Shown piece after piece: positions 1-64,000 of a stretch of 64,000 nt of DNA. Positions within the stretch are counted from its first letter, which is position 1; the number at the start of each line of letters is the position of its first letter. The notes beneath the pieces are model-generated. The model did not search any database, was not told the DNA's origin, and was given only the letters and a program-made list of their open reading frames with translations. The position numbers and the translations under genes are program-made. The stretch comes from Sulfurospirillum sp. (GTDB lineage: Bacteria; Campylobacterota; Campylobacteria; Campylobacterales; Sulfurospirillaceae), in assembly GCA_016744795.1 (NCBI GenBank), contig JADGDR010000012.1:1-64000 (forward strand), written 5' to 3'.

Positions 1-27
1 GGAGTTCGAATCTCCCTCTCCCGGCCA
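1..27 (+). tRNA. tRNA 3' end (truncated by window start)
   Basis: The first 27 bases read as the last four bases of a T-stem 5' strand, the TTCGAAT loop, the 3' T-stem CTCCC, a seven-base acceptor strand TCTCCCG, discriminator G and an encoded CCA. The anticodon lies outside the window, so the amino acid cannot be assigned. The next 150 bases hold no gene that I can see. Confidence 0.85.
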
Positions 28-176
28 TTTATTTCCAAAACCTTTTCAAACCTCTATTTTATAATATTTTAACTTTTAACCTAACTGGTCAATTTCTATA
101 TTTTTTAATTTTTTTACCATAAAATTAGTTCTAAATATTTATTTCATTAAAACCCATCTTCTACCTTACACCATTA

Positions 177-2252
177 TTAAATCTGTTTATCTAAAGCTTG
201 TTCAATCAAAAATATTGCATCATTAATATCTGAAATATTTTCTAATTTAAATTCTACAGATCCATTTCCCCAAGTTCCTACATCACTAACATCCATACAT
301 TTTCCATAGGGGTCATCAATTTCTTCAATTTTTATATTAAGAGATAATTTAAGTCCACTTACCTGAGGTATAACATCAACAAAATTTGTTAAAGATTTAA
401 AAGCAATATATAATTTTTTATATTCTCTTTTCACAGAAGAATCTAAATTCAATACATGTTGTTCTAATAATGTATATAATTCAAGGGTATTGTTTTTCAT
501 ATACTCATAGCTTTCTATAGAATAGGCACTATCTTTTCCCACTTTATTTGGTGTATATTTTTTAATTGTTTCTTCTTTTATATGAGGGTATGACCAAATA
601 TTTTTAGCAATTTCAAATAAAACAATTGCTCTATCTTCAATAGCTTTTTTATCCCACTTTTCGACTATAGCAATACTCCTATTTAAAAATATTGGGCTAT
701 TTATAAAACCACCTTCCATAGTTTTTTTAATACTAAATTGCCTATCAGAAAGTTCTGAGTTATATCCTGTCAATGTCAAATTTCCTATTGTGTGCAAATA
801 CCGCTGTTGAATTTCTTTCCAATTATCACCAAGTTCTTCTTTCCATTCTTCTGAAAGATTTTCATTTTGTGGCATTACATGTTCAATAGTATAATTTCCA
901 ACATTTACAAACTCTTTACGTCCATCATTTTCCATTTTACTAAGTAAATAATTTCTATTACGTAAAGTATAAATATCTCTATCAACAAAAAATCTTTCAA
1001 ACTCACCATCTTTTGGAAACCTTTGATATGAAGATAATAAAATAAAATATACTCCTATACTAGATGCATAATCATTTTTATCAATATTCTTCATAAAATT
1101 TGCAAATGTTTTATTTAGACTATTTGTTGGTATACCACAAATTAATCTTCTAAATACATAATTTTCTACATAGCTTAATATTATTAAAAATTCTTCTTTA
1201 GTTATTTTTTCACTAATGTACGCAACATAAATCTCTAACAAAAAAGGATAAGCTACATTAACTTTTAAAGTATAAATATTTTTAAATGAATTCAATAAAT
1301 CTTTATCAACCTCCTGCAACAATGCCATTCTTACATAATACTTTGAATAATTATATAAATTCTTAACTATATCTTCAACACTAACTCCATTTTTTATTTC
1401 TTTAAAGAAATACTCTTTAAAAGCTTCATATACAGCATTTTTATTAGGAATATTACCATCATTTTTAATAGTTAGATAATCTCTAACAAATGAATCAAAT
1501 TTTGTAGCATACTCACTACCAAAAGACTGTTCCATTGGATACCAATAATTTTCATATAAATCATTTTGTATTTTAGGTGCTTGTCCCATTAAAACAAAAT
1601 TTCTAATTAAATCTGCTTGAGTTAAATCTAATCCCGTAGAGTTCATACTTTCAAAAATTAATTGTGGGTTATCTTTTTCTCTTTCAAGTGATACCTCTAC
1701 AACAAAAATCTTTTGTAATCCTCTATATATAATTTCTAAATCAACTGATTCTAATTTTTTCATAAAAAAATCATAATTTTCTTTAATTCTTATTGATGGA
1801 TTAGGAGGTAGATTTTGTTTTTTTTGAAGTTTTAACAACGTTTCTTTATCGTTTTTAGTCAAAAGTAATTTAAAATAATTTTCATTTTCTTCTTCAGAGT
1901 TAAAAATATAATAATTACGTATTTTTTTATGCGTAACTGTTAATTTTTGATCACTTTTTTCAATACTATCAGCTAAGGCTGTCAGTAAAATACTCACAGT
2001 AGTTAATCTTTGCTGCCCATCAATAACAAGCAATTTTGGTACATCACTAGTAGTTTGATGATGTTCTTGGATATAAACTAAAGAACCTAAGAAATGACCT
2101 GAAAAATCCTCATTGATTCCTATTTTAAGAATATCCTGCCATAACTGAAAACATTGCTTTAAACCCCAACTATAAGTTCTCTGATAAATTGGAATAACAA
2201 ACTGCTTTGAGCCTTGTAATAGTTTAAAAAATTGTATATCTTTTGCTGTCAT
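177..2252 (-). CDS. GmrSD-like DUF262-DUF1524-DUF5655 nuclease
   Basis: A 691-residue protein with a DUF262 (ParB/GmrS-like NTPase) N-terminus. Residues 20-29 read IPIYQRTYSW and 78-82 DGQQR, the family's signature nucleotide-binding motif. A DUF1524 HNH-type nuclease region follows, with IEHVMPQ near residue 457 and HTIGNLTLTGYN near 484. The last about 110 residues look like DUF5655. Known relatives (GmrSD, SspE, BrxU) cut modified or phage DNA, so an anti-phage role is inferred, not shown. AAAAGGAAATTTATG supports the start. It is a lone gene just downstream of a tRNA, a common insertion site for acquired DNA, and it carries no TACATGTA motif. No partner modification or DND/Ssp genes are visible nearby. 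Confidence 0.85.
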   Translation of the reverse strand: MTAKDIQFFKLLQGSKQFVIPIYQRTYSWGLKQCFQLWQDILKIGINEDFSGHFLGSLVYIQEHHQTTSDVPKLLVIDGQQRLTTVSILLTALADSIEKSDQKLTVTHKKIRNYYIFNSEEENENYFKLLLTKNDKETLLKLQKKQNLPPNPSIRIKENYDFFMKKLESVDLEIIYRGLQKIFVVEVSLEREKDNPQLIFESMNSTGLDLTQADLIRNFVLMGQAPKIQNDLYENYWYPMEQSFGSEYATKFDSFVRDYLTIKNDGNIPNKNAVYEAFKEYFFKEIKNGVSVEDIVKNLYNYSKYYVRMALLQEVDKDLLNSFKNIYTLKVNVAYPFLLEIYVAYISEKITKEEFLIILSYVENYVFRRLICGIPTNSLNKTFANFMKNIDKNDYASSIGVYFILLSSYQRFPKDGEFERFFVDRDIYTLRNRNYLLSKMENDGRKEFVNVGNYTIEHVMPQNENLSEEWKEELGDNWKEIQQRYLHTIGNLTLTGYNSELSDRQFSIKKTMEGGFINSPIFLNRSIAIVEKWDKKAIEDRAIVLFEIAKNIWSYPHIKEETIKKYTPNKVGKDSAYSIESYEYMKNNTLELYTLLEQHVLNLDSSVKREYKKLYIAFKSLTNFVDVIPQVSGLKLSLNIKIEEIDDPYGKCMDVSDVGTWGNGSVEFKLENISDINDAIFLIEQALDKQI

Positions 2253-2315
2253 AAATTTCCTTTTATTGTATCTACTAAAAAGTAAATTTTATTCTTATTT
2301 ATAAAATGAAAAAAT

Positions 2316-2966
2316 TTATAACTCTTTTTTAGTATCTTTTCTTGCTTTCTTTTTTTTATTGCGTGGTTTTTTATTTTTGTTTAGAGAGAGTTTTCCTGTC
2401 TTTATTCCCTGTTGCACAGCTGTTGGAGAAAAATCTTTGACTTTTTCTTTTGGCATATCTTGCTTCATCATATATTCTATAGTTTCAAGTGTATTTTTTT
2501 CCTCTGTACTAACAAAAGAGATAGACTCTCCAACTTCATCAACATAAGCAAGACGTACGAAATACGCCTCTGCCTCAGTAGCTAAGTCATAGTTAACGAT
2601 TAGCTCTATATTGGTCAATTTTAGAGATTTTAAAATCATATCAGTAGTTATAATGATATTTATTTCTGATGAATTAAAAGCTTTAGCTGCATCTTCTATC
2701 TGTATTGCTCTATGATTTCCATGTATTGCAGTAGCTGGGATGTCTTTATCGTTAAGATACTTGCTTAGAGAGTCTGCCTTACGCTTAGTTGCCATTAGGA
2801 CTACTATCTGTTTTTTTTCACTATTTTTAATGAATTGTTCGAACATTATTGTTTTATCGTGTTGTTCTACGAAATAGGCTACTTGTTTAGTTCTTTTTGC
2901 GATACTTACATGATCGAAATATTTTGCAGTAGCAGGTTTATCAGTTTTATCAGTTTTAATTGGCAT
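2316..2966 (-). CDS. lone helicase C-terminal (RecA2) domain protein
   Basis: A 216-residue protein resembling only the second RecA domain of DEAD-box RNA helicases: IVVLMATKRKADSL (motif IV-like), AIHGN, IIITTD (motif V) and a VGESISFVS strand. The DEAD-containing first domain is missing. Motif VI, normally HRxGRxGR, is replaced by VRLAYVDEVG, so the arginine finger is lost. The C-terminal tail is strongly lysine-rich (KKPRNKKKKARK), suggesting RNA or ribosome binding. It cannot be a normal ATP-driven helicase on its own. The upstream 120 bp contain no remnant of a first domain, so this looks like a settled short gene rather than a fresh truncation. The function is unknown. Confidence 0.7.
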   Translation of the reverse strand: MPIKTDKTDKPATAKYFDHVSIAKRTKQVAYFVEQHDKTIMFEQFIKNSEKKQIVVLMATKRKADSLSKYLNDKDIPATAIHGNHRAIQIEDAAKAFNSSEINIIITTDMILKSLKLTNIELIVNYDLATEAEAYFVRLAYVDEVGESISFVSTEEKNTLETIEYMMKQDMPKEKVKDFSPTAVQQGIKTGKLSLNKNKKPRNKKKKARKDTKKEL

Positions 2967-3053
2967 GTGAATTATTCCTTGGATGTTTAAATGAATTATA
3001 GCTGAATATTTAGTTTAGAAATTAAAAAAAATATGTAATTATGTATTTGTTTC

Positions 3054-3083
3054 TTACATGTAAGGAAAAATCCTTACATGTAA
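3054..3083. terminator. perfect inverted repeat made of two TACATGTA motifs
   Basis: TTACATGTAAGGA, loop AAAA, TCCTTACATGTAA: a perfect 13-bp stem starting a few bases beyond the stop codon of the BASS transporter gene at 3090. Its placement suggests a terminator for that minus-strand gene, although no clear U-run follows. Each arm carries the dispersed TACATGTA motif. Confidence 0.6.
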
Positions 3084-3086
3084 AGA
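3075..3086 (+). repeat. TACATGTAAAGA motif, exact copy
   Basis: Intergenic copy forming the right arm of the hairpin behind the BASS transporter gene. Confidence 0.8.
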
Positions 3087-3089
3087 GTG

Positions 3090-3998
3090 TTATTTGTCTG
3101 ATTTACCCCAATATGAAGCAATAATTGAGCCTGATATGTTGTGCCAAATACTAAAAATTGCACCTGGTAATGCACTAAGAGGTGTAAAATATTTCATAGC
3201 CAAGGCAACAGCTAAACCTGAGTTTTGCATGCCCACTTCAATAGCAACTGTTTTACAGGTTTTTCTATCAAAGCCAAAAAGTTTTGAAAGGTAAAAACCA
3301 CCAAGTAAACCAGTAAAATTATGAAGCATTATTCCCAACAAAAGAGTAAGTCCAACTGTAGCAAGTCTTGATTCATTAAGTCCAACAACAATTGCGATAA
3401 TAAAGACAATAGAAAAAATAGATAAAAGTGCTAAAAAGTCTTGTCTTTTTTCAATATGTTTATGTAAAAAATAGTTTACAACAACACCTGAGAGAACAGG
3501 CAAAAATACTATTTTTAAAATGCTTATAAGCATACTTAAGGCAGGAACTGAAACGGTCATGCCAACATAAAAAAGTGTTAAATATGGAGTTACTACGATA
3601 GAGAGTAGTGTAGAAACAACAGTCATAGTAATAGAAAGTGCAACATCTCCTTTTGCTAAATAAGAGATTACATTTGAAGCAGTTCCACCTGCAACTGTTC
3701 CAACTAAAATCATACCAACCATTAAATCTGTTGAAAAATTGAAAAATTTAGAAATAGTGAAAGCTGCAAATGGCATTAGTGCAAATTGTAGCAAAACAGT
3801 GAGAGCAATGACTTTTGGTTTTTTTACAACTCTCTTAAAGTCTTCTATTCGTAAGGTCACACCCATACTAAACATAATTAAAATCAAAAGCGGAACAATC
3901 CAACTCTTAAAATCTACAATGACATTTGGTTGCATATATGCAAAAACTGAGGCTAGAATAGCCCAAAGCGGAAATAAAGTATTTATCTTCTTTACCAT
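3090..3998 (-). CDS. bile acid:sodium symporter family (BASS) transporter
   Basis: A 302-residue, almost entirely hydrophobic protein with about nine to ten predicted membrane segments. Residues 104-121 (GGTASNVISYLAKGDVAL) match the conserved discontinuous-helix region of the BASS superfamily, which includes ASBT, YocS and PanS. The family couples sodium to uptake of organic anions such as bile acids, pantothenate, ketopantoate or pyruvate. The exact substrate cannot be read from sequence. It stands alone on the minus strand with a hairpin right behind its stop codon. Confidence 0.85.
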   Translation of the reverse strand: MVKKINTLFPLWAILASVFAYMQPNVIVDFKSWIVPLLILIMFSMGVTLRIEDFKRVVKKPKVIALTVLLQFALMPFAAFTISKFFNFSTDLMVGMILVGTVAGGTASNVISYLAKGDVALSITMTVVSTLLSIVVTPYLTLFYVGMTVSVPALSMLISILKIVFLPVLSGVVVNYFLHKHIEKRQDFLALLSIFSIVFIIAIVVGLNESRLATVGLTLLLGIMLHNFTGLLGGFYLSKLFGFDRKTCKTVAIEVGMQNSGLAVALAMKYFTPLSALPGAIFSIWHNISGSIIASYWGKSDK

Positions 3999-4125
3999 TT
4001 CTTCTCCAATCCATAATTTTTTATCCCTTATCTTACATTATCCTAAATCATTAGTCAATAAAAGGGTAAAAAATTATTTGAAAGTCCATAAAAACTTAAC
4101 GAAACGAATTTATGAAAGAAATTAT

Positions 4126-4227
4126 TTACTTAGAAGCTTTTTTAGCTTTTTTATCAGCTCTTTTTTCTTTTAACGTTTTTTCAGATTTTTTTTTCACTGA
4201 TTTTTGAACATCTTTTCCCTTAGCCAT
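4126..4227 (-). CDS. 33-residue lysine-rich protein
   Basis: The ORF begins MAKGKDVQKSVKKKSEK and ends KADKKAKKASK-like. About half the residues are Lys or Arg, with no hydrophobic core. A strong ribosome binding site (TAAAGGAGATAGTATG) argues that it is translated. A basic, probably disordered peptide of this kind could bind RNA, ribosomes or DNA, but no family is recognised with certainty. It is divergent from the second short basic gene at 4553. Confidence 0.65.
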   Translation of the reverse strand: MAKGKDVQKSVKKKSEKTLKEKRADKKAKKASK

Positions 4228-4552
4228 ACTATCTCCTTTATTTAAATAATAGTTATCAGTATATCTGAATATTTATATAAGACCACTAAATAGTTTAAAA
4301 AGAAGATATTAGCATATATTGATGAATAGAAAATTGTAAATTAAACTATAAATACTAAAATTTTATAATTAAACAATGAATGTGATAAAACTACGCTATA
4401 ATCTATACTTACATGAACGAATATTTTTAAATTGCTATAACTTTATATTTAAAAATCTTTGATTTAAAAAATACTTTATGTTATTTGCGTATTAAACTTT
4501 TCAAAGACTACATTCATCTAAAATTTATCTAATATACAAAAGAGGATTACTA
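4228..4552. other. 325-bp AT-rich divergent spacer
   Basis: Lies between the two short basic genes and has no ORF of its own. A TATAAT hexamer sits at 4397-4402 on the plus strand, preceded by GC in a TGATAAAACTACGC context, so transcription towards the plus-strand small gene could start near 4409 and give a leader of about 140 bases. No riboswitch or RNA gene is recognised. Confidence 0.4.
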
Positions 4553-4711
4553 ATGGCTAAAACTAACTACAGTTATGAAAAACGAGCACGCGAATTGGAA
4601 AAATTGAAGAAAAAAGAAGAAAAGCGTAAGAAAAAACTAGCTCAAAATACTGATGAAACAGAAGAAAAGACACAAACACCTTCAGATGCATCTCAAACCA
4701 AAGAATCATAA
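4553..4711 (+). CDS. 52-residue basic/acidic small protein
   Basis: The ORF begins MAKTNYSYEKRARELEKLKK. It has a strongly basic helical first half with heptad-like Leu/Lys spacing, then an acidic, Thr-rich tail ending in ES. GAGGATTACTAATG provides the ribosome binding site. Short proteins beginning MAKTNYSYEKR with a Lys/Glu helix recur as conserved hypotheticals in proteobacteria, which is recalled rather than checked. The function is unknown; a nucleic-acid or ribosome-associated role is only a guess from charge. Confidence 0.7.
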   Translation: MAKTNYSYEKRARELEKLKKKEEKRKKKLAQNTDETEEKTQTPSDASQTKES

Positions 4712-4715
4712 AATA

Positions 4716-4741
4716 TAGCCTACTTCTAATGAAATAGGCTA
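4716..4741. terminator. possible bidirectional terminator between convergent genes
   Basis: TAGCCTA (4716-4722) and TAGGCTA (4735-4741) form a 7-bp stem with a 12-base loop, followed by AAAAA on the plus strand. It lies between the convergent small gene and the chemoreceptor gene. The stem is short and no convincing U-run exists on either side. Confidence 0.4.
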
Positions 4742-4751
4742 AAAAAGTCTT

Positions 4752-6494
4752 CTATACCTTATACTGGTTTAATAAATCTGAAAGCTTAGAACTCATATTC
4801 ATCATATGACTAGCAGCACTTGAGATTTCTTCTACACTTTTTGCATTATCGCTTGAGAGTTGATGAACAGCTCCTATCTCAGTGATAATACCATTAGTCG
4901 TTTCAGTATTTTCTACATAACCATTTATGATATTTTCAATATCAGATATAGCATTTTGAACATTTTCTACACTTTTACCTATATTTTCTTCAACACTAGT
5001 AGAATTTTTAGCTAATACTTCTGCCTTTAGAGCATTTGAAGTAATTTGTTCTGTTGTATCACTTATTGCTTGAACTATAACATTTATGGTTGCATTTATT
5101 TCAGCTAAAGACTTCTGAGTTCTCTCAGCTAGCTGTCTCACTTCATCTGCAACAACAGCAAAACCTTTTCCTTGTTCACCAGCTCTTGCTGCTTCTATTG
5201 CTGCATTTAGTGCTAAAAGGTTTGTTTGATCTGCAATATCTGCGATAACAGTTAGTACCTCTTTTACCTGCCCAGCATCTGCACTTAGCTGTTGAAGTTT
5301 TGTTGCCATCTCATTTTCAGCTACAGAATTAGCGTACACACCAGTAGATAGTTCTGATAATTTCATCTTTGCACTTTCTAAGTTTTGTGCAGTTTTTACT
5401 ATTTCATCTTTTGTATCTTTAGCCTCTTTTGTAGAAAGATTTAAAGTATCTTGTAAACTTTTACCTTTTTGAGTTATACCTAGAACTAAATTTGATTCTT
5501 TTTCTGCTTTTTTCCCTATTTCATGCGAAGTTTGTGACAGTTCTTCTGCCATAGAACTATTTTCTAGACTACTTTGTTTTGCTTCTGAAATTGTTGATTT
5601 TAAAAATTGTATCATTTTAGCAAAGCTTTCAGAGAGTATGCCCATTTCATCTTGACTTTCAATAGTAATCTCTTTAGAAAAATCGCCATTACTTACTCGT
5701 GATGTCTCTTCTAATAACTTATTTAAAGGAGATAAAAATCTCTTTTGTACAAGATAAAAATATGCAAAAGTAAATAATATAATTAATATTATAACTTCAA
5801 TAAAAATAATTTCAAACATGAAGTCATTTTTATCCTTATATTTTTTAACATTAGATAGAGTTCTATCATCAAGTATTTTAAAAAATTCCACTATTGGTTT
5901 CATTATCTTTGCTTTTTCTATATGATAGTTTTTATCATGCATTAGTCTCATTGCTAATTTTAAATCAGGATTCCCTTTTTTAACATAATTTCCACTACCA
6001 TCATCAAACTTACCAACTGCTGCATTCATAGAAATTGTTTCTGTTTCAATAAGCTTATTTGAATTATTTTGAGCCTCTTTTAATTTTGCGAACTCTTCAT
6101 CAGTAAAGCCCAACTCTTTCATCATCTTATCTAAAGATTTTTTAAACGTATCAGGACGTGGTTTTACCCCTGGATTTGCTGCAACAAAATCCCAATACAC
6201 CCTTTCATAGTGTTCTGGTCTTGCTTTTTCACCATTACGAATATCTATTACATCCAAGTACTCTTTTTTATACTCAGGATTTCCACCTGTTACGACAAAT
6301 GTTCTTGCTAATCTTGTTAAATCATCAGAACTTTGTCTTAATTCATCTGCTAATAAATATGACTTATATCTAATATTATAAGCTTCCGTAAGCTCAGTTT
6401 GAACTTGTGATTTAATATACAAGGTTAAAAGTATACTTACAACTAACCCTCCTACCACTAAAAAAAACAATTTAAAATACAATCTTAAACTCAT
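4752..6494 (-). CDS. methyl-accepting chemotaxis protein
   Basis: A 580-residue transmembrane chemoreceptor. Membrane segment 1 is at about residues 8-27, then a periplasmic sensing region of about 200 residues (with [13 protein letters not shown], common in receptors of this phylum), membrane segment 2 at about 227-250, HAMP at about 252-305, and a long coiled-coil signalling domain. The hairpin tip reads [22 protein letters not shown], nearly invariant in the family and the contact site for CheA/CheW. The C-terminus (LLNQYKV) lacks a CheR-binding pentapeptide. The ligand is unknown. It is monocistronic, with no chemotaxis genes next to it. Confidence 0.95.
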
Positions 6495-6686
6495 TTTTGC
6501 CCCTTTATTTTTATTTAAGTATATTAATAATATCTGTTATTTTATTAAAAATCAAGCTTATTCAACTTTTGTACATAAGGGCAATGTTGAAAATCAATGA
6601 ATAATTACTTAAGTGTTTTAAAGTTTAACTAGTTATTTTACAATATTAAAAGCAAAATACCATTAAACAATTTTAATTATTTATTA

Positions 6687-7496
6687 TTAATTATCTTTAC
6701 ATGTAAGCACAAAATTATCATATATATATTTAATTTCTTTATCACTTATGGGGTAATTAAATTCTCTAAGTAATATATCTTCAAACTGTTTTATATTTTC
6801 TATTTTTATTTTTTTTGTATATGCAGGGTACATTCTACGAAAATTATTATTTACTATTGTAAGCACTTCATCTTTTAAAATAGAAGATAAAACCATATTG
6901 TTTACAAAAGATGCTTTTGGATGTTTATGAGAATAATAATGACCTAATTCAAAATCGATTTCATAACAAGGGTGTAAATCAAACTTATATAGTGTACAAA
7001 AAGTATCTTCATTGACTATCTGTAAAACATATGTATTATCATTATTTTTTTTAATTCTATATGTTATTTCTTGTTCAGTTGTTGTATATTCATCTCCAAA
7101 CTTTACTGGTTTACTAGCAGAAAGATAGCCAAAACCAACATCTACAATATAACGTGATTCTTCATAAGTTAAAAGAGTAAAACGATGGGTTAATGGGGCT
7201 ATAATTTCTTTGTTATTAAGTACTCTTGCAAAATATGATTCGACTTTGAATCCACAATATAGTAATGCCTCATACATAAGTTTATTGTGTTCAAAACAGT
7301 AGCCACCTTCTTTTCTATTCACTATTTTTTCAACAATTGCAGGAAGTTCTAAAGATAATTCTTTCTTTAAAAGTACTGGTATACTGGTAAAAGGAAATTG
7401 TTTAATATGTTTTTTTATTAGCTCTTCCACGTCTTGTAAATTAACAATTTTTCTATCAATACCTAAAGATTTTAGATACTCTTCTATAATATTCAC
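6687..7496 (-). CDS. nat: arylamine N-acetyltransferase
   Basis: A 269-residue protein, the usual NAT length. The papain-like catalytic triad is complete: Cys67 in GGYCFEHN, His104 in LTHRFTL and Asp119 in VDVGFG. NATs transfer acetyl from acetyl-CoA to arylamines or hydrazines and in some bacteria act in natural-product amide synthesis. The physiological substrate here is unknown. The gene stands alone, with no biosynthetic cluster around it. Its 3' end contains an exact TACATGTAAAGA motif, used as coding sequence for LTCKD. Confidence 0.93.
   Translation of the reverse strand: MNIIEEYLKSLGIDRKIVNLQDVEELIKKHIKQFPFTSIPVLLKKELSLELPAIVEKIVNRKEGGYCFEHNKLMYEALLYCGFKVESYFARVLNNKEIIAPLTHRFTLLTYEESRYIVDVGFGYLSASKPVKFGDEYTTTEQEITYRIKKNNDNTYVLQIVNEDTFCTLYKFDLHPCYEIDFELGHYYSHKHPKASFVNNMVLSSILKDEVLTIVNNNFRRMYPAYTKKIKIENIKQFEDILLREFNYPISDKEIKYIYDNFVLTCKDN
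6694..6705 (-). repeat. TACATGTAAAGA motif, exact copy
   Basis: Within the last codons of the NAT gene, read in the same direction as the gene's complement convention (plus strand TCTTTACATGTA). Confidence 0.8.
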
Positions 7497-7557
7497 TTTT
7501 ATCCTTTGCTAATTTGACATTCAAAATAAAATAAATATAAAAAGTATTTTTGTTTTA

Positions 7558-10500
7558 CTAGATCAAATATTCTACTGTATTTCTTCCATTTGACTTGGCT
7601 GCATATAGAGCTTGGTCTGCCCTTGATATTAACTCTTTCATATCTTCTTTATCTTTGTACATAGATATACCAAAACTAGCTGTTTTTTGTTCGTTGATTT
7701 CAAAGGAGTAAGAAGCAATACTTTCTCTTAATTTTTCAGCTAATACCATCATACCTTTTAATTTTGATTTACTACATATAATCAAAAATTCTTCACCACC
7801 CCATCTTCCAACAGTATCTGTTTTACGTGAATATTTTTTAAGAATATTAGCAATTTCTTGCAGTACTTTATCACCCATTTGATGACCATATGTGTCATTA
7901 ACAACTTTAAAATAGTCAATATCAATTAAAATCAAACCAAATTCATATGAAAATCTATTTGCTTTATTGTATTCATAGATCAATACTTCTTCTAATTTAG
8001 CTCTATTATAAATTCCTGTTAATTTATCGGTTATAGACAACTCTTCAATTCTCTTTTTATCTGTTACATCTTCTAAAATTGCACGATAACCTATTTTATG
8101 ATTATTTTTAAATAAAGGTTCAATATAAGCATTAAAATACTTTGTATCTTTTTGTTTTGTATAATTTATTATTTCACCAACCCAAGTTTTATTCTCTTTA
8201 ATTGTTTTCCACATTTTTTCAAAAACTTGAGCAGGCATATCAGGATGCCTCATAATTTTATGAGATTCTCCAATTAGCTCATCATTTGTATATTTAATTG
8301 TTTTACAATAAGCTTCATTAACGTCAGTAATTACACCCTTAAGATCCGTTGTCATTATCAACACATACTTATTAACCATTTCTTGTTTTTCACGTATTTC
8401 TTCGTTTGCTAAAGCTAACTTACTATTCATATGACTAATTGTTCTATTCTTATACACAATAAAGAAAATTATAATTGAAAAAAAAGCAATTACATAAAAC
8501 AACTTTGTATAATCAAATGATTGTTGTACTTTTATTGATATCCATCTTCCAACTATCCTCTTTATATGTTCTTGACTAATTTCATCTAATGCTTTTTGCA
8601 TAATGCTATTAAGCAATGGTTCATCATTTCTAGACGCTACACTAAGTTCAGCTTCATATTCTAGCTTACCTGCAATTTTTAAATCTACCATTGAATATTT
8701 TTGCATCATATATCCAATTGCGGGCAAGATATCAACATAACCAAACAATTCTCCATCTCTAACTAGTTCAAGTCCTTCTTTCGCATTTTTTACATCTATT
8801 ATTTTTATATTAGGATTTTTTTTCTTGAGAAATTCTTTATAAGCATAATTTTTTACAATACCTATTTTACGTGATCCAATTGCTTTGCTATCTCTAATAA
8901 AAAGTTCATCAAGTTTTGTTGCAATAACAAAGGGTTCACTAACATATGGCTTTGTAAAATTCATAGAATCTCTACGACTTGGAACATCCATTGAAACAGG
9001 TAAAATATCACATTTTCTGTCTCTTATGTTTTTTACTGAAGTTTCCCATTTTTTAGTAGGAAGAAGCTTGATGGGAGTATCTATATACTCAGAAACCAAT
9101 TGCATTATATCCGCACCTATTCCCCTATGTTTTCCTTTTTCATCAATTTGTTCAAAAGGAAGCCAATTGGGAAGAACACACATTTTAATCTCTTTTTTAC
9201 TCTTTAAGTAGTCAATTTCTTTTTTATTCAATATCTTTTTTTTATTAACTACAGTTTTTATATTCATCCATTTTTCTTTTAATTGTCCAACATCGGCACG
9301 AGATAAAGAATGATTTACTTTTTCTAAAATCGACTTTAAAATAATGTTTTCTTTTCCAACTCCCATAGGAAGTTGGGTTTTAGTTGGTATTCCCAAATCT
9401 TTAATATTTGTTATCTTTATATTTGTATACCAATTTTTTTGTATATAATAATGAATAGAAGGTAAACTTCCTATTACGGCATATGCCTTACCTAAATAAA
9501 CTGCTTCAATAGCTTCAGCAGTACTATTGGTTAATAACAATTTTTGTTTTGGAAATTTATTTTTTAAATAATTATGTAAAAATGTTTTATTTCCTACTGC
9601 AATGATTTTATCATTTAAGTCATACATAGAATCTATATTGTATTTTCTATTTATTGCCATTCCTGTTGTATATTCTATATGATTAAAGTTTGTATATGCT
9701 ACAAACTTTTTTCTTTCATTTGTAACTGCAATATGAGGAATAATATCTAAAGTTTTATCTTTTAGCATAGACAAATATTCTTTCCAAGGTTTACCGCTAA
9801 TAAACTTTATATCGACACCCATATATTTACCCATAAGCCTCATATAGTCAATTGAGTAGCCTTGTGGCATACCATTTTCATTAAAATTAAAAGGAGGAAA
9901 ATCAGATAAGTTTTGAACAGTTAATATAGGATGTGATTTAAGATATTTTTTTTCTTGGTTTGTGAATTTAATTTCATAATCTTTATTATTTTTAGATTCT
10001 TTGCCTAACATATATTTTCTATTAAAAAACCATTTATCATTTAAACGTGTTTTTTCAAATTCCGAAATTGAATCTAAACCTTTATTCAAAATAGAAATAG
10101 CCTCCGGATAATCTTTTCTAACAGAAAAAACTAAATTAAGCGTACTATTTGGTAAATACCCAACTATTTTTAAATATCTTAATTTTAATTTATTTGCCAT
10201 ATACAAGAAAGATTGACCTCCTGCTATCGCGTCTATTTCATTTATTAATAGTTTATTTACTATGTCTTCTAGTGAGTGTATAGGAACTAAAGTAGAATTC
10301 TTATAAATTGACATCAATTTTTTATCAAAAAGGTTTTTTTCTTGATAACCTATCTTTTTTCCTGATAAATCTTTACTAGAGTGAATTTGTTTAGGATTAT
10401 GACTTGAAACAATCAATAATCGTTTTGTAGAGATATAAGGTTTTGAAAAATTAAAAAAGTTATCTCTTTTTGCATGTTTTGCACTAGTGCTTAATCCATC

Positions 10501-10803
10501 AATTTCTTTTGTTTTTGCCTTTTGTAAAACATCTTTCCATTTACCAGCTACTAATTGGAAATTTGCTCCAGTTTTTTTATTTATTAAATTTAAAATATCT
10601 TTATCATAACCGCTTATTGAACCATCTTGATTTACAATTATATAAGGTGCCCATTGTGCATCTGAGCCCAAAGTAATTACAGGATGATTTTTAATCCAAT
10701 TTTTTTCTTGTTGTGTAATTACTACTTTTGTAGATTCATTTGCAGAAAATAAAAAAGAACAAAGTAATATGGTGATAATAATACATTTAAATATATTTTT
10801 CAA
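7558..10803 (-). CDS. diguanylate cyclase with three periplasmic binding domains
   Basis: A 1081-residue sensor. A signal peptide is followed by three tandem SBP_bac_3 (PBPb) domains at about residues 30-270, 285-520 and 530-770, each recognisable by an openings motif such as LTVQNLSDFPPFNF. One membrane segment lies at about 777-797. A cytoplasmic PAS domain at about 810-930 follows, then a GGDEF domain. The active-site loop is GGEEF at about 1002, and RKTD five residues before it is the c-di-GMP inhibitory I-site, so the cyclase looks active and feedback-regulated. Periplasmic solutes (amino-acid-like ligands by family) probably control c-di-GMP synthesis. It is monocistronic. Confidence 0.93.
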   Translation of the reverse strand: MKNIFKCIIITILLCSFLFSANESTKVVITQQEKNWIKNHPVITLGSDAQWAPYIIVNQDGSISGYDKDILNLINKKTGANFQLVAGKWKDVLQKAKTKEIDGLSTSAKHAKRDNFFNFSKPYISTKRLLIVSSHNPKQIHSSKDLSGKKIGYQEKNLFDKKLMSIYKNSTLVPIHSLEDIVNKLLINEIDAIAGGQSFLYMANKLKLRYLKIVGYLPNSTLNLVFSVRKDYPEAISILNKGLDSISEFEKTRLNDKWFFNRKYMLGKESKNNKDYEIKFTNQEKKYLKSHPILTVQNLSDFPPFNFNENGMPQGYSIDYMRLMGKYMGVDIKFISGKPWKEYLSMLKDKTLDIIPHIAVTNERKKFVAYTNFNHIEYTTGMAINRKYNIDSMYDLNDKIIAVGNKTFLHNYLKNKFPKQKLLLTNSTAEAIEAVYLGKAYAVIGSLPSIHYYIQKNWYTNIKITNIKDLGIPTKTQLPMGVGKENIILKSILEKVNHSLSRADVGQLKEKWMNIKTVVNKKKILNKKEIDYLKSKKEIKMCVLPNWLPFEQIDEKGKHRGIGADIMQLVSEYIDTPIKLLPTKKWETSVKNIRDRKCDILPVSMDVPSRRDSMNFTKPYVSEPFVIATKLDELFIRDSKAIGSRKIGIVKNYAYKEFLKKKNPNIKIIDVKNAKEGLELVRDGELFGYVDILPAIGYMMQKYSMVDLKIAGKLEYEAELSVASRNDEPLLNSIMQKALDEISQEHIKRIVGRWISIKVQQSFDYTKLFYVIAFFSIIIFFIVYKNRTISHMNSKLALANEEIREKQEMVNKYVLIMTTDLKGVITDVNEAYCKTIKYTNDELIGESHKIMRHPDMPAQVFEKMWKTIKENKTWVGEIINYTKQKDTKYFNAYIEPLFKNNHKIGYRAILEDVTDKKRIEELSITDKLTGIYNRAKLEEVLIYEYNKANRFSYEFGLILIDIDYFKVVNDTYGHQMGDKVLQEIANILKKYSRKTDTVGRWGGEEFLIICSKSKLKGMMVLAEKLRESIASYSFEINEQKTASFGISMYKDKEDMKELISRADQALYAAKSNGRNTVEYLI

Positions 10804-10992
10804 AATAATCTTTCATTATATCTTTTATTAAACTCTATTTCCATTTCGGTAAAAATCTAACTTGCTAAACTCAATATTATATCTTTTTTCTTAAAATTTA
10901 AAGATATTAAACCTAATAAATATATATATTTAAACAAATTATGTAATCAGGTAATAATTTTTAGGCAAAAGAAGATGATGGAAATTTCCATT

Positions 10993-12276
10993 TTATCTCT
11001 TTCCAATCACATAATTTAAATTTGCTATAGCTACAAGATAATCATAGTATGTGTTTACTAAATTGGCTTTGCTTTTTGTATATTCCAATTTTGCATCATT
11101 TAACTCTATCATATCGCTAAGTCCTGCTTGATATCTCTGTTGGGCTAAAGATAGGTTTTGAGTAGCTAAATCAACACTTAAAAGTTGTATTTTTGTACTA
11201 TCTTCACTCTTTTTTACTTCAAGAAAAGCATCTCTAACTTCTTGTATTATTTTGAGCTCAATATCCCTCAAATCTACTTTAGTCTTTGTAAGTTTTGCTA
11301 AATTTTCTTTTACCTTTGCTTCTGAACTAAAGCCAGAGAATATGTCCCATTTAATATATACTCCTGCACTCATCTGCCTATTATCTAAAGATAATATATC
11401 TGAATTTTTTTCATTATATGCAGCGTTTAAAAGTATCTTTGGATAGTATTCTGATCGAGCCGATTTAACTTCAGACTGAGACAAATCTATATTTGCTTTA
11501 TAAAGTGCAATTTCAGCTCTATTTTCTAATCCTAATCGAACTAACTCATCACTACCTTTTTGCATAGGTACAATAGCTTTAGCTAGGGTCGATATATCAG
11601 TATCGTCTTTTTTTACAGAAAAACTTTTTTCTAGTTTTACGCCTAGTATAGTAATAAGACTCGTATTTGCTGATTCTAATCCAAACTCAGTTTTTAATAA
11701 GTCTAATTTAGAATTAGAGAGTTGCAGTTGTGCATTTGTAACATCTATTCTAGTTCTTACTCCTGCTTTAAAATACTCACTCGCTTGTTCTAATTGTAAC
11801 TCATCTATTTTTACTGCTTCACGTGCAACATTTATGAGTTGATTCTGATTTAATATGTTATAGTAAGCTTTTTTAACTGCTATAACTACTGAATTTGTAG
11901 TTGAATCTAACTGCTTTAAAGAAGCATCATAAGCACTTTTAGCAGCTCCTATGTTACTAGAAGTCCCACCAAAATCATATAAAAGTTGATTTACACTTGC
12001 AGTAGCACCAATTACGCTATCACTATCTTGAGATAATGATGATTTTAAATCATACTGAGCCAATTCACCTTGTACTGAAACTTGAGGTAAGTACCCAGCA
12101 GTTGCATAATCTATACCAGCATCTTTAGCTTCAATATTAGCTTTTGCTACTTGTATATCTATACTATTTACTAATGCTATATTTATAAGCTCATCTAAAC
12201 TTTTTTCACTATTTACATTTGCTACTGCCACAACGCCTAATAGAGACAATGCCAAGAATATTTTATTTAATTTCAT
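10993..12276 (-). CDS. TolC-family outer membrane efflux protein
   Basis: A 427-residue protein with a signal peptide (residues 1-20, ending in AVANVNS) and two homologous halves of long helical coiled coil typical of OEP/TolC proteins; the second half contains YQAGLSDMIELNDAKLEY. It forms the outer-membrane exit duct of a tripartite pump. Its start overlaps the end of the RND pump gene by 14 bp, showing a single operon in the order adaptor, pump, outer-membrane channel. Substrates cannot be told from sequence. Confidence 0.93.
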   Translation of the reverse strand: MKLNKIFLALSLLGVVAVANVNSEKSLDELINIALVNSIDIQVAKANIEAKDAGIDYATAGYLPQVSVQGELAQYDLKSSLSQDSDSVIGATASVNQLLYDFGGTSSNIGAAKSAYDASLKQLDSTTNSVVIAVKKAYYNILNQNQLINVAREAVKIDELQLEQASEYFKAGVRTRIDVTNAQLQLSNSKLDLLKTEFGLESANTSLITILGVKLEKSFSVKKDDTDISTLAKAIVPMQKGSDELVRLGLENRAEIALYKANIDLSQSEVKSARSEYYPKILLNAAYNEKNSDILSLDNRQMSAGVYIKWDIFSGFSSEAKVKENLAKLTKTKVDLRDIELKIIQEVRDAFLEVKKSEDSTKIQLLSVDLATQNLSLAQQRYQAGLSDMIELNDAKLEYTKSKANLVNTYYDYLVAIANLNYVIGKR

Positions 12277-15200
12277 TTGCTACTTCCTTTGGTTTATTAT
12301 TTCTCTCTCTTAATCTTTGAAGAAGAACAAAAAGAAGAGGGGTAAAAAACAGTGTTAACACAGTAGAAACAAGCATTCCACCAAAAACAGCCGTTCCTAG
12401 TGATTGTCTTGCAGCAGCACCTGGCCCTGTTGCTATAACTAGAGGTATAATCCCTAGCAAAAATGCAAAAATCGTCATAAGAATTGCTCGAAGTCTAAGA
12501 AGTGAAGCATTCATAGCACTATCAATAATGCTCATACCTGATTCTCTTAACTCTTTTGCAAATTCAATAATCAAAATAGCGTTCTTACTAGACATGCCTA
12601 TAAGCAAAACTAGTCCTATTTGAGTGTATGTATTGTTCATAAGACCTGCAAACATATTTGCCCCAAGAGCACCTAAAAATACAACAGGAATTGGTATCAT
12701 AATCATAAGTGGCATCATCCAACTCTCATATTGAGCAGACAAGAATAAAAATACAAATATTAAAGATAGTGCAAATACATATACTGAAGCATTTCCAGCT
12801 TCTTTTTCCTGAAGAGCCATTCCTGCCCATTCAAAATCATACCCTTTTGGTAACAATTTAGCCGAAAGCTCTTCCATAGCAGTTATTGCATCTGCTGAAC
12901 TAAATCCACCTTTGATGTTGTGAAGCCCATTTATTGTTATACTTTGATATGAATTAAAGTGAGTTATAGAAGAAGGTCCACTTTGTCTTACAATCTTTAC
13001 AAAAGTACTCAAAGGAACCATTTTCCCATCTTTATTTTTAACATAAAAACTATTTATATCATTCTTCTTTCCTCTAAAATTCTGATCTGCTTGAATAAAA
13101 ACCCTATATACTTTCCCAAATTTATTAAAATCATTAACATACATAGAACCTAAATAAGTCTGTAAAACTGTAAAAACATCCCCAATGTCTATATTTAATT
13201 TATATATTTTTTCTCTATCAATATCAAGATGAAACTGTGGATAATTTGAATTAAAAGAAGTATATGCATACATAATTCTTTCATCTTTATTTGCAGCTGC
13301 TATAAAATTATTTGCTACTGCTTCAAATTCACTAAGTGGAGCAGCTTGTAAGTTTTTCAGCTTATACTCAAATCCACCTACGGCACTAATTCCTGGTATT
13401 GACGGCATACCCATAACCATAACATTTGCCTCATCTATATGAGAGAGTTTTTCTTTTAAACTGTTTTGTAAAAAGTTTACCTGAAGCTCAGGTGATTCTC
13501 TTTTACTCCAATCATCGAGTACTACAAACATTGTAGTTGCACTTGTATCAACAACTCCTGAAATAAGATTATAGCCTCCAATTTCCAAAACATCAGATAC
13601 ACCTTTTGTTCCTTTTACAATAGAAGCCACCTCTTGTGAAACTTTTTCATTTGATTCAAGAGAGGTTCCAGGCTGCATCATCACAGAAACAATAAGATTT
13701 CCTTTATCTTCATCTGGTACAAAACCTGTTGGAAGAACAGTAAAAATAATATACGTTGCATAAAGAAGTCCTATAAAAATAGCGATAAAAATATACCATT
13801 TTTTGATAATAAACTCTAATGCTTTTTTATAAAAAACTTTAAAGCTTTCAAGTCCAGAATCAAACTTCCTAAATATAATGTTTTTCTTGTCACTTTCCTT
13901 TTTTCTTCTTAAAATAGTCGCTGCAAGTGCAGGTGAAAGTGTAAGTGCAACAATAGATGAAATAGCAACCGAAAAAGCAATAGTAGAAGCAAACTGCTGA
14001 TAAAGCGTACCTGAAATTCCAGGAATAAAAGTCACCGGAACAAATACAGCCATAAGCACCAATGTAGTAGATATTATGGGAGTAGAAATCTCTTTCATAG
14101 CTTTGATTGTAGCATCTTTTGGAGTCATATTTGGATTTTTTTCCAAATTGGCTTCAACATTCTCAACAACAATAATAGCATCATCAACTACAATACCAAT
14201 TGCGAGAATCAAACCAAAAAGTGTGAGTGTATTTATGGTAAATCCCATAGTTAAAAGAATTGCAAATGTACCTATAAGAGATACAGGAATTGCAACTGCA
14301 GGAATGATAGTAGCACGAATTGACTGTAAAAAGAAAAATACTACTATAAGTACGAGTACTAGGGCTTCTGCAAGCGTTACAACAACTTCTTCAATTGAGA
14401 GTTTTACAAACTTAGTTGTATCATAAGTAGGTTCTACATGTAAACCCTCAGGAAAACGTGAACTAAGCTCTTTTATCTTCTTTTGAATTCCAGCTGCAAC
14501 GTCTAGTGCATTTGAACCTGGAATTTGTGAAATACCTAAAAGTGCTGCTGGTTTATCGTTAAGTTTACTATACCATCCATAGTTTTCTGCACCAAGTTCT
14601 ACTCTTGCCACATCTTTTAGTTTTATTTGAGAACCATCACTATTTTGTCTTACTATGATGTTTTCAAACTCTTTAGCCGTGCTTAATCTTGTTTTAGCAG
14701 TTACCGTATACTGAAACATATTTGAAGAAGGCATAGGAGCACTTCCTATAGTTCCAAGTGCGGCTTGAACATTTTGTGCTTTTATTGCATTAGATACTTC
14801 AGGGATAGTCAATTTTAAAGTTGCAAGCCTATTTGGTTCTAACCAAATTCTCATAGAGTACTTTTTCTCACCAAAGTTTGTTACATCACCAACACCAGCT
14901 ACCTGCTTTAACTCTTCAATGATATTTATTCCAGCAAAGTTACTTAAAAACAGTGCATCATGTGCTGGATTGTCGGATGATACAGTAAGTATCTGAACCA
15001 TACTAGAAGATTTTTTAAGAGTTTTAACACCATTGTTTTTTACACTTTGAGGTAAAGATGGCATAGCAACTGCAACTCTATTTTGTATATCAACAGCAGC
15101 TATATTTAAATCATATCCTGATTCAAAATATACAGTTATTCTAGATGAACCATCAGATGCACTTGTTGAATCCATATAAATCATGCCCTCAACACCATTT

Positions 15201-15409
15201 ATCTGCTCTTCTAATGGTTTTGTTACTGATTCCTCAACAACTGCCGCACTACCACCTGTATAGTTTGAACTCACAGTAACACTAGGCGGTGCAATTTCAG
15301 GATACTCCTCTACAGGAAGTACAAAAACAGCAATAAACCCTACTAATATAAATAGTATTGACAATACTTTTGCAAATACTGGACGATGAATAAAAAATAG
15401 AGAAAACAT
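12263..15409 (-). CDS. RND multidrug efflux pump, HAE1 family (AcrB/CmeB-like)
   Basis: A 1048-residue protein, standard for AcrB/MexB homologues, with 12 membrane segments and two large periplasmic loops. The proton-relay residues are present: the GIVVDDAIIVVENV aspartate pair in TM4 and the lysine in GMSSKNAILIIEFA of TM10. It is a proton-driven inner-membrane pump that works with the neighbouring adaptor and TolC protein. It abuts the adaptor stop codon directly. A TACATGTAAA core lies in its coding sequence near 14435. Confidence 0.95.
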   Translation of the reverse strand: MFSLFFIHRPVFAKVLSILFILVGFIAVFVLPVEEYPEIAPPSVTVSSNYTGGSAAVVEESVTKPLEEQINGVEGMIYMDSTSASDGSSRITVYFESGYDLNIAAVDIQNRVAVAMPSLPQSVKNNGVKTLKKSSSMVQILTVSSDNPAHDALFLSNFAGINIIEELKQVAGVGDVTNFGEKKYSMRIWLEPNRLATLKLTIPEVSNAIKAQNVQAALGTIGSAPMPSSNMFQYTVTAKTRLSTAKEFENIIVRQNSDGSQIKLKDVARVELGAENYGWYSKLNDKPAALLGISQIPGSNALDVAAGIQKKIKELSSRFPEGLHVEPTYDTTKFVKLSIEEVVVTLAEALVLVLIVVFFFLQSIRATIIPAVAIPVSLIGTFAILLTMGFTINTLTLFGLILAIGIVVDDAIIVVENVEANLEKNPNMTPKDATIKAMKEISTPIISTTLVLMAVFVPVTFIPGISGTLYQQFASTIAFSVAISSIVALTLSPALAATILRRKKESDKKNIIFRKFDSGLESFKVFYKKALEFIIKKWYIFIAIFIGLLYATYIIFTVLPTGFVPDEDKGNLIVSVMMQPGTSLESNEKVSQEVASIVKGTKGVSDVLEIGGYNLISGVVDTSATTMFVVLDDWSKRESPELQVNFLQNSLKEKLSHIDEANVMVMGMPSIPGISAVGGFEYKLKNLQAAPLSEFEAVANNFIAAANKDERIMYAYTSFNSNYPQFHLDIDREKIYKLNIDIGDVFTVLQTYLGSMYVNDFNKFGKVYRVFIQADQNFRGKKNDINSFYVKNKDGKMVPLSTFVKIVRQSGPSSITHFNSYQSITINGLHNIKGGFSSADAITAMEELSAKLLPKGYDFEWAGMALQEKEAGNASVYVFALSLIFVFLFLSAQYESWMMPLMIMIPIPVVFLGALGANMFAGLMNNTYTQIGLVLLIGMSSKNAILIIEFAKELRESGMSIIDSAMNASLLRLRAILMTIFAFLLGIIPLVIATGPGAAARQSLGTAVFGGMLVSTVLTLFFTPLLFVLLQRLRERNNKPKEVANEIK

Positions 15410-16564
15410 CTAGTTTGCCTGTTTTAGAACTGGATTACCAGTCTCTTTTGCACTTACTCCCATACCTCTACGAAGCTTTGTTAATGAACTAACTACTACT
15501 CTATCTCCACTTTGAAGACTCACTTTTTTTATAATTAGCATAGATTTTGTTGCATATGATATCTCAACTTGTCGAGTATCTAATTTGTTTTGGTCATTTA
15601 CTATATAAACATAAGAACCTAACTGATTTTCCATCACATTCTTAGGTGATAATGCAATAACGGGAATTTTATCACTTATAAAAAGTTTGATTTCAACAAA
15701 AGTACCAGGAAGCAAAATATGTTTTGGATTATCTATAATTGCTCTCATACTTACTGTTCCTGTTGATTCATTTGTTTTATTATCTATAAAATCTATATGA
15801 CCGTCATAAACAACTTCCTTAGTTTTATTTCGAGATGGAATAGAAACTTTTACTTTTGGTTTTAATTCAGACTTATACTTAATTATCAAAGCAGTATCAT
15901 CTCCACTTGGTGTAAAGTTTACATATAGGGGATTAGATTTAACTATGACTGCTAACTTAGAGTTATCACCACTTGAGCCCACCATGTTTCCTATATTAAT
16001 TAAATTTCTTCCTATCATGCCATCCGTTGTAGCCTTTACAATCGTATAATCAAGATTTAATTTAGCTTGTTTTATGGTTGATTCATCTGCTTTTATAAGT
16101 GCTTCTACTTGCTCTTTTTCAGCTATAAGTTGGTCTAACTTCTCTTTTGTTGCTAACTCTTTTTCTACTAAAGGTTTATATCTCTTATAACTGCTAATAG
16201 CTAGCTTTAGCGATGCTTGATTCTTTTTCTTACTTGCTTCATGCTGATTCAAGATAGCTAAATATTCGCTATCTTCTATCTTAAAAAGTTTATCACCTTT
16301 TTTAACATAATCTCCAGGTTCAAAAAACCTTTTTTCAAGATTACCTTTTACTCTAGCAACTACAGCAACATTTTTATAGGCTTCTGTTTTTCCAGAAAAC
16401 TCAACCCAGATAGGTATCTTTTCCTCTTTCACACTATAGACCTCGACACTCTGTTTAACAGCTTCTTTTTCTACTATTTTTTGTTCCTCTTTTTTTTCAC
16501 TGCACCCTAATGAAAAAAATAGAATAGATAACAATATAAAAACATTAATTTTTTTTGACAACAT
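15410..16564 (-). CDS. RND efflux periplasmic adaptor (membrane fusion protein)
   Basis: I choose the ATG at 16564 (MLSKKINVFIL) because an AGGAG site lies just upstream; a longer reading frame begins at 16609 without one. This gives 384 residues with a lipoprotein-like signal ending SLGC, although the -3 position is Ser rather than the usual Leu. Biotinyl-lipoyl-like and helical hairpin segments lie at about 60-180, followed by beta-barrel and membrane-proximal domains (VRLLPGTFVEIK-type region). It links the RND pump to the outer-membrane channel and is the first gene of the operon. Confidence 0.93.
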   Translation of the reverse strand: MLSKKINVFILLSILFFSLGCSEKKEEQKIVEKEAVKQSVEVYSVKEEKIPIWVEFSGKTEAYKNVAVVARVKGNLEKRFFEPGDYVKKGDKLFKIEDSEYLAILNQHEASKKKNQASLKLAISSYKRYKPLVEKELATKEKLDQLIAEKEQVEALIKADESTIKQAKLNLDYTIVKATTDGMIGRNLINIGNMVGSSGDNSKLAVIVKSNPLYVNFTPSGDDTALIIKYKSELKPKVKVSIPSRNKTKEVVYDGHIDFIDNKTNESTGTVSMRAIIDNPKHILLPGTFVEIKLFISDKIPVIALSPKNVMENQLGSYVYIVNDQNKLDTRQVEISYATKSMLIIKKVSLQSGDRVVVSSLTKLRRGMGVSAKETGNPVLKQAN

Positions 16565-16592
16565 AGATAATCTCCTATAAATAGTTTTTATT

Positions 16593-16621
16593 AGTATACA
16601 ATAAATCAACTAATCAGACAA
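16593..16621 (-). promoter_or_regulatory. sigma-70 promoter of the efflux operon
   Basis: On the minus strand TTGTCT (16621-16616), a 17-bp spacer and TATACT (16598-16593) lie about 30 bp before the chosen adaptor start. A TATAAT on the plus strand (16639-16644) faces the divergent gene, so the two promoters are nearly back to back and could share an operator. Confidence 0.6.
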
Positions 16622-16649
16622 AAATTCATTTTTTATACTATAATGAAAA

Positions 16650-17126
16650 ATGCAAATGGGTACATTATCAAATAAAGAATTTTTAGATAATTATATTTTA
16701 AATAAAGAGTTATGTGAACTAACAGGTATATCTTCTAATGCGTATAGATTTTGGAAAGATATAAAAGCTGTAAAATACGATGGTTGTAGAGCAGTTTTTT
16801 TAGATAGAAAAACAGTTTTAAAAAAATACTTAAGTGTAGTATCTACATGTAAAGACCTTACTGGTTTTGTTCAGTCTCAAGCTTTTTGCAAATATACTGG
16901 TATTGCTCCATCTCATCTTATTAAAAAAAATAATTCTATCTTATATACAAAACTGGAAATTATAGACCTTTACGGAATAAAACTTGTGAATCTAAAAAAG
17001 TTTTATGATGATTTAGGTTTAGATTATAGTTACAATATTTATGTAGAAAAATGTAAGTACTTTGGACCATCTCCCCTAGAGAAAAAAATAAGACTTAGCC
17101 CTGAAATGTGCTTAGGATACTACTAG
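16650..17126 (+). CDS. unknown protein divergent from the efflux operon
   Basis: A 158-residue protein of no family I recognise. The N-terminal half (ELCELTGISSNAYRFWKD, then RAVFLDRKTVLKKYL) and a second similar block (QAFCKYTGIAPSHLIKK) each resemble a helix-turn-helix plus wing, like excisionase/MerR DNA-binding units in tandem. It could therefore be the regulator of the divergent RND operon; this is inference from context. No Shine-Dalgarno sequence is visible, and a TATAAT lies so close that the message may be leaderless from the ATG at 16656. Its last 12 codons are repeated behind the next gene. Confidence 0.6.
   Translation: MQMGTLSNKEFLDNYILNKELCELTGISSNAYRFWKDIKAVKYDGCRAVFLDRKTVLKKYLSVVSTCKDLTGFVQSQAFCKYTGIAPSHLIKKNNSILYTKLEIIDLYGIKLVNLKKFYDDLGLDYSYNIYVEKCKYFGPSPLEKKIRLSPEMCLGYY
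16844..16855 (+). repeat. TACATGTAAAGA motif, exact copy
   Basis: Inside the unknown gene divergent from the efflux operon, encoding STCKD. Confidence 0.8.
17092..17126. repeat. direct repeat, left copy (flanks GNAT gene)
   Basis: The 35 bases ending at the stop codon of the unknown gene match 17725-17759 with three mismatches. In the plus-strand frame both copies read PEMCLGYY-stop. On the minus strand both read SSIL(S/N)TFQG-stop, the end of the small membrane protein at 17728. Confidence 0.85.
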
Positions 17127-17158
17127 TATTCTTGTAAATTAATTATATTTGGAAAAAC

Positions 17159-17725
17159 ATGATAAAAAAAGCAAAAAAAGAGGATAGTTTTCTTCTTTCA
17201 CAATTAATCTTTAATGCTATTGGTTCTGTTGCCAATACTTTGACTGGCGAAAATGAAAACGAAAAGATTTTACAAACCCTAGAATTTTATATCAAAATGG
17301 ATTATAGCAGACTAAGCCATAACAATATTTGGTTTTATGAAGTAGAAAAAGAAATTGCAGGAATGATACTTACTTATGATTCAAATGAATCACAAGAACT
17401 CGATCTTCCTCTCATAAAATACTTACAAACAAAGGATTTACATCTAAATTCTTTTGATAAAGAAAGTTTTGAAAATGAATTTTATATTGATACCCTAAGT
17501 GTTAGTGAAAAATTTCAAAGAAAAGGTATTGGAACAAAATTATTATCATTTATAGAAGAAAAAGCAAAAGAATTAGGCTTTAACAATCTTAGCCTTTTAG
17601 TAGATTTTGATAATCCTGATGCACTAAAATTATATAAAAAAATTGGTTTTAAAAACAACACTACTTTAAATGTTTCAAATCATAATTATATGCATATGAA
17701 AAAAACAGTATTGAAGAAAAATTAA
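17159..17725 (+). CDS. GNAT-family N-acetyltransferase
   Basis: A 188-residue protein with the GNAT fold. The acetyl-CoA binding motif A is FQRKGIGTKLL (Q-x-x-G-I-G) at about residue 120, followed by NPDALKLYKKIGF, typical of the last strand and helix. The acceptor substrate is unknown. The gene sits exactly between two copies of a 35-bp direct repeat, and its own stop codon falls at the edge of the right copy, which suggests insertion into a pre-existing convergent gene pair. Codon use is very AT-rich, like the surroundings. Confidence 0.88.
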   Translation: MIKKAKKEDSFLLSQLIFNAIGSVANTLTGENENEKILQTLEFYIKMDYSRLSHNNIWFYEVEKEIAGMILTYDSNESQELDLPLIKYLQTKDLHLNSFDKESFENEFYIDTLSVSEKFQRKGIGTKLLSFIEEKAKELGFNNLSLLVDFDNPDALKLYKKIGFKNNTTLNVSNHNYMHMKKTVLKKN

Positions 17726-17759
17726 ACTTAACCCTGAAATGTGTTTAGGATACTACTAA
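17725..17759. repeat. direct repeat, right copy (flanks GNAT gene)
   Basis: Right partner of the repeat at 17092-17126. It contains the 3' end of the minus-strand small membrane protein gene. Confidence 0.85.
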
Positions 17760-17829
17760 CCAAAATTGCAAGTAAAAAAACTACTCCGACCACTAAACGA
17801 ATATAAAAATTTCTATATCTTTTGTCCAT
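17728..17829 (-). CDS. 33-residue single-pass membrane peptide
   Basis: The ORF runs from ATG at 17829 to TAA at 17728. MDKRYRNFYIR is followed by a hydrophobic stretch LVVGVVFLLAILVSSIL and a short polar tail NTFQG. The positive N-terminus suggests that end stays in the cytoplasm. The purine-rich AAAGGGTAGAAT before the ATG is a weak ribosome binding site. The right copy of the repeat is the 3' end of this gene, and the left copy retains the same C-terminal reading. The function is unknown. Confidence 0.5.
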   Translation of the reverse strand: MDKRYRNFYIRLVVGVVFLLAILVSSILNTFQG

Positions 17830-17845
17830 ATTCTACCCTTTAGAT

Positions 17846-17857
17846 TCTTTACATGTA
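17846..17857 (-). repeat. TACATGTAAAGA motif, exact copy
   Basis: Intergenic, upstream of the small membrane peptide gene and of the cysteine desulfidase gene, which diverge from here. Confidence 0.8.
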
Positions 17858-17923
17858 AGTATAGCAATTTTTTTCTATATTTATTTTTGCCTTTAGTATA
17901 TAATTAGAAAATAGGGAGACATT

Positions 17924-19225
17924 ATGGACAAAGATTTAGAAAAAAAGATTTTAAACATATTAGATGAAGAGATTGTCCCCGCTGAGGGTTGTACTGAACC
18001 TATTGCTTTAGCTTATGTTGGAGCAAAAGCAAGAGAAATATTAAATGAGACGATAGAAAAAGTAACAATTAAAGTTTCTGGTAATATGATAAAAAATGTA
18101 AAAAGTGTAGTAGTTCCCAATAGTGGTGGCATGGTAGGTATCGAAACATCTGTAGCTATGGGTATTGTCGCTGGTGATGCTAAAAAAGATTTGATGGTTA
18201 TAAGTGATATCACTAAAGATGATATGATAAAAGTAAAAGAATTTTTAAACGACAAAAAAATAGAAATCATACATGATGATACAGATATAAAATTGTATGC
18301 TAAAATATTGTTAGAATCGAAAAATGGCAAAAGTGCCTCTGTTGAAATAAAACATACGCATACAAATATAACTCATATAGAAAAAAATCATAAAATCATA
18401 CTTGAGCGCCCCTGCAATGACATGGATTTTAACTCTCCTGAGAAAGATAGAGAAATCCTAAGCATAAAAGTTATTTATTCTATTGCAAAAAGCATAGATA
18501 TGAACAAAATTGAACCTATTTTTACTAAAGTTATAGCTCTAAACTCTAAAATAGCCCATGAAGGTTTGATGGGAAACTATGGAGTAAATATCGGGAAAAT
18601 CATAAGTGACAATATTGAGAGCGGTTTTTATGGAGATGATGCAAGAAACAGAGCGGCAAGCTTTGCAAGTGCAGGTAGTGATGCTAGAATGAGTGGCTGT
18701 TCTCTCCCTGTTATGACAACAAGTGGGAGCGGAAACCAAGGTATGACATCTTCACTTGCTCTTATAGAATATGCTCGCATAAACAAGATTGCAGGTGAAA
18801 AATTAATACGTGCACTATTTTTCTCTCACTTGGCAACTATTCATATTAAAACAAATGTGGGAAGACTATCCGCCTATTGTGGTGTAATTTGTTCTGCTGC
18901 TGCAGTTGCTGGAGCATTAGCATTTTTAAATGAAGAGAGCTATGAGGTTACTACTCACTCTATCACGAATACTCTTGGAGATGTTTCTGGTATCATTTGT
19001 GATGGTGCAAAATCATCTTGTGCAATGAAAGTATCGACTACCATATATGCTGCATTTGATTCATATCTTTTAGCTCGTGAGGGGAAGTATCTTCATGGAG
19101 GAGATGGAATTATTGCAAATGACATAGAAGAGACGCTAAAAAACATAAGAAAACTATCTCAAGATGGTATGAATATAACTGATAAAGTAATAATAGGTAT
19201 AATGAATAACTGTTCATCTTCTTGA
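17924..19225 (+). CDS. cyuA: L-cysteine desulfidase / UPF0597 family (CyuA-like)
   Basis: A 433-residue protein of the CyuA/YhaM (UPF0597, serine dehydratase alpha-like) family. These oxygen-sensitive [4Fe-4S] enzymes split L-cysteine into pyruvate, ammonia and sulfide. Conserved features visible are EGCTEPIALAYVGA at about residue 21, SGNMIKNVKSVVVPNSGG at about 47, SGCSLPVMTTSGSGNQG at about 257, and cysteines in YCGVICSAAA and CDGAKSSCAMK that would ligate the cluster. No CyuP transporter or CyuR regulator is adjacent. GGGAGACATTATG gives a good start. Confidence 0.85.
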   Translation: MDKDLEKKILNILDEEIVPAEGCTEPIALAYVGAKAREILNETIEKVTIKVSGNMIKNVKSVVVPNSGGMVGIETSVAMGIVAGDAKKDLMVISDITKDDMIKVKEFLNDKKIEIIHDDTDIKLYAKILLESKNGKSASVEIKHTHTNITHIEKNHKIILERPCNDMDFNSPEKDREILSIKVIYSIAKSIDMNKIEPIFTKVIALNSKIAHEGLMGNYGVNIGKIISDNIESGFYGDDARNRAASFASAGSDARMSGCSLPVMTTSGSGNQGMTSSLALIEYARINKIAGEKLIRALFFSHLATIHIKTNVGRLSAYCGVICSAAAVAGALAFLNEESYEVTTHSITNTLGDVSGIICDGAKSSCAMKVSTTIYAAFDSYLLAREGKYLHGGDGIIANDIEETLKNIRKLSQDGMNITDKVIIGIMNNCSSS

Positions 19226-19530
19226 CATAGAACAATTTTTTTGTTTTTATTAGAGATATACTTTTATCGATATTTGACTGTTCATCTTCTCCGAAGAGTC
19301 AGGTTTAATTGGATAAATTGGAAATTCTTTTTTTGAGATGTTAACGCATCGAGTATTTTGGTCTATACCAAATCTGTCATTCTTATCACACTCCTATACA
19401 GATTCTCGCTATCAAAAAATGGATTTCCAATATTCAACTGATAATACTTTCCTTAAATATTAAAATTAAAAAAAAAACTAATTGCTAAAAATTACTATTT
19501 ATGATAATATAAAATAAAAAAGGCACCATT
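19226..19530. other. 305-bp spacer with a 14-bp direct repeat
   Basis: No ORF. ACTGTTCATCTTCT occurs at the end of the desulfidase gene (near 19207) and again near 19278. The inverted pair TTGGAAAT / ATTTCCAA (near 19317 and 19424) could enclose a folded segment of about 110 bases. It might be the remnant of a duplicated or deleted gene end or a small RNA; neither is established. Confidence 0.3.
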
Positions 19531-19938
19531 ATGTCACATGTAGATGTTTTAAAACTACACGAACTAAAAGCTACACCTCAAAGATTATGTGTATTAGATG
19601 TACTAGAAAAATATGGTCATGCCACTCTAGAAGATATAGAAAAATATACAAAAGTTAAATTTTCTACGCTATCTCTATCTACTATTTATAGAAATATAAA
19701 TGAAATGTTAAAAAAAGGGATACTAAGTGAAGTTAAACTAGCTAATAAAAAAGACCACTATGAAATAACAAAAGCAAACCATGCTCACTTGGTTTGCATA
19801 CAGTGCGGTAAAATAGAAGATTTTACAATCAATACTCAAGAACTTCTCCAAAAAGCTGAAACTCTTACATGCAACAAAATTTACAATATTACTCTATCTT
19901 TCAATACTATCTGCAAAGAGTGTTTAAGCGCAAAGTAG
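19531..19938 (+). CDS. Fur-family metal-responsive repressor
   Basis: A 135-residue protein of normal Fur/PerR length. A winged helix at residues 1-85 includes ATPQRLCVLDVL and TLSLSTIYRNINEM (recognition helix). The dimerisation part has HAHLVCIQCGKIEDF and ends in TICKEC, giving two CxxC pairs for a structural zinc. The H-rich segment KKDHYEITKANHAH is more PerR/Zur-like than classic Fur, but iron, zinc, manganese and peroxide cannot be separated by eye. The start is preceded by AAAAAAGGCACC. Confidence 0.9.
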   Translation: MSHVDVLKLHELKATPQRLCVLDVLEKYGHATLEDIEKYTKVKFSTLSLSTIYRNINEMLKKGILSEVKLANKKDHYEITKANHAHLVCIQCGKIEDFTINTQELLQKAETLTCNKIYNITLSFNTICKECLSAK

Positions 19939-19960
19939 CTATACTTTCGTTTCTACATGT

Positions 19961-20048
19961 AGAGAGGTGTCCGAGTGGTCGAAGGTGCAGACCTGGAACG
20001 TCTGTGTAGTTTATTCTACCGAGGGTTCGAATCCCTTCCTCTCTGCCA
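19961..20048 (+). tRNA. tRNA-Ser (anticodon GGA)
   Basis: An 88-base tRNA with a long variable arm. The acceptor AGAGAGG pairs with CCTCTCT, then discriminator G and encoded CCA. The anticodon stem-loop CAGAC-CTGGAAC-GTCTG gives GGA, and the T-loop is TTCGAAT. Its 3' 17 bases are the left attachment site of the integrated element, and the gene stays intact. A TACATGTA core overlaps its first base. Confidence 0.97.
20032..20048. repeat. attL core in tRNA-Ser 3' end
   Basis: TCCCTTCCTCTCTGCCA, identical to the attR copy. Integration restored the complete tRNA here. Confidence 0.9.
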
Positions 20049-20110
20049 GATTATTCACAAACCCCCATCAATACACACTTTAACACAACTTACAACCCTT
20101 ATAATTTTAA

Positions 20111-20131
20111 GTGTCCAACAAGTGTCCAACA
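20111..20131. promoter_or_regulatory. tandem arm-type sites near attL
   Basis: Two copies of GTGTCCAACA spaced 11 bp apart. The same decamer recurs as a pair next to attR. This pattern fits integrase arm-binding sites. Confidence 0.6.
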
Positions 20132-20282
20132 AAAGAAAAATAGATATTTATACAAAAGAAATAATATTTATTATTTTTCTAAGAGAATTAGTGGAAAATC
20201 TTTAAAAATCTCTTTACATAGTAATAATATAAAACATTGTAGAATACTAAGAGATAAAATTATTAAAAACTTAGAGGCACAA

Positions 20283-21533
20283 ATGGAAAAAGATTTGATG
20301 GATAGAATACTTAATAGTGAAACAGTTACCAGAGAAGAGATGATACAGGTGTATGGCAAAGAATATATTGAGGAAATAGACAAACAATATCAAGAGTCTT
20401 ATGTATATTTGACACCAGAAGAGGAGGAAATACTATACCAAGAAACTTTTAAAAAAGAGATAGCAATAGATAAAGAGATTAAAGAATTAAAAAGAAATAA
20501 AGATAATCAAATCTTGGAAATAGTTCAAAACTTACAAAATAAAAATTCAATGCAAGAACCTAAAAAAGATATAGATAGTAATCTAATATATGATAATTTT
20601 GATGAGTATTATAATAAATATATAGAGCATAAGAAAACTTTTAATAAGGTTTCAAAAGCTTCAATAACTTCTTATAAATCTACTATAAATTATTTAAAAT
20701 ATTTCACCAACAAAGATACTATTTTTAACTTTGCTTTTTTTAAAGAATTACAAAAAAATCTACAACAACTTCCAACCAATTTTTTCAAATATCCAAAATA
20801 CAAAGGAATTACTTTTAAGAAAGTAGTAGAACTAAAAAAGAAAGATAAATACAATACATTAAATACAAAAACAGTAAATAAGCACATTACAAATCTAAAA
20901 TTATTTTTTGAATATTTAGCATATGAAGAAATAATAGAAAGTAATCCACTCCAAAACATAAGGCAACTAATGGAAAATAAAGATACAAGAAAAATAGAAT
21001 ATACAAAACAAGAATTAGAACAAATATTTACAAGTAATTTAGAAATAGATTACCTTAATATGTGTAAAGTAGCACTATACTCAGGTTTGAGAATAGAAGA
21101 GGTTTTAAGTTTAAAAAAAGAAGATATAAAAGATAATATTTTAAATGTAGATATTAAAGATAAAGGAACTAAAAAGCACCAAAGGTCTATTCCACTACAT
21201 AAAAACTTAATTGACACTATCAACCAACAACTAAAAAATAAAGGGAATTACTTATTTTTTAATGGAAATATAGAAAATGAAGTTGGTAATATTGGAAAAA
21301 AACTCAATAGAAGATTACAAAAAATTATAAATAATAAAGATAAAACATTTCACTCTTTAAGAAAAAATTTTAGTCAAGAGTTGGAGTTAAATACAGATAG
21401 TGAAGACAAAATAAAAAAATATTTAATGGGGCATACTTTTAGTAAAGATGTCACCCATATGATTTATAATAGAGGAAAAATAAATCAAGAAAAATTGATA
21501 GATTGTATAAATCAAATTACTTTTATATATTAA
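20283..21533 (+). CDS. tyrosine recombinase integrase
   Basis: A 416-residue site-specific recombinase. An N-terminal extension and SAM-like core-binding domain (about residues 95-220) precede the catalytic domain. All catalytic residues can be found: Arg270 in SGLRIEE, a lysine in the KDKGTKKHQRSIPL strand, His357 and Arg360 in HSLRKNF, His384 in MGHTFSKD and the nucleophile Tyr395 in HMIYNRG. It lies 234 bp from the tRNA-Ser attachment site and points into the element, the standard layout. It would catalyse integration and excision at the 17-bp repeat. Confidence 0.93.
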   Translation: MEKDLMDRILNSETVTREEMIQVYGKEYIEEIDKQYQESYVYLTPEEEEILYQETFKKEIAIDKEIKELKRNKDNQILEIVQNLQNKNSMQEPKKDIDSNLIYDNFDEYYNKYIEHKKTFNKVSKASITSYKSTINYLKYFTNKDTIFNFAFFKELQKNLQQLPTNFFKYPKYKGITFKKVVELKKKDKYNTLNTKTVNKHITNLKLFFEYLAYEEIIESNPLQNIRQLMENKDTRKIEYTKQELEQIFTSNLEIDYLNMCKVALYSGLRIEEVLSLKKEDIKDNILNVDIKDKGTKKHQRSIPLHKNLIDTINQQLKNKGNYLFFNGNIENEVGNIGKKLNRRLQKIINNKDKTFHSLRKNFSQELELNTDSEDKIKKYLMGHTFSKDVTHMIYNRGKINQEKLIDCINQITFIY

Positions 21534-21608
21534 AGCCAAAATTAAAAAGTATAAGTATGTTGGCTAGATTTTGATATAATGACATTAAATTAAAAATATG
21601 GGAATAAA

Positions 21609-21956
21609 ATGATTAAAACAATTTATAGTATTATATTAATACTGGGAGTTATGTTTTTTAGTGGTTGTATTGATACAGGGAACAACCTTCCTATTAGTCA
21701 AATTGGAAATAACTTATATACAGTTAGTTATGCAGATCGTGGATTAGCTTATAAAAATGCATCAAAATATTGTCAAAAACAAAACAAAGTTTTAAAAACT
21801 ATAAGAGAAAGAAATAATCAAAATAGAACATACACAACTACAATAATTGATTTTGCTTGCTTTAAACCTAATAGCAAAGAATATCAAAAAAACAATAATG
21901 AATATGAAGCAACAGATATATCAATAAAAGCAGATATTAAAATAGAAAATAATTAA
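21609..21956 (+). CDS. small lipoprotein of the element
   Basis: A 115-residue protein with a lipoprotein signal peptide ending FFSGC (Cys at about 20) and a mature domain of about 95 residues containing two or three further cysteines and a YADRGLAYKNASKYC segment. That segment resembles small envelope lipoproteins in which an alanine-rich helix leads to an AxxYC. No firm family is assigned. An envelope lipoprotein on a plasmid-like element might act in surface exclusion, but this is speculation. Confidence 0.65.
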   Translation: MIKTIYSIILILGVMFFSGCIDTGNNLPISQIGNNLYTVSYADRGLAYKNASKYCQKQNKVLKTIRERNNQNRTYTTTIIDFACFKPNSKEYQKNNNEYEATDISIKADIKIENN

Positions 21957-21965
21957 TAATATATT

Positions 21966-22328
21966 TTATTTTCTGCTATCATAATAAAAAATTAGTGCTG
22001 ATATAAGAATGTCCTTTGAATACCTACCATTTATTTGAGAAGTAGTAGACTTCACATGTTCACAAGATTTTTGCAATAAATGATGTATTTTTGTAAAACC
22101 ATTTTTAGGGCTTAATTCATAAGATTCAAAGGTATTGTATATACCTTGTGCTTCTTTGTACATTAAATCATATGTTTCCTTGTCTTCTTCTCCATATCTG
22201 TCTAAAATATATTCACATTCAGAAAATATTTTTTTATCTATTATCGAAGGTTGATAATTTTTTTTATCATTAAATGGTTTGGCATAGAATACAGATATGG
22301 TAATTAAAATAAATACTAGTATTTTCAT
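21966..22328 (-). CDS. secreted protein of unknown function
   Basis: A 120-residue protein with a signal peptide (MKILVFILITISVFYA) and a helical mature part with two cysteines (FSECEYILDRY and LLQKSCEHVK) that could form a disulfide. Cys-paired, Tyr-rich helical periplasmic proteins with a final IFYYDS-like helix recall immunity-type small proteins, but I cannot assign a family. It converges with the lipoprotein gene, with only about 9 bp between them. Confidence 0.6.
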   Translation of the reverse strand: MKILVFILITISVFYAKPFNDKKNYQPSIIDKKIFSECEYILDRYGEEDKETYDLMYKEAQGIYNTFESYELSPKNGFTKIHHLLQKSCEHVKSTTSQINGRYSKDILISALIFYYDSRK

Positions 22329-22421
22329 TCTAAATCTCCTAATGAAATATTATACTATAATACCCCAAGAAGTCAAGATAACTTTTTTTAACTATTAAAT
22401 AATCACCTTCATTGAATAAAT

Positions 22422-22607
22422 CTACCTAGATGGTCCAGAGTAAATAGGTTCAGAGTCAATTACTTTCAAAACTTTTTCTTGTATATGAAGACTCAAACAT
22501 CCAATATGTTTTTTACCATATTTTCTAATAAACTTAACACCAGCAGCAACATCAGTAATTAAAAACCTACCATAACCCTTTAACTCTAAAAAATCTAAAT
22601 CACTCAT
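22422..22607 (-). CDS. 61-residue hypothetical protein
   Basis: Begins MSDLDFLELKGYGRFLITD and is rich in short beta/alpha segments. No domain is recognised. AAGGATTTTTTATG offers a ribosome binding site. It lies downstream of the rep gene on the same strand and may be cotranscribed with it. Small downstream genes like this are often copy-control or excision factors in plasmids, which is unproven here. Confidence 0.5.
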   Translation of the reverse strand: MSDLDFLELKGYGRFLITDVAAGVKFIRKYGKKHIGCLSLHIQEKVLKVIDSEPIYSGPSR

Positions 22608-22691
22608 AAAAAATCCTTACATAAAATAATATAGAAACAAAAAGTTTCTAAAATAATTATAGAAAAGTTTTTAAAAAAAGGACACTTTATT

Positions 22692-23411
22692 TTATATTTT
22701 ATTTTTACCAATTGAAAAAGTAATTGTGTCATATTTTCTACCAAGTTTTTTAAATAAATCATACTCAAAAAAAATATCAGTTTTTTCACTAAACTCATTT
22801 TTTGATTTTTCTAAAATATGTAGTTTAATTTTATGTAAGTTGTAAGATTTTGGGACTTGAAACATATCTCTTAATTTATCTATTTCAATTGAAAAAGTAA
22901 TAATTGGATTTTTAGTATGTTTGATACTTTGATTATATTTATGTTTTAAAAGTTCATATAATTTTATAGAATAATTGGATTTTAAAGACAATATATTTTG
23001 AATATCATAAGATAAATATTTATTTTTTAAATCCAATAAAAAAGGGATAAGTTTTGGATGTAACATAAGTTTTAAAAATGAACCATTTCCTTTTAGGTAT
23101 TCTTGGGAGATAATCATATTTGTTTCTAAAATGGATTTTTCCAAATCAATTTTTATATTTGTGGATTGTAGTTCCTTGCTTGCTTTAACCATATCAAGCA
23201 TTATATTTTTACTTTTAGAGTCTATCAATTTTTTATAATCTTGTGAAGTAAATATATATTCTTTAAAATCTTTATCATTTTTTCTTATCATGCAAATTAA
23301 ACAAGACATTATTTTTAAAGCATTCACACTTAATCTATGTTGTGATAAAAGTAATTTTTCATTTTTATTAACCAAATAGTTTGAGTTTTTTTCTATAATT
23401 ATTTTATTCAT
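22692..23411 (-). CDS. rep: Rep_3 family plasmid replication initiator
   Basis: A 239-residue protein with the two winged-helix domains of RepA/RepB/Pi-type initiators. LSVNALKIMSCLICMI in the first half and SYSIKLYELLKHKYNQ-like residues (SNYSIKLYELLKHKY) at about 160 are typical of Rep_3, followed by IDKLRDMFQVPKSY. It would bind origin iterons and load the replisome. It faces away from the mobilization operon across a 710-bp noncoding region. The repeated octamer TATAGAAA around the gene is a candidate binding site. Confidence 0.85.
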   Translation of the reverse strand: MNKIIIEKNSNYLVNKNEKLLLSQHRLSVNALKIMSCLICMIRKNDKDFKEYIFTSQDYKKLIDSKSKNIMLDMVKASKELQSTNIKIDLEKSILETNMIISQEYLKGNGSFLKLMLHPKLIPFLLDLKNKYLSYDIQNILSLKSNYSIKLYELLKHKYNQSIKHTKNPIITFSIEIDKLRDMFQVPKSYNLHKIKLHILEKSKNEFSEKTDIFFEYDLFKKLGRKYDTITFSIGKNKI

Positions 23412-23659
23412 TGTAATCCCTTTATCTTTAATTATAGAAACAAAAAAGGAATAAAGTTATCTTATTACTTAATTTCCCTCTTTTTTACCTTTTACCCCTG
23501 ATTTTTTACCTTATTTTTGCATCAAACACCTACTGGATAGTAGTTTGAGATAAGACAAAAGAATAAAAGAAAAAGAACTATTTTGATTTATTAACTAAAA
23601 GTATGTTTTATTTGGTATTTTTTTGAATGAAATGAAAAAACATATCAAGTAAAACTAAA

Positions 23660-23691
23660 TTATTATTAGGGTGCTTGCACCATAATAATAA
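23660..23691. repeat. 15-bp stem hairpin in origin region
   Basis: Arms TTATTATTAGGGTGC and GCACCATAATAATAA pair with one mismatch around a two-base TT centre. It has a GC-rich tip and AT-rich base, and the size fits an initiator or relaxase target. Confidence 0.8.
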
Positions 23692-23751
23692 ATTACCTGG
23701 CCAAAAAAATTAAAATCTAAAATATATACTAATAAACAATAAGTCATTATT

Positions 23752-23765
23752 CACCCCAAGGGGTG
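23752..23765. repeat. GC-rich hairpin CACCCC-AA-GGGGTG
   Basis: A six-base-pair pure GC/CG-rich stem in very AT-rich DNA, followed by ACACCTGGG. It may be part of oriV, oriT or a single-strand origin. Confidence 0.6.
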
Positions 23766-24074
23766 ACACCTGGGAAAGAAAAGTTTATTCTTATAAATAA
23801 CATAGTCCTATACAGCCATTAAATACCCTTAATTACCTTTACAAATAAAAACTACACATATATACCAAGTTGAAGAAATAAACCATATTTGGCATATATA
23901 AGATAGAAAATCTACTGCTCTCAAAAGAAAAAATAGTTATAAAATCTAACTATTTTAAAAATATTTCTATAAATTGAGTTTTTTTCATATTTATTTCTAT
24001 AATTTAAGAAAGGTAAGCAAGGTTAGTTGAAAGTGCTACACACTTTAAACACTTGTTGGGAAATCCCAAACCCT

Positions 24075-24096
24075 AAAATGGGATACCCCATTTTTT
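24075..24096 (+). terminator. intrinsic terminator/attenuator before mob operon
   Basis: AAAATGGG, loop ATAC, CCCATTTT followed by TTCTTAA: an 8-bp stem with a U-run, 26 bp before the first mob gene. It could end a plasmid control RNA or attenuate mob transcription. Confidence 0.65.
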
Positions 24097-24121
24097 CTTA
24101 ATACAATCAAAGGAGTAAGAA

Positions 24122-24322
24122 ATGAAAAATCTAAAAAATATAGATATCAATAATCTAACTATAAAAAGAGTTGAGATTGATATAGTTGCTAATAAGTTAA
24201 TAGTTGTTTGTATAGATAAAACAAATTGGGAAAAATCATATTATAAAAATCTTGATAATCTTGAATATGAAAATTATGAAAAAAATATAATTGATGTTGT
24301 GAAAAATGGTAAAGCACTATGA
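24122..24322 (+). CDS. 66-residue protein, first gene of mob operon
   Basis: A small mixed alpha/beta protein (begins MKNLKNIDINNLTIKRVEID) of no recognised family. A strong AAAGGAGTAAGAAATG start and an ATGA overlap with mobC show that it is translated and coupled to the mobilization genes. It may be a relaxosome accessory or operon regulator; this is context only. Confidence 0.6.
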   Translation: MKNLKNIDINNLTIKRVEIDIVANKLIVVCIDKTNWEKSYYKNLDNLEYENYEKNIIDVVKNGKAL

Positions 24323-24627
24323 GAAAAGAAACAAAAGGCATTAAATTAAATCTATACCCGCAAGATTATGAAAAAATAAAAATTGCTGCTCAAAGTTTAA
24401 GTATGACAATGGCTCAATATATTAGACATTTAACAAATACAAAATTAGTAAGTGATAGAAAAAAAGTAGTTACCCAAATTGAAAAAGATACATTAAGAGA
24501 ACTTAATCACATTGGAGTTAATTTAAATCAAATAGCAAAAAGATTAAATCAAGATAATAAAATTGATAGTTATGTTTTACAAGCTTTGGAAAATATATCA
24601 CAATATATTCAAGATAAAACACTATGA
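24319..24627 (+). CDS. mobC: MobC-like relaxosome accessory protein
   Basis: A 102-residue protein. The N-terminal ribbon-helix-helix-like part (KGIKLNLYPQDYEKIKIAA...MTMAQYIRHL) binds DNA in this family. The C-terminal LNHIGVNLNQIAKRLNQ is the hallmark of MobC/MbeC proteins that melt oriT and help the relaxase nick. Both ends overlap neighbours by ATGA, so the three genes are translationally coupled. Confidence 0.85.
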   Translation: MRKETKGIKLNLYPQDYEKIKIAAQSLSMTMAQYIRHLTNTKLVSDRKKVVTQIEKDTLRELNHIGVNLNQIAKRLNQDNKIDSYVLQALENISQYIQDKTL

Positions 24628-26885
24628 AAGTTTTAACAAGTGGAGGGAAAATGGGTGTTGTTGAGTATGTCATGAGAGAGGGAAAAGATTTTAATTTTAA
24701 TGAAATAGTTTTAATAGATGGGAATCCAACCATTACAAAAAAAATCATTAACACAATGGAATATAAAGAAAATTATAAAAGATTTGTTTTAACTTTTGAG
24801 GGAAAGCCAAGTAATAAGAAAATGTTAAATGCCTATAATAAATGGAAAAAATTATATATGGATAACACATATAGGAAAGAGGAATATAATATATTAAGTG
24901 TTTTACATAAAGACACAGAAAATTATCATATTCATATCACAATACCAAATCAAAACCTAATCACAAATACAAGATTGGATGCTTATTTAGATAAACAAGA
25001 TAGACCAAGAATGAATGAAATAAGAGATTATATCAATCTTGAAAATGGATGGCAAAGTCAAGATTTATCAAAAATAAAAAACAATGAACCACTTCAAACA
25101 CAAGAGGAAATTATTAACATTTGGAGAAAACAACATAATCAAAAAATTAAACCAATAAGAAAAGAAAAACAAAAAACTCAAGCATTATCAAAATTAGTAA
25201 ATGGTTTAGTTGTTAATTCTATAAAAAATGGGAATATAGAAAATATAAAAGACATTGAAAATCTTGTTAATGATTTTGGAAATTATACTTTTTTAAAACA
25301 AGGTCAAGACACTATTAAAAACTTTTCATATATTAGCATAGAGGAAAAAGATACACACAAAAAATATAGAATAAAAAGTGAAGTGTATGAAAAAGATTAT
25401 GATTACAATGAAGCATATATAGAACTTAATTTGGCAGGAAAAGAAAAAGATATATTTCAAAAGATAACACCTAAAAAATGGAAATTAAGAACACAAGAAT
25501 TAGAAAAAGTTTTACCAATTAAATTAGAAAAAATACAAAAAATGAATAAAAAAGCTCAACAAAGAATTAGCAATAATACATCCAAAAAATCAAAGGAAAA
25601 ACTAAATGACTACTATACAAATAATAGAACAATTAAAACAACTAATACCACAAGAAAGTCCCCAAGAATTAGAACTATTACAAAACTTGGAGACACAATT
25701 AGAAAAGACATTACAAGACAAGAACAAGCAAATAGACTTTTATCATCAAGAATGGCTGGAACTAGACACAATGCTGGAAAACTTAAAAAAGGAATTGAAA
25801 TTATGAAAAAATCTAAAGTTGAAAAATTAAAACAAGAAATCAATTTAGCAGAGTATGCTTCAATGTGTGGATTTACAATTAAAAAAAGTTCTAAAAATGG
25901 AAAATCAAATGTAGAAATGACAAATGGAAATGAAACTATACATATAGGAAAAAAACCAGATGGAACATATGTTTATAATGACTTTTTAAATGGAAAAGGT
26001 GGAAGTATTATAGATTTTTATACTCATTATGTAAATGATAAAAAAGTATATTGGCAAGTATTGAATGAATTAGAAAAATACTATAAAAACCCAAGAAGTA
26101 ATTTTAAATATACATTATCAAAAAAAGTTATAGATTTTGAAAGTGCTGAAAAAGAATGGGATAGATTGAGAGTTATAACATTAGATAATACCTATCTAAC
26201 ACAAGAAAGAAAAATAGCACCAGAGACAATAAATATCTTTAAAGACGCTATTAAACAAGATACTAAAAACAACATATGTTTTATACATAAAAACTATACA
26301 TATGAAGACAAAAGAATAAAAATTGACACTTGTGGAATTGAAAGAAAAAACTATAATGGTTTTAAAAATCATACAAATCAAAAAGGATTATGGGGAACAA
26401 ACATAGGAAAAAATAATGATATCTTTTTATTTGAAAGTCCTTTGGATGCTATGTCATGCTATGAACTATATAAAAAGGATGGCATGTATATTTCATTAGG
26501 AGGGTCACCAAGTGTAAAACAATTATATGATTTAATGGAAGTGTCAAAATATACTCAAAAAAACATAACTACTTGTTTTGATAATGACAAAAATAATAAA
26601 GGTCAAGAATTAGCAATAAAAATAAAAACTTTTCTTTCCCAGGAGTTCCCTGAAAGGGAAATAAATGATATCAAGCCAATTTTGAATGACTGGAATGAGG
26701 AACTAATAAACAAGAAAGAAAATGAATTAATTTCAGCAGAAAAACTAAAAATTAAATTGAAAGAAAAACAAGATAAAGAAACCTTTGGACCAGATGGAGA
26801 TAAAATACCTTTTGGAGATACTAAAAAACAAGATGGACTTATACAAGAATATCCTAGTTTAGAAATTAAAGGACTATGGTATTAA
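24624..26885 (+). CDS. relaxase-primase fusion (MobA/RepB-like)
   Basis: A 753-residue protein. Residues 1-170 form a MobA/VirD2-type relaxase: a candidate catalytic Tyr15 in GVVEYVMREGK and the metal-binding motif HKDTENYHIHI with His95, His102 and His104. A basic, Thr-rich linker spans about 300-393. Residues 394-753 look like a primase with a DUF3991-like segment (EYASMCGFTI...YNDFLNGKGGSIIDFY) and a Toprim domain: Glu in FLFESPLDAMSCYE near 604 and the Asp pair in CFDNDKNNKG near 651. It would nick oriT, lead the strand into the recipient and prime complementary synthesis. It is coupled to mobC by ATGA. Confidence 0.87.
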   Translation: MKVLTSGGKMGVVEYVMREGKDFNFNEIVLIDGNPTITKKIINTMEYKENYKRFVLTFEGKPSNKKMLNAYNKWKKLYMDNTYRKEEYNILSVLHKDTENYHIHITIPNQNLITNTRLDAYLDKQDRPRMNEIRDYINLENGWQSQDLSKIKNNEPLQTQEEIINIWRKQHNQKIKPIRKEKQKTQALSKLVNGLVVNSIKNGNIENIKDIENLVNDFGNYTFLKQGQDTIKNFSYISIEEKDTHKKYRIKSEVYEKDYDYNEAYIELNLAGKEKDIFQKITPKKWKLRTQELEKVLPIKLEKIQKMNKKAQQRISNNTSKKSKEKLNDYYTNNRTIKTTNTTRKSPRIRTITKLGDTIRKDITRQEQANRLLSSRMAGTRHNAGKLKKGIEIMKKSKVEKLKQEINLAEYASMCGFTIKKSSKNGKSNVEMTNGNETIHIGKKPDGTYVYNDFLNGKGGSIIDFYTHYVNDKKVYWQVLNELEKYYKNPRSNFKYTLSKKVIDFESAEKEWDRLRVITLDNTYLTQERKIAPETINIFKDAIKQDTKNNICFIHKNYTYEDKRIKIDTCGIERKNYNGFKNHTNQKGLWGTNIGKNNDIFLFESPLDAMSCYELYKKDGMYISLGGSPSVKQLYDLMEVSKYTQKNITTCFDNDKNNKGQELAIKIKTFLSQEFPEREINDIKPILNDWNEELINKKENELISAEKLKIKLKEKQDKETFGPDGDKIPFGDTKKQDGLIQEYPSLEIKGLWY
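25606..25806 (+). CDS. overlapping MobB/MbeD-like small gene inside relaxase
   Basis: A 66-residue ORF in the +1 frame inside the relaxase linker. It has its own AAGGA eight bases before ATG. It begins MTTIQIIEQLKQLIPQESPQ and continues as a Leu/Gln/Glu-rich amphipathic helix (NLETQLEKTLQDKNKQIDFY), like the coiled-coil mobilization proteins MbeD/MobB. In this interval the relaxase frame is a low-complexity Thr/Arg/Lys linker, as expected where a second frame is constrained. Its TGA overlaps the internal ATG at 25803. It is not proven to be expressed. Confidence 0.5.
   Translation: MTTIQIIEQLKQLIPQESPQELELLQNLETQLEKTLQDKNKQIDFYHQEWLELDTMLENLKKELKL
25803..26885 (+). CDS. possible separate primase from internal start
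   Basis: ATG at 25803 is in frame with the relaxase (codon 394), starts precisely at the primase domain (MKKSKVEKLKQEIN) and is preceded by AAAAAAGGAATTGAAATT, a ribosome binding site. The overlapping small gene ends in the same ATGA, which would couple translation. RSF1010 makes a free primase RepB' from within mobA/repB in this way. This is an alternative product of the same gene. Confidence 0.45.
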   Translation: MKKSKVEKLKQEINLAEYASMCGFTIKKSSKNGKSNVEMTNGNETIHIGKKPDGTYVYNDFLNGKGGSIIDFYTHYVNDKKVYWQVLNELEKYYKNPRSNFKYTLSKKVIDFESAEKEWDRLRVITLDNTYLTQERKIAPETINIFKDAIKQDTKNNICFIHKNYTYEDKRIKIDTCGIERKNYNGFKNHTNQKGLWGTNIGKNNDIFLFESPLDAMSCYELYKKDGMYISLGGSPSVKQLYDLMEVSKYTQKNITTCFDNDKNNKGQELAIKIKTFLSQEFPEREINDIKPILNDWNEELINKKENELISAEKLKIKLKEKQDKETFGPDGDKIPFGDTKKQDGLIQEYPSLEIKGLWY

Positions 26886-26934
26886 ATAGGAGTATTTACT
26901 TAATTAAACACATTTTAACCTTTAAAAATGTAAT

Positions 26935-26956
26935 ATGTCCAACAAAGTGTCCAACA
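26935..26956. promoter_or_regulatory. tandem arm-type sites near attR
   Basis: ATGTCCAACA and GTGTCCAACA, 12 bp apart, match the pair beside attL in sequence and orientation. Confidence 0.6.
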
Positions 26957-27031
26957 CTAAAAAAAGGAAAAATATGTCAATAAAGCCCATAAATAAGGGG
27001 TTTTGTGGATACAACAAGGCTTGGAGCAACT

Positions 27032-27048
27032 TCCCTTCCTCTCTGCCA
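27032..27048. repeat. attR core (tRNA-Ser 3' fragment)
   Basis: Identical to the last 17 bases of tRNA-Ser, CCA included; the tRNA body is absent here. Confidence 0.9.
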
Positions 27049-27084
27049 TTTACCACATAAAATTTTCAAATGTTTTAAAGATTA

Positions 27085-28593
27085 TTACTTAAATTTAGGG
27101 TCTTTAATCTGAGCAATACCAGAAAAATTTAGTTTATTATTTATTATTTTGTATTGTATTATTGGTGTAAAATCTTTTGCTAAAAGGATTGCTTTAAATT
27201 TTTGTGCATATTTTAATTTCACAAAAACTTGTGCTTTTTTAACATAATTTCCTCTATCGGATTTTAAAATCATACTCATAATTTCTTTATTTGCATTGTA
27301 GTTAACGTTTGTTACATAAGGTTTACCATACTTGATAATCATAGCTTCTTCTATAGTTTTTAAATACTCTTTTTTCTTATTTTTTTGGAATTTTTTAAAC
27401 AGTTTTTTTGATGAATACGTTATTTTTAAATTTAATATTTTCCATCTTTTTAATTCAATTTTATATTTTTTATCTATATTAATGTGAGAATTCTTTATTC
27501 TTTCATTATATTGTTTTGTATTTTCAAATTCTGATTTTTTTAATTTATGGTACTTTGATTTTTTAGGTTTTGTTTCAAGAATAGGATTATTTAGATGTCT
27601 AATTTTTGATGCAAAAATTTCATTTGCTATTGTATATATAGATTCATTTTTAGAATTTTTCAAATTCACTACACCTAAATAAGATAAGTCAAATTTTTCT
27701 TTTTTAACACAAATTGTACTAGAATATGTTGGATGATTTTGTCTTTTTTTGTTTGAATAGTACCAACCACTGTAACTTCCAGTTTTCAAATAAAACTTTT
27801 TTGCCATAGTAAAACCACTTTTGTCTATGGTCGTGACATCAGCCCAAACACTACCCATATCGTTCTGAGTACTTTTTGTATTTACAAATACTGAGTATTT
27901 TTTATATTTAGAAAGATATTTTAAATCCATATCTTTAGGTAGTCTAAATTTTTTTAATGTAGTACCTTTAAATTTTATTGTCAGGTTCTTACAATAATTT
28001 TTTGCATTAATCCAAGATGCTTTTCCGTACCTATTAATTTTTTTATTATTTGTCCAAATATAATTATTGAAATTCATAATTTTATAAAAATATGGATCAT
28101 TGTTTATTTTATAATTCCAAGTTATATTACCATGAATTTGCTCTCGGGGTTTGACCTTTGTTATTTGTGTTGTTAATTTTTTAATCTTCGATATTTTAAT
28201 TACTGGTTTTTTAACCTTCGGTTTTTTTCTTGTCAATTTTTTCAATTTCACATTTAAAATTCTATCGGAGTTTAATGTTATCCATTCTTTGTGTATAATG
28301 TAACCAAATTTTGAAACTTCTATATTATATTTACCTTGTTTAAGTACAATTCCACGCTTATATTTAGGTTTTATATTTAATATTCTAATTCTTGCATTTT
28401 TAAGTGTATTAACTGTTAAAACAACTTTCTTTTTAGTTGTTAAAACAGATTTTTTTGTTTTTATTTCATGAGCATTCATCTTTTCATAACTAGTTGAACT
28501 AGAGACACTTGAACTATTGTAATTACTACTAGCACATCCTGTTAAAAATAGAAATACAATAATTAGCAAAATCTTCATCTGTTTATTGCCCAT
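27085..28593 (-). CDS. PEGA-domain lipoprotein of unknown function
   Basis: A 502-residue protein with a lipoprotein signal ending FLTGC (Cys about 19), a Ser-rich linker, and a PEGA-like domain at about residues 58-118 (ARIRILNIKPKYKRGIVLKQ, then GYIIHKEWITL). A very lysine-rich linker follows, then a region at about 160-330 with aromatic motifs (TWNYK, ASWINAKNYC, FRLPKD, GWYYSN) like DUF1566/Lcl-type lectin folds. The C-terminal 150 residues are unassigned. It is probably an envelope carbohydrate- or peptidoglycan-facing protein. It begins a few bases beyond attR, so it is chromosomal. Confidence 0.75.
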   Translation of the reverse strand: MGNKQMKILLIIVFLFLTGCASSNYNSSSVSSSTSYEKMNAHEIKTKKSVLTTKKKVVLTVNTLKNARIRILNIKPKYKRGIVLKQGKYNIEVSKFGYIIHKEWITLNSDRILNVKLKKLTRKKPKVKKPVIKISKIKKLTTQITKVKPREQIHGNITWNYKINNDPYFYKIMNFNNYIWTNNKKINRYGKASWINAKNYCKNLTIKFKGTTLKKFRLPKDMDLKYLSKYKKYSVFVNTKSTQNDMGSVWADVTTIDKSGFTMAKKFYLKTGSYSGWYYSNKKRQNHPTYSSTICVKKEKFDLSYLGVVNLKNSKNESIYTIANEIFASKIRHLNNPILETKPKKSKYHKLKKSEFENTKQYNERIKNSHINIDKKYKIELKRWKILNLKITYSSKKLFKKFQKNKKKEYLKTIEEAMIIKYGKPYVTNVNYNANKEIMSMILKSDRGNYVKKAQVFVKLKYAQKFKAILLAKDFTPIIQYKIINNKLNFSGIAQIKDPKFK

Positions 28594-28762
28594 ATTTGCC
28601 TCGTTTTTTTGAGTTTAAATTTTACTCTACCTATTTAAAAATAAATATTTACTTAACAAGATATAAATTCAAAAATATTAAGTTATAATCAAAATATAAT
28701 TTATAATTTACCCTTTTAATATGGCAATTTTAACTAAAAGTAATATTTAACCCAAATTAAAA

Positions 28763-29458
28763 TTAATAATCAAACATACCTGTTCTTCTCAGTGACGCTG
28801 CAGATTTACACCCAGCCGTTTTTCCACCTTTGCATGCTTTTAAAAATAATGTGCCTGCTCTTACATAATCTGTTTTAACATATCTACCGCCATAGTATAC
28901 AAATGCTAAATCGTTGCACGCTCCTAAATTACCTAGATTACACGCTTTAGTGTAATAATGAATTGCAGTATCTGCATCTCGTGATACACCATATCCCTGA
29001 TAGTAAAACTTACCCAGATAATAACAGCCAAAAGAAGAATTTCCTTCACAAGCTTTTCTGTATTGTTTTACTGCTTTTTTGTCTTCTTTATTATGTCCAT
29101 TTAAATAATAATATGAAAACCCTAAATAAAAACAAGCATTTGAAAGTCCACCTTCACAAGCTTTTGAAAAAAGTTCTCTTGCTCTATTTTTATCTTTTTT
29201 AACTTCATTTGCATTGTCATACAATAAAGCAAGATTAAGACAACTTTGAAGGTCACCTTTTTTGCATGCTTTTGCATAAACTTTACTTGTTTTCATTTTA
29301 AAGTTATATTTTTTCTTAAATTGCATATCAAGAAAATGACAAGAACCAGAATTTCCATCTCTACACTCAATAAAATACTCATTCATTGCTTTTTTACTTT
29401 GTGTACCTGCACTCAAACCTAGACTTAACAAAACAATAATTAAAATTAGTTTTTTCAC
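28763..29458 (-). CDS. Hcp/Sel1-like repeat secreted protein
   Basis: A 231-residue protein with a signal peptide (about 1-18) and five or so Sel1-like repeats of about 36 residues. Each carries two cysteines in an A-C-x7-C-style pair, for example ACKKGDLQSC, ACEGGLSNAC, ACNLGNLGAC and ACKGGKTAGC. This is the pattern of Helicobacter cysteine-rich proteins (Hcp), where disulfides staple each repeat. Family members are periplasmic or secreted binding scaffolds, some with beta-lactam binding. The target here is unknown. No operon partners. Confidence 0.9.
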   Translation of the reverse strand: MKKLILIIVLLSLGLSAGTQSKKAMNEYFIECRDGNSGSCHFLDMQFKKKYNFKMKTSKVYAKACKKGDLQSCLNLALLYDNANEVKKDKNRARELFSKACEGGLSNACFYLGFSYYYLNGHNKEDKKAVKQYRKACEGNSSFGCYYLGKFYYQGYGVSRDADTAIHYYTKACNLGNLGACNDLAFVYYGGRYVKTDYVRAGTLFLKACKGGKTAGCKSAASLRRTGMFDY

Positions 29459-29605
29459 TTTTTTCCTTAGAATAGCTAAAAATTAGTTTTTACGATACTA
29501 TCTTAAAAAATATTAAATATTGATAATCACTACCTAATTAACGATATAAAATTAAATTAATGCTATAATCAATATTGTAACTTATAAATTAAATTCAGGT
29601 AATAA

Positions 29606-30340
29606 ATGAACGCATTAGATATAAACAACCTCACATTCTCATATAATAGAGAGAACGTATTAGAAAATATAGATTTACATGTAAAAGAAAAAGAGTTCCT
29701 TGCTATAATTGGTCCAAATGGTGGTGGGAAAAGTACTCTTTTAAAACTAATTATTGGACTTGAACAAACAAAACAATCAAATATAAAGATATTTGGAAAA
29801 AAACCTGCTAAAAATTTAACTTTAATAGGTTATGTTCCACAAAACACGAATGTAAATACAGATTTTCCCATAAAAGTTATAGAAGTTGTTATGATGGGTC
29901 ATGTTGGACATAAACGTCCTCTAATAGGTTACAAAAAAGAAGAAATAAATTGTGCACTAGAGTCTTTAAAACAAGTGAGTATGGAAAAATATGCCAACAA
30001 AAAAATAGGTACACTCTCAGGTGGGCAAAGACAAAGAGTTATGATAGCACGTGCCTTATGTTCTCATCCTAAAATACTACTTCTTGATGAACCAACGTCA
30101 AATATAGATACTATTGGACAAAAAGAAGTATATAATCTTTTAAAAAAACTAAATCAACATATAACTATTATTGTCGTTAGCCACGATTTGTCTATCGTAT
30201 TAGAATATGCTTCAAGTGTTCTACATGTAAACAAAAAAATGGTTTTTCACGATGTAAGTAAAACTAGAAAGTTTCATACCAAAGAAGAACACTTTTGTGA
30301 AGTAGAACTTCTTCAACTACTAGGAAAATCTAATGTTTGA
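29606..30340 (+). CDS. metal ABC transporter ATP-binding protein (ZnuC-like)
   Basis: A 244-residue ATPase with all motifs: Walker A GPNGGGKSTL at about 35-44, signature LSGGQRQR at about 137, Walker B ILLLDEPT at about 157 and switch His in VVSHDLS. It is closest by eye to the Mn/Zn/Fe chelate subgroup. It overlaps the permease gene by 8 bp. The solute-binding ZnuA partner is not in this window. A GATAATCA sequence near 29522 might be part of a Fur/Zur operator; this is uncertain. It carries two TACATGTA cores. Confidence 0.9.
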   Translation: MNALDINNLTFSYNRENVLENIDLHVKEKEFLAIIGPNGGGKSTLLKLIIGLEQTKQSNIKIFGKKPAKNLTLIGYVPQNTNVNTDFPIKVIEVVMMGHVGHKRPLIGYKKEEINCALESLKQVSMEKYANKKIGTLSGGQRQRVMIARALCSHPKILLLDEPTSNIDTIGQKEVYNLLKKLNQHITIIVVSHDLSIVLEYASSVLHVNKKMVFHDVSKTRKFHTKEEHFCEVELLQLLGKSNV

Positions 30341-31151
30341 TGCTTTAAACTATGAGTTTATACAAAATGCCCTCATGGCAGGAATTTTAGTTAGTATAGC
30401 TTCTGGAATAATAGGTTCACTTATAGTTGTTAATAGAATGGTTTTTTTAGCTGGAGGAATTGCCCATACCTCTTATGGAGGAATTGGACTTGCTGTTTAC
30501 TTTGGTATACCAATTTTTCTAGGGGCATCACTATTTGCTGTTTCTGCAGCGCTTCTTATATCTTTTATCACTCTAAAACAAAGAGAAAGAACAGATACTT
30601 TTATAGGACTTATATGGGCAGTTGGTATGGCTATTGGAATTTTATTTGTTGATATGACACCTGGATATAATGTTGATTTGATGAGTTATCTTTTTGGGTC
30701 TATTCTCGCCGTTAGTAAAGAAGATATTTGGTTTATGCTAGCTCTTGTTTTAATCATCATAACTGTTATTACTTTTTGTTATAGAGATATTTTAGCAGTC
30801 TCATACGATAGTGAATATGCTCTTTTAAGAGGTGTATCTGTAAAGTTTTTTTATACTCTTATTTTGGTGCTTTCTGCTCTCACCGTTGTAATTGCTATCA
30901 AAATAGTGGGTCTAATTTTAGTTATTGCTTTATTAACTATACCAATATATATTGCTGAAAGGTTATCTAATTCTTTATATAGTATGATGTTTTTATCGTC
31001 TATAATCTCTACTATATTTACTCTTTTTGGACTTTTCATTTCATATAATTTTGATATAACTAGTGGAGCATCTATTATACTCGTATCAGCAATAGCCTTA
31101 GTTTTATTTTTATTGTTTTTTAAACTAAAAGAGTCAGTAAAATACTCTTAA
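30333..31151 (+). CDS. metal ABC transporter permease (ZnuB-like)
   Basis: A 272-residue ABC-3 family permease with about eight membrane helices. FLAGGIAHTSYGGIGLAVYFG near residue 32 is the characteristic segment of zinc/manganese permeases. It pairs with the overlapping ATPase to import Zn, Mn or Fe. The metal cannot be decided by eye. Confidence 0.9.
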   Translation: MFDALNYEFIQNALMAGILVSIASGIIGSLIVVNRMVFLAGGIAHTSYGGIGLAVYFGIPIFLGASLFAVSAALLISFITLKQRERTDTFIGLIWAVGMAIGILFVDMTPGYNVDLMSYLFGSILAVSKEDIWFMLALVLIIITVITFCYRDILAVSYDSEYALLRGVSVKFFYTLILVLSALTVVIAIKIVGLILVIALLTIPIYIAERLSNSLYSMMFLSSIISTIFTLFGLFISYNFDITSGASIILVSAIALVLFLLFFKLKESVKYS

Positions 31152-31263
31152 AATTACAATAAAGATAATTATCAGTTACTTTTAAATTAATATATGATTT
31201 TAAAATTAACTTTATTGAAATAATAGTTAATTTAATTTTACTTAAGAGTTATTTTGATACTAT

Positions 31264-31725
31264 ATGGTTATGAAAAAAATTATATATATTTTACTTTTTA
31301 TACTCCCTATAACTCTTTTTAGTGCAACTATGAATAAAAATGGAATAGTTACAAAAATAAGTAAAAATAGTGTCTCTGATACCATCGATATATTATCTGT
31401 TATAGTAAAAAAAAATGGCTCAAAAAAGTTTACTATTATAGACCACAAACAAAATGCACTTGAACGTGGAAAATTCAATATGGAAGAAGCAAAATTAATC
31501 ATATTTGCTGAATCAAATATTTGCTTAAATCTTTTAAAGATTGACCCAGCAGTTGGATTAGACCTTCCTCTAAAAATTTTAGTATATAAAGCACAAGATA
31601 AACAAGTGTATATAAAATATAGAGATCCTAAGTTTTTAAAAAATATCTACAACCTAGGAGATACAAAAGAGGCTCATAAAATGAGTGCTATACTAGATAA
31701 ACTTACAAATATAGCTACAAAATAA
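31264..31725 (+). CDS. DUF302 periplasmic protein
   Basis: A 153-residue protein with a signal peptide (KKIIYILLFILPITLFSA) and a DUF302 domain: FTIIDHKQNALERG, IFAESNICLNLL, VGLDLPLKILVY and KYRDPKFL match the family's order. DUF302 proteins are small dimeric envelope or cytoplasmic proteins, often near redox or metal genes. Their activity is unclear. The start may be ATG at 31264 or 31270; neither has a clear ribosome binding site. It lies 112 bp behind the metal transporter genes. Confidence 0.85.
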   Translation: MVMKKIIYILLFILPITLFSATMNKNGIVTKISKNSVSDTIDILSVIVKKNGSKKFTIIDHKQNALERGKFNMEEAKLIIFAESNICLNLLKIDPAVGLDLPLKILVYKAQDKQVYIKYRDPKFLKNIYNLGDTKEAHKMSAILDKLTNIATK

Positions 31726-31728
31726 AAG

Positions 31729-32172
31729 CTAAATATCACTTTTTCTAGATTTAATTTCACTCTCATAAAACTCTAAAATTCTTGTTTGAAGTAATATGGT
31801 ATCTTCATCTCCATTACATGCATAAAAACTACGAAGATGATTCATATTTATCTTCTCTACAAATCTTTTATGTCTTTTTAATTCTTTATCTATATCTATT
31901 ATAAGATCATCAATATCTAAAGAGTCATTTTGAATTATCTTATTAACATACTCTTTTGTTGTGTGAACAAGAACATCAACACGATATTCATCATCTTTAT
32001 ATATATCTTTAGCAATCTTTTTTAAAACTATATATTCACAACTATTATCTACTTTATTTGATGCAATCATAGAAGCAAATAATTTAGCTCTAAATTCTAA
32101 AGACGTATGGTGATAAACAAATAGTTCTCTAAAAAATGAAAGAAAAAATGTTTTTGTACTCTTTAATGACAT
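31729..32172 (-). CDS. hypothetical helical protein
   Basis: A 147-residue helical, acidic/basic mixed protein of no family that I recognise with confidence. EFRAKLFASMIASNKVDNSC followed by an Asp-rich helix (DSLDIDDLIIDIDKELKRHK) is vaguely TerB-like. It converges with the DUF302 gene with only 3 bp between stop codons. No signal peptide. Confidence 0.65.
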   Translation of the reverse strand: MSLKSTKTFFLSFFRELFVYHHTSLEFRAKLFASMIASNKVDNSCEYIVLKKIAKDIYKDDEYRVDVLVHTTKEYVNKIIQNDSLDIDDLIIDIDKELKRHKRFVEKINMNHLRSFYACNGDEDTILLQTRILEFYESEIKSRKSDI

Positions 32173-32253
32173 ATATTAACCTATAATTATTTTGATATAA
32201 TTATACCAAGTTTAAAAGTTTTTTGCCTATACTCTTATAATAAAAGGAAGTTT

Positions 32254-34413
32254 ATGAATAAAGGCAGGATTATAAACAATAAAAAACTAACTATAACTCT
32301 TTTTTGTTTTCTTTTTTTTATTAGTATAATTTTTACTATAATACAAACTGGTTTTATCCTAAAAAATGATTATGATAAATCTATACAACAAGTCAATAAA
32401 AGTATAACTCAGATAAAAAATACTCGAATAGAATCTTTGAGTATAGCAATCTGGCAACTTGATAATTCACAATTAAAAATTATCATAGACAATATTTTAA
32501 AACTCCCTGGAATAACGTATATAGAGATAAGAGAAAATAATACTAACATAGTAAAAAAAGGTAAAAAAAAGAAAAAGTATGTTATTGAAAAAACTTTTGA
32601 TTTAGTTTATAAAAACATAGAAAATAACAAACTTGGAACTCTATATGTTCAAGGCTCATACGAAAACAGTATAAATAATATATATGATGAAATGATAAAA
32701 AAAATTTTAATAGAAACTATTAAAGTATTTTCTATTACTTTTATACTTATTTTTATAGTACAAAAGCTTATAATCAGACACCTTGGTGATATGGCTAACT
32801 ATGCCCTTAATTTTGATTATAAAAAACTATCTATTCCACTTAAATTAAATAAAAAAGCAGATAAAAAAAACCCTGATTCTATAGATATAGTTGTAGATGC
32901 TATAAATATTATGAGAAAAAATCTTATAAGTGATATGAAACAACAAGCAAAAGACAAAACAAATCTAGAGTTAACCAATAGCAAACTAGAAGAAGAAATA
33001 AGAATAAGAACAAAAATAGAACTAGATGCACTTGCACAAAAAGAGAGAATTGTAAAACAATATAACACTATAGTAAAATTAACATTAGATGAAAAATTTT
33101 TTAATAAGTCTTTTAAGGAAGGAATATATTTTTTACTTAAAGAGTGTACAAAAACTTTAGATGTAGATAGAGTTAGTTTTTGGATTTTTGAAGGTAAAGA
33201 TAAATTAAGATGCACTTATAGATATTTAAGTGAAAAAGATTTACATATAGATGAAAATAAACTTATAAAAACTTCAAAATTAACAAAATTTATATCATAC
33301 ATAAAAAAATATAGAATACTTGATGCTTACGATGTCTATACAGACCAAAGAACAATAGAATATAATCAAGATGATATGAAAAAAGCAGGTATTAAATCTA
33401 TGTTAGATGTTAGTATTAACTTTCATGATGATATGTATGGAATTATAGGTTTTGATACTATTAAACAAAACAAAATGTGGACACAAGATGAAATATCATT
33501 TGTAAGTAGAATTAGTGACCAAATAAGTAGCCTACTTCTTATCAATGAATGGAAAAAAGCGAAAGAAGAGATAACTGATCTTAATAATGGGTTAGAACTA
33601 ACAGTTGAAACTAGAACAAAAGAGTTAAAAGAAAATTTAAAAAATTTAAAATTAGCTCAAACTCAGCTTGTAGAAAGTGAAAAAATGGCTAGCCTTGGTA
33701 ATCTTGTAGCTGGTGTAGCTCATGAGATAAATACTCCTGTAGGAATAAGTTTAACAGGAATTACACACTTCCAACATATAACAACTGAACTAAAAAAATT
33801 ATATGACGATAACAATCTAAGTCAAGATGAATTTGAAAAGTACATAAAAACTTCATATGAGATATCTGACTCTGTTTATAAATCTCTTACACGTGCAGCC
33901 CAATTAATAAGAAGTTTTAAACAAGTGGCTGTTGACCAATCAAATGAGCAATTAAGGAACTTTAATATAAAAGAGTATATTGAAGAAGTTCTTTTAAGTT
34001 TACACAATAGAATTAAAAAAACAAAACATAATATAAATATATATTGCGATAAAAATTTAAATATACAAAGTTATCCAGGGGCTTTTTCACAAATACTTAC
34101 TAATTTTATAATGAACTCACTGATTCATGGATTTAAAAATGATAAAGAAGGTAACATAGAAATATATGTTACTCAAGTAGATAATAATATAGAAATAATC
34201 TATAAAGATAATGGTAAAGGAATAAATAAAACAAATTTAAAAAAGATTTTTGATCCATTTTTTACAACTAACAGAAAAGGTGGTGGTTCAGGATTAGGTT
34301 TAAATATAGTATATAATATAGTAATAAATAGGCTTCATGGTAAAATAAAAGCAACAAGTCAGATAAATAAAGGAATTACCTTTACAATTACATTTCCATT
34401 AAAAAGTACATAA
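32254..34413 (+). CDS. membrane sensor histidine kinase with GAF domain
   Basis: A 719-residue protein. Membrane segments lie at about 11-33 and 150-173 around a periplasmic sensor. Then come a linker coiled coil, a GAF-type domain at about 275-445, a second coiled coil, and a kinase core. The H-box VAGVAHEINTPVG has phospho-acceptor His490. The ATPase has NGKGI near 653 and the G2 box GGGSGLGLN near 680. A response-regulator partner is not adjacent, so it is an orphan kinase. The ligand is unknown. Confidence 0.93.
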   Translation: MNKGRIINNKKLTITLFCFLFFISIIFTIIQTGFILKNDYDKSIQQVNKSITQIKNTRIESLSIAIWQLDNSQLKIIIDNILKLPGITYIEIRENNTNIVKKGKKKKKYVIEKTFDLVYKNIENNKLGTLYVQGSYENSINNIYDEMIKKILIETIKVFSITFILIFIVQKLIIRHLGDMANYALNFDYKKLSIPLKLNKKADKKNPDSIDIVVDAINIMRKNLISDMKQQAKDKTNLELTNSKLEEEIRIRTKIELDALAQKERIVKQYNTIVKLTLDEKFFNKSFKEGIYFLLKECTKTLDVDRVSFWIFEGKDKLRCTYRYLSEKDLHIDENKLIKTSKLTKFISYIKKYRILDAYDVYTDQRTIEYNQDDMKKAGIKSMLDVSINFHDDMYGIIGFDTIKQNKMWTQDEISFVSRISDQISSLLLINEWKKAKEEITDLNNGLELTVETRTKELKENLKNLKLAQTQLVESEKMASLGNLVAGVAHEINTPVGISLTGITHFQHITTELKKLYDDNNLSQDEFEKYIKTSYEISDSVYKSLTRAAQLIRSFKQVAVDQSNEQLRNFNIKEYIEEVLLSLHNRIKKTKHNINIYCDKNLNIQSYPGAFSQILTNFIMNSLIHGFKNDKEGNIEIYVTQVDNNIEIIYKDNGKGINKTNLKKIFDPFFTTNRKGGGSGLGLNIVYNIVINRLHGKIKATSQINKGITFTITFPLKST

Positions 34414-34477
34414 AATTGAATTTTAAAGAAGAAAAAAGTTTTTTTATAATTATAGACTCAATTAATGCTATAAACTA

Positions 34478-34506
34478 TTGCCTTGGGGCTAATTTTCTGA
34501 TATAAT
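34478..34506 (+). promoter_or_regulatory. sigma-70 promoter of SRP RNA
   Basis: TTGCCT (34478-34483), 17-bp spacer and TATAAT (34501-34506), 7-8 bases before the RNA's 5' end. This is an unusually complete -35/-10 pair for this phylum, where -35 boxes are often poor. Confidence 0.8.
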
Positions 34507-34513
34507 ACCGCTC

Positions 34514-34620
34514 GCTCCTCTTTAGACCTGTGCAATGTTTTTAAAGAATAATGCTTCAGGGTGGGAACGCAGCAGAGCACTCTTTAAGTTTCATGTGCCG
34601 CAGTAATCTGAAGAGGGGTT
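34514..34620 (+). ncRNA. ffs: signal recognition particle RNA (4.5S type)
   Basis: The apical part is diagnostic: CAGG (34557-34560), GTG-GGAA-CGC stem with GGAA tetraloop, then AGCAG (34571-34575), the symmetric-loop and Ffh M-domain binding sequence. The outer stem CCTCTTTAGA pairs with TCTGAAGAGG (about 34518-34527 and 34606-34615), followed by GGTTTTTTT as a terminator. It lacks an Alu domain, so it is the short form. It partners Ffh in cotranslational membrane targeting. Confidence 0.9.
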
Positions 34621-34623
34621 TTT

Positions 34624-35829
34624 TTAACTCATAACATAAGCTTCTATCTCTTGTGCCAATTTATAAAAATCAATACCTTCAACTTTTCCTTTTTCTTTTA
34701 ATGCTTTTTTAATAAATTCTTTTCCTTGAAGAAGTTCTTTTGATTTTACACCATGAGATATAGATATAACTGCCTCTATAAAAGCAGATAATCTATCACA
34801 ATTTTTTAATGCCACTCCATCAATTGCATTAAATTTATTTTCGTTATAAGTAGAAAGTGCATCAACTACCATAATTCTTTTTTCATTAATTTTATTTAAA
34901 AATTCATCTTTTTCATTATTTCCATAAAGACCTAACAAATATTTAAAATTACCAACTATATGAGACGGAACATAAGGTAGTATCTCATTTTCAATCATTT
35001 TTATCTCATATTCGCTTATAATATCATCTAAACCACTTACAGAGTACTTTACTGGGCTTATAATATCACGAGTTAAAGCTTCAGGTAAATCATGAAAAAG
35101 AGCACAATAAAAATTATTTTCTAGCCTTTTATCACATGCTTTTATATGCAATGAGTAAAAATAACCTAAAATCGCGACTATTAGCATATGTCCTAAAACA
35201 GAAGTTTCAGGAATTCTGGGAGTTTGTGCCCATCTTTTTTGAAAACGTAAACGACCACTTAAATCTATGACTTTTGCCAGTTTTTTATTAAGTGCTATTT
35301 TTCTTACACCAATTAGTTCATAATAATCTTCTATTTCATCTTCAACATCTTCTTTTACTTTATCTATTCCATTTAAAAATTTACTTGTTTGATAAACTAT
35401 GGCAAATTCCCAACGAGTTGCAAGATATGAAGCAGCTTTTAGTATAAAACGCTCTTTTTTATACATAGTAGAATCATTCAAATAATTTTCAAATCTTTTA
35501 TAAAATTTCCCGTCTTCTATATCACAAAGATCATCATACAATTTTGTTAAAACCCATTTATTTATCTCGTGTTCTTTTTTTTGAAGTGCTTGTCTAAAAA
35601 CATCTGGTCTTATGTCTGTAACAATTCCACGCCTAAGAAACTCAAATATTCCAGCTTCTATTAAATGAACATGATTTACATCTTTTTCCATATTTGCTAA
35701 AAAAAATGCAATTATAAATTTATGAGCTTGTTTATCAAGTTCAACAAGTTCAACCATACGAGGATAATCATTCCACCTTTGAATTGAAGCAGAAGTAAAA
35801 AAATGATCTATTAAACCTGGGCTTAACAT
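34624..35829 (-). CDS. HD-domain phosphohydrolase-like protein
   Basis: A 401-residue protein. The second half carries an HD domain: LGHMLIVAI, then ALFHDLPEALTRDIISP with the metal-binding HD pair, and a later Asp in MVVDALSTYNE. This matches YfbR-like/HD_3 nucleotidases. The first about 180 residues are helical and unassigned. The substrate may be nucleotides, but this is not shown. It runs codirectionally into the queF, GGDEF-EAL and gyrB series and may share their transcript. Confidence 0.85.
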   Translation of the reverse strand: MLSPGLIDHFFTSASIQRWNDYPRMVELVELDKQAHKFIIAFFLANMEKDVNHVHLIEAGIFEFLRRGIVTDIRPDVFRQALQKKEHEINKWVLTKLYDDLCDIEDGKFYKRFENYLNDSTMYKKERFILKAASYLATRWEFAIVYQTSKFLNGIDKVKEDVEDEIEDYYELIGVRKIALNKKLAKVIDLSGRLRFQKRWAQTPRIPETSVLGHMLIVAILGYFYSLHIKACDKRLENNFYCALFHDLPEALTRDIISPVKYSVSGLDDIISEYEIKMIENEILPYVPSHIVGNFKYLLGLYGNNEKDEFLNKINEKRIMVVDALSTYNENKFNAIDGVALKNCDRLSAFIEAVISISHGVKSKELLQGKEFIKKALKEKGKVEGIDFYKLAQEIEAYVMS

Positions 35830-35835
35830 AATAAT

Positions 35836-36222
35836 TTATCCTTTTCTAATTTGCTCTGAATCTAATTCAATAACTGTATGAACATTTCCTCTTGGATTGT
35901 AATCAGCTATGATTTTTAAATATTTTGGTTTTAGTTTAGAATCAAGTACATCATAAATTTCATTTGCACTATCTTCATGAGAAATATTTCTATTCATAAA
36001 GCTATTTATATAGAGTTTAATAGCCTTTAACTCCACTACAAATTCATTTGGAGTGTAATCTATATATATGGTTGCAAAATCAGGATAACCACTTCTAGGA
36101 CATAAACAACAGAACTCTGGAAGAGTCAATTTTATAATATAATTTTTTTTATGCTTATTTGGCCAAATTTCCAAATCTTTATCTACATCAAATTCTTTAA
36201 TCTCTTTTTCACCATAACGCAT
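35836..36222 (-). CDS. queF: 7-cyano-7-deazaguanine reductase
   Basis: A 128-residue short-type QueF, T-fold enzyme. It reduces preQ0 to preQ1 with NADPH in queuosine synthesis for tRNA. The catalytic Cys41 is in LCPRSGYPDFA, with Asp48 in the same motif, and VELKAIKLYINSF is the conserved QueF helix. The start codon overlaps the stop of the upstream gene (TAATG). Confidence 0.95.
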   Translation of the reverse strand: MRYGEKEIKEFDVDKDLEIWPNKHKKNYIIKLTLPEFCCLCPRSGYPDFATIYIDYTPNEFVVELKAIKLYINSFMNRNISHEDSANEIYDVLDSKLKPKYLKIIADYNPRGNVHTVIELDSEQIRKG

Positions 36223-37610
36223 TACAATTCCTTTAAATTTTTTGGTTTAGATATAAAAAAACCTTCAATATAATCAAATCCAAATTTTTCTATCTTTTTA
36301 TATATCTCTTTTTTGTCTACAAACTTTATAACAGCTTCTACATGTAAAGAGTGTAAAAGCTTTATATATGCTTCTATTATTTTTTCATATTTTTCATCAA
36401 ATATATTTTTTGTAAACTCTATATCAAATTTTACTATATCAATTGGTAGAGTTTTTATGTATTCTAAACTACAATTATCTCCACCAAAATTATCAAGTGC
36501 AATTTTAAATCCATGATTTTTATACTGTGTTAATATTTCTTTAAACCTATTTATTTCTTTATAAGCTTTTTTTTCAGAAAATTCTAATATAAAATTTTCC
36601 GGTTTTAATGAGCTTTTATGAAAAATATTTGTTAAATATTGCCTAAACTCGGTATTTCTTAAAGTTACTGGAGAGAGTTTAATAGATATCAATCTATTTG
36701 TAAAATCAATATTTTCTAACTCTTTTAATAAAACAAAAATAATTTTTGTATCAAATTGTGTTTCACGCCCAAGATGATTCACAATTCTCTTTATTTGAGC
36801 ATATGAAAGCATTCCTTCTGTTTTTGAATATATTTTGGTTAAAACTTCCAAAATTTCTTTACTTTTATCATGGTAAATAAGAGGTTGATATTTAAATATA
36901 AACCTTTCATTATCAATAGCACAACATATTATTTTTTCAAATTCATTTGGTTTTATATCTGGAGTATCTTTATTAGCATCTAATAAAGATAATAATTTTT
37001 CAACAATATTTTTTACACTTTTATCATAATTTGAATTTATCAATGCAAAATCTATTTTTATTTCTATATCGTTAATACCAATATGTTTCAACTCTTTTTC
37101 AAAAATTGTTATAAGATGTTTTAACTCTTTTTTTCTTCCTTTTAAAATAAGTAAAAAATTTCCTCCACTATATTTTCCTATTGATATATTTTTAAAATTA
37201 TAATTTATTAAAAAACTATTTAATCTATTACAAAAAATTTTTAATATATTATCAGCATTTGCAATTCCATATCTCTCATTTATATCTACTATATTATCTA
37301 CTTTTATAAGAATTACTGTAGATTCATATTTTTTATTTTTTATATATTTTATTTTTTCTAATATTTCTTTTCTTGTAAAAGTTTTAGTAATATGGTCTAT
37401 TAAAGATGATTTAAAACTACTATGTATAAGATAAAATATATAATATATATAGATAAAAATAAGAAGAGTAAAAAGAATAAAACTTTTTATATCATTTAAA
37501 GAAATTTTAAATATGTAAAAAAGTAACAGAGCCAAAATTAAAAAAGGAAAAGCAATTTTGAGAGAGATTATAAACCTATTTTCTCTCTCTTTTGACTCTG
37601 AATATAACAT
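36222..37610 (-). CDS. degenerate GGDEF-EAL membrane protein
   Basis: A 462-residue protein with two membrane segments at about 15-60, a GGDEF-like domain with YSGGNFLLIL in place of GGDEF, and an EAL domain at about 225-462. EAL reads EVL, DDFG reads DNFGGD, and the usual QGY/QG end is EGFFISKP, so several metal and catalytic residues are altered. It is probably an enzymatically dead c-di-GMP receptor or adaptor rather than an active phosphodiesterase. It is wedged between queF and gyrB and overlaps queF by one base. An exact TACATGTAAAGA lies within it. Confidence 0.85.
   Translation of the reverse strand: MLYSESKERENRFIISLKIAFPFLILALLLFYIFKISLNDIKSFILFTLLIFIYIYYIFYLIHSSFKSSLIDHITKTFTRKEILEKIKYIKNKKYESTVILIKVDNIVDINERYGIANADNILKIFCNRLNSFLINYNFKNISIGKYSGGNFLLILKGRKKELKHLITIFEKELKHIGINDIEIKIDFALINSNYDKSVKNIVEKLLSLLDANKDTPDIKPNEFEKIICCAIDNERFIFKYQPLIYHDKSKEILEVLTKIYSKTEGMLSYAQIKRIVNHLGRETQFDTKIIFVLLKELENIDFTNRLISIKLSPVTLRNTEFRQYLTNIFHKSSLKPENFILEFSEKKAYKEINRFKEILTQYKNHGFKIALDNFGGDNCSLEYIKTLPIDIVKFDIEFTKNIFDEKYEKIIEAYIKLLHSLHVEAVIKFVDKKEIYKKIEKFGFDYIEGFFISKPKNLKEL
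36339..36350 (+). repeat. TACATGTAAAGA motif, exact copy
   Basis: Antisense inside the degenerate EAL gene. Confidence 0.8.
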
Positions 37611-37613
37611 ATA

Positions 37614-39941
<2,328 letters not shown>

Positions 39942-41009
39942 TTATATCATTATTGGCATGACTATTGTCATGAAGTTTTCACTCTCAAGTGAAAAAGGTA
40001 AGCCTGTATCATTAAAACCAAGCGTAAAATTACTCTCTTCTATATTTGAGAGAAAATCTAAAAGATAACGAGAATTAACTGCCAAAAAGATTTCATTATC
40101 AAGTCCAGTAGTAAATTCAATTTCTGTTTTTGCTTCTATATTATCATCGTTTAAACTTTCAAACAAAATTATATTTGGCTTAAACGTTATTTTCATTTCA
40201 TTTGAAACAATTGAAATTTGTTTAATAGCTTCAATCATTTTTTCTCTATTTAAAAGAAGTCTATAATTTTTTTCTTTAGGAATTATTCTCTCATAATCAG
40301 GAAATTTTCCATTTATAAGTTTTGTAAAGAACTGAAAATTATTTGATTTTGCTATAAGAGTATTTTCATCATAAAACATTTCTATATCATCAAAGAAAAG
40401 TTTTTGAATTTCACTAATAGCTTTTTTAGGAATTATTAATGAAAAATTATCTTCTATTTGATTTTCTAATTTAACAATTGCTAACCTTCTTGTATCTGTT
40501 GCAACTAAATTTAAAAAACCATCTTTAATATCAATAAGAGCACCATTTAGTTCAAACTTTGGATTATTGCTATCTATTGCAGATGAAATCTTTTTTATAG
40601 ATCTTACTAAAAGAGTACTATTAAGCTCAAATTTTGGTTTTTCTTCAATACGAGGAAATTCAGGAAATTCATTTGGGTTAAACATAGGTAGTTTAAATTT
40701 TGAACTATTTTGTTTAATATAAAGATAATCATTAATAGTTTCAAGTATAACTTCGTCATCTTTTAATATTTTTATGATGTCTAAAAGTTTTTTACCATTT
40801 GCAGTTGCAACACCAGCATCTATAATTTTTATATTTTTAGTACTAAATTCTAAACCTATTTCAAAATCTGTTGCTTTTACTATAAAAGAGTCTTCTAAAG
40901 AAGATATATATAGATGAGATGTAATTTGACTCAAATCTTTTTTTTCAAGATATGGTTGTGTATTTAATAAAACTGTTTCTAATACATTCTTATTAATGGA
41001 TATTTTCAT
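39942..41009 (-). CDS. dnaN: DNA polymerase III sliding clamp (beta)
   Basis: A 355-residue beta clamp, three similar domains. LVATDTRRLAIVKLE and NGKFPDYERIIPKE are conserved clamp motifs, and the C-terminus FSLESENFMTIVMPIMI gives the closing VMPxRL-like end. AAGGAAAAAAATG precedes the start. It lies downstream of dnaA across a spacer with DnaA boxes. Confidence 0.97.
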   Translation of the reverse strand: MKISINKNVLETVLLNTQPYLEKKDLSQITSHLYISSLEDSFIVKATDFEIGLEFSTKNIKIIDAGVATANGKKLLDIIKILKDDEVILETINDYLYIKQNSSKFKLPMFNPNEFPEFPRIEEKPKFELNSTLLVRSIKKISSAIDSNNPKFELNGALIDIKDGFLNLVATDTRRLAIVKLENQIEDNFSLIIPKKAISEIQKLFFDDIEMFYDENTLIAKSNNFQFFTKLINGKFPDYERIIPKEKNYRLLLNREKMIEAIKQISIVSNEMKITFKPNIILFESLNDDNIEAKTEIEFTTGLDNEIFLAVNSRYLLDFLSNIEESNFTLGFNDTGLPFSLESENFMTIVMPIMI

Positions 41010-41161
41010 TTTTTTCCTTTATATATTATATAAATATAGTAAAAGTAGTAGTTTATATTGAAATAGTGAATACATCTTGAAAACCTCTATTTTAAGGGGT
41101 TATATGTAGTGAAAAAAAAAATTCTTTTATTCACATTTATTCACTTCTTCTTTATAAACTT
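41010..41161. promoter_or_regulatory. oriC part with DnaA boxes, dnaA-dnaN spacer
   Basis: TTATTCACA at 41127-41135 and TTATTCACT at 41137-41145 in tandem, with an inverted GTGAATAC-type copy at 41065-41073, next to a very AT-rich TATATATTATATAAATATA stretch (about 41020-41040) that could be the unwinding element. Bipartite origins flanking dnaA are known in Helicobacter and related bacteria. Confidence 0.65.
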
Positions 41162-42487
41162 TTACTCATCCTTTGTCAAAACTTTATTTTTAAGTTCATC
41201 TACTCTTAATTTAAATGTTTCATTTGTTTCAATTAGCTCATTTATTTTTTTCATATTATGTGAAACAGCTGTATGGTCTTTCATACTAAAAAATGATGCA
41301 AGTTGAGGCATAGAATTTGGTGTTAAAGTTCTTGCTAAGTATATTCCTATTCTTCTTGCTTCAACTATATTTTTACTTCTTTTTTTAGATTTTATTTCAC
41401 TTGGTTTAATATTTAATTCTTTTGATATAATAGCTATAATATCTTCTAAAGTTATGTTTTCTCTCTTTTCTTTTATCTGTTCTTTCATTACATTTTTAGC
41501 AAATTCAAAAGTTATTTCTTGTCTCATTAGTGAAGCATATGCATTTAGATTTATTATAGCACTCTCTATTTCTCTGATGTTATCACCCATATTTGATGCA
41601 ATATAATTAACTATTTCATCATTAAGATCAATTCCATCTAATTCACACTTCTTTTTTATAATTGCTATCTTAGTTTCAAGTTCAGGTAATCCAATATCTG
41701 CTATAAGTCCCCATTCAAAACGACTTTGAAGTCTTTCTTCTAAACCATTTATGCTTTTTGGTGGTTTGTCACATGTTAAAACTATCTGTTTTCCTGCAGA
41801 GTGAAGTTCATTAAAGGTATGAAAAAATTCTTCTTGAGTTTGTATTTTATTTGATAAAAATTGAGCATCATCTATTAATAATATATCACATTGTCTATAT
41901 TTTTCTCTAAATCTTTCCATAGATTGGTTTCTAAGATTATATGTGAAATCATTCATAAACTGTTCTATAGTTGCATATATAACAATTTTATCGTTTGCTT
42001 GTGAATAATTTCCTATAGCATGTATAAGATGAGTTTTACCAAGTCCTGTTGGTCCATAAATAAATACAGGATTATACATAATACCTGGTTTATCTGCTAT
42101 TGATTTAGCTATAGTATATGCATATTGGTTAGAACTTCCTACTACAAAACTATCGAAAGTATAAGATGGATTTAAAATTGTATTTTTTGTTGATTTATTA
42201 AGTTCATTTAGCTCAATTGGAATTGATTTTTTTCTAGTTTTACTAATTTGGTTTTTTAACATCACATTAACTGTAGGTTTTTTACCAGTTTTTACTTCAA
42301 ACAAATGAGCTATTTTAGAAGAATATTTTGTTTTTACCCAATTTGCAATAAGAATGTTTGGAGCTATAAAAACAACATGATCAGAACGTGAGCCTTTTTC
42401 ATGATATTTTAATTGTTTTATATATCTTTTATATTCAAGTTCAGAAATTTCTGATTTTAAAAGTTCTAAAACGTTATCTGCTAGCAC
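41162..42487 (-). CDS. dnaA: chromosomal replication initiator DnaA
   Basis: A 441-residue DnaA. Domain I (LELLKSEISELEYKRYIKQL), short linker, AAA+ domain with Walker A GPTGLGKTHL and Walker B ILLIDDAQFL, and C-terminal domain IV with the box-binding motif FSMKDHTAVSHNMKKI. Translation begins at GTG (42487), preceded by AAGGAGTCTAG. It binds the boxes on both sides of the gene. Confidence 0.98.
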   Translation of the reverse strand: MLADNVLELLKSEISELEYKRYIKQLKYHEKGSRSDHVVFIAPNILIANWVKTKYSSKIAHLFEVKTGKKPTVNVMLKNQISKTRKKSIPIELNELNKSTKNTILNPSYTFDSFVVGSSNQYAYTIAKSIADKPGIMYNPVFIYGPTGLGKTHLIHAIGNYSQANDKIVIYATIEQFMNDFTYNLRNQSMERFREKYRQCDILLIDDAQFLSNKIQTQEEFFHTFNELHSAGKQIVLTCDKPPKSINGLEERLQSRFEWGLIADIGLPELETKIAIIKKKCELDGIDLNDEIVNYIASNMGDNIREIESAIINLNAYASLMRQEITFEFAKNVMKEQIKEKRENITLEDIIAIISKELNIKPSEIKSKKRSKNIVEARRIGIYLARTLTPNSMPQLASFFSMKDHTAVSHNMKKINELIETNETFKLRVDELKNKVLTKDE

Positions 42488-42630
42488 CTAGACTCCTTAA
42501 GGTTTATCACATAGTGAATAAAATGTGAATAACTTATTTATTTTAACCAAATTAGACTAAAATTTATGTTAAACTACCGTGAAAAGTAGTTATTCACTAT
42601 GTGAATAACCTGTGAAATAGAGGATTATTA
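42488..42630. promoter_or_regulatory. oriC part with four DnaA boxes, ruvC-dnaA spacer
   Basis: GTGAATAA at 42514-42521 and 42525-42532, TTATTCAC at 42590-42597 and GTGAATAA at 42601-42608 form two pairs, the second pair making an inverted TTATTCACTA-TGTGAATAA. The middle is AT-rich. This is likely also the dnaA promoter, allowing autoregulation. Confidence 0.7.
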
Positions 42631-43101
42631 GTGACTGTTTTAGGAATAGATCCAGGTACAAAAAATTGTGGTTATGCTATCATTAAGAAAGAAAAAAATA
42701 GGGTTATTTTAATAGAAGCTGGATTAATTAAAATAAAAGAGAAAATACTGCAACATCAGATTGTTGAACTATGTGAAGGTTTAGATATAATTTTTTCTAA
42801 TCATAAAATAGATGAAGTTTCAATTGAAGATATCTTTTTTGCATTTAATCCAAAAACTGTATTAAAACTGGCACAGTTTAGAGGAGCCTTAAGTTTAAAA
42901 ATTTTACAAGTTTTTGGAAACTTTCACGAGTATACACCTTTACAAGTGAAAAAAGCAGTTACAGGTAATGGTAAAGCAACAAAAGAACAAGTTTCTTTTA
43001 TGGTTAAAAGGATTTTAGGTATTAAAAAAGAGATAAAGCCTCTTGACATTACAGATGCTATTGCAATAGCTCTTACACATGCTCAGAGGGTTAGAATATA
43101 G
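42631..43101 (+). CDS. ruvC: Holliday junction resolvase RuvC
   Basis: A 156-residue RuvC. The four acidic catalytic residues can be placed: Asp7 in [12 protein letters not shown], Glu66 in SIEDIFF, and Asp139/Asp142 in [15 protein letters not shown]. It resolves recombination junctions with RuvAB. The start is GTG with GAGG upstream. It diverges from dnaA across the origin. Confidence 0.97.
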
Positions 43102-43128
43102 CCTTACATGTAAAGATATGTAAGGCTA
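43099..43128. terminator. bidirectional terminator containing TACATGTAAAGA
   Basis: TAGCCTTACAT, loop GTAAAGAT, ATGTAAGGCTA: a perfect 11-bp stem between the convergent ruvC and flgE genes, starting at the ruvC stop codon. An exact motif copy (43105-43116) runs through the left arm and loop. Confidence 0.75.
43105..43116 (+). repeat. TACATGTAAAGA motif, exact copy
   Basis: In the hairpin between ruvC and flgE. Confidence 0.85.
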
Positions 43129-43135
43129 ATATAAT

Positions 43136-45694
43136 TTATTGTTTTAGTTGTAGCAGCGTATTTAACATCTGATCAGACGTTGTAATAGTTTTAGAGTTTG
43201 CTTGGAAACCACGTTGAACAATTATAAGCTGAGTAAGACTCCTTGAGAGGTCAACGTTACTCATTTCCAATGCACTTGCTTGAATGAATCCACGACCACC
43301 AACAGCGGCTTGTCCAATGATTGGATCACCAGAGTTTGATGTTTGAATAAAGGCATTACCACCATCACTCTCTAAACCTCCATTATTAGTAAATCTAGCC
43401 ATTGAAACTTGAGCTAAACCAAAACTACGTCCATTTGTAAAACTACCTATTAACGTTCCAGTTTCATCAACTCTAATTCCAGCTAAATCACCACCAGGAT
43501 AACCATCTTGGCTTATTCCTGATGTATTTGATTCTTTGTCAAAACTTGTCATTCCATTAAATTTTCCAAGATTACCAAATCTTAATTCAATATTTTGATT
43601 TGGAGTTGAACCATTGTTTGCTGTGTATGTTAAGTTTGTTGGACTAAAAGATGCTAAAGAACCATCACTATTAAAACTTATAGTTCCTGATACTATATTT
43701 TCTGGATAACTTCCTAAATTTATATCACCAGGTTCAGGAACACTTATAAGTGTTGACCATTCTGTTCCGCCATCTATTGTAAAACCAGTTTTAGTAAATT
43801 CAAATCTTACAGTATGTTTTGTTCCAAGTGAATCATAAACATCTATACTTGAGGCATGATTTGCCGCATAAATATTTTGTGAAGTACGAATTGCTGTACC
43901 ACTTGTAAGTGAACCTTGTAAGGCTCCCATAGTCGTACTAAAGTTTGTATTTTGACCTATATCATTTGAAGCGTCACTATATGCTGATATAGATAAAAAC
44001 ATATCAAAATCATTTACATTTTTATAGTCTGTACCTACTTGAAGTGTAAAATCATTACCTGTATTTGCTACTGTTGAATTTTGTGGAATTGTTACAGCAG
44101 TATTTAATGTTGTATTTGCTGGAATAGTTGTACCACCTGCTCCAGTAGGTCCATATACAACACCATTAACAGTTATATCTGAAGAAGGAGTAATAACTTC
44201 TGTTAATACAGCATTTGCAGGAAAAGTAATAGATTCAGTTGCTAATTCTGCTTGAAGTTGAGCTCCTGTTCTAGTTACGATTACAGCACTATTAGATGCA
44301 TCAGTTATATCTCCATCATCTGAATTTAGTGCATCTCCAGTTGGATTTCTTATTTCAAATTGACCTTGTTTATTTACTATTACTTCAACACCATCATTTT
44401 TATTGGCAGTTGCTTCAGTTGTATTATCCCATCCATTACCAATATAATCTGTATATAGTCTTGCATCTTTTTGCATGGAATTTCTTAAATCTTCAGTTGT
44501 TGTAAAAACTCTAGCTGAGGTTCTTACCGATGGACTTGAAGGTGTAGAAGTCGAAGAATATGTATATTTAAAAGCTGTTATAACTTCCGTAGTTGATAAA
44601 ACATTAGCTCCATTTCCACTAAATGTAGTTACATCTAAATCAATATTTTTTATATTTGATTCAGTACCTGATTTATTTGTATTTACTAAAGATATTTGAT
44701 TTCCACCAGTTATTTGTGCTTCAACACCTGTTTTTGATGTTTGAGCATTTATTAGCTTGGCAACATAACTTGCATATTCATTATTTCTATCAGGACCATT
44801 AGGAAGGGCTGAGTCAAAAGTATCACTAATATTTACATTATTTATTCTTATATCTATTACATTTTGACCAGCAATAGCTTCAATTGTTTGTGCTGCTGTT
44901 TTTGCATCTTTATAGCTTGTCCAAAAACCTTGGCCAGTTCTTAGATTAAAAGACTTTCCACTAGCATTAAAAAGAGCTCCAATATCTTGACCTCTTTCAG
45001 CTAATTTTTTATCTGTATTAAATTCATTATCAGCAATATCATTTTCATTATGTATTTCATTGGTTTGTTTTATACCGTCATTATTTTTATCTATCCATCC
45101 ACGATTTTTATCTAAAGTATATATTGGAGCTTTGTTTTTAACTGTATCACCTGAATTTAAATTTGCTTTTAATATAATATAACCAGTATCATTTGCAGGA
45201 GTTGTAAGTCCAGGAGGAATTGTAATGTTTCCTATTGGGGTTGTTGAATCTATTTCTCCTGTATCACTATTTCTTGTCCATCCTTGAATAATATAACCAT
45301 TGTTATCTGTAAAATTTCCAAGTGCATCAAATGAAAAATCTCCATTACGAGTGTATTTATATGTACTTCCACCATCTGGAGATACAACAAAAAATCCATC
45401 GCCTTGTATGGCTAAATCTGTATTTTTATCTGTTGTCTGGACTGAACCTTGTTTAAAAATTTTAGTTACAGAGTTAACTTGAGTACCAAGTCCTATTTGC
45501 ATAGGATTTTTACCACCAAGTTCTCCTTGAGGAGCAGTTGCTATTTTTGCAGTTTGACTTAACATATCAGCAAAATTTACTCTAGAATATTTAAAACCAG
45601 CAGTATTTACGTTTGCTATATTGTTACCTTCAACATCCATCGCTATCTGGTGTGCTTGTAATCCGGAAACGCCGGCCCATAGTGATCTCATCAT
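43136..45694 (-). CDS. flgE: flagellar hook protein FlgE
   Basis: An 852-residue FlgE. The N-terminal rod/hook motif (MRSLWAGVSGLQAHQIAMD, GNNIANVNTAGFK) and C-terminal helix (DLSRSLTQLIIVQRGFQANSKTI) are the axial-family D0 parts. A long variable middle with Thr/Ser/Asn-rich surface domains makes it larger than enteric FlgE, as in Campylobacter. Its sigma-54 promoter overlaps the stop codon of the gene upstream, so it can be expressed on its own. Confidence 0.95.
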   Translation of the reverse strand: MMRSLWAGVSGLQAHQIAMDVEGNNIANVNTAGFKYSRVNFADMLSQTAKIATAPQGELGGKNPMQIGLGTQVNSVTKIFKQGSVQTTDKNTDLAIQGDGFFVVSPDGGSTYKYTRNGDFSFDALGNFTDNNGYIIQGWTRNSDTGEIDSTTPIGNITIPPGLTTPANDTGYIILKANLNSGDTVKNKAPIYTLDKNRGWIDKNNDGIKQTNEIHNENDIADNEFNTDKKLAERGQDIGALFNASGKSFNLRTGQGFWTSYKDAKTAAQTIEAIAGQNVIDIRINNVNISDTFDSALPNGPDRNNEYASYVAKLINAQTSKTGVEAQITGGNQISLVNTNKSGTESNIKNIDLDVTTFSGNGANVLSTTEVITAFKYTYSSTSTPSSPSVRTSARVFTTTEDLRNSMQKDARLYTDYIGNGWDNTTEATANKNDGVEVIVNKQGQFEIRNPTGDALNSDDGDITDASNSAVIVTRTGAQLQAELATESITFPANAVLTEVITPSSDITVNGVVYGPTGAGGTTIPANTTLNTAVTIPQNSTVANTGNDFTLQVGTDYKNVNDFDMFLSISAYSDASNDIGQNTNFSTTMGALQGSLTSGTAIRTSQNIYAANHASSIDVYDSLGTKHTVRFEFTKTGFTIDGGTEWSTLISVPEPGDINLGSYPENIVSGTISFNSDGSLASFSPTNLTYTANNGSTPNQNIELRFGNLGKFNGMTSFDKESNTSGISQDGYPGGDLAGIRVDETGTLIGSFTNGRSFGLAQVSMARFTNNGGLESDGGNAFIQTSNSGDPIIGQAAVGGRGFIQASALEMSNVDLSRSLTQLIIVQRGFQANSKTITTSDQMLNTLLQLKQ

Positions 45695-45734
45695 AATTAA
45701 ATCCTTTTTATACCTTGTACTCTATATTATTTAA

Positions 45735-45751
45735 AAGCAAAATGCGTTCCT
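45735..45751 (-). promoter_or_regulatory. sigma-54 promoter for flgE
   Basis: The minus strand reads GGAAC-GCATT-TTGCTT, matching the GG-N10-GC rule and the Campylobacter flagellar consensus, about 41 bp before flgE. It overlaps the TAG stop of the FlgE-like gene. Confidence 0.8.
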
Positions 45752-47450
45752 ATTTTTTCATATTAATTGCACTTTGAATCATCTGGTCACTTGTCGTTAT
45801 ACTTTTAGCACTTGCATCAAATGCTTTTTGCATTACTATTAGCTCTGTTAATGCAGTTGCTAAAACTACATTACTATTTTCCAATCTATTTGAAAAAACT
45901 TTTGAACCTTGTATATTTTCTCCATTTTCATTGGAATAAAATATCGCTTTTCCGCTATTGGCTGAGTATTTAAACATGGTAGAACCTACAGATTCTAAAC
46001 CTTGGTCATTTTGAAAATGATATACAGCAATTTTTGCAACAGGAGTGCTTCTTCCATTACTAAATTCTGCTATAACATTTCCATTACCATCCATACCATA
46101 ACCTTTTAAAAGTCCTGATACATATCCATCATGAGTTTCACTTCTAGTTCTATTTAAATTTATATTTGAAACAAAACCAGTAAATGTATTTGGTTTACCT
46201 ACATCTATTGTTATAGGAGTACCTCCATTAGATACAGTTGGAATAGTAGAATTTAAAATTGCTCCACTTCCAGCAAATTCTACAACGGCATTTTGTTGAT
46301 CAACAATTGTATAAACTTTTCCAGCTGGTTCATCTATTTTATATAAAACTGGGTCATATGTTTTACTGGAATCATATTTTTCATGAAATGACAAAACTTG
46401 GATAACACCATCCCAAATACTCCCTTGTGCAGGTTGAGGAACTCTTTTAGTATAGGTCATATCTAATATGTCTTTATCACCAGTAGGAGAAATTATAGGA
46501 GAACTAAAGTGTTCTACATTGGGTATTTCTTGAGTGGTTTGCAATTTTGCAGTTGTTGTTAGAGGATTTGTTATATCTAATGAGCTTACATCTTCATCAG
46601 TAATTACCCAGTTTAAGTTGGCATCTAAAGTAGGTCTTACTTCAACAGTTTTACCATTTATATCAGTTATTGTTACCAATACTACATCACTTTTTTTGGG
46701 ATTTTGAAGTGCAGTAGTATTTGAAACAGTTCCATTTATACTTAAAGTTTTGTTTGGTACATTGATAGGACTACTAACTATGTCAGCACTATCCAAATCT
46801 ATTTGTGTTGCATTTATAATTATCTTTGGATCTAAATTTGCAGAGTATTTAACAGTAGTTGTAGCTTCTGGTGGAAAATAAAGAATATCAGGAAGGTTTA
46901 TTTTTGTTTGCCCCTCAACGCCACCTAATACAATATTTGTAACGTTTGTTATCTGATTAGCTTGACCTAATTCATTTGTTCCTTTTCCATAATATTTTCC
47001 AAATTGTTCCATTAATTTTGGTGATAAAGTTGTTGGAGTGATATTACCGCCACTTGTACCTAAAAGATAATTACCATTTGCATCAACCAAATCACCATTT
47101 CTATCTACAGAAAATGCTCCTGCTCTTGTATAAAGTGTTTCACTGTTTCTACTTTTTACACCAAACCAACCTTCTCCACCAAGAGCTAAATCAAAAACAT
47201 TATCAGTAAATTGAAATATACCTTGTTTCATATCGAGTTGTGTTGCACTTGGACGGCTACCATGTCCTACATCATTCATAGTGGCATCAAAGTAAGAGTC
47301 TGAAAGAGCTGTAGAAAAATGAGTAGAAAACTCTGGAGTATTACCTTTATAGCCAATTGTACTTATGTTTGAAATATTATTTGCCCAAACATCTATACCA
47401 AATTGATGTGACATTATACCGCTTATTCCATTGTAAAATGATGAGTTCAT
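45750..47450 (-). CDS. FlgE-like hook/rod protein
   Basis: A 566-residue second axial protein. The N-terminus MNSSFYNGISGIMSHQFGIDVWANNISNISTIGYK matches the flagellar rod/hook consensus, and ATALTELIVMQKAFDASAKSITTSDQM is the C-terminal helix. The middle resembles FlgE domains more than FlgG. It may be a minor hook protein or a hook-filament cap component. It lies in an operon with fliK and flgD, upstream of flgE. Confidence 0.85.
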   Translation of the reverse strand: MNSSFYNGISGIMSHQFGIDVWANNISNISTIGYKGNTPEFSTHFSTALSDSYFDATMNDVGHGSRPSATQLDMKQGIFQFTDNVFDLALGGEGWFGVKSRNSETLYTRAGAFSVDRNGDLVDANGNYLLGTSGGNITPTTLSPKLMEQFGKYYGKGTNELGQANQITNVTNIVLGGVEGQTKINLPDILYFPPEATTTVKYSANLDPKIIINATQIDLDSADIVSSPINVPNKTLSINGTVSNTTALQNPKKSDVVLVTITDINGKTVEVRPTLDANLNWVITDEDVSSLDITNPLTTTAKLQTTQEIPNVEHFSSPIISPTGDKDILDMTYTKRVPQPAQGSIWDGVIQVLSFHEKYDSSKTYDPVLYKIDEPAGKVYTIVDQQNAVVEFAGSGAILNSTIPTVSNGGTPITIDVGKPNTFTGFVSNINLNRTRSETHDGYVSGLLKGYGMDGNGNVIAEFSNGRSTPVAKIAVYHFQNDQGLESVGSTMFKYSANSGKAIFYSNENGENIQGSKVFSNRLENSNVVLATALTELIVMQKAFDASAKSITTSDQMIQSAINMKK

Positions 47451-47459
47451 ATCATAATC

Positions 47460-48140
47460 CTAAAAGAATTCTACTATATATTTCATAGGGACATAAGAAG
47501 AACCTAATTTCATAAGAGGTTCACCATTTTCAAATCTCACTGATTCTACAGGATAAATACCAAATTGAGTTTTTTGCTGTTTTTTATTTACATCAAGATA
47601 CTCTGATTTAACACTATAATAACCAGCTGGTAATTGTTCTCCACTATCATTAAAACCATCCCATTCAAATGCTAAAACACCATCTTTACCAGCTTGTTTA
47701 TCGAGTGAAATTTCTCTTACAACAACACCATTTTTATCTGTAATAGTTAATTTTCCTGTTTTAATCTCTTCTTGAAAATATATTTCAAACTTAGCAGGTC
47801 CAGATTTTGGAAGCATAACAGCATTTGAACCAAGAGATGCCATCTTACCTATGGCAGAGAGTGCTCCCATATCCATATTACTATCTAATTTTTTTACTAA
47901 TTCTGACATAGTTTTGTTTGTATTATTTGCTGATTCTAGGGTTGCTAGTTGTGAAGTTTGAGTAAGAATTTTTTCTGAATCCATAGGTTCAGTTGGGTCT
48001 TGGTATTGAAGTTCAACTAAAAGAAGTTTCATAAAAGAGTCTTTATTTAAAACACCATTTGGATTTTCTGCAATTCCACTACTTTTTGAATCTCCATTTG
48101 CTACTGTATTTAAATTTTGTGTTATTCCATTAATTGCCAT
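47460..48140 (-). CDS. flgD: flagellar hook capping protein FlgD
   Basis: A 226-residue protein. The start at 48140 (MAINGITQN) is chosen because AAGGA lies before it; a longer frame begins at 48173 inside fliK. LNKDSFMKLLLVELQYQDPTEPMDS is the conserved FlgD N-terminal segment, and a FlgD tudor/Ig-like domain follows. It caps the growing hook during assembly. Confidence 0.93.
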   Translation of the reverse strand: MAINGITQNLNTVANGDSKSSGIAENPNGVLNKDSFMKLLLVELQYQDPTEPMDSEKILTQTSQLATLESANNTNKTMSELVKKLDSNMDMGALSAIGKMASLGSNAVMLPKSGPAKFEIYFQEEIKTGKLTITDKNGVVVREISLDKQAGKDGVLAFEWDGFNDSGEQLPAGYYSVKSEYLDVNKKQQKTQFGIYPVESVRFENGEPLMKLGSSYVPMKYIVEFF

Positions 48141-48153
48141 AATATATCCTTTA

Positions 48154-49710
48154 TTATACGTATTGAGGGACAATAAGTTCTATACTAGTTGTCCCTTCTT
48201 CTGTGTTTTCGTCTTCAAAATTTCCATGATCATTTTGAGATGCTTTGTTCTTCTGTTGTTGTTCTTTATTCTCTTTTTGTTCTGAAAAATTCATATCTAA
48301 GTTTGTAAAGCCCATATTAACTAGTGAATTTTTAAACTCCGATTGATTTTGAGTAAATAGAGACATAGTATTTGTATTTGATGAAATATTTACATGTAAA
48401 TTATTTCCGCGATTTACTATCACTACATCCACTTCACCCAATCCTTTTGGATTAAGTGCGAGTTGAACTCTCATAAAAGGTGGTTTATAATTTTCTAGTT
48501 TTTCTTTAAAATCAGCTGCAAAATTACTAAAAGTTTCTTTTGTTGGAGTTAACTGTTTTGAGGATAAGGTCTCAGTTTTTATTTGTGGTTTTATTTCATT
48601 TCTATTTACAGTAGGTTCTGTTTTTATCTCACTGTTTTCTGTTGTTTCTGTTTTTATATTTTCTGTATTTAATATTGTATTTATTTTAGAAGCAGGAGTC
48701 TGTTTTTCTTTTTTTATTCCTTGGAGTATATCTTCTATCATACCTTTTTTAGGTATGTTAGTCTCTATTTTTACTTCATTTATTCTTGATACATCAGATT
48801 TTTTTGTTTCATTTTCTATCTTTACATGTAGTTCTTCTTTTATTTTAATCTCTTTTTGCTCTTCTTTAGGTATTATTTTAGGTGCAATTTTAGTTGTTTC
48901 TTCTTGTACTATTTTTACAGATTTTTTGACTTCTTCATTAATCTTTAATGTTGTTATATCTCTTTTTTCTTCAACAATTTTATCTTTTATAATTTCTTTG
49001 TTTATTACTATTGCTTCTTTTTTCTCTTCTTTGTTAGAACTCATTATTTTTTCAAAAAGTGTAGGTTCTTTTTTAGTTTTTAGTTTTTCTATATTATTTA
49101 TAGATAAAACAGTTGGTTTAATTTCAAGTTCTTTTTTTGATTCAATTAAAATTTTTTCATTTTTTAAAGTCTCTTCTTTTGGTCGTACAAAAAATTCTTT
49201 TTTAGCTAAAATAGGAAATTCTTTTTTTAAAGTTTCAAAGTCCATCTTTTTTACAGATATTTTCTGAAGTCCTAAATCATATTTTTTTGACAGTTTTAAA
49301 AGGTCAGTTATGTTGTTAACGTTTTTTAGTTCTTTTAGAGCAGTTTCACTGTTTATAAGTTTTACAAGTTTATTTGAAAGTGAAGGAAAAGATGAAGTTT
49401 TAGTATCTGGATTTTTTAGAAAAGAGATAATTTTTAAAAGGTCTTCTAGAAGATGATTATCAAAAGATTTTTGTTTACTTTTAGTATTTAATTCTACTTT
49501 AGTCTCTTTTTCTGTATTATTAAGTTTCAAAGAGAGTTTACTATCTTCATTTGAAATTTGTATTGACTCTTTTATTTGAGAAAAAAGAACAGATAAAAAG
49601 TCTTTTGAAGAGGATTTATCATCGCTATTACCAATTTCTTTTACAGTTTTTGAAGATGGTTTTGTTTTTGTTACATCAACGCCAGTTGAAATTGAAAATA
49701 TCTCTTTCAT
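48154..49710 (-). CDS. fliK: flagellar hook-length control protein FliK
   Basis: A 518-residue molecular ruler. The N-terminal two thirds are a low-complexity Lys/Glu/Thr-rich segment. The C-terminal domain at about 390-490 has MRVQLALNPKGLGEVDVVIV and LVNMGFTNLDMNFS, the Flg_hook pattern that switches export specificity. A sigma-54 promoter lies just upstream. It heads the flgD and FlgE-like gene run. Two TACATGTA cores, one extended, lie in its coding sequence. Confidence 0.88.
   Translation of the reverse strand: MKEIFSISTGVDVTKTKPSSKTVKEIGNSDDKSSSKDFLSVLFSQIKESIQISNEDSKLSLKLNNTEKETKVELNTKSKQKSFDNHLLEDLLKIISFLKNPDTKTSSFPSLSNKLVKLINSETALKELKNVNNITDLLKLSKKYDLGLQKISVKKMDFETLKKEFPILAKKEFFVRPKEETLKNEKILIESKKELEIKPTVLSINNIEKLKTKKEPTLFEKIMSSNKEEKKEAIVINKEIIKDKIVEEKRDITTLKINEEVKKSVKIVQEETTKIAPKIIPKEEQKEIKIKEELHVKIENETKKSDVSRINEVKIETNIPKKGMIEDILQGIKKEKQTPASKINTILNTENIKTETTENSEIKTEPTVNRNEIKPQIKTETLSSKQLTPTKETFSNFAADFKEKLENYKPPFMRVQLALNPKGLGEVDVVIVNRGNNLHVNISSNTNTMSLFTQNQSEFKNSLVNMGFTNLDMNFSEQKENKEQQQKNKASQNDHGNFEDENTEEGTTSIELIVPQYV
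48819..48830 (-). repeat. TACATGTAAAGA motif, exact copy
   Basis: In the low-complexity part of fliK. Confidence 0.8.
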
Positions 49711-49738
49711 AATTTGCCTTTAGAAATTTATCTATATA

Positions 49739-49756
49739 AAGCAAAAGATGTTCCAA
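49739..49756 (-). promoter_or_regulatory. sigma-54 promoter for fliK operon
   Basis: The minus strand reads TTGGAAC-ATCTT-TTGCTT, a full match to the Campylobacter flagellar sigma-54 consensus, 29 bp before fliK. It would place fliK, flgD and the FlgE-like gene under RpoN/FlgR control. Confidence 0.85.
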
Positions 49757-49790
49757 TATTTTATATGTAGCTATTTTAAGAAAATTTGGA

Positions 49791-49796
49791 TATAAT
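49791..49796 (+). promoter_or_regulatory. -10 element TATAAT for typA
   Basis: GGATATAATAGCC gives a good -10, with an upstream TTTTAAG. The leader of about 120 bases contains the hairpin ATGGGC-TTC-GCCCAT (49892-49906) just before the ribosome binding site. Confidence 0.6.
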
Positions 49797-49923
49797 AGCC
49801 AGCTTATTAAAGAAACCCTAATAAAAAATAAAAGATATTTTTTTCACTAGTAATTTTGATAAAGTCGAAGTTTCAGTGAGAGGAATTTTTGATGGGCTTC
49901 GCCCATTAAAAAGGAGATGTAAA

Positions 49924-51741
49924 ATGGATATAGATTTTAGAAATATTGCAGTTATTGCACACGTTGATCATGGTAAAACAACTCTAGTTGATGAGTTATT
50001 AAAACAATCTGGTACATTTGATGCACACACTCAAACTCAAGAGCGTATGATGGACAGTAATGATTTAGAAAAAGAGAGAGGAATTACAATTCTCTCTAAA
50101 AATACAGCTATTCATTACAAAGGTGCAAAAATAAATATTATAGACACTCCAGGTCACGCTGATTTTGGTGGTGAAGTTGAACGTGTTTTAAAAATGGTTG
50201 ATGGTGTTTTACTTCTTGTAGATGCTTATGAAGGCGTTATGCCACAAACTAAGTTTGTTGTAAAAAAAGCACTTTCTCTTGGACTCCGTCCAATTATTGT
50301 TATAAACAAAATAGACAAAGACTCAGCTGATCCAGAGCGTGTTATAGATGAGCTTTTTGATCTTTTTATTGCACTTGATGCAACAGAAGAGCAGTTAGAA
50401 TTTCCTGTTGTTTACGCAGCAGCTCGTGATGGTTATGCTAAATATGATATGGAAGATGCAAATGAAAATTTAATTCCTCTTTTTGATACTATTTTAAAGC
50501 ATGTTCCAAGACCAACTGGTTTAGTTGAAAATCCACTTCAGCTTCAGGTTTTTACGCTTGATTATGATAATTATGTTGGAAAAATAGGAATTGCTAGAAT
50601 TTTTAATGGAACTGTAAAAAAGAACCAAAATGTTATGTTAGCAAAAGCTGATGGGGAACAATTAAAAGGTCGTATTTCAAAACTTATTGGTTTTGATGGA
50701 CTTGAGAGAGTTGATGTTGATGAAGCTGTAAGTGGAGACATTGTAGCTATTGCTGGATTTGAAACACTTGATGTTGGAGATAGTATTGTTGATCCTATTA
50801 ATCCTATGCCTCTTGATCCTTTACACATAGAAGAACCTACACTCTCTGTCGTATTTGCAGTAAATGATTCTCCATTTGCAGGACTTGAAGGAAAGTATGT
50901 AACATCAAACAAACTTGACGAAAGACTAGAGTCAGAGATGAAAACCAATATCGCTATGAGATATGAAAACACAGGTGAGGGTCTATTTAAAGTTAGTGGA
51001 CGTGGAGAGTTACAAATAACTATCCTAGCTGAAAATATGAGACGTGAAGGTTTTGAGTTTAGTCTTGGTCGTCCAGAAGTAATTATTAAAGAGGAAAATG
51101 GCGTTAAATTAGAGCCTTATGAGCACTTAGTCGTTGACGTTCCTGATGAGTTTACTGGTACAGTTATAGAAAAACTTGGAAAGAAAAAAGCTCAAATGAC
51201 AACTATGAATCCAACTGGTGATGGACAAACAAGAATAGAGTTTGAAATTCCAGCTCGTGGATTAATAGGTTTTCGTGGACAGTTTTTGACTGATACAAAA
51301 GGTGAGGGTGTTATGAACCACTCATTCTTAGATTTTAGACCTCATAGTGGTGGTGTTGAGCATCGTAAAAATGGAGCATTAATCTCTATGGAAAATGGAA
51401 CGGCTCTTGGTTATTCATTATTTAATTTGCAAGATAGAGGAACACTTTTCATTGAGCCTCAGACAAAAGTTTACGTTGGTATGATTTTAGGTGAGCATGC
51501 TCGTCCAAATGATTTAGATGTAAACCCAATTAAAGGTAAGCAGTTAAGTAACGTAAGAAGTAGTGGAGCTGATGAAGCTATCAAACTTGTTCCACCTCGT
51601 AGAATGACTTTAGAAATAGCTCTTGAGTGGATAGAAAATGATGAATTACTTGAAGTTACTCCAATTGGAGTACGTATTAGAAAACGTGAACTTGATGCAA
51701 CAAAAAGAAAAAGATCAACAAAAAAAGATAAAAATAGTTAA
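49924..51741 (+). CDS. typA: ribosome-associated GTPase TypA/BipA
   Basis: A 605-residue protein. AAGGAGATGTAAAATG decides the start at 49924; an upstream in-frame extension from 49876 lacks one. Translation-factor GTPase motifs: [10 protein letters not shown] (G1), [10 protein letters not shown] (G2), DTPGHADF (G3), NKIDK (G4). The BipA-specific C-terminus includes [13 protein letters not shown]. It assists ribosome assembly and stress or cold adaptation. A hairpin lies behind the stop codon. Confidence 0.96.
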
Positions 51742-51753
51742 TTTTTATGATAT

Positions 51754-51787
51754 GATTTATATATGTAAACTCTTACATATATAAATC
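51754..51787 (+). terminator. 15-bp perfect inverted repeat behind typA
   Basis: GATTTATATATGTAA, loop ACTC, TTACATATATAAATC, followed by TTTCATGG. The stem is perfect and contains TATATGTAAA, a one-base variant of the dispersed motif. It lies 13 bp beyond the typA stop and 16 bp before lemA. Confidence 0.65.
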
Positions 51788-51802
51788 TTTCATGGAGTAA
51801 GT

Positions 51803-52360
51803 ATGCAATCACTTTTTATAGTACTTGGTGTAATCATCGTAATTTTAATTCTTTTATATAACTCTTTAATTTCAAAAAAAAATCAAGTAGAAAATATTTA
51901 TGCAAGTGTTGATACACTTTTAAAAAAAAGATTTGATTTGATTCCCTCTTTAGTAGTAACAGTTCAAGAAGCTATGAAGTATGAAAAATCTACTTTTGAA
52001 AAGATAACTGCACTAAGAGCAAGTGCAATGAAACCAAATGTTAGTAGTGATGAGATGTCAGGATTTGATAAAAAAATAAGTTCACTTCTTAGTTCCATTA
52101 TGGTTGCTGTTGAGAATTATCCTGAACTTAAAGCTAATGAAAATATACTAAATTTACAACATTCGTTAAATGAGATAGAAGAACAACTTTCAGCTTCTCG
52201 TCGCGCTTATAATCAAAGTGTAACTGACTATAACAATGCCATTGAAGTGTTTCCAAATAATATAATGGCAAATTATATGAAATATAGTAGAAAACAGGTT
52301 TTTACTATTAATGAGAGTGAAAAAAAGAATCCAAATGTAAAAGATCTTTTTGCTAAATAA
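51803..52360 (+). CDS. lemA: LemA family protein
   Basis: A 185-residue protein. One N-terminal membrane helix (residues 2-17) is followed by a four-helix bundle with YASVDTLLKKRFDLIPSLV, SASRRAYNQSVTDYNNAIEVFP and NNIMA, all LemA signatures. The function is uncertain; LemA proteins are membrane-anchored and often paired with a second envelope protein. It overlaps the DUF3137 gene by one base (TAATG). Confidence 0.9.
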   Translation: MQSLFIVLGVIIVILILLYNSLISKKNQVENIYASVDTLLKKRFDLIPSLVVTVQEAMKYEKSTFEKITALRASAMKPNVSSDEMSGFDKKISSLLSSIMVAVENYPELKANENILNLQHSLNEIEEQLSASRRAYNQSVTDYNNAIEVFPNNIMANYMKYSRKQVFTINESEKKNPNVKDLFAK

Positions 52361-53367
52361 TGAAAAAACTTTCTGAATTACAAGATTTTTTTTATGAAAA
52401 TATTTATCCTAATTTAGATTTTTTAGAAGAAAAAAGGATTAAGATATATTCTTATCTTAAAAAAGTTGCTATTATGCTTTTTATCTTTACATGTATAGTT
52501 ATTTATAGTCTTTTTGGTATGGTTCCAGATACTTTTAACTTGCTTATTTTGTGTGTTGCAATTTCAAGTGCAATTTTTACTTTTATTTATAAGATGAAAG
52601 TTAAAGATTTTACATCTTTGTTTAAAAATCAAGTTATTGAGAAGCTTGTTTTATTCGTTGATGATTCTCTTAGCTATAACAAAGACAGTTCTATTAGTGA
52701 ATATGAATATAAGCAAAGTTCACTTTTCTATCAAAAAATAGATAAGTATAGTGGTGATGATTTGGTTGTAGGAAAAGTTGATGGGGTTGATATTCGTTTT
52801 TCCGAAGTTCACACTGAAGTAAAGGACAAAAGGAATAGATTAGGCACTGACTCTGGAATTAATTTGGTAATTGATTTGATATTAGATTTTTTAATTAAAA
52901 TGAATACTACTTTTCATGGACTTTTTTTTATAGCAGATTTTAATAAAAATTTTAAAGGAAAAACACTAATTGTCCCAGATAAAAGTGAAAAATTTTTAGG
53001 TTCATTTTCCCATTTTTTTCAATCTTTTAGTTCTCGTGGTGAATTAGTAAAAATGGATAATCCTAAATTTGAAAAAGAGTTTGTTATCTACTCTGATGAT
53101 CAAATAGAAGCGAGGTATATACTTTCTCATTCTTTAATGGAATCTATTTTAGAGTATAAAAAATTAGTAGGTAAAAACATCTCTATTAGTTTTGTAAAAT
53201 CTAATATTTATATTGCAATTGGATTTAGAGAAAAACTTTTTGAACCAAAAATATATAAAAAAATTACTTGTTTTAATGAAGTAAAGTTTTACTTTCAAGT
53301 TCTTTGCCTTACTACAGAAATTGTAAAACATTTGAATTTAGACAGAAGACTTTGGTCTAAAAGATAG
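52360..53367 (+). CDS. DUF3137 membrane protein
   Basis: A 335-residue protein with two membrane segments at about 35-75 and a large soluble C-terminal region. GLFFIADFNKNFKGKTLIVPD and FEKEFVIYSDDQIEARYILS are the DUF3137 pattern. It is translationally coupled to lemA, a pairing seen widely. The role is unknown, perhaps envelope maintenance. It carries an exact motif copy near 52484. Confidence 0.88.
   Translation: MKKLSELQDFFYENIYPNLDFLEEKRIKIYSYLKKVAIMLFIFTCIVIYSLFGMVPDTFNLLILCVAISSAIFTFIYKMKVKDFTSLFKNQVIEKLVLFVDDSLSYNKDSSISEYEYKQSSLFYQKIDKYSGDDLVVGKVDGVDIRFSEVHTEVKDKRNRLGTDSGINLVIDLILDFLIKMNTTFHGLFFIADFNKNFKGKTLIVPDKSEKFLGSFSHFFQSFSSRGELVKMDNPKFEKEFVIYSDDQIEARYILSHSLMESILEYKKLVGKNISISFVKSNIYIAIGFREKLFEPKIYKKITCFNEVKFYFQVLCLTTEIVKHLNLDRRLWSKR
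52484..52495 (-). repeat. TACATGTAAAGA motif, exact copy
   Basis: Antisense in the DUF3137 gene, at a membrane helix. Confidence 0.8.
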
Positions 53368-53394
53368 TATACTACGTTTTTAAAAAGGTTTAAA

Positions 53395-53856
53395 GTGAAT
53401 AAAATATTAAAAATTGTAATAGGTGTAATTATTTTGGTTACTATTACATATCTTATAGTTGGCACATTTTTTATGAGTTCTGGAAAAACAAATACAAATT
53501 TTGGTGGATTTGGAAATATGGTTGCACCTAGTGGAAAATCAAATACAGTAAGTACTAATAAGTTAGAAGTGAGTATAGATAAGATTTTGATAAATATGCA
53601 TTCTGGTCCCTATAAATATATGAAAGCAGATATGGCTTTTAAGATGGTAAATGGAGCAAACAAAGATTCTTTAGTAAAAAATATGCCTTATATAAGAGAT
53701 ACAATTTTACGATTTTCGTCAAATCAAGATAGTAGTAAACTAGCAACATCAGCAGGTAAACAGCAATATAAACAAGATTTAAAAGATCTTATATATGAAT
53801 CTTATGGACTTGAAATAGAAGATATTTATTTTAGAGACTTTGTTCTAGCAAAATGA
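53395..53856 (+). CDS. FliL-like flagellar basal-body protein
   Basis: A 153-residue protein beginning at GTG with AAAAAGGTTTAAA upstream. One N-terminal membrane helix (residues 4-28) is followed by a FliL/stomatin-like periplasmic domain; NMPYIRDTILRFSSNQDSSKLATSAGKQQY and YFRDFVLAK fit the FliL C-terminus. It would stabilise stators around the motor. The hook genes lie on the other side of typA. Confidence 0.78.
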   Translation: MNKILKIVIGVIILVTITYLIVGTFFMSSGKTNTNFGGFGNMVAPSGKSNTVSTNKLEVSIDKILINMHSGPYKYMKADMAFKMVNGANKDSLVKNMPYIRDTILRFSSNQDSSKLATSAGKQQYKQDLKDLIYESYGLEIEDIYFRDFVLAK

Positions 53857-53879
53857 GTTTAATTTTAATTTTATAGATA

Positions 53880-54977
53880 TTATTTTTGCTTTAAAGCTGA
53901 AACTTTAAAAAGAGCAATAAAAGATAAAAATGCCATGCATGCAGCATATAGATAAAGATAATCACCATAAAAATACCCAGCACAAAGAGCACCAATAAAT
54001 CCACCTAAACCAAAAGAAAAACCGTAGTAAAACTGTGCTGCAAGTTTTTTATTATCGTAGAGACTATATAAAAAGCTTATAGCTACCGTGTGATGAAGAG
54101 CAAATGATATAGCATGTAAAGATTGAGATACAAAAGAGACGAATAGTGATTCAGGAAATAAAAATAGTAGAATCCATCTTATAATGGTGATAAATACAGA
54201 AAATTTTAAAATTTTTAGTAGATTTAATTTTAAAAGAGGTGCTTGAAAGTAGAAAAAAAGTATTTCACAAATTACGCCAAATGCCCAGAGATAACTAACC
54301 ATTTCTAAGCTAATACCTCTTTCGGTCTCATATATAGTAAAAAAGTTATAAAATGTTCCAAAACTTATCTGCATAAAAAATAGACTTATCCAAAGAAAAG
54401 TTGCTCTTTTAAGTTCAAATTTCTCATTATTTTTATTTTTTACTTTTTGTTTGAAATCTTTATTTTTATATGTTATTGAAAATCCACATACAAGCATAAT
54501 GATTGCAAAAATGATATAGAAATTAAGACCAATTACATAATTATCCAACTCTCTAGCTAAAACAATACCTAATAACATAAACCCTATTGAGCCATATAGT
54601 CTTGATCTTCCAAATCTTCTTTTACCAAGGTGTTCCATCGCGTAAGTCTCTACATAAGGTAAGACAAGACCAGCTGAAGCACCAATTAACATATTTGGTA
54701 TCATAAATGCATAAAAGTTTTCAATAGTAAAATAAAAAAGAATAGCACCAAAAACAATAGCGATAAGTGAACCGTGAAAAACTTTTTTATTTAGCTCTAT
54801 GTGCTTTAAAAAAGCAAAAGGCACGATAAAACGCATTAGAGGGGCCAAAGCAAAAACTATCCCAATTTGCATAGTGCTATAACCAACCATTTGAAGCATC
54901 TTAGGCATAAATATAACATACACTGCGGTCAAACAAAAGTATGAAAAAAAGAAAGCAGAAATTTTAAAAAATGTCAT
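53880..54977 (-). CDS. major facilitator superfamily transporter
   Basis: A 365-residue, about 11-12-helix protein. GRSRLYGSIGFMLLGI at about residue 123 and the N-terminal MLQMVGYSTMQIGIVFALAPLMRF fit the MFS_1-like (HcaT/LacY-related) group. The substrate is unknown. It is the last gene of the secG-deacetylase-frr-pyrE-RDD run, with one base between it and the RDD gene. Confidence 0.85.
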   Translation of the reverse strand: MTFFKISAFFFSYFCLTAVYVIFMPKMLQMVGYSTMQIGIVFALAPLMRFIVPFAFLKHIELNKKVFHGSLIAIVFGAILFYFTIENFYAFMIPNMLIGASAGLVLPYVETYAMEHLGKRRFGRSRLYGSIGFMLLGIVLARELDNYVIGLNFYIIFAIIMLVCGFSITYKNKDFKQKVKNKNNEKFELKRATFLWISLFFMQISFGTFYNFFTIYETERGISLEMVSYLWAFGVICEILFFYFQAPLLKLNLLKILKFSVFITIIRWILLFLFPESLFVSFVSQSLHAISFALHHTVAISFLYSLYDNKKLAAQFYYGFSFGLGGFIGALCAGYFYGDYLYLYAACMAFLSFIALFKVSALKQK

Positions 54978-55451
54978 TTAAGATTCTAATTGAATAAGCA
55001 TAGTTCCTGATATGAGGTCATGTAATGTTCTTTTATCTTTTCTTGCTATCGCTAAAAAAAGACCACCTACAAGTAGTGTTGAGAGCACAAATGCGAAGTA
55101 TCTAACTACGAGCTTAAAAAGGCTAGGACGCTGAAGTTTATTATCTACTAGTTTTATTTCATATGCTTTATAACCAGGTGTTTGAGATTTAAAAAACCAA
55201 AAAGTAATCACTATAAAAAAGTGTGGTACAAAGATATAAATCCAACCCAAGAGCATATGTTCTTCAAATTCTTCACGTGAACCCATAACAAGGTAAAAAA
55301 CTATGTACATTAGAGGCATTAACAACATAAAAGTATCAGTTATAAAAGCCTTAATTCTATTAACTACTGGAGAGATAGTAAAAGGAGGCAATTTTATCTC
55401 TTTTACTTTTTTTGAAATTTTACCCCGTTTTATATCTCTCCATCTAGCCAC
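54978..55451 (-). CDS. RDD family membrane protein
   Basis: A 157-residue protein with three membrane helices. RIKAFITDTFMLLMPLMYIVF begins the RDD domain; QTPGYKAYEIKLVD and KRTLHDLISGT complete it. RDD proteins are of unknown function, sometimes linked to sodium or compatible-solute transport. It abuts pyrE directly. Confidence 0.9.
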   Translation of the reverse strand: MARWRDIKRGKISKKVKEIKLPPFTISPVVNRIKAFITDTFMLLMPLMYIVFYLVMGSREEFEEHMLLGWIYIFVPHFFIVITFWFFKSQTPGYKAYEIKLVDNKLQRPSLFKLVVRYFAFVLSTLLVGGLFLAIARKDKRTLHDLISGTMLIQLES

Positions 55452-56060
55452 TTAGTTTCCTCTACTACCAGGTTTAAAAGCTTTACTTCCATTTACACAT
55501 AAAGGACATTTTTTTTCATCATAAATATCAAACTCAAAATCACCAAGAGCAAAAAATGGAACATTATTTGGAAGTTTACATGTAGGCTTTGCATCGTTTT
55601 TACTTCCTTCTCTTTTGCAAAAGCCACGATTAGCAAGAGCAGCAAATGCTACTACCTTTCCACCTTGTATTTCTACTTGTGAAGCAGCTTCTAGAACTGA
55701 ACCACCAGTTGTTATGATATCTTCACACATAAGGACTTTTTCATCTTTTTTAATTTCAAAACCACGTCTGATAGTCATAACTTTTTCAACACGCTCTGCA
55801 AATATAAATCTAACACCAAGAGCACGAGCTAATTCATACCCAGCTAAAAGACCACCAAGAGCAGGAGCACAAACTGTATCAACTTGTATATTACTTTTTT
55901 TAATCATTTCAGCTAAATTTGAAGCTAATAATTCTGCTATTTTTGGGTCTTCCAAAACTTTTGCAGATTGGAGATAAAATTGTGAATGCTTACCACTACT
56001 AAGTAAAAAATGACCTTCTAGATACGCACCAGCATCTCTATAAATTTTTTCTAAATTCAT
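55452..56060 (-). CDS. pyrE: orotate phosphoribosyltransferase
   Basis: A 202-residue PyrE of pyrimidine synthesis, making OMP from orotate and PRPP. The PRPP loop [14 protein letters not shown] lies at about residue 108. The C-terminus contains CKREG...CKLP and KKCPLCVN cysteines, an extension found in this group of bacteria. It overlaps frr by one base. Confidence 0.95.
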
Positions 56061-56620
56061 TATATTTTTAATAACTCAGCTTCTTTAGCTCTTACTAACG
56101 TTTCAATACTAGATACAGCTTCATCTGTTATTTTTTGTACTTTATCATGAGCTTTTTTTGATTCATCTTCAGTAATATCCTTAGCTTTTTCAAGTTTTTT
56201 AATCTTATCATTAGCATCTTTTCTTATGTTTCTTATAGCAACTTTTGATTTATCACCCATAACTTTTGCTTGTTTTGCATTTTCAGCTCTTTGCTCACTT
56301 GTCATTGGTGGAAAATATAGTTGTATTGACTCACCATTGTTATTAGGATTAACTCCTATATTTGCTTCTGCGATTGCTCGCTCAACATCTTTAAGTATAT
56401 TTTTTTCCCAAGGAGATACATTGATAGTTGTTGCATCGCTTGTAAGAACTGTAGCAACTTGATTTAGTGCAGTTGGAGTTCCATAATAGTCAACTTTTAT
56501 ATTATCTAAGATAGAAGTTGACACTGCTCCACTTCTAATTGTTATGAAGTCTCTTTTTAGAGAATCAAGAGTCTTCTCTACGTGTTCTTGTTGATCAAGA
56601 TATATCTCATCTAATTCCAT
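56060..56620 (-). CDS. frr: ribosome recycling factor
   Basis: A 186-residue RRF of standard length. [44 protein letters not shown] and [19 protein letters not shown] are diagnostic. With EF-G it splits post-termination ribosomes. The start overlaps the end of the deacetylase gene. Confidence 0.98.
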
Positions 56621-57563
56621 ATTTGTCCTTTATTAGTAGTTTTGTTGATATTTTATTTCCCACACTTATTACTATGCGAGATCTTTTGTTTATTAATTTT
56701 TTGTTTAATTCCATTTTAAAATCACCATTTTCAATCTTTGCTTCTAGCCAACCATGGCCTGTAATGTAAACGCCACCTTTTTTCATTTTTTCATTTGTCT
56801 TTACATATAAAGATTTTAGTATTGCATTATCAGGAAACATTATAGGTTCTTTCCATTTTGCATTTAGTGCTTTATATCTAAGATATAATTTTAGATTACT
56901 TTTGCCTACAAGGGCTGTTCTATCCATATCGTAAACATCACTGAAGTCTGATACGGCACCCATATTTTGATTGATGATAGCATCAAAACCATATGTTTTT
57001 GCAATTTTTTGAACTCTTGGACTATACTCACCATATGGGTAAGTGAAAACTTTTGGTTTTATTCGCAACTCTTTTTCAAAAAGAGCCAAACCTTTTTCAA
57101 AATCTTCTTTTATCTCAGCATCACTTAAATAGGTCATATGCTTATGCCCATAAGAGTGAAATTCAATGCTTCCAGATTTTTTTATTTCCCTAAGCTGTTC
57201 CCAGGTAAGGTAGTCTGGATATCTTTTTTGTGTTGCTTCAACATAAACAAAAACAGAAAAAGGGTAGTTATACTCTTTGAAAATTGGTAGAGCATTTGTA
57301 TAAAAGCTTTTAAAGTTATCATCAATCGTTAGAACAATCCAATTATTTGGGATGTTTTTTTTCTTCTTAAGCGTTGATATAAGTTTTTTAAGAGGAATTA
57401 CTTCATAACCACTATTTTTAAAATACTCAAACTCTTTTTTAAGCTCTTCAATAGTTGTATTAGTAGTTGGATATCTACTATCACCAAATCTGTGATAAAC
57501 AAATATATGAGCATCAGCCCATAGAGTAACCGCGATAAGAAGCGATAGTAGAAGAGGTTTCAT
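56607..57563 (-). CDS. polysaccharide deacetylase-like protein
   Basis: A 318-residue protein with a signal peptide (residues 1-18). NodB homology: [11 protein letters not shown] (motif 1, TIDDN rather than TFDDG), [11 protein letters not shown] with the metal-binding histidines, [10 protein letters not shown] and VYITGHGWL. It probably removes acetyl groups from an extracellular or cell-wall polysaccharide. The altered motif 1 leaves activity slightly uncertain. It is embedded between secG and frr. Confidence 0.85.
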
Positions 57564-57572
57564 CTTAATTAA

Positions 57573-57911
57573 TTAGTTAGCTTTTGGAGCAGTTGGTGCA
57601 CTTGGAGTTTTTGGTAACTCTGGATTTACAGGAACTACGCCTTTTTCTATCTTCATATCTTCAGCGATAGATACGTTTTTTTCTTGGTTATAAGAATATC
57701 CCAATGTCAAAGTATTTGCTATAAAAATAATTCCTACTACAAATGTAAATTTAGCCATAAATCCAGCAGGCCCTTTTGCCCCAAATAGGGATTCGTTGCT
57801 TCCACTATAAGCTCCTAAGCCAATAGATGAACTTTTTTGTAAAAGTACTGCAATGGTTAAAATAGCAGCCAAAATAAATTGTGAGACCAATAAAATTCCG
57901 GTCATTCTCAA
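57573..57911 (-). CDS. secG: preprotein translocase subunit SecG
   Basis: A 112-residue SecG with two membrane helices (about 5-25 and 52-72) around LLQKSSSIGLGAYSGSNESLFGAKGPAGF. The C-terminal Pro/Ala-rich tail (PELPKTPSAPTAPKAN) is disordered. It supports the SecYEG channel and heads the frr-pyrE operon. Confidence 0.93.
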   Translation of the reverse strand: MRMTGILLVSQFILAAILTIAVLLQKSSSIGLGAYSGSNESLFGAKGPAGFMAKFTFVVGIIFIANTLTLGYSYNQEKNVSIAEDMKIEKGVVPVNPELPKTPSAPTAPKAN

Positions 57912-57976
57912 TGTCCTTTTAGTAAATTTTTAGTATAATCGATGCATTATACCCAAATATAATTAAAGAGAGTTGA

Positions 57977-58669
57977 TTGAAACATATAAAAGAGTTTTCT
58001 AAGCGGGCAAACAGTTATGATGAAAATACCATTATACAAAAAAAAGTGGCTACACATTTGTTATCAAAAGTAAAATATAATCCAAAAAAAATTTTAGATT
58101 TAGGCTGTGGTACAGGTGATTTAAACTTAAAGATAGATTGGGAATATGAGAAGTTCATAGGTGTAGATAGTGCTTATGGCATGTGTAAAAAACATCCTAA
58201 AAATGATTTTGTTGAAGTAATAAATATAAATTTTGAAGATAAAAAATTCCAACAAGATATGCTTTGTGATACTCCATTTGATTTGATAATCTCTTCTTCA
58301 GCCCTTCAATGGGCTAAAAATATAGAAGAATTAATAGAATTTACTTCTAAAATAAGCTCAAATATAGCATTTGCTATCTTTACATGTAATACTTTTGCAG
58401 ACATATATAAACTAAGTAGTCTTGAAACCTTTTTGCCAGATGCAAAGGAGTTGGTAGAGATAACAAAAAAGTATTTTGATATAGTGTATGAAATAAAGAT
58501 ATATAGACTTAATTTTGAAGATAATATATCAAAATTTAGATACATCAAAAAAACTGGTGTTAGTGGTGGAGAGAGAAAACTCACAGTAAGGCAAACGAAA
58601 AAGTTAATAGAAACTTATCCTCATAAGTATTTGGAATTTGAAGTGCTTTTTATACATAACAAAAAATAA
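57977..58669 (+). CDS. bioC: BioC-like methyltransferase
   Basis: A 230-residue class I SAM methyltransferase. RANSYDENTIIQKKVATHL, the SAM loop ILDLGCGTGDLN at about residue 38, and SSSALQWAKNIEEL match malonyl-ACP O-methyltransferase BioC, which begins pimeloyl synthesis for biotin. The start is TTG at 57977, after AAGAGAG. No other biotin genes are adjacent, so the assignment is moderate. It carries an exact motif copy. Confidence 0.75.
   Translation: MKHIKEFSKRANSYDENTIIQKKVATHLLSKVKYNPKKILDLGCGTGDLNLKIDWEYEKFIGVDSAYGMCKKHPKNDFVEVININFEDKKFQQDMLCDTPFDLIISSSALQWAKNIEELIEFTSKISSNIAFAIFTCNTFADIYKLSSLETFLPDAKELVEITKKYFDIVYEIKIYRLNFEDNISKFRYIKKTGVSGGERKLTVRQTKKLIETYPHKYLEFEVLFIHNKK
58377..58388 (-). 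repeat. TACATGTAAAGA motif, exact copy
   Basis: Antisense in the BioC-like gene, encoding FTCN on the plus strand. Confidence 0.8.
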
Positions 58670-58940
58670 CTTTTATATATTATTTGTTAAATAAATATAG
58701 TTTTTTTGATATTTTCTGATAAAATATTTTACTTTTTGTCAATAAAAAGTACAAAAAGAAAAAAATATTTTATTTTTTTAACTCCTTAAATAAGTACTTT
58801 TGACGACAAAAAGATAAGAAGATTTTATATAAAACAAAATTTTTAATAAAAGTATAAAAAAATTATCATACAATATCCGTATAGATACTTATAACTTAGA
58901 TTATACTAACTTATGAGATATTAACAATGGAGAAGATGTT

Positions 58941-61376
58941 ATGAAAGTGGAAATCTCAAGACGTAGATTTCTTCAAAGCAGTGTTGCATTAAGTGTTCTT
59001 GGCGGAACAGCATTAGGTGCAACAAATATCTTGGCTAATAATTCTACGGACATAAAGTCAGATACTGCACTTATGAAGAAAATTCCTACCGTTTGTGAAA
59101 TGTGTGTAAACAAATGTGCGGCTATTGCTCAAGTAAAAAATGGAATAGTTACAAAACTAGATCCAAATCCATATTTTCCTAAATCAAAAAATATGTTGTG
59201 TGCAAGAGGAGCTGCAGGAATTCATGCTCTTTACGATCCTGATAGATTAAAATATCCTCTTATAAGAATAGGTAAAAGAGGTGATGGAAAGTATAGACGT
59301 GCTTCATGGGAAGAGGCAAATGAATACATCAAAGAAAAAATGGTAAAAATTTTAGATGAAGAGAAAGATAATCGTTCATGTATAGGATACTGTGCTGGTG
59401 AAGGGATGGCTGAACATACTTACAAATCTTTTATGGCAGATAAATTTGGATCATCTAATTTTATCAATCATGCTTCAATATGTCTTCAAACAACAGTTTC
59501 AGGTTATGCACTTACTATAGGCGGATATGGACAAGCTGATTTAGATAATGCAAAGTATGTTATTATGGCTGGAGCAAATCGTGCTGAAGCTATTGTTACT
59601 CCTGATACAATGGACCTTTTTAAAAGAACAAGAGGAAGAGGAACTAAGCTTGTAGTTGTAGATCCAAGATTTACAAATACAGTAGCTCATGCAGATAAGT
59701 ATCTTGCAATAAAACCAGGAACTGACTTAGCTTTTGTTTTAGCTCTTACCTATCAAGTATTGATTACTCAAACTTATAATAGAACATATGTAAAAAATAA
59801 TTTTAATGGGTTTGAAGAGTATAAAAATCATATACTTCAGAATGAATATACTCCAGAGTGGGCAGAGAAAATTACAGGAATTTCTGCAAAAGAGATTTGT
59901 CATATAGCTAGCGAGTTTATGGCAAATGCTCCACAATCTATTTATTATCAAGGTCGTCGTTCTACTTTTGCAAAAAATGATTTTCAATTAAGACGTGCTC
60001 AAGCTATATTTACTGCCCTTGGTGGTGGTATAGATGTTAAAGGTGGTATTGTTTTTGGTAGAAAATTGCCATTAGGAAGTCATGATATAAATATACCAAT
60101 GTATGCAAATGCTAAGGAACGTATTGAAAAAGGTGCTGCTGCTATTATTGGTGGAAGTGGTTCATGGATAGCATGGAGAAATATGGTTACTGAAGGTAAA
60201 ACACCTTATGCTATAAGAGGACTTTTTGTATATAAACAAAACCCTATGCTCTCTGTTCCAAATACAGCAAAAACAAAAAAAATGTTAGAAAAGCTAGATT
60301 TGATTGTTGTTATTGATACTATGCCAAGTGATACAGCAATGTATGCAGATGTGATACTACCAGAGTGTACTTATTTGGAAAGAGAAGACCCTATCAAATC
60401 ATTTGCAGGAGTAGAGCCAGCTATAATTTTACGCCAAAAAACGATTGACCCTATGTACGAGAGTAAGCCAGTTATTGAAATTATGAATGGGTTAGCTAAA
60501 AAACTTTCCAAACCACTTTGGGAAATTACAAAAAAATATGATGAAGATGTTCAAGAAGAACTTAGCGAGCTTGAAAGTGGTGATACTGAAGAAGACTATT
60601 ATAAAGATAATGGCTTTGATTTAGCAGATGCTTTTGAAGAGTCGCAAGAACATATAAATGAGCATATGTTTAGAGAAAAATATGATGAAGATGCTTGGAA
60701 AACACTTAGAGAAAAAGGTGTATATTATCCATTTATGGATGTAAGTTTTGAAAAACTTGATAATAATACGTACAAATATTATGAAGAGTATGAAAAAAAT
60801 TTTACTGTTGTTAAGCTAGAAGATGAATCGCAACAAGAAGAGATGGATACTTGTGTAAATCCTAAAGATATAGCAGAGATAAGAAGAAAATTTTCAACAC
60901 CAAGTAGAAAGATAGAGTGTTCACTAGCTAGTATGGCAAAGAAAGGAATAGCATCTATGCCCACTTGGGAAGATAAAGATTATGTAAAAGTACCTGAGGG
61001 CAAATTCAAGTTTATTAGTGGTCGGCATGCTCAGTTTACTCAAAATGCAACTCAAAACAATATAATGCTTTTAGAACTTATGAATGAGAATTTTGTTTGG
61101 ATAAATGATAAAGATGCAAAATTTCGTGATATAGAGTTTGGAGATGTGATTGAGGTTACAAGTAAGGTAGGTAAAGTTACAATTAAAGCGTATCCTACAG
61201 CTAAGATTGTACCAAGTACTATATTTTATATACATGGATTTGGTGCAAAATCAACAGGTATGACATTTGCACACAGAAATGGTGCAAGTGATAATGAAAT
61301 AATTGAAGATAGAATTGAGCCAGTTTTTGGTAGTGCAATTATGCATGATACTATTGTATCGATAAGAAAGGTGTAA
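58941..61376 (+). CDS. psrA: polysulfide/thiosulfate reductase catalytic subunit
   Basis: An 811-residue molybdopterin enzyme. The Tat signal SRRRFLQ is at residues 6-12. A [4Fe-4S] site is formed by Cys52, Cys55, Cys59 and Cys87. Cys181 in NHASICLQ is the likely Mo ligand, as in PsrA/PhsA. An acidic insert of about 70 residues lies near 530-600. It reduces polysulfide, sulfur or thiosulfate at the outer face of the membrane. The closely related tetrathionate and arsenate reductases cannot be fully excluded. ATGGAGAAGATGTTATG gives the start. Confidence 0.88.
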   Translation: MKVEISRRRFLQSSVALSVLGGTALGATNILANNSTDIKSDTALMKKIPTVCEMCVNKCAAIAQVKNGIVTKLDPNPYFPKSKNMLCARGAAGIHALYDPDRLKYPLIRIGKRGDGKYRRASWEEANEYIKEKMVKILDEEKDNRSCIGYCAGEGMAEHTYKSFMADKFGSSNFINHASICLQTTVSGYALTIGGYGQADLDNAKYVIMAGANRAEAIVTPDTMDLFKRTRGRGTKLVVVDPRFTNTVAHADKYLAIKPGTDLAFVLALTYQVLITQTYNRTYVKNNFNGFEEYKNHILQNEYTPEWAEKITGISAKEICHIASEFMANAPQSIYYQGRRSTFAKNDFQLRRAQAIFTALGGGIDVKGGIVFGRKLPLGSHDINIPMYANAKERIEKGAAAIIGGSGSWIAWRNMVTEGKTPYAIRGLFVYKQNPMLSVPNTAKTKKMLEKLDLIVVIDTMPSDTAMYADVILPECTYLEREDPIKSFAGVEPAIILRQKTIDPMYESKPVIEIMNGLAKKLSKPLWEITKKYDEDVQEELSELESGDTEEDYYKDNGFDLADAFEESQEHINEHMFREKYDEDAWKTLREKGVYYPFMDVSFEKLDNNTYKYYEEYEKNFTVVKLEDESQQEEMDTCVNPKDIAEIRRKFSTPSRKIECSLASMAKKGIASMPTWEDKDYVKVPEGKFKFISGRHAQFTQNATQNNIMLLELMNENFVWINDKDAKFRDIEFGDVIEVTSKVGKVTIKAYPTAKIVPSTIFYIHGFGAKSTGMTFAHRNGASDNEIIEDRIEPVFGSAIMHDTIVSIRKV

Positions 61377-61378
61377 TT

Positions 61379-62041
61379 ATGAATTATGCAATGGCATTAG
61401 ATTATCAAAATTGTATAAACTGTAAGGCATGTGAGACTGCATGTAAAGAGGAAAATGGAGTTCAACTAGGATCTCATAAACAGCGTATTTGGGTAGGAAT
61501 AGTAGAGGGAACTATATTTGGGAAACCATATATGAACTTTTATCCATCACAGTGTAATCACTGTATAGATGCACCATGTGTAAGTGTGTGTCCAACTTAT
61601 GCGAGCCATTTTATAAGTGGGGGCATCGTTAAAGTAGATCCAAGTAAGTGTATTTTATGTAAAGGTTGCATGGAAGCTTGTCCTTATGATGCTAGATTTA
61701 TAGATGATACTATGGTCGCAGTAGATAAATGTACTTTTTGTGACCATAGAATAGATGAATATGGTACAACTGCCTGTCAAGCAACATGTCCTACTAAGGT
61801 AAGATTATTTGGTGATTTGGATGATGAAGATTCTGATTTAGTAAAACTATTAAAAACAAAAAGGTTCTTTTTCCAAAAAGAACATGCAAGTACACTTCCA
61901 AAATTATTTTATATAGTACCAGATGATGAACCGTATGCTAGACAAAGTATTGGACATAACACAGTGATTCATACTTGGGATGAATTTAAACCAAAATATG
62001 ACGCTGCAAGAGATAGAAGGAGTAAAGAATGGAAAAGATAG
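61379..62041 (+). CDS. psrB: polysulfide reductase iron-sulfur subunit
   Basis: A 220-residue ferredoxin-like subunit with four CxxCxxCxxxC clusters: Cys12/15/18/22 in NCINCKACETAC, CNHCIDAPCVSVC, CILCKGCMEAC and CTFCDHRIDEYG...CQATC. It transfers electrons between the quinone-linked PsrC and PsrA. It has no signal peptide, so it is exported with PsrA by the Tat system. It overlaps psrC by 13 bp. Confidence 0.94.
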   Translation: MNYAMALDYQNCINCKACETACKEENGVQLGSHKQRIWVGIVEGTIFGKPYMNFYPSQCNHCIDAPCVSVCPTYASHFISGGIVKVDPSKCILCKGCMEACPYDARFIDDTMVAVDKCTFCDHRIDEYGTTACQATCPTKVRLFGDLDDEDSDLVKLLKTKRFFFQKEHASTLPKLFYIVPDDEPYARQSIGHNTVIHTWDEFKPKYDAARDRRSKEWKR

Positions 62042-63294
62042 AATTTTTAGGTTTAGAGATAAATAAAATTAGTATAAAAAATCTTTTATTTAATAAATTT
62101 ATGATTATAGCTTATGCTTTACTTGGACTTGCTATTTTTGGGATATTTGAAGTATTTCATATTAGATATTTTAGTGAAGCAGCAACTGCTCATGCTTCTG
62201 GTATAGATCCTACTAATCCAGAATTAAAGGCAGCTATGAAATTAGCTGTTTTTGGAACAGTTGGTGAAGTTAGTCGTGAAGTTCCTTGGACTCTGTTTAT
62301 TTCTAATTATATGTATATGATTTATACAGGAAGTGGAATTATTTTTTTAGTAGCACTTGCAGAGCTTATGCATATAGATTTAGTAGCAAAAGTAGCAGCA
62401 GGTTTTATGGTTACAGGACTTTCTATGGTATTTGCAGGACTTTTTACAATTGCAACTGATTTGAATATGCTAAATATGTTTTGGATGATATTAACTCCAA
62501 ATGTAAATGCGGGTATGTGGATGATGTTGCCATTATATTGTATATATATACCATTTGTTTTGTTTGAAATATATCTTCTTTTAACAAATAAAAGAGAGTT
62601 AGCAAAAAGATTAGCACTTCCAGTATTAATTCTTAGTATAGGTGTTGATTTGATTGAGTATTATATTCAAGGAAAATTATTTTCTATGAATACAGCACGT
62701 CATTTATGGACAGAATTTCCATCATTGACATTGTATTTTATTATCTCAGCTTTTGTTTCTTCATTGGGAATAATGGGCATAAATATATATCTTGCACATA
62801 AAAGCAAGCCAGAGTATAAAGAGTTAATGGACTTAATTCGAAAAGGAATGTTGTTTTTTATCTCTCTCTTAGGGTTATATGAAATTTTTGGTTATTTAGT
62901 AATAGATAAAGATTGGGCATTTTTAATTCTTTTTGGACCATTTAAATATCTTTATTTTGGTGGGTATATTTTCTTGACCTTAGCTCTTCCCTTTTTGTTA
63001 GTAGTAAAACCAGGTAAGCCTATATGGACAGTAATATCATCTGTATGTGTAGTTATTGGTGGTTTTGCAGGAAGATATCTTTTTGTATATGGAGGAAATG
63101 CTAACCCAATGTCAAATAGATTTGGAACAGGTTATGAAAAATATGATTTTTATGATGTAGCAAGTACATTTAATTATGTTCATCCTCATTTAGGAGAGAT
63201 ATGTATAGTAGTCGGTTCTGTTGGAGTTTGTATTTTGATATATAAACTTTTTGATTCACTATTTTCAATAGGTGATTTAAGAGAACATCATTAA
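62029..63294 (+). CDS. psrC: polysulfide reductase membrane anchor (NrfD family)
   Basis: A 421-residue NrfD/PsrC family protein with about nine to ten membrane helices, the quinone-handling subunit. AAGGAGTAAAGAATG, inside psrB, starts it. VGEVSREVPWTLFISNYMYMIYTGSG near residue 80 is the conserved quinone-site region. The complex would couple quinol oxidation to sulfur reduction. Confidence 0.92.
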   Translation: MEKIEFLGLEINKISIKNLLFNKFMIIAYALLGLAIFGIFEVFHIRYFSEAATAHASGIDPTNPELKAAMKLAVFGTVGEVSREVPWTLFISNYMYMIYTGSGIIFLVALAELMHIDLVAKVAAGFMVTGLSMVFAGLFTIATDLNMLNMFWMILTPNVNAGMWMMLPLYCIYIPFVLFEIYLLLTNKRELAKRLALPVLILSIGVDLIEYYIQGKLFSMNTARHLWTEFPSLTLYFIISAFVSSLGIMGINIYLAHKSKPEYKELMDLIRKGMLFFISLLGLYEIFGYLVIDKDWAFLILFGPFKYLYFGGYIFLTLALPFLLVVKPGKPIWTVISSVCVVIGGFAGRYLFVYGGNANPMSNRFGTGYEKYDFYDVASTFNYVHPHLGEICIVVGSVGVCILIYKLFDSLFSIGDLREHH

Positions 63295-63346
63295 GATTAA
63301 GTTTTTAGATAAGATACAACACACAATTTAATAAAGGGAGAAAAGT

Positions 63347-64000
63347 ATGAAGTCAAAGATATTAAGTGCACTAGCAATAAGTGCAGTACTACTATTCACA
63401 GGATGTGCAACAAATGATGGTGCAGCGCCAGTTGTAAAGAAAGAAAGAAATAAGCCAACAACAAAGGTAGCAGGTTTAATTAAAAAGTATAATCTTGAAA
63501 TTGTAAATTATGAATATACAAACAAAGCAATAGGGAATGCAACAAGAAAAGGAGCAAAAGCACTATTAATTGATGCAAGACCAGTAAATATGTATATGAA
63601 ATCAACAATACCATCAAGCCTAAATATTCCAGATACTCAGTTTGATAAATTTGTAGGGCAACTTGATACTGTAAAAAAAGATAAAGAGATTATCGTATAT
63701 TGTGGTGGCTGGAAATGTGGAAAAAGCCCAAAAGTAGCAGGTATGTTAAAAAAAAGAGGTTTCACTAATGTAAAACTTTACCAAGCAGGAGAACCTGAAT
63801 GGAAAAAGAACAATTATGTAGAAGTAGGAACATTAGTAGTAGCAGCTGCATATAAAAAAGGTTCAGCAGTACTAATAGATGCAAGACCATATAAAAAATA
63901 TCTAGGAGCAACAATTCCTAGCTCAATATCAATCCCAGATACTGCTATGGATAAACTAGCAGGAAGATTTCCAGTTGATCTTAATACTCCAATTATAACT
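63347..64000 (+). CDS. tandem rhodanese lipoprotein (cut by window end)
   Basis: 218 residues are visible, open at the window edge. A lipoprotein signal ends LLFTGC (Cys20). The first rhodanese domain spans about 60-140 with active Cys119 in VYCGGWKCGKS and Cys124 nearby. A second starts at about 150 (VLIDARPYKKYLGATIPSSI), whose active site lies beyond the window. AAGGGAGAAAAGTATG is the start. It lies 52 bp behind psrC and probably delivers or binds polysulfide sulfur, as Sud does in Wolinella. Confidence 0.85.
   Translation, partial: MKSKILSALAISAVLLFTGCATNDGAAPVVKKERNKPTTKVAGLIKKYNLEIVNYEYTNKAIGNATRKGAKALLIDARPVNMYMKSTIPSSLNIPDTQFDKFVGQLDTVKKDKEIIVYCGGWKCGKSPKVAGMLKKRGFTNVKLYQAGEPEWKKNNYVEVGTLVVAAAYKKGSAVLIDARPYKKYLGATIPSSISIPDTAMDKLAGRFPVDLNTPIIT

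Follow-up and report, generated by a model that had tools for sequence, protein, structure and literature searches.

An open reading frame of 66 codons that lies in the +1 frame within the relaxase-primase gene of a mobile element of Sulfurospirillum sp. is, as judged from comparison with its relatives, a real overlapping gene, as the initial annotation had supposed. The explanation proposed here as a whole, comprising a real gene in the mbeD slot with its own ribosome-binding site, the loss of mbeB, three products, and a fusion derived from an adjacent primase gene, is considered probable.

The window, which is the whole stretch of DNA analyzed, is 64,000 nucleotides in length. Within it, a stretch of approximately 7 kb between tRNA-Ser(GGA) repeats carries an integrase, a Rep_3 initiator, a 66-aa ORF, mobC, and the relaxase-primase gene of 753 codons, and this stretch (20032-27048), which has a mobilization module of the ColE1 type, is an integrative mobilizable element in tRNA-Ser(GGA). 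The features are as follows, where L002 denotes the close relative described below.

19961-20048, tRNA-Ser(GGA) gene, the last 17 nt of which recur at 27032
20032-20048, plus strand, attL-like end within tRNA-Ser(GGA), 17-nt repeat TCCCTTCCTCTCTGCCA
20283-21533, plus strand, tyrosine integrase (Pfam Phage_integrase)
22692-23411, minus strand, Rep_3-type replication initiator (Pfam Rep3_N and Rep3_C)
24014-24021, plus strand, tentative candidate oriT nic region TAAGCAAG
24122-24322, plus strand, 66-aa ORF before mobC, in ATGA overlap with mobC, 51% identity in L002
24319-24627, plus strand, mobC of the NikA/MobC family (Pfam NikA-like and MobC), in ATGA overlap with the relaxase start
24624-26885, plus strand, mobA-primase gene, 753 codons (Pfam Relaxase, DUF3991, and Toprim_2)
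25593-25597, plus strand, Shine-Dalgarno AAGGA of the embedded gene, 8 nt before its start, anti-SD energy -5.8
25606-25806, plus strand, embedded gene, in frame +1 relative to the relaxase gene, ATG start, 66 aa, coiled-coil-like
25789-25793, plus strand, Shine-Dalgarno AAGGA of the internal primase start, 9 nt before ATG 25803, anti-SD energy -7.7
25803-25806, plus strand, ATGA, in which the internal in-frame ATG of the primase overlaps the embedded TGA stop
25803-26885, plus strand, predicted free primase of 360 aa from the internal ATG
27032-27048, plus strand, attR-like copy of the tRNA 3' end

The 66-aa ORF at 24122-24322, for which no significant family match was found, is joined by ATGA overlaps to mobC and, through mobC, to the relaxase gene. 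A candidate ColE1-like nic site is located at 24014 (TAAGCAAGG), with the counterpart TAAGCCAGG in L002, and TAAGCCAG is present upstream of mobC/mbeC in both L002 and ColE1. In the 753-aa product, Pfam places Relaxase (PF03432) at the N-terminus and DUF3991 with Toprim_2 at the C-terminus, such that the MOBP relaxase occupies codons 1 to ~326, the linker shared with the embedded gene codons 328-394, and the DnaG-like primase codons 394-753. The arrangement that the initial annotation had described, namely an ORF in another frame with its own AAGGA and a stop sharing ATGA with an ATG that follows a second AAGGA, is present in the sequence in every detail. Apart from this ORF, the relaxase gene contains no +1 ORF of at least 50 aa and no embedded mbeB with a membrane segment.

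A single close relative sharing the short form was found, L002, which is a contig of 7.3 kb assigned to a Pseudodesulfovibrio MAG and has a relaxase of 62% identity. This contig may be misbinned, and its relaxase frame (4282-4520) is broken near codon 60, which represents either a frameshift or an assembly error. The initial annotation had named conservation in homologues as the check on which its reading could fall, together with synonymous-site constraint, and both checks were run. L002 keeps the embedded ORF (65% amino acid identity), its start, its Shine-Dalgarno sequence, and the ATGA, and the 9-nt gap between the two sequences leaves both frames intact. The synonymous difference in the relaxase frame is 0.18 across the overlap versus 0.50 in both flanks, and the pN/pS of this frame in the overlap is 1.36 overall and 2.45 over the second half, whereas that of the embedded frame is 0.42. 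With the relaxase amino acids fixed, the +1 frame remains open in only 0.01% of synonymous recodings of the Sulfurospirillum gene and 0.86% of those of L002. Furthermore, when L002 was recoded synonymously 20,000 times, the observed embedded-frame similarity was never reached (maximum 163 versus 190 observed), and the maximum for recodings of the Sulfurospirillum gene was 159. The reversal of pN/pS between the frames, in combination with the recoding result, indicates that the embedded protein is under selection and dictates much of the relaxase linker in this region.

The ORF might instead be open by chance, in a linker that is AT-rich and repetitive, and its length would allow this, since a +1 ORF of equal or greater length arose anywhere in the gene in 187 of 5000 codon-preserving shuffles (P = 0.037), with P = 0.015 for the same test in L002; as these values are weak, the first observation alone is insufficient, and ORF length was rejected as proof of an embedded gene. 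Chance would nevertheless have to explain the conserved frame and stop position, the opposite pN/pS of the two frames, the recodings that never reached the observed similarity, and the ORFs at the same frame and position in relatives from other phyla, and it is therefore regarded as very improbable. An equally small probability is assigned to the reading that the low synonymous rate stems from a signal in the RNA or DNA of the linker, such as transcript structure. This reading draws on sliding windows in which synonymous differences are somewhat low just upstream of the overlap as well, although identical-residue codons show no significant effect there (P = 0.40); against it, the constraint tracks the codons of the +1 frame, and the gap length is divisible by three. 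The count of identical codons at identical residues, 29 of 33 in the overlap compared with ~71% elsewhere (P = 0.04), agrees weakly with selection on the embedded protein. Searches with the 66-aa embedded protein gave no match in plasmids by tblastn and non-significant matches only in Pfam and NCBIfam. Viral contigs gave no relatives in one search and, in others, matches mainly to the primase part.

The identity of the embedded gene is best approached through the relaxase that contains it. Among NCBIfam models, the best match of the relaxase is NF047848 MbeA, at 49.5 bits against a model cut-off of 500, followed by a model at 19.9; in Pfam, it matches PF03432 only and not the MOBQ family PF03389. 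On these profile matches, the relaxase is of the MOBP class, nearest to ColE1 MbeA, and not MOBQ. Its motif III (HKDTENYHIH) keeps the histidines, unlike that of ColE1 MbeA, which is reported to be without two histidines (PMC3447787). MobB and MobD of ColE-like plasmids have been described as internally encoded (PMC9282650), and in ColE1, both MbeB and MbeD are embedded within the relaxase gene in the +1 frame. Several MOBP loci of Campylobacterota that have no primase carry an mbeB-/mbeD-like pair in the same frame, consisting of a longer protein with a hydrophobic segment and then a coiled-coil-like protein mostly starting with MT-x-LE.

Fusions with the primase display the same order. In plasmids of Citrobacter (L003), Polaromonas (L036), Chondrocystis (L037), and Rippkaea (L038), mbeB-like and mbeD-like ORFs in the +1 frame lie directly before the primase, and in these four and L002, the distance from the end of the embedded stop to the I of the conserved I-N/S-L motif of the primase is exactly 42 nt. 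The Chondrocystis and Citrobacter ORFs have NCBIfam MbeD as best match over nearly the full model length, below the cut-off, and the Sulfurospirillum ORF shares frame and position with the mbeD of these relatives. By an MbeD sequence profile, the Sulfurospirillum ORF is not a significant MbeD, with 17 bits and a shuffle P of 0.03 to 0.11, where left-out members reached 32-43 bits, and the L002 ORF does better (shuffle P 0.0003 to 0.001); the larger version of the profile was relied on (P 0.027 and 0.11 for the Sulfurospirillum ORF), and the smaller gave 0.0055 and 0.039. The embedded ORF thus appears to fill the mbeD slot, with the mbeB slot empty, an argument that is mainly positional, since the profile match of the Sulfurospirillum ORF is weak. 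A MOBP relaxase in which only the mbeD position is filled suggests a ColE1-type module joined to a DnaG-like primase exactly where mbeD ends. The ColE1-type module itself (mbeC-mbeA with embedded mbeB and mbeD; MOBP5) shares with the element an upstream overlapping MobC-type gene, an MbeA-like MOBP relaxase, a +1-frame embedded gene in the mbeD position, and a similar candidate nic site, and it differs in possessing mbeB and in having neither a primase fused after mbeD nor an internal primase start.

RSF1010 produces MobA/RepB, MobB, and RepB'. The RSF1010-type comparison was conducted on pMS260 and pDN1, in which mobA/repB carries mobB in its +1 frame, and the likely start of RepB', an ATG in frame with mobA/repB, precedes the end of the mobB stop by 24 nt; this bears out the likeness to RSF1010 drawn in the initial annotation. 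The shared elements are the fusion of relaxase and primase, the embedded +1-frame gene, and the meeting of its end with an internal primase start. In contrast, RSF1010 combines a MOBQ relaxase with a RepB-family primase, whereas the Sulfurospirillum element combines a MOBP relaxase with a DnaG-like Toprim primase, and mobB is longer than the embedded ORF and has a membrane segment. Indeed, pMS260 contains the MOBQ relaxase domain PF03389 (124 bits) and RepB_primase PF16793, neither of which is present in the Sulfurospirillum gene, and the earlier statement that its primase (Toprim_2/DUF3991) belongs to a family other than that of RSF1010 is correct. The further suggestion that the layout was reached independently holds for the primase fusion, where the families are unrelated, and does not necessarily hold for the embedding, as ColE1-type modules also embed mbeB and mbeD. 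Since the primases are unrelated, at least the primase part was presumably acquired separately, whereas the presence of a +1-frame membrane protein gene in both ColE1-type and RSF1010-type relaxases (mbeB and mobB, respectively) makes an older common origin of the embedding possible. IncQ-2 plasmids such as pTC-F14, which have a MOBP relaxase and a RepB primase, share with the element the fusion of a primase to a MOBP relaxase and differ in the RepB family of that primase and in their clustered mob accessory genes (PMC12375680).

Toprim_2 is known as a DnaG-like primase domain of mobile elements (PMC5512222). The primase profile matches the T7 gp4 primase (E 3e-8), and the acidic residues E211, D215, D260, and D262 of the free primase (the E and DxD motifs) are invariant in 10 proteins, so that the DUF3991 and Toprim_2 part can be assigned as a DnaG-like primase with predicted priming activity. 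An AlphaFold model of the free primase, computed from two sequences, had a mean pLDDT of 35 and was discarded. ATG 25803 has the second-best Shine-Dalgarno energy among 17 in-frame ATG/GTG codons of the Sulfurospirillum gene, and its L002 counterpart has the best among 14. At the same junction, L002 has ATGA, Citrobacter has GTGA with GGGAG, and Polaromonas has an ATG 9 nt beyond the stop end, and the internal starts of these three and of the Sulfurospirillum gene align with the native N-termini of three stand-alone DUF3991/Toprim primases (L040, L041, and L042). No ATG/GTG was found near the relaxase-primase junction of the cyanobacterial relatives (Chondrocystis and Rippkaea), and no embedded ORF was found in a Nitratiruptor fusion (L080). 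Given the good start and strong Shine-Dalgarno sequence here, and the absence of the start in the cyanobacterial plasmids and of the embedded gene in Nitratiruptor, internal initiation at ATG 25803 is likely in the Sulfurospirillum locus but is not fixed across all relaxase-Toprim fusions.

Two alternatives accept the embedded gene and differ in its identity or in the use of the primase start. The embedded gene could be a shortened counterpart of RSF1010 mobB, with which it shares the +1 frame and, as in pMS260 and pDN1, adjacency to the primase start; however, MobB and MbeB are longer and have a hydrophobic C-terminal segment that is absent from the embedded ORF, and in relatives with both genes, it is mbeD and not mbeB that adjoins the primase. 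The equation with mobB implied by the initial annotation is accordingly not the best reading, given a MOBP relaxase near MbeA and an ORF in the mbeD position, and it is considered improbable. More weight, although still that of an unlikely reading, is given to a real mbeD-like gene whose neighboring primase acts only within the fusion, the ATGA being a relic of that fusion and unused as a start. The cyanobacterial relatives, which keep the fusion and the embedded genes without a junction start codon, favor this possibility and suggest that the family does not depend on free primase, but the rank of the internal ATG among in-frame starts, the junction codons of Citrobacter and Polaromonas, and the alignment with stand-alone N-termini all argue against it.

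The reading preferred here, in which an mbeD-type gene precedes a primase that is also made in free form, combines computed results, namely the overlap, its conservation and constraint, the positional match to mbeD, and the comparison of the internal start with natural primase N-termini, with steps that we infer, namely that three products are translated, what each of them does, and how the fusion originated. The small protein would be translated from its own ribosome-binding site, and the overlap of its stop with the internal start suggests that ribosomes finishing it probably re-start on the primase. As in RSF1010, three products would be formed, a relaxase-primase, a small accessory protein for mobilization, and a free primase, with functions predicted from their families. 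The full-length protein would nick oriT and, exported by a helper system, take the primase into the recipient, while the free primase may serve complementary-strand or vegetative priming. Before the fusion, a separate primase gene probably lay next to mbeD, with a start that overlapped the stop of mbeD; the fusion would then have come about when the relaxase frame upstream became continuous with this gene. The mbeB slot would have been lost from the module.

The plasmids of Polaromonas naphthalenivorans (pPNAP08), Citrobacter, Chondrocystis, and Rippkaea share the relaxase-Toprim architecture with +1 embedded mob genes and differ in keeping mbeB, in an mbeD that is mostly longer, and in an internal start that is GTG, an ATG 9 nt past the stop end, or absent. 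Their embedded genes are absent from the examined records, for which the PLSDB gene tables are incomplete. No published description of a relaxase-Toprim fusion with an embedded gene was found in a literature search that was thin on subscription journals. The fusion of pPNAP08 accompanies an IncQ RepC (E 1e-162) and a RepA-type helicase; as no other primase is annotated, the Toprim part may be able to replace RepB. The chances are considered even that a cross-phylum mob gene family convergently rebuilt the three-product layout of RSF1010 from different parts, its relaxase being MOBP, its overlapping gene of the mbeD type, and its primase DnaG-like, with a free form that would arise by termination-reinitiation at the overlapping stop, and that in some plasmids (pPNAP08) this primase replaces RepB in an IncQ replicon.

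These results suggest that one gene can accommodate an enzyme for transfer, an accessory protein, and a primase for replication, and that the same slot has recruited unrelated primases. pPNAP08 would make it directly testable whether the primase family matters in IncQ-type replication. As the hidden gene occupies the more constrained frame compared with the annotated one, annotation pipelines can miss a functional protein.

Several additional observations were made. In pPNAP08, the MOBP-Toprim gene stands in the place of mobA/repB, as if the primase of an IncQ replicon had been exchanged. The Nitratiruptor plasmid gene (1728-4850 of L080) encodes a 1040-aa relaxase with LPD7 and Toprim_2, a different relaxase-primase fusion, and in L010, a Mob_Pre (MOBV) relaxase is fused to DUF3991/Toprim, representing another relaxase family with the same kind of primase. 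Within the Sulfurospirillum element, TGTCCAAC-type repeats just inside both ends resemble integrase arm sites, and the region from the rep gene to the mob operon contains a 19-nt inverted repeat (23656-23695; 89% complementary, 2-nt gap), located in a stretch conserved in L002.
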